32,906 nucleotides of DNA from NCBI GenBank assembly GCA_945900735.1, contig CAMDJX010000009.1:1-32906 (forward strand). The letters are read 5' to 3'. The notes beneath the pieces are model-generated. The model did not search any database. It saw nothing but the letters and a program-made list of their open reading frames with translations, and had not been told where the DNA came from. Source of the DNA: Acidimicrobium ferrooxidans DSM 10331. Its GTDB lineage: Bacteria; Actinomycetota; Acidimicrobiia; Acidimicrobiales; Ilumatobacteraceae. Positions 1 to 32,906 of the stretch are shown one piece after another (position 1 is the first letter of the stretch; each line of letters starts with the position of its first letter). The position numbers were made by a program, and so were the translations under genes.

Positions 1-1016
1 GCAACCAGGCCACCGGCAACTTGAGCCAATTGATTTCGCGTTTCATACTTTGCAAATGCGCGAGATCGGTTTGCATCGGGAGCATTTGATTGCACGATCG
101 AGTCGAAAGCCAGCTTGCCTGTCGCGCCGAACCCGTTAACCACACCAACGAGCACAATGCCCGCAGTGATGCTTCCGAAATATGCGGCAACCCAACCGAC
201 AAACGCAACAATGCCAAGCGAACCGACCAACACCGAGTGCTCGCTTAATTTCATGCGCTTAATCACCGATCCAAGCGAATTGGCCAACAGCGTGCTTGCC
301 GACCCAACAGCAAGAGCCAACCCGAACCACGCCGTCCCCGCCTTTTGGTCGCGCAGCCAAAATGCCAGGTGTAACAACATGAAACCACTGGTGACACGAA
401 GCGACCCGATGGCAAACCTGGCTCGAGTAATTGCGGGTCGATGTAGCTCTTCTTGTTCTAGCGATGTGGCACGGTTGGGCGCTGCAGCTGCGCGCGGGAG
501 CATGGTGAATGCCAACACGGACGCAATCAAAAAGGCGACGGCAGACGCACCAAGCGAAACTCTCGAATCGATGAGGTGAAGAAGCGCGGCTGGAACACCG
601 GCAACGAAACCCATGATGCCGGTTAAGCGACCGATGCGGCCATTGGCTGCCATCAGTTCATTGTCGCTACGCACCACCATCGGCATCATTGCCGACCGAG
701 AAACCGCATACACCTTTGCCAATACCAGCGAGGCAAACGCCAGTGGGAATAACACCAACGAATCGAACCAACGGATCATCATGATCGCCACGATTGCGCG
801 CAACACCGCAACGGCAACGACTGTTAACCGACGCCCGCCAGGAACTTTGTCGAGAAATGGCCCGATCAGCCCAGAAAGGACGATGAACGGTGTGAAGCTA
901 AAGACAAGGAAGAGCAACACTTTGCTGCGTGCTGCGTCTGGGCTTACAGATAAAAAAAGCGAATCGGCAAGCGAGACTGCTAACGCGGCCTCGCCGGCGA
1001 CAATCGCGCCGTGCAC
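1..1016 (-). CDS. MFS transporter (C-terminus cut by window edge)
   Basis: An uninterrupted minus-strand reading frame runs from about 1016 off the left edge, so the stop codon is not seen. The translation is rich in hydrophobic helices separated by short basic loops, for example the VLLFLVFSFTPFIVLSGLIG and VVAVAVLRAIVAIMMIR segments and a later SLGIVAFVGWVAAYFG segment. This is typical of the major facilitator superfamily; the substrate is unknown. The first canonical start in frame is GTG at 1016. The frame stays open upstream for about 20 codons (a peptide like STQSGLAPISPLSKLARV) until a stop inside regX3, but no ATG, GTG or TTG occurs there, so the true start is uncertain. It lies about 59 bases downstream of the response regulator on the same strand and may be the last gene of the phosphate operon. 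Family call fairly sure, specificity not known. Confidence 0.75.
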   Translation of the reverse strand, partial: MHGAIVAGEAALAVSLADSLFLSVSPDAARSKVLLFLVFSFTPFIVLSGLIGPFLDKVPGGRRLTVVAVAVLRAIVAIMMIRWFDSLVLFPLAFASLVLAKVYAVSRSAMMPMVVRSDNELMAANGRIGRLTGIMGFVAGVPAALLHLIDSRVSLGASAVAFLIASVLAFTMLPRAAAAPNRATSLEQEELHRPAITRARFAIGSLRVTSGFMLLHLAFWLRDQKAGTAWFGLALAVGSASTLLANSLGSVIKRMKLSEHSVLVGSLGIVAFVGWVAAYFGSITAGIVLVGVVNGFGATGKLAFDSIVQSNAPDANRSRAFAKYETRNQLAQVAGGLV

Positions 1017-1075
1017 ACGCGCAAGTTTGGAAAGCGGACTAATTGGCGCAAGGCCGCTCTGAGTGGACGATGTTG

Positions 1076-1795
1076 CTATGCAACCACTTTCTCATATTTG
1101 TAGCCAAGACCGCGGATGGTGACAACCTGATTGGGGTTTGCAGGGTCGGCCTCGATTTTGGAACGCAGACGCTTGATATGCACGTCGAGAGTTTTCGTAT
1201 CGCCGTAGTAGTCGGTGCCCCACACGCGGTCGATCAATGTCTCGCGCGTCATAACGCGGCCAGCATTTGCAATCAGCACGTACAACAATTCAAATTCTTT
1301 CAGTGGCAACTTGGTTACCGTGCCCCGAACTGTGACGACATGCTGCTCTGGATCGATGGAAATATCACCAATGCGAACGGTGCCGTATCCAACTTCATCA
1401 ATTTCTGTAGGAGTAAGCGAACTGCGGCGCAACGCTGCGCGAATTCGGGCAACTAATTCTCGCAGTCGGTACGGCTTGACGATGTAGTCATCGGCACCCA
1501 CTTCAAGCCCCACAACGGTGTCGATTTCTGAGCCCTTGGCCGAAACCATGATGATGGGAACCTGGCTTTTCTTGCGCAATTCGCGACAGACATCAGTTCC
1601 CGAAAGCTTCGGAAGCATCACATCAAGCAACACAATGTCGGGTTTCACGGAATCAAACATAGAAAGCGCCTCGGCGCCATCGCGGGCAACATGCACCTTG
1701 AAACCTTCGCGCTTTAAACCGATTTCGAGGGCTTCAATAAACGACTCTTCGTCTTCGACAACAAAAACTGTTGGCAACTCAGACTGCATGCTCAT
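1076..1795 (-). CDS. regX3: OmpR/PhoB-type response regulator, RegX3-like
   Basis: This is a 239-residue DNA-binding response regulator. Residues 8-120 form the receiver domain, with acidic residues E14/D15, phospho-acceptor D58 (in IVLLDVM), switch S85 and K107 (in IVKPYR). The C-terminal half is a winged-helix effector domain with the LPLKEFELLYVL and DVHIKRLRSKIE signatures of the OmpR/PhoB class. The gene overlaps the end of the kinase gene. GAGGAG at 1800-1805 stands 4 bases before ATG 1795, so that start is preferred; ATG 1789 (10-base spacing) and ATG 1807 are alternatives. By family knowledge, RegX3/PhoP-type regulators activate phosphate-starvation genes. Adjacency to phoU and ppk1 supports that role here, but the target genes are inferred. 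Confidence 0.92.
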   Translation of the reverse strand: MSMQSELPTVFVVEDEESFIEALEIGLKREGFKVHVARDGAEALSMFDSVKPDIVLLDVMLPKLSGTDVCRELRKKSQVPIIMVSAKGSEIDTVVGLEVGADDYIVKPYRLRELVARIRAALRRSSLTPTEIDEVGYGTVRIGDISIDPEQHVVTVRGTVTKLPLKEFELLYVLIANAGRVMTRETLIDRVWGTDYYGDTKTLDVHIKRLRSKIEADPANPNQVVTIRGLGYKYEKVVA

Positions 1796-2921
1796 GATGC
1801 TCCTCATTAGTTTGTATTTCTTGGGGGGTGGTTGGAAGTGTGACGGTAAAAGTGGCGCCTGTTCCTTCTTCTGATTGCACAGATATTTTGCCGCCGTGAT
1901 TATCTACAACATGGCGCACGATCGATAGCCCGAGCCCGGTGCCGCCGGTGCTTCGGCTACGAGCGCGGTCGACACGAAAGAAGCGTTCAAAGATTCGTTC
2001 TTGGTCTGCGGGGGCGATACCAATGCCCTGGTCGGTAACGGAGATCGTCACCGTTTCCGCATCTTCCTTTGTTTCAACGCGCACCAACTTGCCAGGCTCG
2101 CTGTATTTCACTGCATTCTCAATGAGATTGGAAAGCGCTGAAACCAATTGGCTGCGATCGCCGAAAACCTTTGCGCCGTTCTCGAGTTCGAGCTTGATTT
2201 CCACATGATGACGCTGCGCCAAGTGCTGACACTGCCCTACCGCCTCACGAAGAACTGAGCCCACCTCCACCGATTGCCAGTCATCCGACTTGCCAAATTC
2301 GATGCGCGAGAGACTGAGCAAATCGTCGACAATGCCCGACATTCGAAACGACTCTTTCACGATTCGTTCTGCCAATTGCTGAATGACAAGTGGGTCGGTC
2401 TCGTTCGTCATGGTGTCGCTGAGTGCAGCAATGCCACCGATTGGGGTTTTTAACTCGTGGCTAAGGTTTGCAACAAAGTCGGTGCGGACGGTATCAATTA
2501 AAACTTTTTGCGTTACGTCTTCAATTACGGCAACTGCATCGCCGCCCGCAAGAAGTTCGGTGCGAATCGAAAAATGTCTGGTTGGTGGCCCTGCAACTTC
2601 CAATGCACGTTCTTGATTGCCACTGTTAAAAGTTTCGGCGATGAGTGACTCGACGGCTTGGTCAACCAGCACGTCAACATGACGAACCCCGGTCATTGCC
2701 GATGCGATGGTGTTTCTCACTAGATGATCTGCCGATGCAACCGCAACCACAACGCCAATTGGCAAAGCATCCATTGCCCCCGCAAGTGGGAGCTCCTTCA
2801 CCGAGTTGGTGAGTGGGGTGACTGCGGTTGTCTGAACCGCAGTAACAGTTCTCTTCCGCGAAATGAGATAGGCAACGATTGACGCCACCGCAATGCCAGC
2901 GACAAACCAGCCGACCGACAT
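1779..2921 (-). CDS. senX3: Sensor histidine kinase, SenX3/PhoR-like
   Basis: This is a 380-residue membrane histidine kinase, partner of the adjacent response regulator. One N-terminal transmembrane helix (residues about 3-21) is followed by a short PAS-like region (about 48-140). The HisKA domain has phospho-acceptor H155 in NLSHELKTP. The HATPase domain has the N-box around N265-N269, G1 box DQGIG (297-301), an F-box (FERFFRVD) and G2 box GTGLGL (327-332). ATG 2921 is chosen because it begins the membrane helix and lies 8 bases after the phoU stop; an in-frame extension to 3014 lies inside phoU. Mycobacterial SenX3 has two membrane helices, whereas only one is evident here, so there is no sizeable extracellular sensor loop. 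This fits phosphate sensing through PhoU and the Pst transporter rather than direct ligand binding (inference). Confidence 0.92.
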   Translation of the reverse strand: MSVGWFVAGIAVASIVAYLISRKRTVTAVQTTAVTPLTNSVKELPLAGAMDALPIGVVVAVASADHLVRNTIASAMTGVRHVDVLVDQAVESLIAETFNSGNQERALEVAGPPTRHFSIRTELLAGGDAVAVIEDVTQKVLIDTVRTDFVANLSHELKTPIGGIAALSDTMTNETDPLVIQQLAERIVKESFRMSGIVDDLLSLSRIEFGKSDDWQSVEVGSVLREAVGQCQHLAQRHHVEIKLELENGAKVFGDRSQLVSALSNLIENAVKYSEPGKLVRVETKEDAETVTISVTDQGIGIAPADQERIFERFFRVDRARSRSTGGTGLGLSIVRHVVDNHGGKISVQSEEGTGATFTVTLPTTPQEIQTNEEHHEHAV

Positions 2922-2929
2922 CGTGGTGC

Positions 2930-3655
2930 TTACTGCGTTTCGATTGGTGGGTTGAGGCCGGATGCGGCCTGCTTTGCCTGAAAACGAGCAGCGCCCTTGC
3001 TTTCTGGAACCCAACCGGTAAGCAGGAAGTTGGTACGTTCGCCAACGTTTACCGCATGATCGCCAATGCGCTCGTAGAAGCGGGCCACCACTGCCAATTG
3101 CACTGCCACTTGCAAGTCGATTTTTTCGCGCGCGTGGCTTTCAAAAATTTCCTGAATGAATTGGCGATGCAAGCCGTCAAGGAAAGAGTCCATGTCGTCG
3201 ATGGCAGCCGCTTTAGGTGCATCGTTGGTTTCAAAAGCATCGAGTGCGGCTATGTACAACTGCTGCGCTTGCTCGCTCATCTTGCTGATCAGGCCGCGAA
3301 GCACTGGGTCGATGTCGTGCCCATATATGCGCCGCGCAGCTTTGCAAATGTTTACGCAAAGATCGGCCGACCGTTCGAGCTCGGATGAAATTTTGATGAT
3401 GGCTACAAGTTGACGCAAATCGCCCGCAACAGGGGCCTGCAGCGCAAGTTGCTGAAAGCATTTATCTTCAATTTCAATCGAACGTGAGTCGATTTCGTCG
3501 TCCGCCTTTACCAAATAGTCGGCTCCTTCAAGGTCGCCCGTGAGGAGCACCGCAGTTGCCCTTGGAATTGCCTCGATAACCGATGCACCAAGCCGAACTA
3601 CTTCATCGCGAATGGCGTCGAGTTCGTGATGGAAGGTTTTCCTTAATTCGTCCAT
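2930..3655 (-). CDS. phoU: PhoU phosphate-signalling protein
   Basis: This 241-residue protein has the two-repeat all-helical PhoU fold. Each half carries the metal-binding E/R-x-x-D motif: SSELERSADLCVNI in the first repeat and FYERIGDHAVNVGER in the second. PhoU is a cytoplasmic negative regulator that links the Pst phosphate transporter to the PhoR/SenX3 kinase. The start is ATG 3655, because AAGGAAG lies about 6 bases upstream; an ORF extension to 3697 has no such support. The kinase gene follows after only 8 bases, so phoU, senX3 and regX3 are almost certainly one transcript. No pst genes are visible in this window. Confidence 0.95.
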   Translation of the reverse strand: MDELRKTFHHELDAIRDEVVRLGASVIEAIPRATAVLLTGDLEGADYLVKADDEIDSRSIEIEDKCFQQLALQAPVAGDLRQLVAIIKISSELERSADLCVNICKAARRIYGHDIDPVLRGLISKMSEQAQQLYIAALDAFETNDAPKAAAIDDMDSFLDGLHRQFIQEIFESHAREKIDLQVAVQLAVVARFYERIGDHAVNVGERTNFLLTGWVPESKGAARFQAKQAASGLNPPIETQ

Positions 3656-3760
3656 TTTGCACTTCCTTAACATGTCGAGCCGACGAGCAATAACCATATA
3701 ACCGAACTATTACAACCAACCAAACTGTAGATTACAGGCGAGTGAACTGCTCCGCTCCGA
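3656..3760 (-). promoter_or_regulatory. phoU upstream region with repeated GGTT tetramers
   Basis: This 105-base gap separates ppk1 from phoU. Read on the minus strand, the AT-rich part contains four GGTT tetramers (complement AACC at 3692, 3700, 3714 and 3718). A TANNNT-like -10 candidate, TATGGT, lies at 3693-3698, and phoU has its own Shine-Dalgarno. A GTTCACTC stretch nearer ppk1 resembles one half of the GTTCACC-type PHO box known from Streptomyces, but no clean second repeat is seen. It is plausibly a separate promoter for phoU-senX3-regX3 under phosphate control; this is an inference. Confidence 0.35.
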
Positions 3761-5872
3761 TCAGCGGACTTGCGTAGCCACTACCCATTCGTGAAGTTTC
3801 TGTTGGGCGTCCACAGCAAAAGATGCGCTGCCCGCACGATGCCACGTGTTGTCTGAACCAAGACGGAAATGGGTGGCTTCATCGTCGGTCAAAAAGCCCA
3901 ACACCGTGTCTAACCACATGCGATGTTTGGGATGAGTAAGTGGCACCAATGCCTCGACCCTGCCATCAAGATTGCGACCCATCATGTCGGCAGAGCCGAT
4001 GAGGTGAAGTGGCTCGTTGTCCGACAGCCCGTGCTCGAAGCGATAGATGCGCGAATGCTCGAGGAATCGACCGAGAATTGAGCGGACGCGAATGTTTTCG
4101 GAAACACCCTTCACTCCGGCCCGCAAGCAGCAGATGCCACGAACAACGATGTCAATCTGCACGCCTGCGCCACTTGCGGCGTACAACGCCTCGATGACTG
4201 CGGGGTCAGAAATGGAGTTCATCTTCATCGTGATGCGCCCGTCGGCCCCAAATGATGCTTCCTTATCAATGAGCGCGATCATTCGATCACGCAACTGATG
4301 AGGTGCAACGAGCAGAGCTTGATAGTTCGGCTCGTGTCCGTAACCGGTGAGGTAGTTGAACAACTCGGTTGCATCAGAGCCAATGGCATCTTCACACGTA
4401 AAGAACCCGATGTCTTCGTACAAACGAGCGGTGGACGAGTTGTAGTTACCCGTACCGATGTGCACGTATCGACGCATCTTGTCTGGGTCGTTACGCACCA
4501 CAAGCACACACTTAGAGTGTGTCTTCAAACCCACAAGCCCATACGTAACGTGCACACCCGCATACTCAAGTTCTTTAGCCCAACTGACGTTACGCGCTTC
4601 GTCAAAGCGGGCCTTCAACTCGAGCACCACGGCCACCTGCTTACCAAGTTCGGCGGCCTTGATGAGATGTCGTGCGATTGATGAATCGCCAGATGTGCGG
4701 TACAGCGTCATCTTGATCGACTGCACCTGAGGGTCGAGCGCGGCCTGCTCGACAAATGCCTCAACCGACGAAGAAAACGATTCGTGTGGATGATGCACCA
4801 GCAACTGGCGTTCGCGAATGACACTGAATATGGACTTGCCCGCCTCTTGTGCGGCAGACAAACGGCCAGCCACAAGCGGCGGCCATGGCGTAAATCGAAG
4901 TGCTGGCAAATCGATATTGGCAATCTGGAAAAGTGCCGTAAGCGCGATCGGCGCGCGGTGGCGCGTCACGTCTGTCGCATCAAGTTCAAGTTCGTCGATC
5001 AGCATTGCCAGCATGTCGGCATCGATGGTCTCGGGAACTTCTAGGCGCACTGCCCTGCCGAATCGTCGGCGGCGAAGCTCCATCTCCACCGCAGCCAATA
5101 AATCTTCTGCATCTTCATCGTCGAGCGACAAGTCGGCATTGCGCGACACGCGAAAGGTGTAGCACTGTTCAATGTTCATTCCCGGAAACAGTCGGCCTAG
5201 GTTTGCAGTGATCACGTCTTCAATCAACACAAAGCGAGTGGAACCAGGAACCGACATGAAGCGCGGGAAGTTTTGCGGCATCTTGACGCGAGCAAAACGG
5301 CGCTCCTGCGTGCGCGGGTCGTTGGCGATGATGGCAAGGTTGAGGGCAAGGTTCGAGATGTATGGAAACGGATGCGCGGGGTCTACTGCAAGCGGTGTGA
5401 GCACCGGAAAAATCCTGGTTTCGAATTGTTCGGCCAAGTATTCGCGCTCTAGAGGGCTTGCGTTATCCCAACTGACTATATCTATTCCGTGCTGGCGCAA
5501 CTGGGGAACAAGTTCGCTATTCCACGTGCTTTCTTGCACGTCGACAAGCTGTTGCACGCGCCGGCCAATTGCATGCAATTGCGCCTGGGGCGAGCGGCCG
5601 TCCGGAGTTGGCGTGTGAACGTCTGCAGCAATTTGATCCTTTAGCGCTGCAACACGAATTTGATAAAACTCGTCAAGGTTGCTGCTAAAGATGGCAGAAA
5701 ACTTGCAGCGTTCAAGAAGTGGAATACCGATGTCGCCAGACAACGACAACACTCGGTCGTTGAAATCAAGCCAACTCAATTCGCGGTTAATCAATCGGGC
5801 ATCGATACCCGAAGCGTAGGAATTACTCTCTGCCGGCGTATTGCGGCGAAGTAATTGTCGCCAAGAAGTCAT
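3761..5872 (-). CDS. ppk1: Polyphosphate kinase 1
   Basis: This is a 703-residue protein, normal length for PPK1, which reversibly transfers the gamma-phosphate of ATP to polyphosphate. The N domain (about 25-130) includes LINRELSWLDFNDRVL. The head domain follows, then the two phospholipase D-like C domains. The first HxK motif is THSKC with H452, the expected counterpart of the autophosphorylated histidine of E. coli PPK. YVHIGTGNYN (H471) follows, and LEHSRIYRF (H606) followed by SADMMGRNLDGRVE marks the second motif. All expected active-site features are present. ATG 5872 has no strong Shine-Dalgarno. The gene lies 57 bases downstream of a small conserved protein and about 105 bases upstream of phoU, linking polyphosphate synthesis to phosphate signalling. 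Exopolyphosphatase is encoded nearby on the other strand. Confidence 0.97.
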   Translation of the reverse strand: MTSWRQLLRRNTPAESNSYASGIDARLINRELSWLDFNDRVLSLSGDIGIPLLERCKFSAIFSSNLDEFYQIRVAALKDQIAADVHTPTPDGRSPQAQLHAIGRRVQQLVDVQESTWNSELVPQLRQHGIDIVSWDNASPLEREYLAEQFETRIFPVLTPLAVDPAHPFPYISNLALNLAIIANDPRTQERRFARVKMPQNFPRFMSVPGSTRFVLIEDVITANLGRLFPGMNIEQCYTFRVSRNADLSLDDEDAEDLLAAVEMELRRRRFGRAVRLEVPETIDADMLAMLIDELELDATDVTRHRAPIALTALFQIANIDLPALRFTPWPPLVAGRLSAAQEAGKSIFSVIRERQLLVHHPHESFSSSVEAFVEQAALDPQVQSIKMTLYRTSGDSSIARHLIKAAELGKQVAVVLELKARFDEARNVSWAKELEYAGVHVTYGLVGLKTHSKCVLVVRNDPDKMRRYVHIGTGNYNSSTARLYEDIGFFTCEDAIGSDATELFNYLTGYGHEPNYQALLVAPHQLRDRMIALIDKEASFGADGRITMKMNSISDPAVIEALYAASGAGVQIDIVVRGICCLRAGVKGVSENIRVRSILGRFLEHSRIYRFEHGLSDNEPLHLIGSADMMGRNLDGRVEALVPLTHPKHRMWLDTVLGFLTDDEATHFRLGSDNTWHRAGSASFAVDAQQKLHEWVVATQVR

Positions 5873-5929
5873 TAGTGGTTCACTTGCTCGTCATGTTGGC
5901 GAAGTTCGCCATTCATCCAGCGCGGGTTT

Positions 5930-6196
5930 CTAGGCGTCTGCTGCCCAACCAAGTTCCCACTCAACGGTAATTCTCTCGCGCTCGGCATCGCGGTTGACGC
6001 GCTCCTGGTTGCGGCGAAATTGTGGGTCGTTGCGGGGCAGCAACACCAAACGTGCAAGCACGCGGGCGCGAAATTCTTCAAGCAGGTTTGGGTCGCCAAA
6101 TTCGCTGTACAGCTCCCAATGTGGGGAGGCTGGGCCTAGGTACACAATGCGGGCATGGCCGCGAGAAGGCTCGACGATTGCTGCAGTTTCTGACAT
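5930..6196 (-). CDS. Small protein of unknown function upstream of ppk1
   Basis: This is an 88-residue soluble, charged protein with no signal peptide or membrane helix. The centre reads YLGPASPHWELYSEFGD, followed by an arginine- and glutamate-rich helix-forming stretch (EEFRARVLARLVLLPRNDPQF) and a VNRDAERERITVEWELGW end. I do not recognise a named domain, though the sequence has the feel of a conserved actinobacterial protein. Start choice: ATG 6196 lies 7 bases after a TAGCCT hexamer, a leaderless arrangement; a TTG at 6241 would add 15 residues. It reads into ppk1 57 bases downstream and is probably cotranscribed, which suggests but does not show a role in polyphosphate metabolism. It is divergent from the whiB-like gene at 6287. 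Confidence 0.7.
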   Translation of the reverse strand: MSETAAIVEPSRGHARIVYLGPASPHWELYSEFGDPNLLEEFRARVLARLVLLPRNDPQFRRNQERVNRDAERERITVEWELGWAADA

Positions 6197-6203
6197 TCCA
6201 TAC

Positions 6204-6209
6204 AGGCTA
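6204..6209 (-). promoter_or_regulatory. Candidate leaderless -10 (TAGCCT) for the gene at 6196
   Basis: On the minus strand, TAGCCT ends 7 bases before ATG 6196 and no Shine-Dalgarno is present. This matches the actinobacterial TANNNT -10 element of leaderless transcripts. Confidence 0.5.
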
Positions 6210-6266
6210 TCGGCAGAATTTACCGAGTTCTTACCTATCAAAATTGCCCGTTCATTTACCGTGCGA

Positions 6267-6272
6267 TACGGT
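6267..6272 (+). promoter_or_regulatory. Candidate -10 (TACGGT) for the whiB-like gene
   Basis: TACGGT lies 14 bases before ATG 6287, preceded by TGCGA. The predicted transcript would have a leader of only about 7-8 bases, with no Shine-Dalgarno. It is weaker than the other candidates because the spacing differs. Confidence 0.3.
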
Positions 6273-6286
6273 TTTGACCAACCCCA

Positions 6287-6544
6287 ATGGATAACAACAT
6301 TCGTTCAACTCGATGGATGGGTCAAGGCAATTGCCGCAACTTCCCGCCCGCCGTTTTCTTCCCTGTAGATGGCGCCGGCGTCGACAGAGCCCGCGCAATT
6401 TGTGCCACGTGCCCGGTTGTCAACGATTGCCTCGAATACGCGCTCTCCGAACACATCGACCATGGTGTTTGGGGCGGTTGTTCCGAGCGCGAACGGCGAC
6501 GCATTGCCAAGCGCCGTCGCATTGCACTTCGCGTTGCGGACTAG
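6287..6544 (+). CDS. WhiB-family transcriptional regulator
   Basis: This 85-residue WhiB-like (Wbl) protein should bind a redox- or NO-sensitive [4Fe-4S] cluster and act with the principal sigma factor. The four cluster cysteines are C16, C39, C42 and C48 (C-x22-C-x2-C-x5-C). They are followed by the turn GVWGG (60-64), the SERERRR helix and a basic tail (AKRRRIALR) for DNA contact. The residue after GVWGG is an extra cysteine (C65). The gene is divergent from the small ppk1-linked gene and is followed 31 bases later by ppx. I cannot assign it to a numbered WhiB subgroup. ATG 6287 is chosen as the first good start; there is no Shine-Dalgarno. Confidence 0.93.
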   Translation: MDNNIRSTRWMGQGNCRNFPPAVFFPVDGAGVDRARAICATCPVVNDCLEYALSEHIDHGVWGGCSERERRRIAKRRRIALRVAD

Positions 6545-6563
6545 GTGCGTCAAAGACGGCAAC

Positions 6564-6569
6564 TAGGCT
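6564..6569 (+). promoter_or_regulatory. Candidate leaderless -10 (TAGGCT) for ppx
   Basis: TAGGCT ends 6 bases before the GTG start at 6576, with no Shine-Dalgarno between. This supports the GTG start and suggests ppx has its own promoter rather than depending on the whiB-like gene. Confidence 0.55.
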
Positions 6570-6575
6570 CGCCAC

Positions 6576-8126
6576 GTGGCAAACGACGCGGACAATCTCA
6601 CCATTGCCGCACTCGACATCGGAACAAACAGTTTCCATATGGTTGTTGCCAAACCAGTCGTTGGTGGCTTTGAAGTAATCGCCCGCGAGAAAGAAACCGT
6701 GCGAATTGGGCATGGATCTGGCGAAATGAAACAACTCGATGACGATGCAATTGAGCGAGGCATTGCTTGCCTGGCCAGAATGCGTCGAGTTGCCAACTCG
6801 CACGGTGCCGAGATTAGGGCCGTAGCAACGAGTGCTGTACGCGAGGCAAAGAACAAGTCCGATTTTCTGCGCCGAGCTCGTAAAGAAGCCAATATAGAAA
6901 TCGAGGTAATTTCTGGTGTCGAAGAGGCACGACTCATTCACCTTGGCGCACTGCACGGCATAGGCGAACCGGATAAGACCATGTTTTTGTGCGATATCGG
7001 TGGCGGATCAACCGAGATCGTTCTTGGTAACGAAGACGAAGAAATGATTGCCCGCAGTTTCAAGCTTGGCGCAGTGCGACTGACCGACCGCTTTTTTAGC
7101 ACTGCCGCATTGCACCCCAGCGCTGTTGGCAGCTGTCGCGCCTTCGTTCGTTCAACGTTGATGGTGCTGCAATCGGAAATGGCCGAATTGGGGCACGAAA
7201 TCGCAGTTGCTTCTTCGGGTACTGCAGAAACCGTTGCCAAACTCATCCATGCTCGTTCGGGCAATGCCGAGCCGAAAACAATGAACAGATTTGCTTTCAG
7301 TGGCAAGGACATTTCTGAAACTGTCAAGCAACTTGCCAGCGCTTCAACGGTTGAAGAGCGTCAAATAATGTTCAATCTTGAAAAGAGTCGTTCCGAAATC
7401 ATTCTTGCGGGCGCCATCATCCTTGAAGCGATCTCCGACGTTTTCGGTATTTCAACATTCATGTACAGCGACTATGCACTCCGTGAAGGTTTACTCATCG
7501 ACACGCTGCAGCGTCGTGGTCTTGGCCCAGAAGCGAGCGAGGTGGATCCGGCAATGCGCAGTGTGCGCCTGCTTGCCGACCGCTGCGACGACCGACCCGA
7601 ACACTCCCAACACGTTGCCCGAATTGCAGGTCAACTTTTTGATCTGTTGCACCAACAACTTGGCCTCGATGCTTCCGCCAGGCGCCTTCTCGAAGCAGGC
7701 GCACTGCTGGCAAATGTTGGCGTGGTCATTTCGCATTCGAAACACCACCTGCATTCCTATTACGTCATCCGAAATTCCGAATTGGTTGGGCTCAGCGACC
7801 GAGAAATCGAACTGATTGCTCAAGTGGCGCGCTATCACCGCAAGGGCCTACCGAAGATGGAGCACAAAGAGTTTGCGGCATTGGATTCGTCCGATCAGCA
7901 CACCGTCCGGGCTTTGGCTGCAATCTTGCGTATTGCCGTTGGGCTCGACCGAACGCAAGACGGCCGGGTCAAAAAGATGTCAGTTGCACTGACAGAACTG
8001 GATCTCAATATCTCGTTCACCACGTCGAAAAAGCTCGACAACGAACTGAATGAGTTTGCTGCTAACGAGCGACGCTCGTTGCTTGCCGAGGTGCTTGGCT
8101 TGCGCGTGAAAATTTCCGCCAGCTAA
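6576..8126 (+). CDS. ppx: Ppx/GppA-family exopolyphosphatase with C-terminal HD-like domain
   Basis: This 516-residue protein removes terminal phosphate from polyphosphate and/or hydrolyses pppGpp. The N-terminal ASKHA-fold phosphatase (about 8-305) has the phosphate-binding loops ALDIGTNSF (12-20) and CDIGGGSTEIVLG (139-151). SGVEEARLI (113-121) carries the catalytic glutamate region and SSGTAETVAKL follows. The C-terminal part (about 325-510) is HD-like, with HSQHVARIAGQLFDLL and SHSKHHLHSYYVI. The position normally occupied by His-Asp/Glu in LLHxxG reads LLANVG (387-392), so canonical HD metal binding is probably lost. GTG 6576 is supported by a TAGGCT hexamer 6 bases upstream. Ppk1 is encoded nearby on the opposite strand, so both halves of polyphosphate turnover are present. 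Confidence 0.93.
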   Translation: MANDADNLTIAALDIGTNSFHMVVAKPVVGGFEVIAREKETVRIGHGSGEMKQLDDDAIERGIACLARMRRVANSHGAEIRAVATSAVREAKNKSDFLRRARKEANIEIEVISGVEEARLIHLGALHGIGEPDKTMFLCDIGGGSTEIVLGNEDEEMIARSFKLGAVRLTDRFFSTAALHPSAVGSCRAFVRSTLMVLQSEMAELGHEIAVASSGTAETVAKLIHARSGNAEPKTMNRFAFSGKDISETVKQLASASTVEERQIMFNLEKSRSEIILAGAIILEAISDVFGISTFMYSDYALREGLLIDTLQRRGLGPEASEVDPAMRSVRLLADRCDDRPEHSQHVARIAGQLFDLLHQQLGLDASARRLLEAGALLANVGVVISHSKHHLHSYYVIRNSELVGLSDREIELIAQVARYHRKGLPKMEHKEFAALDSSDQHTVRALAAILRIAVGLDRTQDGRVKKMSVALTELDLNISFTTSKKLDNELNEFAANERRSLLAEVLGLRVKISAS

Positions 8127-8157
8127 CGCCAGCGAAGCACGTGTTCGAAACTGCCAG

Positions 8158-8328
8158 TTACGCCGAGGGCGTGTCGTTCTTCGGGGCCTCGTCCTTACCT
8201 GCGGACGACTGACCCTTCTTGAACTCTTGCTGTGCCTGACCAAGATTGCGAGCAATCTTCGGCAGACGCGAGCCAAACAAGGCAACTGCGATAACTAATA
8301 CGACGATCCATTCCCAACCTGAAGGCAT
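8158..8328 (-). CDS. tatA: TatA-family twin-arginine translocase subunit
   Basis: This 56-residue protein is a single N-terminal membrane helix (WEWIVVLVIAVALFG) followed by the hinge FGSRLPKIARNLGQAQQEFKKG, the hallmark of TatA/TatE pore subunits. A short polar tail ends in DTPSA. It is at the short end for the family, and no tatB or tatC is in the window. ATG 8328 is chosen over a much longer ORF to 8730 because the helix begins right after it and a TACCCT hexamer lies 6 bases upstream. The longer ORF is simply antisense to the formimidoyltransferase gene. Convergent with ppx and divergent from the gene at 8375. Confidence 0.93.
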   Translation of the reverse strand: MPSGWEWIVVLVIAVALFGSRLPKIARNLGQAQQEFKKGQSSAGKDEAPKNDTPSA

Positions 8329-8334
8329 GGCTTC

Positions 8335-8340
8335 AGGGTA
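8335..8340 (-). promoter_or_regulatory. Candidate leaderless -10 (TACCCT) for tatA
   Basis: Read on the minus strand, TACCCT ends 6 bases before ATG 8328 and no Shine-Dalgarno is seen. Confidence 0.5.
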
Positions 8341-8362
8341 GCACGGCGACCCCGAAATGCGA

Positions 8363-8368
8363 TAAGCA
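8363..8368 (+). promoter_or_regulatory. Near-consensus leaderless -10 (TAAGCA) for the gene at 8375
   Basis: TAAGCA ends 6 bases before ATG 8375. It matches TANNNT except for the last base, at the same spacing as the other candidates. Confidence 0.3.
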
Positions 8369-8374
8369 AGATGG

Positions 8375-9175
8375 ATGCTTGAATGCGTCATCAATATTAG
8401 CGAAGGCGGCAACCCCGAGAGCCTGAATGCCCTGCGGGAAAAACTCGGGCCAGACCTGCTGAATGTGCACAGCGATGCCGACCACAACCGCAGCGTGTTC
8501 ACGCTTGCGGGTAGCGATGCCTCCCGCGTCCTTGCTCGTGAAGCCATCTCCATGTTTGATATTTCTGCGCACGCCGGCGTACACCCGCGCGTTGGCATTG
8601 TGGATGTTGTTCCTTTTGTTGCACTCGAGCCAAGCACCTTTGATGAAGCAATGCATGCGCGCAACGAATTCGCTGCGTTCGCATCTGAAGAGTTGGGGGT
8701 TCCGTGTTTTCTGTATGGGCCAGAACGCACTCTGCCCTACATTCGCAAGCACGCGTTCATCGACTTGTTGCCAGACTTCGGGCCGGCAAATCCCCACCCA
8801 ACCGCAGGCGCAATGTGTGTAGGCGCTAGGCCGATTTTGATTGCCTACAACCTGTGGTTGAAGGGTTCAACGCTGGATGTGGCAAAGCGTATATGTGCTG
8901 AAATCAGGAGCGAATCAGTGCGAACACTTGCATTGCAAGTTGGCTCAAGCGTGCAGGTAAGCATGAACCTCATCGCCCCAGAGGTAACAGGGCCAGACAA
9001 GGTCTACGACGCTGTTGCGCAACATGCAGAAATTGATCGAGCCGAACTTGTCGGGCTTGTTCCTTCACGCACGCTGGCCGCAATTCCTCGGCAACGTTGG
9101 GCGCAACTCGACTTGAGCACTGAAACAACTATTGAATGGAATCTTGCGGAACGCAACCGCAAGTTGCGCGCTTAA
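8375..9175 (+). CDS. ftcD: Glutamate formimidoyltransferase (FTCD N-terminal type)
   Basis: This 266-residue protein resembles the formiminotransferase half of FTCD, which moves the formimino group from formiminoglutamate to tetrahydrofolate. The family start ECVINISEG is present (usually ECVPNFSEG). HAGVHPRVGIVDVVPF (about 66-81) contains the expected catalytic histidine, H70. FLYGPER and GAMCVGARPILIAYNLWL correspond to the conserved P-x-FLY and R-x-x-LIAYN segments. The cyclodeaminase half is absent, as in many bacterial stand-alone versions. No other histidine-degradation genes are nearby, so folate one-carbon transfer is as likely a context as histidine catabolism. It starts 46 bases from the divergent tatA start and ends 6 bases from the convergent WhiB2 gene. 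Confidence 0.88.
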   Translation: MLECVINISEGGNPESLNALREKLGPDLLNVHSDADHNRSVFTLAGSDASRVLAREAISMFDISAHAGVHPRVGIVDVVPFVALEPSTFDEAMHARNEFAAFASEELGVPCFLYGPERTLPYIRKHAFIDLLPDFGPANPHPTAGAMCVGARPILIAYNLWLKGSTLDVAKRICAEIRSESVRTLALQVGSSVQVSMNLIAPEVTGPDKVYDAVAQHAEIDRAELVGLVPSRTLAAIPRQRWAQLDLSTETTIEWNLAERNRKLRA

Positions 9176-9181
9176 AACGAA

Positions 9182-9457
9182 TTATGCGCTAACGATGCTG
9201 CGCGTAGCCTGAGCACGCTGGCGTCGAAGTCGACGCCGCTCGCGCTCGGAAAGACCGCCCCAAATGCCGAATTTTTCGCCATTTGCGAGTGCGTATTCGA
9301 GGCAATCCTCGCGCACAACACAGCCCTTGCACACTTCTTTTGCTTCACGAGTAGATGCACCACGCTCGGGGAAAAATAGGTCGGGGTCTACACCGAGGCA
9401 GTTTGCCTGGTCTTGCCATGCCCTATCTGCGCTCAACGCGATGTGATCTTCTTGCAC
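9182..9457 (-). CDS. whiB2: WhiB-family regulator, WhiB2/WhmD-like
   Basis: This is a 91-residue WhiB protein with cluster cysteines C20, C43, C46 and C52. WQDQANC, DLFFPERGASTREAK, the GIWGGLSERERRRLRR helix-turn and a basic tail (RQRAQATR) follow the pattern of WhiB/WhmD, the subgroup tied to septation and sporulation in Streptomyces and mycobacteria. The start is GTG 9457: AGGAGG at 9466-9471 (minus strand) stands 8 bases upstream, one of the few strong ribosome sites in the window. A 24-base palindrome lies 47-70 bases upstream of the start and may be an operator. The subgroup assignment is from sequence memory and moderately sure. Confidence 0.93.
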   Translation of the reverse strand: MQEDHIALSADRAWQDQANCLGVDPDLFFPERGASTREAKEVCKGCVVREDCLEYALANGEKFGIWGGLSERERRRLRRQRAQATRSIVSA

Positions 9458-9503
9458 TCTGATTTCCTCCTGAAGCCTCGGACCCAGTCGCGAACTCGCG
9501 CCT

Positions 9504-9527
9504 ACACCGAAGTAATTACAACGGTGT
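9504..9527. promoter_or_regulatory. 24-base palindromic operator candidate upstream of whiB2
   Basis: Perfect 6-base arms ACACCG and CGGTGT flank a 12-base centre that itself contains the palindrome TAATTA. The site lies 47-70 bases upstream of GTG 9457. A TANNNT hexamer (TATCTT, minus strand 9538-9543) lies just beyond it, so the palindrome would sit at or just after the transcription start. It could be a repressor site or, in RNA, a 6-bp stem with a 12-base loop. I do not recognise it as a known regulator's site. Confidence 0.45.
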
Positions 9528-9566
9528 CATTGTGGCAAAGATACGGACAAATTGCAAATACACGCC

Positions 9567-11579
9567 TTACGAGGCTCGTCGCCTGCCCCGAGACATCTCT
9601 CGTTTGTGCTCCAGAAAATCCACCAGTACGTAGTCGCCCAAGGTATCCGGGGAGGTGAAAAAAGCCCTTCCCTTATTGACTTTTGTGAGCTGCTCGATGA
9701 AGCGGCGCAGCCCATTATCGGCGTCCAACATGAACGTATTGATGCGAATTTCATCCTTCGTGCAACGCACCACTTCGCGCAAGGTTGCCTCGACTGTTTC
9801 GCGAATTGGGGGGTAATTGAAGAACACCTCACCCGAAGGCAACACGTGTGCGGTTGGCTCTCCGTCGGTGATCATGATGATTTGTTTGGTGCCTGTTTGC
9901 CGCCCGAGCATGCGTCGAGCAAGCGTGAACGCGTGATGCATGTTTGTTCCATACGCGAAATCCCATGACACTTCCGGCAACTGCTCGGGGGCCAACTCGC
10001 GAGCGGTTTCGCCAAACCCCACTACCCCCAAATAATCCCTTGGAAACTGGGACGAAATGAGGTGGTGGAGGGCCATTGCCACCTTTTTTGCAGGCAAAAA
10101 GTTGTCGCGCATTGGCATCGACATCGAGAGGTCGAGCATTAACACTGTCGATGATTTTGTTGAATGTTCGGTGCGTTCAATTTCGAAATCGTCTGGCAAA
10201 AGTTTTACTGGTAACCCAGGCCCACCGCGCCGAAGTGCGTTGCGCAACGTGCCGTGCAGATCGAGACGGAATGGGTCACCGAATTCGTAGGGCTTAGTGT
10301 CGTTCGCGCGCTCGTGACCTACACCTGTGGCATCCAACTTGTGCTGCCCCAACATGTCTTTGTTCAACTTGCCAAACAAATCGCTTAATGCATTTGCGCC
10401 CAATTTGCGAATGGCGCGAGGGGTTAGTTGCAGCCTTCCCTCCTTCTGGTCGATGAGCCCTGCGTCCTGCATCATCTTCGATAATTGGGACAGCTTTTCT
10501 AGCGATTTAGCGGCGTCGTCGCCCAGCAAATCGCGCACCCTGTCCATGTCGGCCTCTGCCAAAACCGCAGGATTACTGGCGTTTTTCATCAAATTCTCTA
10601 GTTGGTCCAAGTCGGCCAAATCTTGCATCGACTGCATCGCCTGCTGGAAGCCCATCGGTTCTTGACCCGAAAAGTCGTAGCTCTTCTGCCAGCCAGCCTG
10701 GGGAAACATCGACTGAAGATTTTGCGACAGCTGATCCATCTGCCAACGCAGGTCCATGTCTTCAAGTAGCTGTTCGGAGAGTTGCTGCAACTGTGCACGC
10801 TGCTCTGGTGTCATCGAGTTGAGCATGGCTTGGGCCTGCGCCATTCGTTGCGCCATTGCTTCCAACAACTCGTCGAGGCTTTGCGGATTTTCCGGAAAAA
10901 AATCACCAAACTGTTTCATGAATTCCTCGAACTGAGGATCTTCACCATTTTTACGCCGCTCGAGCATCTCGTTCAGCGCCGCCATCATGTCTTTCATTCG
11001 CGCCATGTCCTCGGCCGACATATTTTGCATTGCGCTGGACACTTGATCTAGGTGTTGTTGCATCAATTGTTCGCGCAATTTCTCCATTAATTGCTCAAAA
11101 CGCTGCTGTGCATCCTTCGACTGAAAGTCGTAATGCTGCAGCTCCGAAACCTTGCCCGCCAGGTCGTCGGGCAACATATCAAGCCGGAAGTTTCTGTCCA
11201 TCGCCGACTGTTTGGCAGTATCTGCTCGGCGTTCATCGCCCGAATTTGCGGCCTGTTCTGTGTAGTTCTCGATTGCATGCCGTTCCTCGTCGACAATGTC
11301 GTTGAGTGCATCGGCAATTTCCGAATACACACCACCCAAATCTCCGCGCTCCTGAATCTCTTGGCGCTGCTCACGAAGTTTTTGCATCAACTCGCGCATG
11401 CCCGCAATTCGTTCGCCATTGGCATCTCGCAGGCCGTCTTGCATCATCTTTCTTAGTGCGCTGTTGACATCCCCGTGGTACAAAAGATCGTCCGTCATTT
11501 CGTCGAGCAACGAATCGGCATCCACCTCAAAGCCCCGCTGCGTGCCATCCCAGCGCGAATAGGTGAAGCGCGAACTCAT
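9567..11579 (-). CDS. VWA-domain protein, partner of a MoxR/BchI-type ATPase
   Basis: This 670-residue cytoplasmic protein has no signal peptide. Residues about 30-450 are helical and rich in Gln, Met and Glu (many LMQKLREQRQE-like and MAQRMAQAQ-like stretches), suggesting long helices or coiled coil. A von Willebrand A domain occupies about 475-665 with a complete MIDAS: DLSMS (D483, S485, S487), a threonine in GTNMHH (T545) and TDGEP (D572). Such proteins act with AAA+ ATPases of the magnesium-chelatase/MoxR class; the pair resembles mycobacterial Rv0958/Rv0959. The matching ATPase lies at 12226-13641 on the same strand, but a cyclase gene on the other strand intervenes. ATG 11579 is chosen over 11639 because TATCGT lies 6 bases upstream and the conserved part starts at FTYSRWDGTQ. 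Molecular function unknown; no chlorophyll or cobalamin genes support a true chelatase. Confidence 0.88.
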   Translation of the reverse strand: MSSRFTYSRWDGTQRGFEVDADSLLDEMTDDLLYHGDVNSALRKMMQDGLRDANGERIAGMRELMQKLREQRQEIQERGDLGGVYSEIADALNDIVDEERHAIENYTEQAANSGDERRADTAKQSAMDRNFRLDMLPDDLAGKVSELQHYDFQSKDAQQRFEQLMEKLREQLMQQHLDQVSSAMQNMSAEDMARMKDMMAALNEMLERRKNGEDPQFEEFMKQFGDFFPENPQSLDELLEAMAQRMAQAQAMLNSMTPEQRAQLQQLSEQLLEDMDLRWQMDQLSQNLQSMFPQAGWQKSYDFSGQEPMGFQQAMQSMQDLADLDQLENLMKNASNPAVLAEADMDRVRDLLGDDAAKSLEKLSQLSKMMQDAGLIDQKEGRLQLTPRAIRKLGANALSDLFGKLNKDMLGQHKLDATGVGHERANDTKPYEFGDPFRLDLHGTLRNALRRGGPGLPVKLLPDDFEIERTEHSTKSSTVLMLDLSMSMPMRDNFLPAKKVAMALHHLISSQFPRDYLGVVGFGETARELAPEQLPEVSWDFAYGTNMHHAFTLARRMLGRQTGTKQIIMITDGEPTAHVLPSGEVFFNYPPIRETVEATLREVVRCTKDEIRINTFMLDADNGLRRFIEQLTKVNKGRAFFTSPDTLGDYVLVDFLEHKREMSRGRRRAS

Positions 11580-11585
11580 AGGCGC

Positions 11586-11591
11586 ACGATA
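11586..11591 (-). promoter_or_regulatory. Candidate leaderless -10 (TATCGT) for the VWA gene
   Basis: On the minus strand TATCGT ends 6 bases before ATG 11579. It supports a promoter separate from the ATPase gene. Confidence 0.5.
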
Positions 11592-11667
11592 GTGCTGCCT
11601 ACAAGCCCAACCAGTACGGGAACCCGACCCCCAAGACATCCGTCACACCCCTATGCTGATGGGCACT

Positions 11668-12219
11668 ATGCGCTTCGGCCGAACCTTTATCTTCGTTGAC
11701 CTCTCTGGTTTTACGAACTACACCGAGAGCTACGGCGACGGTGCGGCCGCCCAATTGCTGGCGCAGTTCCGCGGCATTGCCCGGGCCATTGGGTCGCACC
11801 AGGGTGTCCGAATCGACAAATACCTGGGTGACGGTTTGATGGCCGTTGCCGTAGAGGCAATCGACGGCATCACTTTTGCACTGGAACTACAGCGTCATGC
11901 TGTTACCGCTTGTGCCCCACTGACGCTGCGCATTGGTATCGCCACCGGCGACACCATGTTGTTCGAGGGACAGGACTACATCGGGTCTGCACCGAACCTG
12001 GCTGCGCGCCTGTGCGACGCTGCCGCGCTTGTCGGCACGCTCATTCCTGAAGAACAAGCAAACGATTTGCCACTTGGTGTTTATGCAGTTGCGCACGAGC
12101 CCGTTTCACTTCCTGGCTTCGCCCAGCCCGTGGAAGTAGTTGCTCTTGCTGGTGAGCCACTCATTGATGGTCGTTACGACATCAACGAATTCTGGACTCG
12201 CTCACCGTTTGTTGGCTAA
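11668..12219 (+). CDS. Stand-alone class III adenylate/guanylate cyclase
   Basis: This 183-residue single-domain protein is a soluble class III nucleotide cyclase. All six canonical catalytic positions are present. Metal ligands are D11 (FVDLSGFT) and D55 (KYLGDG). Purine-selecting residues are K51 and D103 (DYIG), a Lys/Asp pair typical of adenylate cyclases. Transition-state residues are N110 and R114 (NLAARL, spaced 7 and 4 from D103). No sensor or membrane domain is attached. Possible starts are ATG 11653, 11659 and 11668; 11668 begins the conserved fold and lies 10 bases after TATGCT (11652-11657), with no Shine-Dalgarno. It sits between the AAA+ and VWA genes on the opposite strand, divergent from the latter by about 90 bases. 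cAMP production is likely; the signal is unknown. Confidence 0.88.
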   Translation: MRFGRTFIFVDLSGFTNYTESYGDGAAAQLLAQFRGIARAIGSHQGVRIDKYLGDGLMAVAVEAIDGITFALELQRHAVTACAPLTLRIGIATGDTMLFEGQDYIGSAPNLAARLCDAAALVGTLIPEEQANDLPLGVYAVAHEPVSLPGFAQPVEVVALAGEPLIDGRYDINEFWTRSPFVG

Positions 12220-12225
12220 CACCGT

Positions 12226-13641
12226 TTAGGTGCGTGAGCGATAGGTAGACCGAGACCCGCTCGAGTCTTTGTTTAAGCGCTTCGACAAGTGCAAACCTTC
12301 CAACACGAACTCCACCGCGCTTGCCTGGGTGGCTTGAGACGCGTCGGCAGGCACAAGCAGGCCGACCAAGTCGCGAAGTGCAGGAACATTGGCGAAAAGC
12401 CCTACGTAGTCGGCCGACGACACATCCTCGCCTGCGTGTGCAACCGCACCTTCATCGAATGCGGCAAGCACATCCCGAATCTTTTCCGAGGTAACTCGCT
12501 GCTTGAACACTTGCAGCACTGAAGCCTTCACGATGTTCTCGAGAATGATCGACTCGCGACCTTCCTCCATGCTTTCAATTTCAATCTTTCCTGCAGTTGA
12601 TGCAGCGAGTGCCACCAAATCGCTGACGCGTGGCGCAACTTGTGTTTCACCAACCCTCAGCGCACGGCGAACAGCATTGGCCGCCAGGGTTTCGTAATTG
12701 CTGACAGACAACCGAACGCTCACACCGCTGCGCTGGCTCACGTGCGTGCTGGCGCGCGCAGTGTGGCTGATGGTCGAGATGATTTCTTCCATGAATTCGG
12801 GCCATTGCACCACCACGTCGCCAATGCTCGAAGTTCGGGCCTCTTGGCGCACGATGTGCATTTCGGTTGCTACTTCAAGTGGATAGTGCGTGCGAATTTG
12901 GCTTCCGAAACGATCCTTCAACGGCGTGATCATGCGGCCGCGGTTGGTGTAATCCTCTGGGTTTGCAGACGCAACCAACATCACATCGAGTGGCAACCGA
13001 ATTTTGTAGCCACGGATTTGCACGTCACGTTCTTCCAACACGTTCAGCAAGCCCACCTGAATGCGCTCGGCCAAGTCGGGCAATTCGTTGATCGCAAAAA
13101 TACCGCGATTGGTGCGCGGGACTAAGCCGTAGTGAATGGTTAATTCGTCGCTGAGGTAACGGCCTTCAGCAACCTTGATGGGGTCTACTTCTCCAATCAA
13201 GTCGGCAATTGACGTATCGGGAGTCGCAAGCTTTTCGCCGTATCGATCGCTGCGATGCACCCATGCGATTGGCAAATCGTCACCGTGTTGCTCCAACAAC
13301 TCACGCGCATGGCGCGACACAACGTTGTATGGATCGTCGTTGATTTCGCTTCCCGCAACTATCGGCATCCATTCATCGAGCAACCCAGTAAGCGAACGAA
13401 TCATTCGTGTTTTTGCCTGACCACGCTCGCCCAAAAAAATGACGTCGTGCCCGGCGAGCAATGCATTCTCGAGTTGAGGCATCACCGTGTCTTCGTAGCC
13501 AAGCACGCCATCGAACAACGGCAGACCCGCAGCAATTCGTGCAACAGCGTTGCGACGCAACTCTTCTTTGATCGGTTCAGACTTCCAGCCCGACGCGCGA
13601 AGCGCACCAAGTGTTGTGGGTAAAGATTGCGCAGTAGCCAT
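12226..13641 (-). CDS. AAA+ ATPase of the MoxR/magnesium-chelatase BchI type
   Basis: This is a 471-residue ATPase. Walker A is GERGQAKT (71-78, K77). The Walker B strand is IFAINEL (181-187), where the usual Asp-Glu reads Asn-Glu; my recollection is that this occurs in this subfamily too. Sensor 1 and second-region residues lie in VASANPEDYTNRGRMITPLKDRF (about 223-245). A C-terminal helical lid follows. The family couples ATP hydrolysis to remodelling of targets through a VWA partner, here encoded at 9567-11579. ATG 13641 lies 11 bases after the protease stop codon; a TAGCCT hexamer 7 bases upstream overlaps that stop, so it may have its own leaderless promoter. Real substrate unknown. Confidence 0.9.
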   Translation of the reverse strand: MATAQSLPTTLGALRASGWKSEPIKEELRRNAVARIAAGLPLFDGVLGYEDTVMPQLENALLAGHDVIFLGERGQAKTRMIRSLTGLLDEWMPIVAGSEINDDPYNVVSRHARELLEQHGDDLPIAWVHRSDRYGEKLATPDTSIADLIGEVDPIKVAEGRYLSDELTIHYGLVPRTNRGIFAINELPDLAERIQVGLLNVLEERDVQIRGYKIRLPLDVMLVASANPEDYTNRGRMITPLKDRFGSQIRTHYPLEVATEMHIVRQEARTSSIGDVVVQWPEFMEEIISTISHTARASTHVSQRSGVSVRLSVSNYETLAANAVRRALRVGETQVAPRVSDLVALAASTAGKIEIESMEEGRESIILENIVKASVLQVFKQRVTSEKIRDVLAAFDEGAVAHAGEDVSSADYVGLFANVPALRDLVGLLVPADASQATQASAVEFVLEGLHLSKRLNKDSSGSRSTYRSRT

Positions 13642-13648
13642 TTGCGGC

Positions 13649-13654
13649 AGGCTA
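13649..13654 (-). promoter_or_regulatory. Candidate leaderless -10 (TAGCCT) made from the protease stop codon
   Basis: On the minus strand TAGCCT ends 7 bases before ATG 13641. Its first three bases are the TAG stop (13652-13654) of the protease gene. Confidence 0.5.
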
Positions 13655-16600
13655 CTTGCTTGCCTTCTGCACGCGCACAGTCCGCTTGCCAGTAATTGTC
13701 ATTTTCCCTGCTTTATCAACCACCACCACCTGGAACGACGAGTCGCCCATCTTGTTTTTGGTGATCTTGATGGCCCGTGCCGCTGCGGCCGGCACTGTCT
13801 TCACCAGCACACCGTCCCGATACACGTGCACCATCGACAGAGCAGGCGCCTGGACGTTGAGAACGACGTTGTTACCCACCACCTTGGACGAAGCAGGTGA
13901 CGACGCTGCTGCCAGTACTTCGGCTGGAAGCTGCGACCCGATCTTTGGGTTGGTCAAACGATTTGATCCCGGAATCGGTGTTGTTACTCGAGCCGAGCGT
14001 GGCACTGTTGTCGTTGGAGCGGGCGCAGTCGCAGCAGGAACGGTTGTGGTTGGAGCGGGCACAGTCGTGGTTGGCAAAGTGGTGCTTGGGGCTTCGGGCT
14101 CATCGCCGCCACCACCATCGTCGCCACCGCCACCACCACCGTCGGGGCTGCTCGGAATTGTTGTGGAAGTTGGGGGAACAGTTGTCGATGGCGAAGAGGC
14201 TTGTGGCGGACTTGCACTCAGGCGCGAATAGGCCAGCAAGTTGGGAGACCCTGTGCCGACATTTGTAAGCGCATCACGAGTTGCAGTGCTGGTGATCCAG
14301 TCGGAAATCTGTTGCACAGAACTGTCCGGTGCAATTCCTAAACCAAGTGCCGCAACACCAGCAACGTGTGGAGAGGCCATCGATGTTCCCGAAATGGTGT
14401 TCGTTGCTGTTGTCGAGGTAAACCATGCCGAAAGAATGCTCGAGCCCGGAGCAAAGACATCGAGGCAAGATCCATAATTGGAAAACGACGAGCGGGCATC
14501 GGCGGAAGTTGTCGAACCAACAGTTACGGCAAGTGGTTCGCCGGCAGGCGAAGTTTGGCACGCATTGGCGTTGCTATTCCCCGCCGCTACAACAAAAACC
14601 ACACCATCACGAACACCGTTTTGTACCGCAATATCAAGCGCCGAAGACCGGCCGCCACCAAGACTCATGTTGGCAACCGCTGGGGTGCCGGCGATGTGAT
14701 GCGCAACAACCCAGTCGATGCCGGCAATAACAGCAGATGTCGAGCCAGAACCACTGCAATCAAGCACGCGAACCGGGACGATGGCAACACTTGGTGCCAC
14801 TCCGTAATTACTGCCACCAATTGTTCCGGCAACGTGCGTGCCGTGGCCGTTGCAGTCCTCAGTGCCGTTGCCGTCGCTCACAGATGAGTAACCGCCAACG
14901 ACTCTGCCACCAAACTCAGTGTGCGTGCTGAGTACGCCAGTGTCGATGACATATGCGGTGACTCCGCTTCCGGTGTTGGCACGGCTGACTGTTCCGTTTA
15001 GGGGTAGCGCGCGTTGATCGATGCGGTCGAGGCCCCAGAGTGATGTTGCTACTTCAAGCGACGATGCGTTACGAGGAGTGACTGTTGCGGATTGCGCAGA
15101 AGATTCGCTTGTACCAATTGCGTTAGTTGCGGTAACGGTGAATGTGTAGTCGGTGTCGTTGGTGAGGCCGACAACTGTGCAGGTAAGCGAACCGCTGGAT
15201 GTGCATTGTTTGGCACCTGGGCTTGATGTGACGGTGTAGCGCGTGATGCTGCGAGCGCCGTCGTTCAGTGGCGCTTCCCAATAAATTGCGGCCGCTGCAT
15301 TGCCTGCACTACCGCGCACGTTGCGCGGCGCCGTTGGTACCGCTGGGTCGGGTGCGCGCGTGTATTCCCAGTTCAACGCCGTGAGCCCAGTTTTTCCGCC
15401 GTATCCATCGATTGCGAAGTAATAGGTATTTCCACTGGTCATTGCAATGGTGACACGGCTCCATGTACCGCCGCCACTGTCATCGTTTTGGGCAATTATT
15501 GTCAATGCGTTAACTGCGTTGCCCGTGTACGCACCGAGCAACGTATCGAACGCACTCAGCCGAGTGTCGACGATGATCGAACCATCTTCAACCGCCACCC
15601 ACTTGTACCAAAGCGATGCGGATGCGCCATACCCTCCGTGAGTTGGTTCGCCAGGCTGGCGCGTTGCCGCAATAGTTGAGCTGTTGAGAGTTCCTGTGTT
15701 GCCAGAAAATGCTGTTGCGCCAGAAAATGCGTCGTTGACATACGCACCGATGACCACGACCGAATTCGAAACGTCAGAAGCAAGGCTGGTGCCCCTGTTG
15801 TTGATGGCACTCACGCGGAAGATATGTGCAACGCCAGATTGCAATTGACGAACAGTGGCTGCCGTTGCTGGCGTTGCGCCGTGAGTGATCGTTGACCACG
15901 ACGAACCTGCGTTGGTGGAGAACTCGATGAGATAGTCGGTGATGGCGGCACCGCCATCGGTTGCTGGAGCGTCCCAATCCAAATTGACTTGTCCCGCTTG
16001 TGCGGATGCAACCAAGTTGAGTGGCTTGCTTGGGGCAACCGGTGTCCAAGGCGTCCATGCATCGGAAACCTCTGAGGGTTCGCTCGTTCCGATTGCGTTG
16101 CGTGCGCTCACTCGAAATTTATGCGCGACACCATCTGTTAGGCCCGTAATTGTGCGCAGCGTTCCGTTGCCGTGTGGTTCGGGCCATGTTGTCCAAGATG
16201 CACCGTCGTTGATGGTGTACTCAATCACATAGTTGGTGACTACCGAACCACCGTCGGATGTCGGTGCACCCCATCGGATTGCAACATACGCAGGGCCGAC
16301 GAGTGTGTTCGTAATACAGCATGGCTCGGATGGAACGCCAGGCTTGCGCGCGCCCGTTGATTCGGACGGCGTGCCAACACCTGCCGTATTTTTCGCAGAA
16401 ACTCGGAAGATATACGGCCTGCCACTGACAAGTTCGGTAACAGTGACAGCGCGCAACGTGGTAACCGTGTCGACAAAGGTTGTCCAGCTAGAGCCATTGT
16501 TGGACGAATATTCGATGACATAGTCGGTAACGGTTGCGCCACCATTTGTTGCCGGCACAGACCACGTGAGTGAAATGGAATTGAGATCCACGGTGCCAAC

Positions 16601-18676
16601 AGTGACGGCGAGTGGAGCACTTGGTAATGCCGCCGCCCACGGAACAGCAATGACCACCGAAGACGACGCGCCAGTGCCGAGCGTGTTTAAGGCACTGACC
16701 CGAAACTGATAAGTCGTCGAGTTAGTGAGACCCGAGACGGTCGAAGTTGTGGAAGTCGACGTGCCGTCGTCAAACGTTGTCCAAGCCGTTCCACCATCGG
16801 AGGAATATTCGATGATGTAGTCAGTGATTACCGAACCGCCGTTTTGTGCGGGTGCCGACCATGCCAAACGAACTGCTCGATCGATTGCCGTTGCGCTCAG
16901 CGATTGCGGCGAGGTTGGTACGCCAATAACGGCAGAAGCCGATGACGATGCGTCGCTGGTACCACCGCTGGTTACCGCACGAACACGGAACAGATATGTA
17001 GTTCCATTACTGAGCCCCGTGACCGTTGCAGAGGTAGCAACCGAAACCCCGTCGTTAAATTGCGACCATGAAGAGGAACCGCTAGTTGAATACTCAACGA
17101 CATAATCGCTGATGTCGGCGCCACCAGTTTGGCTTGGAGCCGACCACGAAAGTGTTGCTTGGCCAACACCACCAACCGCACTGAGTGACGTAGGCGTTGA
17201 AGGTGCAGTTGGGGCAGGTGTATCGAACGTGGAGCGCGCGTACAACAACAAGTTGGGCGAACTTACACCGCGGTTTGTCACTTTGTCGGGTGTTGCCACA
17301 CTCAACATGCGCTGCGCGATTTGGGCAGGCGTTGCGCCTGGGTCGATCTGTAACCACAGCGCGGCTGCACCAGCAACGTGCGGCGCCGCCATTGATGTGC
17401 CCGACATAGTGCGTGTCGAACTTGACGAAGTGATGCCAACAGAAAGAATGCTCACCCCTGGCGCGAACACATCGACGCACGATCCGTAGTTAGAGAAACT
17501 TGCGCGTGCATCGTTGCTGCCAGTGGCACCAACCGTGATGGCATTGGGTGTCGAGGCTGGCGAATAGCTGCATGCAAGGCGATTGTTGTTTCCTGCCGCC
17601 ACCACAAACACCACTCCGTCGTCGATGCCGCGAGTAACGGCTGCGTTGAGTGATGCGGATGCGCTGCCACCCAAGCTCATGTTGGCAACTGCAGGTACGC
17701 CACTTTCGTGATGTGCAATCACCCAGTCGATACCGCGAATGACTCCCGAAGTGGCACCGCTTCCTGCACAACTGAGAACACGTACTGGAATCAGCGACAC
17801 TGCTTTTGCAACGCCATACGTGGAACCGCCAACAGTGCCAGCAACGTGCGAGCCGTGGCCGTGGCAATCGCCCGAGCCGTATGAGTCGGAAATTGCCGTG
17901 AAGCCAGCGCCGACACGACCGCCGAAATCGCTGTGGGTTGGCAAGATGCCTGTGTCGATGATGTAGGCCGAGACACCAGCACCGGTCTCGTTATAGGAAT
18001 AGCGCGAGTCGCGAAGCACATCGCGTTGATCGATTCTGTCAAGACCCCAAGGAGGATTGAGTTGGTCGCCCTGTAACACCACAAGCGTGTCTTGTTCGAT
18101 TGCAACTACATCCGTGTCTTTTTGCAGGCGCAACAGGTCGTCGTCAGACAACTTGGCCACAAACCCATTGAGCGCGTTGCTGAACACCGACAGAACTTGC
18201 GCCCCGCCTGCCTCTTGCTCGGCTGCAAATGTTCGTGCAACAACATTGTTGCGAAGCGTGACGATGTATTGCCCAGCGATTGGCACACCTACGAGATCCT
18301 GTAAGTCGGGGCCAATATCGGCATCTTCGGCTTGCGCGCCTTGCCCAACTACGTCGTTATTAATCGACAATGTTTGATCACGTTCGACAACAAGCACATC
18401 TTTGTCTTTACGCAGTCGCGCGACGTCACTACTATCCAATTCGGCAACAAACCCGTCGACAGCAGATGTGAACACGTCGCTGACGGCATTACCCATGCCC
18501 GCTTCTTTGGCAACTTTGCGCGACACGTTGGTGCCGTCTTTCAATAACACGATGTAGTCACCAGCGGGTGCAGCGGCCTCGGCGCCGAGTGGCGTAACTC
18601 CCGATGCAATAGCGGTGAAGAGCAAGGTTGATACGACCGAGATCGCCGCGGTTCGGAGCCTGATCAATCGCCTCAT
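13652..18676 (-). CDS. Secreted giant protease with two subtilisin (S8) domains and six Fn3 domains
   Basis: This is a 1674-residue protein. The order is: signal peptide (1 to about 35, Arg-rich start, AEAAAP cleavage area); I9 propeptide 1 (40-105); I9 propeptide 2 (136-201); S8 domain 1 (209-480); five regular Fn3 repeats of about 97 residues (490-976); a beta-sandwich resembling pre-peptidase C-terminal domains (979-1107); a divergent Fn3 (1112-1200); S8 domain 2 (1213-1490); a Gly/Asp- and PTTTVP-rich linker (1490-1575); and a C-terminal beta domain (1576-1674). Both catalytic triads are intact: D241, H274, S428 with oxyanion N363, and D1245, H1278, S1432 with N1367. Both are proteinase K-like (GHGSHVAG/GHGTHVAG, GTSMAAPH/GTSMASPH). 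No LPXTG or C-terminal membrane anchor is seen, so it is probably released or held in the envelope. Fn3 domains suggest polymer binding. ATG 18676 has no Shine-Dalgarno. The AAA+ gene follows after 10 bases. Confidence 0.95.
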   Translation of the reverse strand: MRRLIRLRTAAISVVSTLLFTAIASGVTPLGAEAAAPAGDYIVLLKDGTNVSRKVAKEAGMGNAVSDVFTSAVDGFVAELDSSDVARLRKDKDVLVVERDQTLSINNDVVGQGAQAEDADIGPDLQDLVGVPIAGQYIVTLRNNVVARTFAAEQEAGGAQVLSVFSNALNGFVAKLSDDDLLRLQKDTDVVAIEQDTLVVLQGDQLNPPWGLDRIDQRDVLRDSRYSYNETGAGVSAYIIDTGILPTHSDFGGRVGAGFTAISDSYGSGDCHGHGSHVAGTVGGSTYGVAKAVSLIPVRVLSCAGSGATSGVIRGIDWVIAHHESGVPAVANMSLGGSASASLNAAVTRGIDDGVVFVVAAGNNNRLACSYSPASTPNAITVGATGSNDARASFSNYGSCVDVFAPGVSILSVGITSSSSTRTMSGTSMAAPHVAGAAALWLQIDPGATPAQIAQRMLSVATPDKVTNRGVSSPNLLLYARSTFDTPAPTAPSTPTSLSAVGGVGQATLSWSAPSQTGGADISDYVVEYSTSGSSSWSQFNDGVSVATSATVTGLSNGTTYLFRVRAVTSGGTSDASSSASAVIGVPTSPQSLSATAIDRAVRLAWSAPAQNGGSVITDYIIEYSSDGGTAWTTFDDGTSTSTTSTVSGLTNSTTYQFRVSALNTLGTGASSSVVIAVPWAAALPSAPLAVTVGTVDLNSISLTWSVPATNGGATVTDYVIEYSSNNGSSWTTFVDTVTTLRAVTVTELVSGRPYIFRVSAKNTAGVGTPSESTGARKPGVPSEPCCITNTLVGPAYVAIRWGAPTSDGGSVVTNYVIEYTINDGASWTTWPEPHGNGTLRTITGLTDGVAHKFRVSARNAIGTSEPSEVSDAWTPWTPVAPSKPLNLVASAQAGQVNLDWDAPATDGGAAITDYLIEFSTNAGSSWSTITHGATPATAATVRQLQSGVAHIFRVSAINNRGTSLASDVSNSVVVIGAYVNDAFSGATAFSGNTGTLNSSTIAATRQPGEPTHGGYGASASLWYKWVAVEDGSIIVDTRLSAFDTLLGAYTGNAVNALTIIAQNDDSGGGTWSRVTIAMTSGNTYYFAIDGYGGKTGLTALNWEYTRAPDPAVPTAPRNVRGSAGNAAAAIYWEAPLNDGARSITRYTVTSSPGAKQCTSSGSLTCTVVGLTNDTDYTFTVTATNAIGTSESSAQSATVTPRNASSLEVATSLWGLDRIDQRALPLNGTVSRANTGSGVTAYVIDTGVLSTHTEFGGRVVGGYSSVSDGNGTEDCNGHGTHVAGTIGGSNYGVAPSVAIVPVRVLDCSGSGSTSAVIAGIDWVVAHHIAGTPAVANMSLGGGRSSALDIAVQNGVRDGVVFVVAAGNSNANACQTSPAGEPLAVTVGSTTSADARSSFSNYGSCLDVFAPGSSILSAWFTSTTATNTISGTSMASPHVAGVAALGLGIAPDSSVQQISDWITSTATRDALTNVGTGSPNLLAYSRLSASPPQASSPSTTVPPTSTTIPSSPDGGGGGGDDGGGGDEPEAPSTTLPTTTVPAPTTTVPAATAPAPTTTVPRSARVTTPIPGSNRLTNPKIGSQLPAEVLAAASSPASSKVVGNNVVLNVQAPALSMVHVYRDGVLVKTVPAAAARAIKITKNKMGDSSFQVVVVDKAGKMTITGKRTVRVQKASK
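14207..15040 (-). other. Second S8 catalytic domain (internal duplicate)
   Basis: Codons 1213-1490 of the protease. D1245, H1278, N1367 and S1432, plus C1275, C1307, C1373 and C1404, each lie exactly 1004 residues after their counterparts in domain 1. By hand count 140 of 210 aligned residues (231-440 against 1235-1444) are identical with no gap. Both copies are preceded by WGLDRIDQR. This copy has no I9 domain immediately before it. Confidence 0.93.
15749..17209 (-). repeat. Five tandem Fn3 repeats within the protease
   Basis: Codons 490-976. The core GG-x-x-(V/I)-T/S-D/N-Y-x-(V/I)-E-Y/F begins near residues 518, 613, 712, 809 and 908, a period of 95-99 residues. The copies are similar but clearly diverged, so this is a protein-level repeat rather than a recent DNA expansion. 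It probably forms a long arm between the catalytic domains. Confidence 0.9.
18074..18559 (-). other. Tandem I9 inhibitor propeptides of the protease
   Basis: Codons 40-105 and 136-201. Each copy has the opening YIV-x-L, a central SNALNGFVAKL- or TSAVDGFVAEL-type strand and an ending with VVERDQT or VAIEQDT. Subtilases normally carry one I9 domain, which chaperones folding and inhibits the enzyme until cleaved. Confidence 0.85.
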
Positions 18677-18749
18677 GTGCGTATGTATCGGCTGGATCGG
18701 GGAAAACTTGAGGGCTATGTGGTCAGGGTATCCCCTGGGTGTGCGCTCG

Positions 18750-18755
18750 TATCCT
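18750..18755 (+). promoter_or_regulatory. Candidate leaderless -10 (TATCCT) for the SDR gene
   Basis: TATCCT ends 7 bases before ATG 18763; this decides for that start over the ORF start at 18739. The 86-base gap to the protease gene serves both divergent genes. Confidence 0.5.
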
Positions 18756-18762
18756 TGGGGCT

Positions 18763-19653
18763 ATGAGCACTTCAACTTCAGCACCGGTCGCCGTTGTCAC
18801 AGGGGCCAACTCGGGCATTGGCAGGGCCACTGCCCTCCACCTGGCACAGCACGGTTATACCGTGTTTGGCACAGTTCGCGCACTGAACAAAGCCGACAAG
18901 CTGCTTACTAAAGCCAGCGAGTTAGGTGTGACTATCGAACTTGTAGAAATGGATGTTGCAGACGACGACTCGGTGCGAACCGGTTTTGCCGACATCATGC
19001 GCAAGGTTTCTCACATCGATGTGTTGGTGAACAACGCAGGCATCGGCGGAAACGGTGTCACCGAAGAATGCACACCTGCGCAATATCACGAATCATTTAA
19101 TGTCAATGTTGTTGGAGCAATTCGTTGCACGCAACAAGTGCTCCCTGGCATGCGCGCACGAAAAACCGGAGCCATCATCAACATCACATCAATTGTTGGC
19201 CGCATTGCTGCGCTCGCTCAGTCGCCATATGTTGCCAGCAAGTGGGCTTTCGAGGGTGTAAGCGAGGGGCTGGCGCAAGAAGTTGCACCGTTCGGAATTC
19301 GCGTTGCAATCATCGAGCCGGGCGTAACGCGCTCGTCGATCTTTAGTAAAAATATCGAGGCACCAAACAGCACTGGCGCATACGACACGCACTACCGACG
19401 GATGTTTCAGTTTTACGCCGCCGGAATTGCGAATGCCACGCCGGCGGAAGAAGTTGGTGCGCTGATCTTGCACGCCATCACCACCGACACGCCGCAGCTT
19501 CGCTACCCCTGCTCGTGGGGCGGGCAGCAAATTGTGAATGGACGAGCCGCCATGACTGATGCCGGGTGGGTCGAACTGGGTGCAGTGCAAGAGGACTCCG
19601 CCTATTTTCAGGCCTTCAAGGCGTCATTCGGGGTTGATATCTCCAATAGTTGA
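18763..19653 (+). CDS. Short-chain dehydrogenase/reductase (SDR)
   Basis: This 296-residue classical SDR is an NAD(P)-dependent oxidoreductase. The cofactor loop is TGANSGIG (13-20), followed by NNAG (90-93), the catalytic serine S143 (ITSIVG), and Y156 with K160 in YVASK. VIEPGVTRS is the usual segment after the active site. No acidic residue suited to NAD stands out after the second strand (GTVRAL), so NADP is more likely. The substrate cannot be told from sequence. The start at 18763 is supported by a TATCCT hexamer 7 bases upstream. The peroxiredoxin gene follows after 59 bases but has its own promoter. Confidence 0.9.
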   Translation: MSTSTSAPVAVVTGANSGIGRATALHLAQHGYTVFGTVRALNKADKLLTKASELGVTIELVEMDVADDDSVRTGFADIMRKVSHIDVLVNNAGIGGNGVTEECTPAQYHESFNVNVVGAIRCTQQVLPGMRARKTGAIINITSIVGRIAALAQSPYVASKWAFEGVSEGLAQEVAPFGIRVAIIEPGVTRSSIFSKNIEAPNSTGAYDTHYRRMFQFYAAGIANATPAEEVGALILHAITTDTPQLRYPCSWGGQQIVNGRAAMTDAGWVELGAVQEDSAYFQAFKASFGVDISNS

Positions 19654-19680
19654 CAAGTTTGGTCGGGTTTTGGGTATGCT
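19650..19680 (+). promoter_or_regulatory. Promoter candidate for the peroxiredoxin gene
   Basis: A perfect -35 TTGACA (19650-19655) and -10 TATGCT (19675-19680) are separated by 19 bases, slightly long. The TGA stop of the SDR gene (19651-19653) is inside the -35. A leader of about 25 bases with AGGAGA 5 bases before ATG 19713 follows, so this gene has conventional translation signals. Confidence 0.55.
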
Positions 19681-19712
19681 GACCCCCTACCCAAGTACTT
19701 CAGGAGAACACC

Positions 19713-20345
19713 ATGACCGTTCGTCTCGGCGACATCGCACCCGACTTCACTGCAGCAACCACACAAGGCGAGATCAAGTTTCACGACTGGCTCGGCGACT
19801 CATGGGGCGTGTTGTTCAGCCACCCGAAGGACTTCACACCGGTGTGCACCACCGAGCTTGGTTACGTCGCCAAGATCAAACCAGAGTTTGATAAGCGCAA
19901 CGTCAAAGTAATCGGCCTTTCTGTCGACAGCGTCGAGTCGCACGAGAAGTGGGAAAGCGACATTGGAGAAACACAGGGAACTCCCGTCAACTTCCCGATG
20001 ATCGGCGACCCAGACCGCACGGTTTCCAACTTGTACGACATGATCCACCCAAACGCCAACGACACGCTCACCGTTCGCAGCGTGTTTGTCATTGGTCCGG
20101 ACAAAAAAGTGAAACTGTCAATCACCTACCCAGCTTCAACGGGCCGCAACTTTGATGAAGTGCTCCGAGTCATTGACTCGCTGCAACTAACTGCGAAATT
20201 TAAAGTTGCCACCCCTGCCAACTGGAAAGACGGCCAAGACGTCATTATCGGCGCCGCGGTAACCGACGAGGAAGCAAAAACACTGTTCCCTGGAGGCTGG
20301 AAAACCATCAAGCCTTACCTGCGAACATTGGCACAGCCGAAATAA
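19713..20345 (+). CDS. 1-Cys peroxiredoxin (Prx6 type)
   Basis: This 210-residue thiol peroxidase reduces hydrogen peroxide and organic hydroperoxides. The active site FTPVCTTE holds peroxidatic C45 with T42 and H37 nearby. C45 is the only cysteine, which makes it a 1-Cys enzyme. The C-terminal extension with ATPANWKDGQDVIIGAAV is the Prx6-subfamily hallmark. A strong Shine-Dalgarno (AGGAGA) and a TTGACA promoter suggest high expression, unlike the leaderless neighbours. The external reductant is not identifiable here. Confidence 0.95.
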   Translation: MTVRLGDIAPDFTAATTQGEIKFHDWLGDSWGVLFSHPKDFTPVCTTELGYVAKIKPEFDKRNVKVIGLSVDSVESHEKWESDIGETQGTPVNFPMIGDPDRTVSNLYDMIHPNANDTLTVRSVFVIGPDKKVKLSITYPASTGRNFDEVLRVIDSLQLTAKFKVATPANWKDGQDVIIGAAVTDEEAKTLFPGGWKTIKPYLRTLAQPK

Positions 20346-20363
20346 CAGGAATTAGTACGCAAG

Positions 20364-20369
20364 TAGGCT
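20364..20369 (+). promoter_or_regulatory. Candidate leaderless -10 (TAGGCT) for the ABC ATPase gene
   Basis: TAGGCT ends 7 bases before ATG 20377. A GAGGGG stretch immediately before the ATG is too close to act as a normal Shine-Dalgarno. Confidence 0.5.
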
Positions 20370-20376
20370 GAGGGGC

Positions 20377-21108
20377 ATGACGAATCCCTCAGCCGCAGTT
20401 GCCACAACAGTAAGCAAAATTTACGGGTCCGGAGACAGCGAAGTTCGCGCGCTTGACGATGTCAGCGTGCAGTTCGAAAAGGGCAAGTTCACTGCCATCA
20501 TGGGCCCCAGCGGTTCTGGCAAGTCCACCTTGATGCATTGCATGGCGGGGTTGGATGCGTTGACAAGCGGCAACGTTTCTGTGGGTGGCACCGAGTTGGC
20601 TGGCCTCAGCGACAAGGCCCTCACTGGTTTACGCCGCGAACAAATCGGTTTCATCTTTCAGGCGTTCAATCTCATTCCGACACTGGACGCAGAAGAAAAC
20701 ATATTGCTTCCGCTCTCACTTGGCGGGCAAAAAGGCGACGCGGCATGGATCGATCAAGTCATTGACACCATTGGTTTGCGCGATCGCCTCGACCACAGGC
20801 CAAGCGAACTCTCGGGTGGTCAGCAACAGCGAGTTGCAGTAGCGCGTGCACTTGCAAGCAAGCCCGCAATTATTTTCGCTGACGAACCAACTGGAAACCT
20901 CGATTCGAAAACTGGCGGAGAGGTGCTGAGTTTCATGCGTCGCGCAGTAACCGACCTTGGCCAAACCATTGTGATGGTCACGCACGATGCAGTTGCAGCA
21001 AGTTATGCCGACCGAATTGTGTTTCTTAAGGACGGCAAGATTGCGGGCGAAATGACCGAGCCAACGCCCGATCGTGTGCTCGACTACTTGAAGCACCTCG
21101 GAGAATAA
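20377..21108 (+). CDS. ABC transporter ATP-binding protein (MacB/LolD type)
   Basis: This 243-residue ATPase has Walker A GPSGSGKST (43-51), the Q-loop in FIFQAFNL (Q95), signature LSGGQQQR (145-152), Walker B IIFADEPTGNLD (165-176) and the switch histidine in VTHD. The FIFQAFNLIPTLDAEEN and DEPTGNLDSKTG segments are typical of the MacB/LolD/FtsE group that powers FtsX-fold permeases. The permease gene begins 5 bases after its stop. The pair probably extrudes a lipid, lipoprotein or peptide, or transmits mechanical force; the substrate is unknown. Confidence 0.95.
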   Translation: MTNPSAAVATTVSKIYGSGDSEVRALDDVSVQFEKGKFTAIMGPSGSGKSTLMHCMAGLDALTSGNVSVGGTELAGLSDKALTGLRREQIGFIFQAFNLIPTLDAEENILLPLSLGGQKGDAAWIDQVIDTIGLRDRLDHRPSELSGGQQQRVAVARALASKPAIIFADEPTGNLDSKTGGEVLSFMRRAVTDLGQTIVMVTHDAVAASYADRIVFLKDGKIAGEMTEPTPDRVLDYLKHLGE

Positions 21109-21113
21109 TCAAC

Positions 21114-23651
21114 ATGTTCCGACTGTCATTAAAGATGACGCTGGCTCGCAAGGGTCGGCTCATACTTACTTCGCTCGCCATTATTTTGGGAACAAGCTTC
21201 CTTTCAGGAACGTACATTTTCTCCGACACTCTGAATAAGACTTTCGAGCGATTGTTCTCCGATGTTTTTCGCGATGTAGATGCATACGTGCGCTCTTCCA
21301 GTTTCGTTGAAGTTGACTTTGGTGGCGAGCAGCGCTCGAGCACGCCAATCGAAGCGCTCGAGACCGTGCTCGCAGTGCCGGGCGTGAAAGATGCCGTCGG
21401 CGACATCCAAGGATTTGCCCGAATCATTGGCAAAGACGGCACGCCGCTGGGTGCCGACAACGGCCCACCAACATTTGGTGGCATTGCCGCATCCAACATT
21501 GTGGGTTTATGGAATATTGAGGAAGGCCGCCTTGCTGTGGGCCCAACCGAAGTTGTGCTCGATAAGGCTTCGGCAGAAAACGGCGATTTCGTCTTAGGCG
21601 ACAAGGTTCGCGTAAACGCACAATCCGGAAGCCGCGAATTTACTCTCGTTGGTATTGCCAACTATGGCGACGTCAGTTCGCCAGGCGGTGCAACATTTGC
21701 ATTGTTCGACCAGCCAACCGCATCCGAGTTTCTGCTCAAGCCGGGCCTTGTCGATGCATTCCTTATTCAAGGTGATGGTTCACTATCTGACGAAGAGTTG
21801 GCTAATGCCGTCGATAAGGCGCTCGACCCAGCAGACAAACTTGAGACTTTGACGGGTGCCGAAATCACCGAGGAAACCCAGGGCCAAATCCAAACCGTGC
21901 TCAATTTTTTGACCACCTTCCTCAAAGTGTTTTCATACATCGCACTAGGCATCGGCTGCTTTGTTATCTATAACGTTTTTTCGATTACTGCAGCACAGCG
22001 CCTCCGTGAAAATGCCTTGATGCGCGCAATTGGCGCTAGTAAGCGCCAAGTTGCAACTGCGCTGCTAGTTGAGGCAACCATCGTTGGTGTTCTTGGATCA
22101 CTCATGGGTTTCGTTGCCGGTATCGGAATCTCTCGAGGCCTCAGCGCATTGCTCAAAGCATTTGGCGCCGAACTTCCTACAAAAGGTCTGACCATTCAGA
22201 CAAGCGCATTTGTCACCACCATGATCGTCGGCGTGCTTGTCACTATTTTCTCCGCCGTGTTTCCTGCACTGCGTGCGGGCCGTGTGCTTCCGCTTGCTGC
22301 TTTGCGCGACACCGCGCTTGAAACAATCGGCAGCAACGTCAAGCGGTTTGTGATTGCCTTCATCATCTTGGCGCTCGGCATTGTCGCAATCATGGCAGCC
22401 GCAAACGACGCACCACTTGGCGTGCTTGGCCTGGGCGTGCTGTTTGTCTTTACTGCTGTTCTCATCATGGGCCCTGGTATTTCACGACCAGTTGCTTTGA
22501 CACTCGGTCAACCAATCCGAAAAATTCGCGGCGTCACCGGCGGCATGGCGCGACAGAATGCGGCTCGCAATCCAAAACGAACGGCTCGCACTGCAGCACC
22601 GGTATTGATCGGTGTCGCACTTGTTACGGCATTCGCCTCGTTCGCATCCAGTTTCAAATCCGAAATTCGCGACACCATCGGCAGCCAATTCAAAGGCGAC
22701 TTCGCCATCAGCGTTTCCAATAATGGTTTCGGTGGCCTGCCCATCACGCTTGTCGACGAGATCGGCGCTCTTCCTGAAGTTGCGCAGGCAACAGGGCTTG
22801 GCTTTGCAACGATCACGCTCGACGGGAAAGGCCGTTTCGTTCAAGTCATCAACCCGAAAACCACGGCTGGCCTCATCGACCTCGAAATGGTTTCGGGCTC
22901 GCAAAGCGCACTGTCGGCAAACGGGATTCTTGTTAGCGACACTCGCGCTATTGCCAAAGATTGGTCCATCGGCACACCGCTCGACATCGTGCTTGTAGAC
23001 GGCACCACCAAAACAGTGACCATTGAAGGAACATTTGTTGCTTCTGGCTTCACTGGCTCCTACGTCATCAATCGCGACCTCTTTGCCGACACCACCAACA
23101 CTTTGTTCGACAACTCCATCTATGTCACCCTCAAACCGGGTGTTTCCGCCGATGTTGCACGGGCAAAGATTGAAGCGTTGTCGTCGGAGAAGGGCCTGGG
23201 CAAAGTGGAAAGCCGCGCCGAGTTCATTGACGCTCAATCCAGCCAAATCGACCAGTTCTTCGGGATCATTTACGGCTTGTTGTTCCTATCCATCATCATC
23301 GCCATCGTCGGCATCGTCATCACCCTGTTGCTGTCGGTGTTTGAGCGACGCCGCGAGATTGGTTTGCTTCGTGCGGTTGGCATGACCAGGGGCCAGGCGT
23401 GGGAGTCCGTCACGTGGGAAAGCGTCATCACCTCGTTTATTGGTGCCGTCACCGGCATAGTTCTTGGAATCGTGATGGGTGCAGTGCTGATTACGGTGCT
23501 CTCCACTAACGGCATTTCAACATTCCGTCTTCCAGTTGGCACAACGATCTTCATTTTGATTATGGCTTTCATCGTGGGTGTCATTGCTGCGGTATACCCG
23601 GCATGGCGCGCCACGCGCACCGACATCATCTCGGCAATCGCCACCAACTAA
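21114..23651 (+). CDS. ABC transporter permease with two FtsX domains
   Basis: This 845-residue membrane protein starts with one membrane helix (LILTSLAIILGTSFLSGTYIF). An extracytoplasmic MacB-like domain (about 45-260) and the first FtsX helix set (about 265-390) follow. Two linking helices (about 405-465) lead to a second extracytoplasmic domain (about 510-705) and the second FtsX set (about 710-840), which ends ...VYPAWRATRTDIISAIATN. Conserved FERRREIGLLRAVGMTRGQ and LRENALMRAIGASKRQ mark the cytoplasmic coupling helices. This fused architecture works with the preceding ATPase. GGAG lies 10 bases upstream of ATG 21114, overlapping the end of the ATPase gene. Confidence 0.94.
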   Translation: MFRLSLKMTLARKGRLILTSLAIILGTSFLSGTYIFSDTLNKTFERLFSDVFRDVDAYVRSSSFVEVDFGGEQRSSTPIEALETVLAVPGVKDAVGDIQGFARIIGKDGTPLGADNGPPTFGGIAASNIVGLWNIEEGRLAVGPTEVVLDKASAENGDFVLGDKVRVNAQSGSREFTLVGIANYGDVSSPGGATFALFDQPTASEFLLKPGLVDAFLIQGDGSLSDEELANAVDKALDPADKLETLTGAEITEETQGQIQTVLNFLTTFLKVFSYIALGIGCFVIYNVFSITAAQRLRENALMRAIGASKRQVATALLVEATIVGVLGSLMGFVAGIGISRGLSALLKAFGAELPTKGLTIQTSAFVTTMIVGVLVTIFSAVFPALRAGRVLPLAALRDTALETIGSNVKRFVIAFIILALGIVAIMAAANDAPLGVLGLGVLFVFTAVLIMGPGISRPVALTLGQPIRKIRGVTGGMARQNAARNPKRTARTAAPVLIGVALVTAFASFASSFKSEIRDTIGSQFKGDFAISVSNNGFGGLPITLVDEIGALPEVAQATGLGFATITLDGKGRFVQVINPKTTAGLIDLEMVSGSQSALSANGILVSDTRAIAKDWSIGTPLDIVLVDGTTKTVTIEGTFVASGFTGSYVINRDLFADTTNTLFDNSIYVTLKPGVSADVARAKIEALSSEKGLGKVESRAEFIDAQSSQIDQFFGIIYGLLFLSIIIAIVGIVITLLLSVFERRREIGLLRAVGMTRGQAWESVTWESVITSFIGAVTGIVLGIVMGAVLITVLSTNGISTFRLPVGTTIFILIMAFIVGVIAAVYPAWRATRTDIISAIATN

Positions 23652-23662
23652 AAGGTGAAGTT

Positions 23663-24055
23663 ATGAAACCGTCGGAAATCACGCCAGAGATGGTGCAGTT
23701 TTTGCGCGACAGACACTTGGCAACGCTCACCACGCTTCGCCAAGATGGCTCGCCGCATGTTGTTGCGGTCGGTTTCAGTTACGACGTCGAGCGACAGCGC
23801 GCTCGCGTGATCACTTTTTCGACGGCACAAAAAGCAAAGAACGCTTTGCTCGGCGGAAGAGCCGCAGTTTCGCAGGTGGATGGCGGCCGATGGTTAACGC
23901 TTGAGGGTGTTGCACATCTTGTTACGCGCGAGACCGACCCCGATGAAGTGCAACGTGCGGTTGCGGGATACGCCGCCCGGTATCAAGAACCAAAGGAACG
24001 CGACAACCGCGTTGCAGTGATTATTGAAGTCGACCGCATCATGGGTCGGGCGTAA
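23663..24055 (+). CDS. Split-barrel F420/FMN-dependent oxidoreductase (PPOX family)
   Basis: This 130-residue protein has the pyridoxamine-phosphate-oxidase-like split-barrel fold of Rv1155-type actinobacterial proteins. LRDRHLATLTTLRQDGSPHVVAV opens the barrel. VITFSTAQKAKNALLGGRAAVSQVDG and WLTLEGVAHLV are the following conserved strands. The cofactor is probably F420, as in related actinobacterial proteins, but FMN cannot be excluded. ATG 23663 is chosen because AGGTGA stands 4 bases upstream; an ORF extension to 23603 lies inside the permease gene. It is the last gene of the ABC operon (11 bases after the permease stop) and ends 5 bases from the convergent glycosylase gene. Confidence 0.87.
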   Translation: MKPSEITPEMVQFLRDRHLATLTTLRQDGSPHVVAVGFSYDVERQRARVITFSTAQKAKNALLGGRAAVSQVDGGRWLTLEGVAHLVTRETDPDEVQRAVAGYAARYQEPKERDNRVAVIIEVDRIMGRA

Positions 24056-24060
24056 CCGAA

Positions 24061-24981
24061 TCAGTACGTGTTGTGCTGGCTGTTATCACGAGCAGAAATC
24101 ACATCCTGCATGAACATTTGTGCTGCTGGATGCTGATCGACATACATTCCGTCGCGCTCAATCGATAACGGCGTGAAATTCGGCCTGACCAAAGGCTGAT
24201 GGGCCGTTTGGCAGCCTGGGCACCAGTACAGCACCCTGCTGGCTTCGCCGTGGTGGGCAACACGGATCAAGTCGCCACAGCGGTGACAGGCTTTGCCCTG
24301 TCGGCCGTATGCGGCCAAATCGTGCGCTACACCCTCGGCGCTCTTGTGCGCAGGGTGAACATAATTTGATTGCAACATTTCGTATGCCAACTGCACAAGC
24401 TCTCGACACTCGGCGCGCTTCAACGTACCAATTTGTGCCCAAGGATGAATCTCGCAAGCCCACAAAATTTCGCAGCGATACACATTGCCGACGCCAACCA
24501 TGATGCGCTGGTCGTGCAGTACTTCCGAGATGGTTTCGTCGCGCTCCTCGTATCCCATCATTCTGTCGACACACTCTTCGATGTCGGCCGATGGCGATCT
24601 GAGATCGGGCCCAAGCGTTCCTAACAATGGGTGACGACGTGGGTCAAAGTCGCGATATGTTTCGACACTCGAAGAATTGAAGCATGCTGCAACCCATTCA
24701 TCGACTTCGACAACCACATGCGCACTGTCTTGCGGCTTTTTCCACACTTCACCTTGCCGATACAAGTGCCAGCCGCCAAGTAAACGCAGCTGCGTTTCCA
24801 AAACCATTCCGTCGTCCCAAACAATTTCGATGCTCTTGTTGTGGCTGCGCACTTCTTCAATGGTGCTGCCAACTTCGGGCAAAGGACCGGCAGAAAGAGG
24901 TGCATTTATTCGGATTAACTCTTTACCGATGAGCGCCGTTCGCAATGCAACTGCACTGCGATATAGGGCGATTTCCGACAT
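24061..24981 (-). CDS. nei: Fpg/Nei-family DNA glycosylase with Ser in place of N-terminal Pro
   Basis: This is a 306-residue base-excision-repair glycosylase homologue. The N-terminal domain starts MSEIALYRS: E3 is conserved but the catalytic proline expected at position 2 is serine. K49 (SHNKSIEI) matches the conserved DNA-contacting lysine. The helix-two-turn-helix has VGVGNVYRCEILW (162-174, N166). The zinc finger is complete with C232, C235, C254 and C257, and R249 just before YWCPGCQ. The length and a C-terminal tail of about 45 residues are somewhat long. ATG 24981 is supported by a TAATGT hexamer 6 bases upstream and no earlier start is available. Either the serine acts as nucleophile with altered chemistry (glycosylase only), or the protein has another role. 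Confidence 0.88.
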   Translation of the reverse strand: MSEIALYRSAVALRTALIGKELIRINAPLSAGPLPEVGSTIEEVRSHNKSIEIVWDDGMVLETQLRLLGGWHLYRQGEVWKKPQDSAHVVVEVDEWVAACFNSSSVETYRDFDPRRHPLLGTLGPDLRSPSADIEECVDRMMGYEERDETISEVLHDQRIMVGVGNVYRCEILWACEIHPWAQIGTLKRAECRELVQLAYEMLQSNYVHPAHKSAEGVAHDLAAYGRQGKACHRCGDLIRVAHHGEASRVLYWCPGCQTAHQPLVRPNFTPLSIERDGMYVDQHPAAQMFMQDVISARDNSQHNTY

Positions 24982-24987
24982 GACTAA

Positions 24988-24993
24988 ACATTA
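24988..24993 (-). promoter_or_regulatory. Candidate leaderless -10 (TAATGT) for the glycosylase gene
   Basis: On the minus strand TAATGT ends 6 bases before ATG 24981, confirming the MSE start. Confidence 0.5.
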
Positions 24994-25035
24994 TTCACCC
25001 CCATCATTAGAGTGAGGGATCTCCCCACTTTCACC

Positions 25036-25359
25036 ATGACTTCACCCGACGAACAACAACATCACGACGACGAGTCGGCGATGATCAAGCGTGCCGCGCA
25101 GCGTTACGGAACAGTTGGCGCGATGTTGGCCGGCGGAATGGTGGTCTTCGACAAGTTGCTTGGTCGAAAACCAAAAGAAGAAGCGGCAATTGTCGTGGAG
25201 GCCTCTGGCGAACCCGGCGACATCGACGTAGATGGCATCAACTTCGTGTTAGACGACAACACCGCTGTCAGTTCGCCCCCGCCACAGGCTCGATTGGGCC
25301 TCAGGCGCCAAGTGCGAAAACGGCGCAGGGCCAACACCCACAAGGATTTGCTGCCCTAA
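25036..25359 (+). CDS. Small probable membrane protein of unknown function
   Basis: This is a 107-residue protein. An acidic, His-rich start (EQQHHDDESA) leads to a hydrophobic, Gly-rich stretch (VGAMLAGGMVVFDKLLG), probably one membrane or membrane-associated helix. Then come a basic KPKEEA segment, an acidic middle (GEPGDIDVDGINFVLDD) and a very basic tail (RRQVRKRRRANTHK). I believe similar proteins occur in Acidimicrobiia but recognise no domain. ATG 25036 is preferred; GTG 25012 is possible. A TAGAGT hexamer (25008-25013) would give a leader of about 16 bases. Its TAA overlaps the stop codon of the convergent DUF4916 gene. Confidence 0.7.
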   Translation: MTSPDEQQHHDDESAMIKRAAQRYGTVGAMLAGGMVVFDKLLGRKPKEEAAIVVEASGEPGDIDVDGINFVLDDNTAVSSPPPQARLGLRRQVRKRRRANTHKDLLP

Positions 25360-25364
25360 GGCAG
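25351..25364. terminator. Short hairpin over two overlapping stop codons
   Basis: CTGCC and GGCAG pair across a CTAA loop that contains the TAA of the plus-strand gene and the TAG of the minus-strand gene. The stem is only 5 bp and no T-tract follows on either side, so a bidirectional terminator is only a possibility. Confidence 0.3.
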
Positions 25365-25925
25365 TTGGCCAACCGAGCCCAACGCAAGGCGCACCAAGCG
25401 GTCGTGGCCGCTTGTCATCTCGCGCTTCATCTGGTCGCTGACAGCCTGCTCGGGTGTGAACCATCCCAAGTCGAGCGCCTGTTGCGTTGGGTGACAGTCG
25501 CCAGAAACAGGAACTACGTACGCAAGGCTCACTGCATGATGGCGCGGATCGTGGAAACCACTGATCGTTGGATCGGGGAAGTATTCGACAACTGTGAACG
25601 GCGCGGGTTCGGCAGGAATCTTTGGCAGAGCCAGTGGCCCCAAATCTTTTTCGAGATGCCTAATCAATGCCTCACGGATTCGTTCGCCCAAGAGCACTCG
25701 CCCTGAAACAACTGTTCGGCTGATGTTGCCATCGGGTGCCTGACGCAGCAACATGCCCACGTGCGTCACCTGGCCCATGTCGTCCACCCGCACTGGCACG
25801 GCGTCCACGTACACAAGGGGCACCTGCCCACGCACATCACTCAGGGTTTGGGGGTCGAGCCAATTGGTTCGCACGTCGATATGGTCGGTCACCAGCGCAC
25901 CTCGTTTTCGTAGTTCGGTTTCCAT
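25356..25925 (-). CDS. DUF4916 Nudix-fold protein
   Basis: This 189-residue protein matches the actinobacterial DUF4916 group of Nudix-like proteins. WLDPQTLSDVRGQVPLVYVDAVPVRVD opens it, followed by VSGRVLLGERIREALIRHLEKDLGPLALP, where the Nudix box would be, and by HDPRHHAVSLAYVVPVSGDC and LGWFTPEQA. The REALIRHLEKDLG stretch lacks the full G-x5-E-x7-REUxEExGU pattern, so metal-dependent pyrophosphatase activity is doubtful. ATG 25925 is 66 bases from the divergent DoxX-like start. The last codons overlap the stop of the convergent small membrane protein. Confidence 0.85.
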   Translation of the reverse strand: METELRKRGALVTDHIDVRTNWLDPQTLSDVRGQVPLVYVDAVPVRVDDMGQVTHVGMLLRQAPDGNISRTVVSGRVLLGERIREALIRHLEKDLGPLALPKIPAEPAPFTVVEYFPDPTISGFHDPRHHAVSLAYVVPVSGDCHPTQQALDLGWFTPEQAVSDQMKREMTSGHDRLVRLALGSVGQLP

Positions 25926-25991
25926 TGTCTCAGATGTGTGAACGCCGTGTGTGAATAGTGCATCTGTTTACAAGAAATGTCAGGATGTGGC

Positions 25992-26414
25992 ATGGAAATT
26001 TCGCCGTCAACCAATGCCAGTGCCCGCATCATGGCCACATTCCTCATCGTTGCGGGCGTTGCGCATTTTGCCAATCCCACATTCTTCGACGACATTGTTC
26101 CGCCATGGCTTCCCCCAAGCGAACGGTTCTGGACCTATGCCAGCGGTGCAGCCGAACTTGCTGTCGGCATCGGGCTACTTTCGCAGCGCACCCGTTCGCG
26201 AGCAGCATGGGCCGCGTTTTTCCTCTTTCTCGCCGTTTACCCCGCCAACTTGTACATGGCTTGGGATTGGCGCGACAAGGCTGTAGCCGACCAGCTGGTT
26301 GCCTTCGGGCGTTTGCCGTTGCAGTTCGTCATGTTTTGGTGGGCAATCAAACTGGCGAAAGCCAGCGCGCTACCAGTTGCCAGCGACGTACTTGGTTTCC
26401 AAGAACGCAAGTAG
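25992..26414 (+). CDS. DoxX-like four-helix membrane protein
   Basis: This 140-residue protein has four hydrophobic segments: RIMATFLIVAGVAHFANP, FWTYASGAAELAVGIGLLS, AAWAAFFLFLAVYPANLYM and LPLQFVMFWWAIKLA. The G-x-x-HF, E-L-x-x-G-x-G-L and YPANLYMA motifs fit the DoxX/MauE-like family of small quinone- or thiol-related membrane proteins; the exact role is unknown. ATG 25992 has AGGA 6 bases upstream; ATG 25977 is possible. Its last 15 codons overlap the convergent aldehyde dehydrogenase gene by 45 bases. Confidence 0.82.
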   Translation: MEISPSTNASARIMATFLIVAGVAHFANPTFFDDIVPPWLPPSERFWTYASGAAELAVGIGLLSQRTRSRAAWAAFFLFLAVYPANLYMAWDWRDKAVADQLVAFGRLPLQFVMFWWAIKLAKASALPVASDVLGFQERK

Positions 26415-27806
26415 CCCGTCGTGGCCGCCTTCGCGGCCAATGCCCGAAGCCTTTACGCCACCAAATGGTGCGGCCGGGTCGGACACGATGCCGCGATTAA
26501 ACCCGATCATTCCGGCCTCGAGTGACTCGGCAACGCGCATACCCTTCGCCGCGTCTCGAGTAAACACGTAACTCACAAGGCCGTACTCCACATCGTTGGC
26601 AAGACGCACCATTTCTTGTTCGTCGCTGCATCCCACGATTGGTGCAACTGGGCCAAAGATTTCATCCTTCAAAATTTCATCATCAGGTGCAACATCTGCC
26701 AACACTGTTGCCTGAAAGCCAAAGGCTGGAGAGGTAACAGCTTTGCCACCGCACAGCACTTTCGCGCCCCTACTCACTGCCCCATTCACCATTGCCGCAA
26801 CAGACTCTTGTTCGGCCCGCGACACCAATGGGCCAAGCGTTGTCTGTGCATCCAGCCCATCGCCAAGAACTAGCGCCGACATGCGCGCGGTCAACTTGTC
26901 GGTGAACTCGGCAAGCACCGAGCTATGTACATAGAAACGATTTGCTGCGGTGCACGCCGCGCCACCATTGCGCATCTTTGCCAGCATTGCACCGTCGACT
27001 GCAGCATCGATGTTGGCGTCGCCAAATACCAAGAACGGAGCATTGCCGCCAAGCTCCATGCTGCAGTTGATTACTCGGGGCGCTGCTTGCGCCAGCAAGA
27101 TCGAACCAACCTTTGTCGAACCAGTAAAACTCAACTTGCGAACTTTGCCGCTGTCCATCATTGCGGCAACTGCGGGGCCAGACGGATTGGTGACAACAAC
27201 GTTGACCACGCCAGCGGGCACGCCCGCACGTTGCAATACATCTGTGATTGCCAACGCCGTAAGCGGCGTATCTTGAGCAGGTTTCAACACGACGGTGCAG
27301 CCGGCTGCAAGTGCTGGCCCAATCTTGCGAGTTGCCATTGCGGCGGGAAAATTCCAAGGAGTGGCCAATAGCGCAACGCCCACTGGCTGGCGCGAGACCA
27401 TCAACCAATTGGCTCCGCCTGGAGCGCGGCGATAGTCGCCATCAATGCGCACCGCTTCTTCGCTGAACCAACGGAAGAATTCGGCCGCGTAGGCCACTTC
27501 GGCACGCGAGTCGGCAAGGATCTTGCCCATCTCGAGCGTGATCAGCCGAGCAAGTTGTTCCTGTTCGGCAATCATGATCTCGAATGCTTTGCGCAGTATT
27601 TCTCCGCGAACACGCGGCGCGGTGTTCTTCCATGCATCAAACGCATCGTCGGCCGCATCTATGGCACGCAAACAATCGGCGATTGACGCATTTGCCACAC
27701 TTGCCAGGCTCTTTCCTGTTGCAGGATTGAGCACATCAATTTGGCTCGCCGAACCCACCCAATCTCCGTTGATAAACGAATTGGTGCGCATCTCGGCCAT
27801 CGTCAT
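26370..27806 (-). CDS. Aldehyde dehydrogenase, succinate-semialdehyde type
   Basis: This 478-residue NAD(P)-dependent aldehyde dehydrogenase has all catalytic elements: N152 in TPWNFPAA, E251 in MELGGNAP and nucleophile C285 in GGAACTAANR, plus the cofactor segment FTGSTKVG. FINGDWV at the start and the KASGIGREGG end are typical of GabD/SSADH-like enzymes, which convert succinate semialdehyde to succinate; other short aldehydes are possible. Its ATG overlaps the oxygenase stop by four bases (ATGA at 27803-27806), so the two are translationally coupled and likely act in one catabolic route. Confidence 0.93.
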   Translation of the reverse strand: MTMAEMRTNSFINGDWVGSASQIDVLNPATGKSLASVANASIADCLRAIDAADDAFDAWKNTAPRVRGEILRKAFEIMIAEQEQLARLITLEMGKILADSRAEVAYAAEFFRWFSEEAVRIDGDYRRAPGGANWLMVSRQPVGVALLATPWNFPAAMATRKIGPALAAGCTVVLKPAQDTPLTALAITDVLQRAGVPAGVVNVVVTNPSGPAVAAMMDSGKVRKLSFTGSTKVGSILLAQAAPRVINCSMELGGNAPFLVFGDANIDAAVDGAMLAKMRNGGAACTAANRFYVHSSVLAEFTDKLTARMSALVLGDGLDAQTTLGPLVSRAEQESVAAMVNGAVSRGAKVLCGGKAVTSPAFGFQATVLADVAPDDEILKDEIFGPVAPIVGCSDEQEMVRLANDVEYGLVSYVFTRDAAKGMRVAESLEAGMIGFNRGIVSDPAAPFGGVKASGIGREGGHDGLLAFLETKYVAGNW

Positions 27807-28654
27807 TTGGTCAGTTCAATTCCAGATATCTCTTTGATTCGATCGCGCAGGAAGTCGAATGCTGTTTTGTTCTGTGAAATCATCACATCGTCGGCAGGAT
27901 GCAAAAAGAGTGGCGTCGACACTCGGGAACGCGTTGCCGCATCACCCGTTGGGTTATTCACTTGGTGGGTGGTGCTTGGGTAGTAGCCCTCTGTTACGTA
28001 CTTCAACATGTCGCCCGCGTTAATCGCAACGCTGCCCGGGTCGCACGGCACATCGTGCCACTTTCCGTCCAAGTCGCGAACTTGCAAGCCAGGTTCGTTT
28101 GATGCCGGCAACACCGTGATCATGTTGATGTCTTCGTGAGCCGCCGCGCGCACTGAACCAACTGGCTCGTTGCCTTTGAGAGGCGGATAATGCAGAACTC
28201 GCAATAGTGTTCGCTTCGTGCCAACGATCATTTCGGACAGTGGCATTGAAAAAGATTGAGAAATACTTGTCGGTGTATTGGCTTCTACCCAAGTAAGTAG
28301 CTCGGACGCAAGTGACCAACCCGCTTGATACATCGCGGCCGCACTTGCTGATTCGGCTGCTGGCTGACGACCCCACGGGTACCAGTGAAAATACTCTTTG
28401 ATATCGGGAAGCGAAGCACCGACTGCCTGCTCAGCTTCTTCGAGCGGACGATATCCATCTTGTCCACCTTCGCTCGGCAAATAATCCCACTTGTTGCCCG
28501 TACGAAAAAAATTTAACCACTCGTTTTGTAATTGTTGCACCATGTCGTACTGAATAGGGTGATTAGTAAGAACAGCAAAACCTGTGTTGCGCAATGACTC
28601 AGTGAAACGCTTTGGTGCATCTGGTGATTGGTAATCGACAACTGCGACATCCAT
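27803..28654 (-). CDS. 2-oxoglutarate/Fe(II) oxygenase, isopenicillin-N-synthase-like
   Basis: This is a 283-residue non-heme iron oxygenase. Iron ligands are H173 and D175 (AAHEDINM) and H230 (STTHQV). R244 and S246 (RSRVS) form the RxS 2-oxoglutarate clamp. The N-terminal DIOX_N-like part includes a GFAVLTNHPI segment. These enzymes hydroxylate or desaturate small molecules; the substrate is unknown. Coupling with an SSADH-type gene raises the idea of consuming an aldehyde released by oxygenase cleavage, which is only an inference. ATG 28654 lies 6 bases after a TAGGAT hexamer, 43 bases from a divergent MFS gene. Confidence 0.9.
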   Translation of the reverse strand: MDVAVVDYQSPDAPKRFTESLRNTGFAVLTNHPIQYDMVQQLQNEWLNFFRTGNKWDYLPSEGGQDGYRPLEEAEQAVGASLPDIKEYFHWYPWGRQPAAESASAAAMYQAGWSLASELLTWVEANTPTSISQSFSMPLSEMIVGTKRTLLRVLHYPPLKGNEPVGSVRAAAHEDINMITVLPASNEPGLQVRDLDGKWHDVPCDPGSVAINAGDMLKYVTEGYYPSTTHQVNNPTGDAATRSRVSTPLFLHPADDVMISQNKTAFDFLRDRIKEISGIELTK

Positions 28655-28660
28655 AACAAC

Positions 28661-28666
28661 ATCCTA
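28661..28666 (-). promoter_or_regulatory. Candidate leaderless -10 (TAGGAT) for the oxygenase operon
   Basis: On the minus strand TAGGAT ends 6 bases before ATG 28654, with no Shine-Dalgarno. Confidence 0.5.
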
Positions 28667-28685
28667 CGGACAATCAGCGTTGGTC

Positions 28686-28691
28686 TAGTGT
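28686..28691 (+). promoter_or_regulatory. Candidate leaderless -10 (TAGTGT) for the MFS gene
   Basis: TAGTGT ends 6 bases before GTG 28698. It lies only 19 bases from the opposing -10 candidate, so the two polymerase sites must overlap. Confidence 0.5.
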
Positions 28692-28697
28692 GGCTCG

Positions 28698-29882
28698 GTG
28701 GCCCATAAGCGATTGATCAACATTTTGCAGATTGCAATGGGTTTTCTTGCAGCCGGATATGGCGTCATGTTCACGATGCTCGACGACTGGCGTGAACAAT
28801 TCGGAATTCAAGAAACAGGGCTCGGCATCATCATTGCCGCTGGTTTCTTTACTTCATTTGTTGCCCAATTGACCATTGCTCCATACGCCGACAAAGGACA
28901 TGCCCGACGGTTGATGACCTGGGGTGTGGCAGCAAATGTGGTGGGTGCGGTCGTTATGGCATACGGCTCGTCAATGACCGGCTTTATTTGTGGCCGTGTG
29001 TTGATGGGCGTCGGAGCCGGCATCGCAATTCCTGCAATCAAGCGCATCGTGATTGTCAGTGACCGGGAAAACATGGGAACCAACTTGGGTCGCGGAGTGG
29101 CAATTGAAGTCGGTGGCTTTGCACTCGGGCCAATCATTTCAGCGCTCACCGTTGGCACATTTGGTTTAGCAGCACCTTTCCTCATCATCGCAGCGATTCT
29201 CATAGTGATGGTGGCGTTGATTGCGCGCGAAGAGATTGAAGAAACTCCCGCCGAAGATCGCACGACTGAGCGTTTTGCTATCGACTTGTTGCGCATCAGA
29301 CCACTCACTGGAGCAATACTCATCGGCGTTGCGCTCTACGTGATGATCGGCGTGTTTGATCCGCTGTGGGTAGTGATGATGGATGACATGGGCGCGCCAA
29401 ATTGGGTGGGCAATGCAGGCATATCCATCTTTGGTATGCCGTGGATTTTGTTTGCGACTGTCGGTGGCACCATTGCACAAAAATATGGTCCATTTCGTGT
29501 CAGTGCTTTCGGGCTCGCGCTTGGTGCTTTTTATATGACCTCGTACGGATTCATTGGTAGCCCGTACTGGATGCTCGGCATTGGAGTCACTCAGTCGGCA
29601 CTCGACGCGCTCACTGTCACCGGCACTGGAATCGCGGTCGCACAAGTCGCTCCACCAGAGCGTCAAGCCGGAGCATCAGGGCTACTCGGCGGAATCCAAA
29701 CACTCACCGGCGGAATTGTTGCAATGACCGCAGGCATTGTGTACGAGCACTATGGCCGACAAACTGCATTTGTTGCTACGGGCATCACCATGTTCACACT
29801 TGTGTGCCTTGGATGTGTGCTTGTTGGTCCAAAATATCTTCGAAGACCTGCCGGTGCGAGCGAAGTGACTATCGCACCGTAG
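28698..29882 (+). CDS. MFS transporter
   Basis: This 394-residue protein has about 12 hydrophobic helices. The loop between helices 2 and 3 is YADKGHARRLMTWG, a variant of the MFS G-x-x-x-D-R-x-G-R-R motif, and RVLMGVGAGIAIPAIKR matches the conserved fourth-helix region. It is probably an efflux or uptake carrier; the substrate is not predictable. GTG 28698 is supported by a TAGTGT hexamer. The aldo/keto reductase gene begins 9 bases after the stop, and the oxygenase/ALDH operon diverges from it. Shared regulation of the four genes is plausible. Confidence 0.92.
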   Translation: MAHKRLINILQIAMGFLAAGYGVMFTMLDDWREQFGIQETGLGIIIAAGFFTSFVAQLTIAPYADKGHARRLMTWGVAANVVGAVVMAYGSSMTGFICGRVLMGVGAGIAIPAIKRIVIVSDRENMGTNLGRGVAIEVGGFALGPIISALTVGTFGLAAPFLIIAAILIVMVALIAREEIEETPAEDRTTERFAIDLLRIRPLTGAILIGVALYVMIGVFDPLWVVMMDDMGAPNWVGNAGISIFGMPWILFATVGGTIAQKYGPFRVSAFGLALGAFYMTSYGFIGSPYWMLGIGVTQSALDALTVTGTGIAVAQVAPPERQAGASGLLGGIQTLTGGIVAMTAGIVYEHYGRQTAFVATGITMFTLVCLGCVLVGPKYLRRPAGASEVTIAP

Positions 29883-29885
29883 ATT
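29880..29885 (+). promoter_or_regulatory. Candidate leaderless -10 (TAGATT) made from the MFS stop codon
   Basis: TAGATT ends 6 bases before ATG 29892. Its first three bases are the TAG stop (29880-29882) of the MFS gene. No Shine-Dalgarno is present. Confidence 0.5.
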
Positions 29886-29891
29886 TACGGA

Positions 29892-30890
29892 ATGGAATTT
29901 AGATACCTCGGCCGAAGCGGCTTCAAAGTCTCAGCAATTAGTTACGGCAACTGGATCACACACGGCAGCCAAGTAGAAGAAGATGCTGCCAATGCATGTG
30001 TCAAGCGTGCACTTGAACTTGGTATCACCACATTTGATACAGCCGACGTTTATGCCGGCACTCGCGCCGAAGCCGTACTTGGTCGTGCACTTGCTGGCGT
30101 GCCACGCGAAAGCATTGAAGTATTCACCAAGGTCTATTTCCCAACTGGTGGCGGCGTAAATGATCGTGGTTTATCGCGCAAGCACATCATGCACTCCATT
30201 GATGCATCACTCAAACGACTCAATATGGATCACGTCGATTTGTATCAAGCCCATCGCTACGACGTCGAAACTCCGCTCGAAGAAACGATGCTTGCTTTTG
30301 CAGACATCGTGCGCCAAGGCAAAGCTCTTTACATCGGTGTATCCGAGTGGGACGCCGATCAGATCACCCGTGGCGCAGAACTTGCGCGCGAACTGCACGT
30401 GCCGTTTATTTCAAACCAACCTCAATACTCAATGTTGTGGCGCGTAATCGAAGAAGAAGTTGTGCCAGCAAGCGAGCGCGAAGGACTTTCGCAAATTGTG
30501 TGGTCACCAATGGCCCAAGGTGTGCTCACAGGTAAGTACCTTCCTGGTCAACCACCGCCAGAGGGTTCGCGCGCAACCGATGAGTTGAGCGGCAAAAACT
30601 TCATCTCGCGTTGGCTCACTGATGACACTTTGACAAAAGTACAAGCACTCAAACCAATTGCGGCAGAGGCTGGCATCACGATGGCGCAAATGGCAATTGC
30701 GTGGGTGTTGCAAAACAAAAATATTGCATCAGCAATTGTTGGTGCCACTCGCCCAGATCAACTCGACGACAATGTGAAAGCCGCAAACATTGTGCTTGAG
30801 CCTGCAATCTTGTCGGCAATCGACAAGGCACTCGAGGGAATTATCGTCAGCGATCCACGGCTAACCGTGTCACCAAAAACCCGCTTTTAA
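29892..30890 (+). CDS. Aldo/keto reductase
   Basis: This 332-residue NADPH-dependent (beta/alpha)8 oxidoreductase has the expected catalytic tetrad: D49 and Y54 (FDTADVY), K80 (FTKVY) and H121 (YQAHRYD). FRYLGRSGFKVSAISYG at the start and SPMAQGVLTGKY toward the end resemble the voltage-gated K-channel beta-subunit/YghZ group. Substrate unknown. It may be cotranscribed with the MFS gene 9 bases upstream or use its own leaderless promoter. It ends 28 bases from the convergent acyl-CoA dehydrogenase gene; that gap holds only a short AT-rich inverted repeat (GTTTTCTAAAAC). Confidence 0.94.
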   Translation: MEFRYLGRSGFKVSAISYGNWITHGSQVEEDAANACVKRALELGITTFDTADVYAGTRAEAVLGRALAGVPRESIEVFTKVYFPTGGGVNDRGLSRKHIMHSIDASLKRLNMDHVDLYQAHRYDVETPLEETMLAFADIVRQGKALYIGVSEWDADQITRGAELARELHVPFISNQPQYSMLWRVIEEEVVPASEREGLSQIVWSPMAQGVLTGKYLPGQPPPEGSRATDELSGKNFISRWLTDDTLTKVQALKPIAAEAGITMAQMAIAWVLQNKNIASAIVGATRPDQLDDNVKAANIVLEPAILSAIDKALEGIIVSDPRLTVSPKTRF

Positions 30891-30918
30891 TCCAGCAGTT
30901 TTCTAAAACAATTACGGC

Positions 30919-32235
30919 TCAAGGGCCAGTAAACAAACCGCTTCGATCACCCTTCATCGGTGGAAGTACTTCACCTTCGTGGCGAGCGATTTCTGCTCGC
31001 CCTACAACGTGCCAGTGCACTTCATCTGGACCGTCAGCAAGACGTAATGTTCGCTGACCTGCGTACATGCGTGCGAGTGGTGTCCATTGCGAAACGCCTG
31101 CACCACCAAACACTTGAATGGCTTCATCAATGATTTTGCATACGCGCTCTGGCACCATTGCTTTCACAGCGCTTACCCAAATGCGCGCCTCGGCATTACC
31201 AAGTGTGTCCATTGCTTTTGCGGCGCGAAGGACCATCAGGCGCATTGCCTCAATCTCAATGCGCGCCTTACCAATCACTTCTGTGTTCTTGCCAAGTCGT
31301 GCAATTGGTTTGCCAAATGCTTCACGGCTCAGCCCACGCTGCACCATAAGTTCGAGCGCACGTTCTGCGGCACCTATCGACCGCATGCAGTGGTGAATAC
31401 GTCCTGGTCCTAAACGCACCTGACTGATTTCAAAACCACGTCCTTCGCCCAACAACATGTTGCTCGCAGGCACACGAACGTCGGTAAAACGCAAGTGCAT
31501 GTGGCCATGTGGTGCATCGTCTTCACCAAAGACACTCATCGATCCAAGAATCTCTACGCCAGGCGTGTCCATCGGTACAAGTATTTGTGAATGCCTGCTA
31601 TGCGGTGGACCATCTTGACTTGTTCGAAGCATGCAGATCATAATTTTGCAGCGAGGGTCTCCTGCGCCAGAGATATAAAACTTCTCGCCGTTGATGAGCC
31701 ATTCGTCGCCATCCTTCACTGCACGGCACTCAAGATTCTTGGCATCTGATGACGCAACGTCTGGTTCGGTCATCGCATATGCAGAACGAATTTCGCCATT
31801 AAGTAACGGCTCGAGCCAGCGCTTCTTTTGCTCTGGGGTGCCAACGCGCTCCAACACTTCCATGTTGCCCGTGTCTGGCGCACTGCAGTTAAAACACTCG
31901 GATGCAATCGGGTTCTTGCCCAATTCATTTGCAATGTATGCATAGTCGAGGTTTGATAAACCTTCGCCGGTCTCTGCATTTGGCAGGAAGAAATTCCATA
32001 ATCCTTTTGCTTTTGCTTTTGCCTTTACCGATTCGAGCAATTCAAGTTGACCTTTGCCGTATTGCCAGCGGTCTGGTCTTCCCTCGCCAAGTCGAAAAAA
32101 CTCGTCTGTAATCGGATTAATTTCATTGGCAACAAATTCTTTGACGGCTTCAAACAATGGAACCGCTTTGGCCGACATGGCCAAGTTCATCGCGTCGTCT
32201 GTGGCTATTCCTGAGTGCATTCCGGGCTTTGGCAT
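30919..32235 (-). CDS. Acyl-CoA dehydrogenase (ACAD10/11-like)
   Basis: This is a 438-residue FAD flavoenzyme. The middle-domain motif AYAMTEPDVASSDA (FAD/substrate binding) is followed by EWLINGEKFYISGAGDPRC, a pattern I associate with ACAD10/11-like enzymes. QVFGGAGVSQWTPLARMYAGQRTLRLADGPDEVH holds the C-terminal signature and the acidic residue near the usual catalytic base position. It probably oxidises a branched or hydroxylated acyl-CoA rather than a plain straight chain (inference). ATG 32235 lies 6 bases after a TAGCGT hexamer. Confidence 0.93.
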   Translation of the reverse strand: MPKPGMHSGIATDDAMNLAMSAKAVPLFEAVKEFVANEINPITDEFFRLGEGRPDRWQYGKGQLELLESVKAKAKAKGLWNFFLPNAETGEGLSNLDYAYIANELGKNPIASECFNCSAPDTGNMEVLERVGTPEQKKRWLEPLLNGEIRSAYAMTEPDVASSDAKNLECRAVKDGDEWLINGEKFYISGAGDPRCKIMICMLRTSQDGPPHSRHSQILVPMDTPGVEILGSMSVFGEDDAPHGHMHLRFTDVRVPASNMLLGEGRGFEISQVRLGPGRIHHCMRSIGAAERALELMVQRGLSREAFGKPIARLGKNTEVIGKARIEIEAMRLMVLRAAKAMDTLGNAEARIWVSAVKAMVPERVCKIIDEAIQVFGGAGVSQWTPLARMYAGQRTLRLADGPDEVHWHVVGRAEIARHEGEVLPPMKGDRSGLFTGP

Positions 32236-32241
32236 AACCCC

Positions 32242-32247
32242 ACGCTA
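32242..32247 (-). promoter_or_regulatory. Candidate leaderless -10 (TAGCGT) for the acyl-CoA dehydrogenase gene
   Basis: On the minus strand TAGCGT ends 6 bases before ATG 32235, with no Shine-Dalgarno. Confidence 0.5.
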
Positions 32248-32273
32248 CCCGTCTTGTCGATTTGCCGACCTAG

Positions 32274-32444
32274 TCAGAGCGCTAAGTTATCCCAGTCTTT
32301 GCCCTCTTCGCTTAGGCACCACTCATTAAAAGCATCGGCGTACATTTCTCCAAGTTTGATATTGATCATTTCATTGGGGTCTGAAGTTGCGGACTTTGAC
32401 TCAGACGGAATACGCCTCTGATCGTTGGGAAGTAGTGGGCGCAT
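32274..32444 (-). CDS. Possible 56-residue protein of unknown function
   Basis: This short reading frame begins 4 bases after the stop of the Ddn-like gene and fills most of the gap to the acyl-CoA dehydrogenase gene. The peptide starts MRPLLPNDQRR, is Ser/Lys-rich in the middle and ends with an acidic, aromatic stretch (ADAFNEWCLSEEGKDWDNLAL). No Shine-Dalgarno is evident, though coupling to the upstream gene could allow translation. No domain recognised. A longer version from 32531 overlaps the Ddn-like gene and is less likely. Confidence 0.4.
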   Translation of the reverse strand: MRPLLPNDQRRIPSESKSATSDPNEMINIKLGEMYADAFNEWCLSEEGKDWDNLAL

Positions 32445-32448
32445 ATTT

Positions 32449-32877
32449 TTATGATTCGGAAAGTATGACCAATGGAATCTCGCGCGATGTCTTTTCTTGA
32501 TATCCCGCGTATCCCTTAAACGCTCCTGCAACGACTGGCCACATGCGTGCGCGCTCTTGAGCGTTTGCCGTACGTGCAGTCATGATCTTGTGAGGTGCAC
32601 CTTTATATGACACCTGCACCTGTGGGGTCTCGAGCAAATTGAGATACCAAGCAGGGTGATGGTCATCGCCACCGCGTGAAGCAACAATCACTATCTCACC
32701 GTTTTCTTGTAACGGCGAGGTCAACAAACAACTACGTGGTTCACCGCTCTTGCGACCAATCGTTGTGAGTTCGAGCACGGGCATGTTGCCTGCTGTCCAC
32801 CCTGCTTTGCCACGTGTGACACCAAGAATTATCCGGTGTATCCCATTCATTGTTTTGAGCATTCGGTCACTAGGCAT
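32449..32877 (-). CDS. Ddn-like F420-dependent nitroreductase-family protein
   Basis: This 142-residue protein of the DUF385/Ddn group reduces quinones or nitro compounds with F420H2 in mycobacterial relatives. VLELTTIGRKSGEPRSCLLTSP and EIVIVASRGGDDHHPAWYLNLLETPQVQV are the defining segments of this split-barrel family. ATG 32877 is chosen because GGAGG (minus strand 32884-32888) lies 6 bases upstream; GTG 32883 is the alternative. With the protein at 23663 this is the second likely F420-binding fold in the window. Confidence 0.9.
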   Translation of the reverse strand: MPSDRMLKTMNGIHRIILGVTRGKAGWTAGNMPVLELTTIGRKSGEPRSCLLTSPLQENGEIVIVASRGGDDHHPAWYLNLLETPQVQVSYKGAPHKIMTARTANAQERARMWPVVAGAFKGYAGYQEKTSREIPLVILSES

Positions 32878-32906
32878 GAGCACCCTCCATTACATATTTT
32901 GGTTTA

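Follow-up and report, generated by a model that had tools for sequence, protein, structure and literature searches.

What is a DNA glycosylase of the Fpg/Nei superfamily for, once the N-terminal proline that serves as its nucleophile has gone? The window (the whole 32,906-nt stretch of Ilumatobacteraceae DNA analyzed here) carries a gene that raises this question, with the following parts:

24061..24981, minus strand: nei2-like gene lacking the catalytic Pro2, 306 aa (open reading frame and translation, H2TH domain, match to 8tjg)
24970..24981, minus strand: eroded catalytic N-terminus, Met-Ser-Glu-Ile in place of Met-Pro-Glu-Gly-Asp
24835..24837, minus strand: K49, the counterpart of Lys51 of M. 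smegmatis Nei2, kept (alignment)
24769..24795, minus strand: intercalating-loop segment TQLRLLGGW, changed from THMRMTGSW (alignment)
24367..24615, minus strand: H2TH DNA-binding domain with the invariant N166 at 24484-24486, conserved at 99-100% in Pro-less and intact orthologs alike (Pfam PF06831, residues 123-205; alignment)
24310..24372, minus strand: region of the presumed lesion-capping loop, altered (alignment)
24211..24288, minus strand: four-cysteine zinc finger, C232, C235, C254 and C257, plus R249 (translation, alignment)
24064..24201, minus strand: tail after the zinc finger with the motif DQHPAAQMFM, found, among the families read, in Ilumatobacteraceae only

A Nei2 Ortholog With a Different N-Terminus

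The reading frame is uninterrupted and its product begins with MSEIALYRSAVALRTAL, that is, with MSE where its relatives have MPEGDT; Ser2 thus stands in the place of the Pro2 nucleophile of Fpg/Nei enzymes. The original prediction of an Fpg/Nei protein without the N-terminal proline, equipped with an H2TH domain, a full zinc finger and the conserved lysine, is borne out: PF06831 (H2TH) scores 47.6 bits against a cut-off of 34.7, which places the protein in the superfamily; C232/C235/C254/C257 align with Cys225/228/245/248 of M. smegmatis Nei2, so all four zinc ligands are present, although the Pfam zf-FPG_IleRS model reaches 12.7 bits, under its cut-off of 21.3; and the active-site lysine is K49, next to an Asn48 where the alignment usually has Gly. 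The N-terminal Fapy_DNA_glyco domain (PF01149) has no match in the protein in the Pfam search. The claim that Glu3 is kept holds in part: position 3 is indeed a glutamate, but a one-residue deletion follows it, leaving the start one residue shorter than MPEGDTIYR, and its equivalence to Glu3 is therefore unsure. Two AlphaFold models (pLDDT 61 and 57), used for fold assignment alone, are too poor to place this residue and support the fold, nothing finer; with an AlphaFold model as the query, the top three Foldseek matches include E. coli Nei and M. smegmatis Nei2. The latter is also the closest solved structure by sequence (8tjg, E 6.8e-25), and the closest NCBIfam model is that of Nei2 (NF040775), at 103.5 bits, short of the equivalog cut-off of 400. 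The window gene belongs among the orthologs of actinobacterial Nei2: the family members form one clade with common synteny, and in two genera (g11 and g47) the intact members have lhr as a linked gene.

Could the proline simply be hidden behind a misplaced start? The frame is closed by a TAA four codons before the ATG, so no earlier start is possible, and a hexamer sits at a leaderless distance from the start codon:

24988..24993, minus strand: -10 hexamer TAATGT, leaderless promoter, 6 nt before the ATG

The stop and the hexamer, found exactly 6 nt upstream as had been claimed, make the start as firm as first proposed. Of 161 orthologs, 141 have a TANNNT hexamer 5-10 nt ahead of the start codon, against about 13 expected from shuffles, and in 80/161 the spacing is 6 nt, as in the window; the rates are nearly equal in orthologs with (58/66) and without (83/95) the N-terminal Pro-Glu motif. 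A TANNNT 6-7 nt ahead of the start codon is strongly conserved for nei2 across Ilumatobacteraceae. Such spacing is consistent with leaderless transcripts, which would open directly with the start codon. In genus g4 (loci L076, L078, L079, L081, L082, L084 and similar), the TGA of the upstream NUDIX gene overlaps the GTG start of nei2, which suggests translational coupling instead of a leaderless promoter. Homologs that begin with proline at a different start were sought and none was found: those with the proline use the equivalent start and, together with the upstream stop and the spacing of the promoter, rule out an alternative start or hidden proline.

Recurrent Loss of the Catalytic Motif

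The window gene is one of many of its kind. Among the 161 Nei2 orthologs, drawn from 26 genera of Ilumatobacteraceae, a family of aquatic bacteria, the Pro-Glu motif is intact in 67 and lost in 94, and a tree of the protein body sequence, in which nearly every genus is a single clade, requires at least 20 changes of the motif. The replacements bear no relation to each other. Within the window genus alone, the N-termini are MSEIA (window), MLEVN, MREVN, VLIGH, MAGSR and VPLRY; elsewhere, the motif has given way to MRVKS, MLFKS and VMFAIL (g4), MPDKN (part of g2), VLEAP and VIEAS (g13), VAGRG and VTGGA (g46), and MITGD and MPVAD (g43). The expectation that nearly all family members carry the proline survives outside Ilumatobacteraceae, where PEGDT is intact in 25/25 Nei2 orthologs from other families of the same order, but fails inside. 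Within Ilumatobacteraceae, canonical Fpg with its N-terminal domain is encoded in 181/200 genomes, and its N-terminus, PELPEVE, is preserved in 32/32 proteins read. Together, these controls indicate that the erosion is specific both to Nei2 and to Ilumatobacteraceae. Genome-wide erosion of repair genes is rejected for Fpg, which is intact in these genomes; the window genome itself encodes an intact Fpg and at least two HhH-GPD proteins that score above the cut-off. A literature search of partial coverage found no paper on Pro-Glu loss of Nei2 in Ilumatobacteraceae.

The neighborhood is largely constant:

25356..25925, minus strand: DUF4916/NUDIX gene, conserved upstream neighbor of nei2 (Pfam, synteny)
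23651..24055, plus strand: PNPOx-fold gene, conserved convergent neighbor (Pfam, synteny)

In most genera, NUDIX/DUF4916 lies upstream and the PNPOx-fold and FtsX-type (ABC) genes are convergent, an arrangement common to Pro-less and intact orthologs; with identical neighbors, the two classes are orthologs that occupy a single, largely conserved locus rather than side copies. Identical synteny also disposes of a paralog beside an intact copy, and the sole other Fpg/Nei match in the window genome is canonical Fpg. A 115-aa open reading frame at 25012-25359 (plus strand) has no Pfam match and is conserved at this position in several genera (g1, g2, g3, g9 and g46).

What Has Eroded and What Is Kept

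Does the damage stop at the N-terminus? Numbered as in M. smegmatis Nei2, residue 51 is Lys in 97% of the Pro-Glu-intact orthologs, whereas Pro-less orthologs most often carry Arg there (66%). Most Pro-less lineages also show degradation or deletion of the intercalating HMRM segment and of the loop at 197-214, which we take, on the general pattern of Fpg/Nei structures, to be the lesion-capping loop. N159 of the H2TH domain, R240 of the zinc finger and the four zinc cysteines, on the other hand, reach 98-100% conservation in either class. With the columns concerned left out of the tree, likelihood tests support correlated evolution of the Pro-Glu motif with Lys51 (p=1.4e-6), the loop (p=2.6e-7) and the intercalating segment (p=6.7e-8), although a few events can inflate the significance of Pagel-type tests; under the stricter independent-pairs test, the link with Lys51 is weak (median p 0.039), and those with the loop and the intercalating segment are not significant.

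Across the body of the protein, median dN/dS in the Pro-less groups, estimated from pairs in which synonymous sites are nearly saturated, lies mostly at 0.02-0.22, in the same range as in the intact groups; the window genus stands at 0.05, and g46 departs from the pattern with 0.38. Read from these substitution patterns, the protein is under purifying selection, yet its chemistry does not appear to be the thing kept.

Also kept is a family-specific addition. The tail motif D-x-H-P-A-A occurs in 138/149 orthologs of the family, 79/86 Pro-less and 59/63 intact, and is absent from 18/18 readable tails of other families of the same order; it is thus retained with or without the catalytic residues. 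When the motif was sought in the other proteins of six genomes, Nei2 was the only confident match. We read it as a putative docking motif. In L011 of G004, one of two intact genomes of the window genus, the HPAA tail lies in another frame at the end of nei2, a frameshift that is either real or an assembly error.

Loss of the Motif and the Helicase Lhr

In mycobacteria, one operon contains both nei2 and lhr, which encodes a helicase (PMC11323726). Is the fate of the catalytic motif linked to this partner? A PF08494 protein (Lhr) of ~1,500 aa is found in 85/200 genomes; in g11 and g47, an intact nei2 follows the end of lhr on its strand, after a few hundred bases. PF08494 has no match in the window genome (G000, 91% complete), and in the window genus, among the genomes listed, Lhr is present in G004 alone, which has the intact MPEGDT; the other MPEGDT genome, G008, is 55% complete. 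Of the g2 genomes read, all four with Lhr have the intact motif, whereas the five that lack Lhr carry MPDKN. Overall, the intact motif is found in 53/80 Lhr-bearing vs. 14/81 Lhr-less genomes (Fisher p 2e-10, a test that ignores kinship). With phylogeny taken into account, a likelihood test still links Lhr and the Pro-Glu motif (p 1.7e-4 for all genomes, 0.0025 for those at least 80% complete), whereas the independent-pairs test does not reach significance (median p 0.22 and 0.375). The association is thus suggestive that motif loss is tied to the absence of Lhr. The Lhr-containing genera g43, g12, g42 and g8 also lack the motif. At the g43 loci (L112, L113 and others), Lhr-bearing genomes are near-complete and the Pro-Glu motif is still lost; loss of Lhr is therefore not a precondition.

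A Repair Protein Without Chemistry?

Experiments on M. smegmatis Nei2 frame what these losses would mean. Its P2A and P2C variants have no AP lyase activity but fully rescue psoralen-UVA sensitivity (Warren and Shuman, PMC11323726), so a lyase-dead protein can be functional; glycosylase activity on 5-hydroxyuracil is retained by P2A but abolished by E3A, which fails to rescue, and K51A gives partial rescue (PMC11323726). The authors were surprised that mycobacteria remain protected against psoralen crosslinks when their Nei2 is lyase-dead (PMC11323726). By analogy, AP lyase activity has very likely been lost in the window protein, and these mutants caution that loss of function need not follow.

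Most likely, and with somewhat better than even confidence, the window protein is a DNA-binding pseudo-glycosylase derived from Nei2. It has lost the catalytic head (Pro2-Glu3-Gly4), and the Pro-less orthologs at large also show wear of the lysine and of the intercalating and capping loops; the saddle that would grip the DNA backbone (H2TH, zinc finger) and the new D-x-H-P-A-A tail are kept. Such a protein would still bind damaged or single-stranded DNA but would not excise bases; its tail would dock a partner, so that the protein would mark lesions for another pathway, and Fpg and the HhH-GPD enzymes of the same genome would presumably do the glycosylase and AP-lyase work. A broader proposal, which we put forward tentatively and consider somewhat less probable than its negation, is that Nei2 of Ilumatobacteraceae as a whole has become an adaptor that binds lesions without enzymatic activity and carries a docking tail of its own; once it was in this role, its head would have been free to erode repeatedly, mostly in Lhr-less lineages.

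If Pro2 is dispensable for function in M. smegmatis, why not a glycosylase that merely lacks lyase activity? Here, Met1 would be removed, Ser2 would become N-terminal, Glu3 and Lys49 would act as a monofunctional or weak glycosylase, and another enzyme would cut the AP site. The wild-type-like action of lyase-dead P2A on 5-hydroxyuracil, together with its function in vivo, speaks for this possibility, as does the window protein itself, a less eroded member with K49 and a glutamate at position 3, which is also found in 26/94 Pro-less orthologs. The family pattern at residues 2 and 3 leads us to prefer the non-catalytic reading: in 50/94 Pro-less orthologs, residue 2 is expected to leave the initiator Met in place, and 49/94 have no acid at position 3. 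Furthermore, Lys gives way to Arg in most of them, the base-handling loops decay, and in the window protein the N-terminus, shorter by one residue, may leave Glu3 short of the site. Finally, P2C of M. smegmatis Nei2 complements without measured 5-hydroxyuracil activity. Against the non-catalytic reading stand the E3A and K51A complementation results, which suggest that in M. smegmatis something beyond the mere presence of the protein matters. On balance, a surviving glycosylase seems unlikely, yet it is the strongest of the alternatives. The same observations make it less likely that, as the original prediction suggested, the Ser2 amine acts as the nucleophile: a substitute nucleophile is not what selection kept, given the pattern at residues 2 and 3 and the eroded lysine and loops, and Ser2 as a selected replacement is disfavored by the bulky or charged residue 2 of sister lineages.

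Alternatively, the pathway of the gene could have been lost, with relaxed selection now letting the gene decay toward disappearance and its low dN/dS recording only the past. Many unrelated replacements of the N-terminal motif, the raised median in g46 (0.38) and the absence of the ortholog from a few genomes are what decay would produce. However, open reading frames are intact in nearly all Pro-less orthologs of many genera, the zinc cysteines and the H2TH Asn are invariant, the promoter (83/95) and the tail (79/86) are kept, and median dN/dS, on near-saturated synonymous sites, is low (0.05 for the window genus, 0.02-0.2 elsewhere); decay is accordingly improbable. Least of all, with hardly any probability left to it, could a wrong start, a frameshift or a sequencing error be masking the proline: the genomes are metagenome-assembled and that of G004 has the tail frameshift, but the upstream in-frame stop and the hexamer at leaderless distance in both classes fix the start, Fpg is intact in the same genomes, and the loss recurs in independent assemblies of many genera, which also rejects an error in the second codon.

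Comparison With Known Systems

M. smegmatis Nei2 (8tjg), the third-ranked fold match, shares with the window protein the H2TH domain, the zinc finger and the position of Lys51, and, as in mycobacteria, the intact g11 and g47 orthologs follow lhr on its strand. The window protein differs in that it lacks Pro2, has an N-terminus shorter by one residue, carries an extra C-terminal tail of ~45 residues, scores 103.5 against the NCBIfam cut-off of 400, and comes from a genome in which no Lhr was found. E. coli Nei (endonuclease VIII), the top fold match at 24% identity, has the same fold and domain order; unlike the window protein, it has the catalytic Pro/Glu/Lys and no tail after the zinc finger.

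M. tuberculosis Rv0944 (Fpg2), another Fpg/Nei protein, is missing its N-terminal catalytic part (PMC2734929), but it is a truncation in a single species, with full-length orthologs in M. smegmatis and M. avium, whereas in Ilumatobacteraceae the loss is recurrent and the remainder of the protein is complete. The family amounts to a natural experiment on the question raised by lyase-dead mycobacterial Nei2, in which the catalytic head has been removed repeatedly and the DNA-binding body and tail have been kept; the pattern argues for a selected Nei2-type role beyond catalysis, and matched intact and headless orthologs within one genus are available to find it. Annotations as “Fpg/Nei glycosylase” in these genomes may misstate activity. 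A further comparison is with vertebrate NEIL3, an Fpg/Nei protein with Val instead of Pro at position 2, for which a non-catalytic scaffold role has been proposed (PMC11323726). NEIL3 is not closely related to the window protein (E 1.9e-12), keeps Glu3 and is an active glycosylase, whereas Nei2 of Ilumatobacteraceae often loses Glu3 and Lys; if the adaptor proposal is true, it would be a bacterial parallel to the scaffold role of NEIL3.
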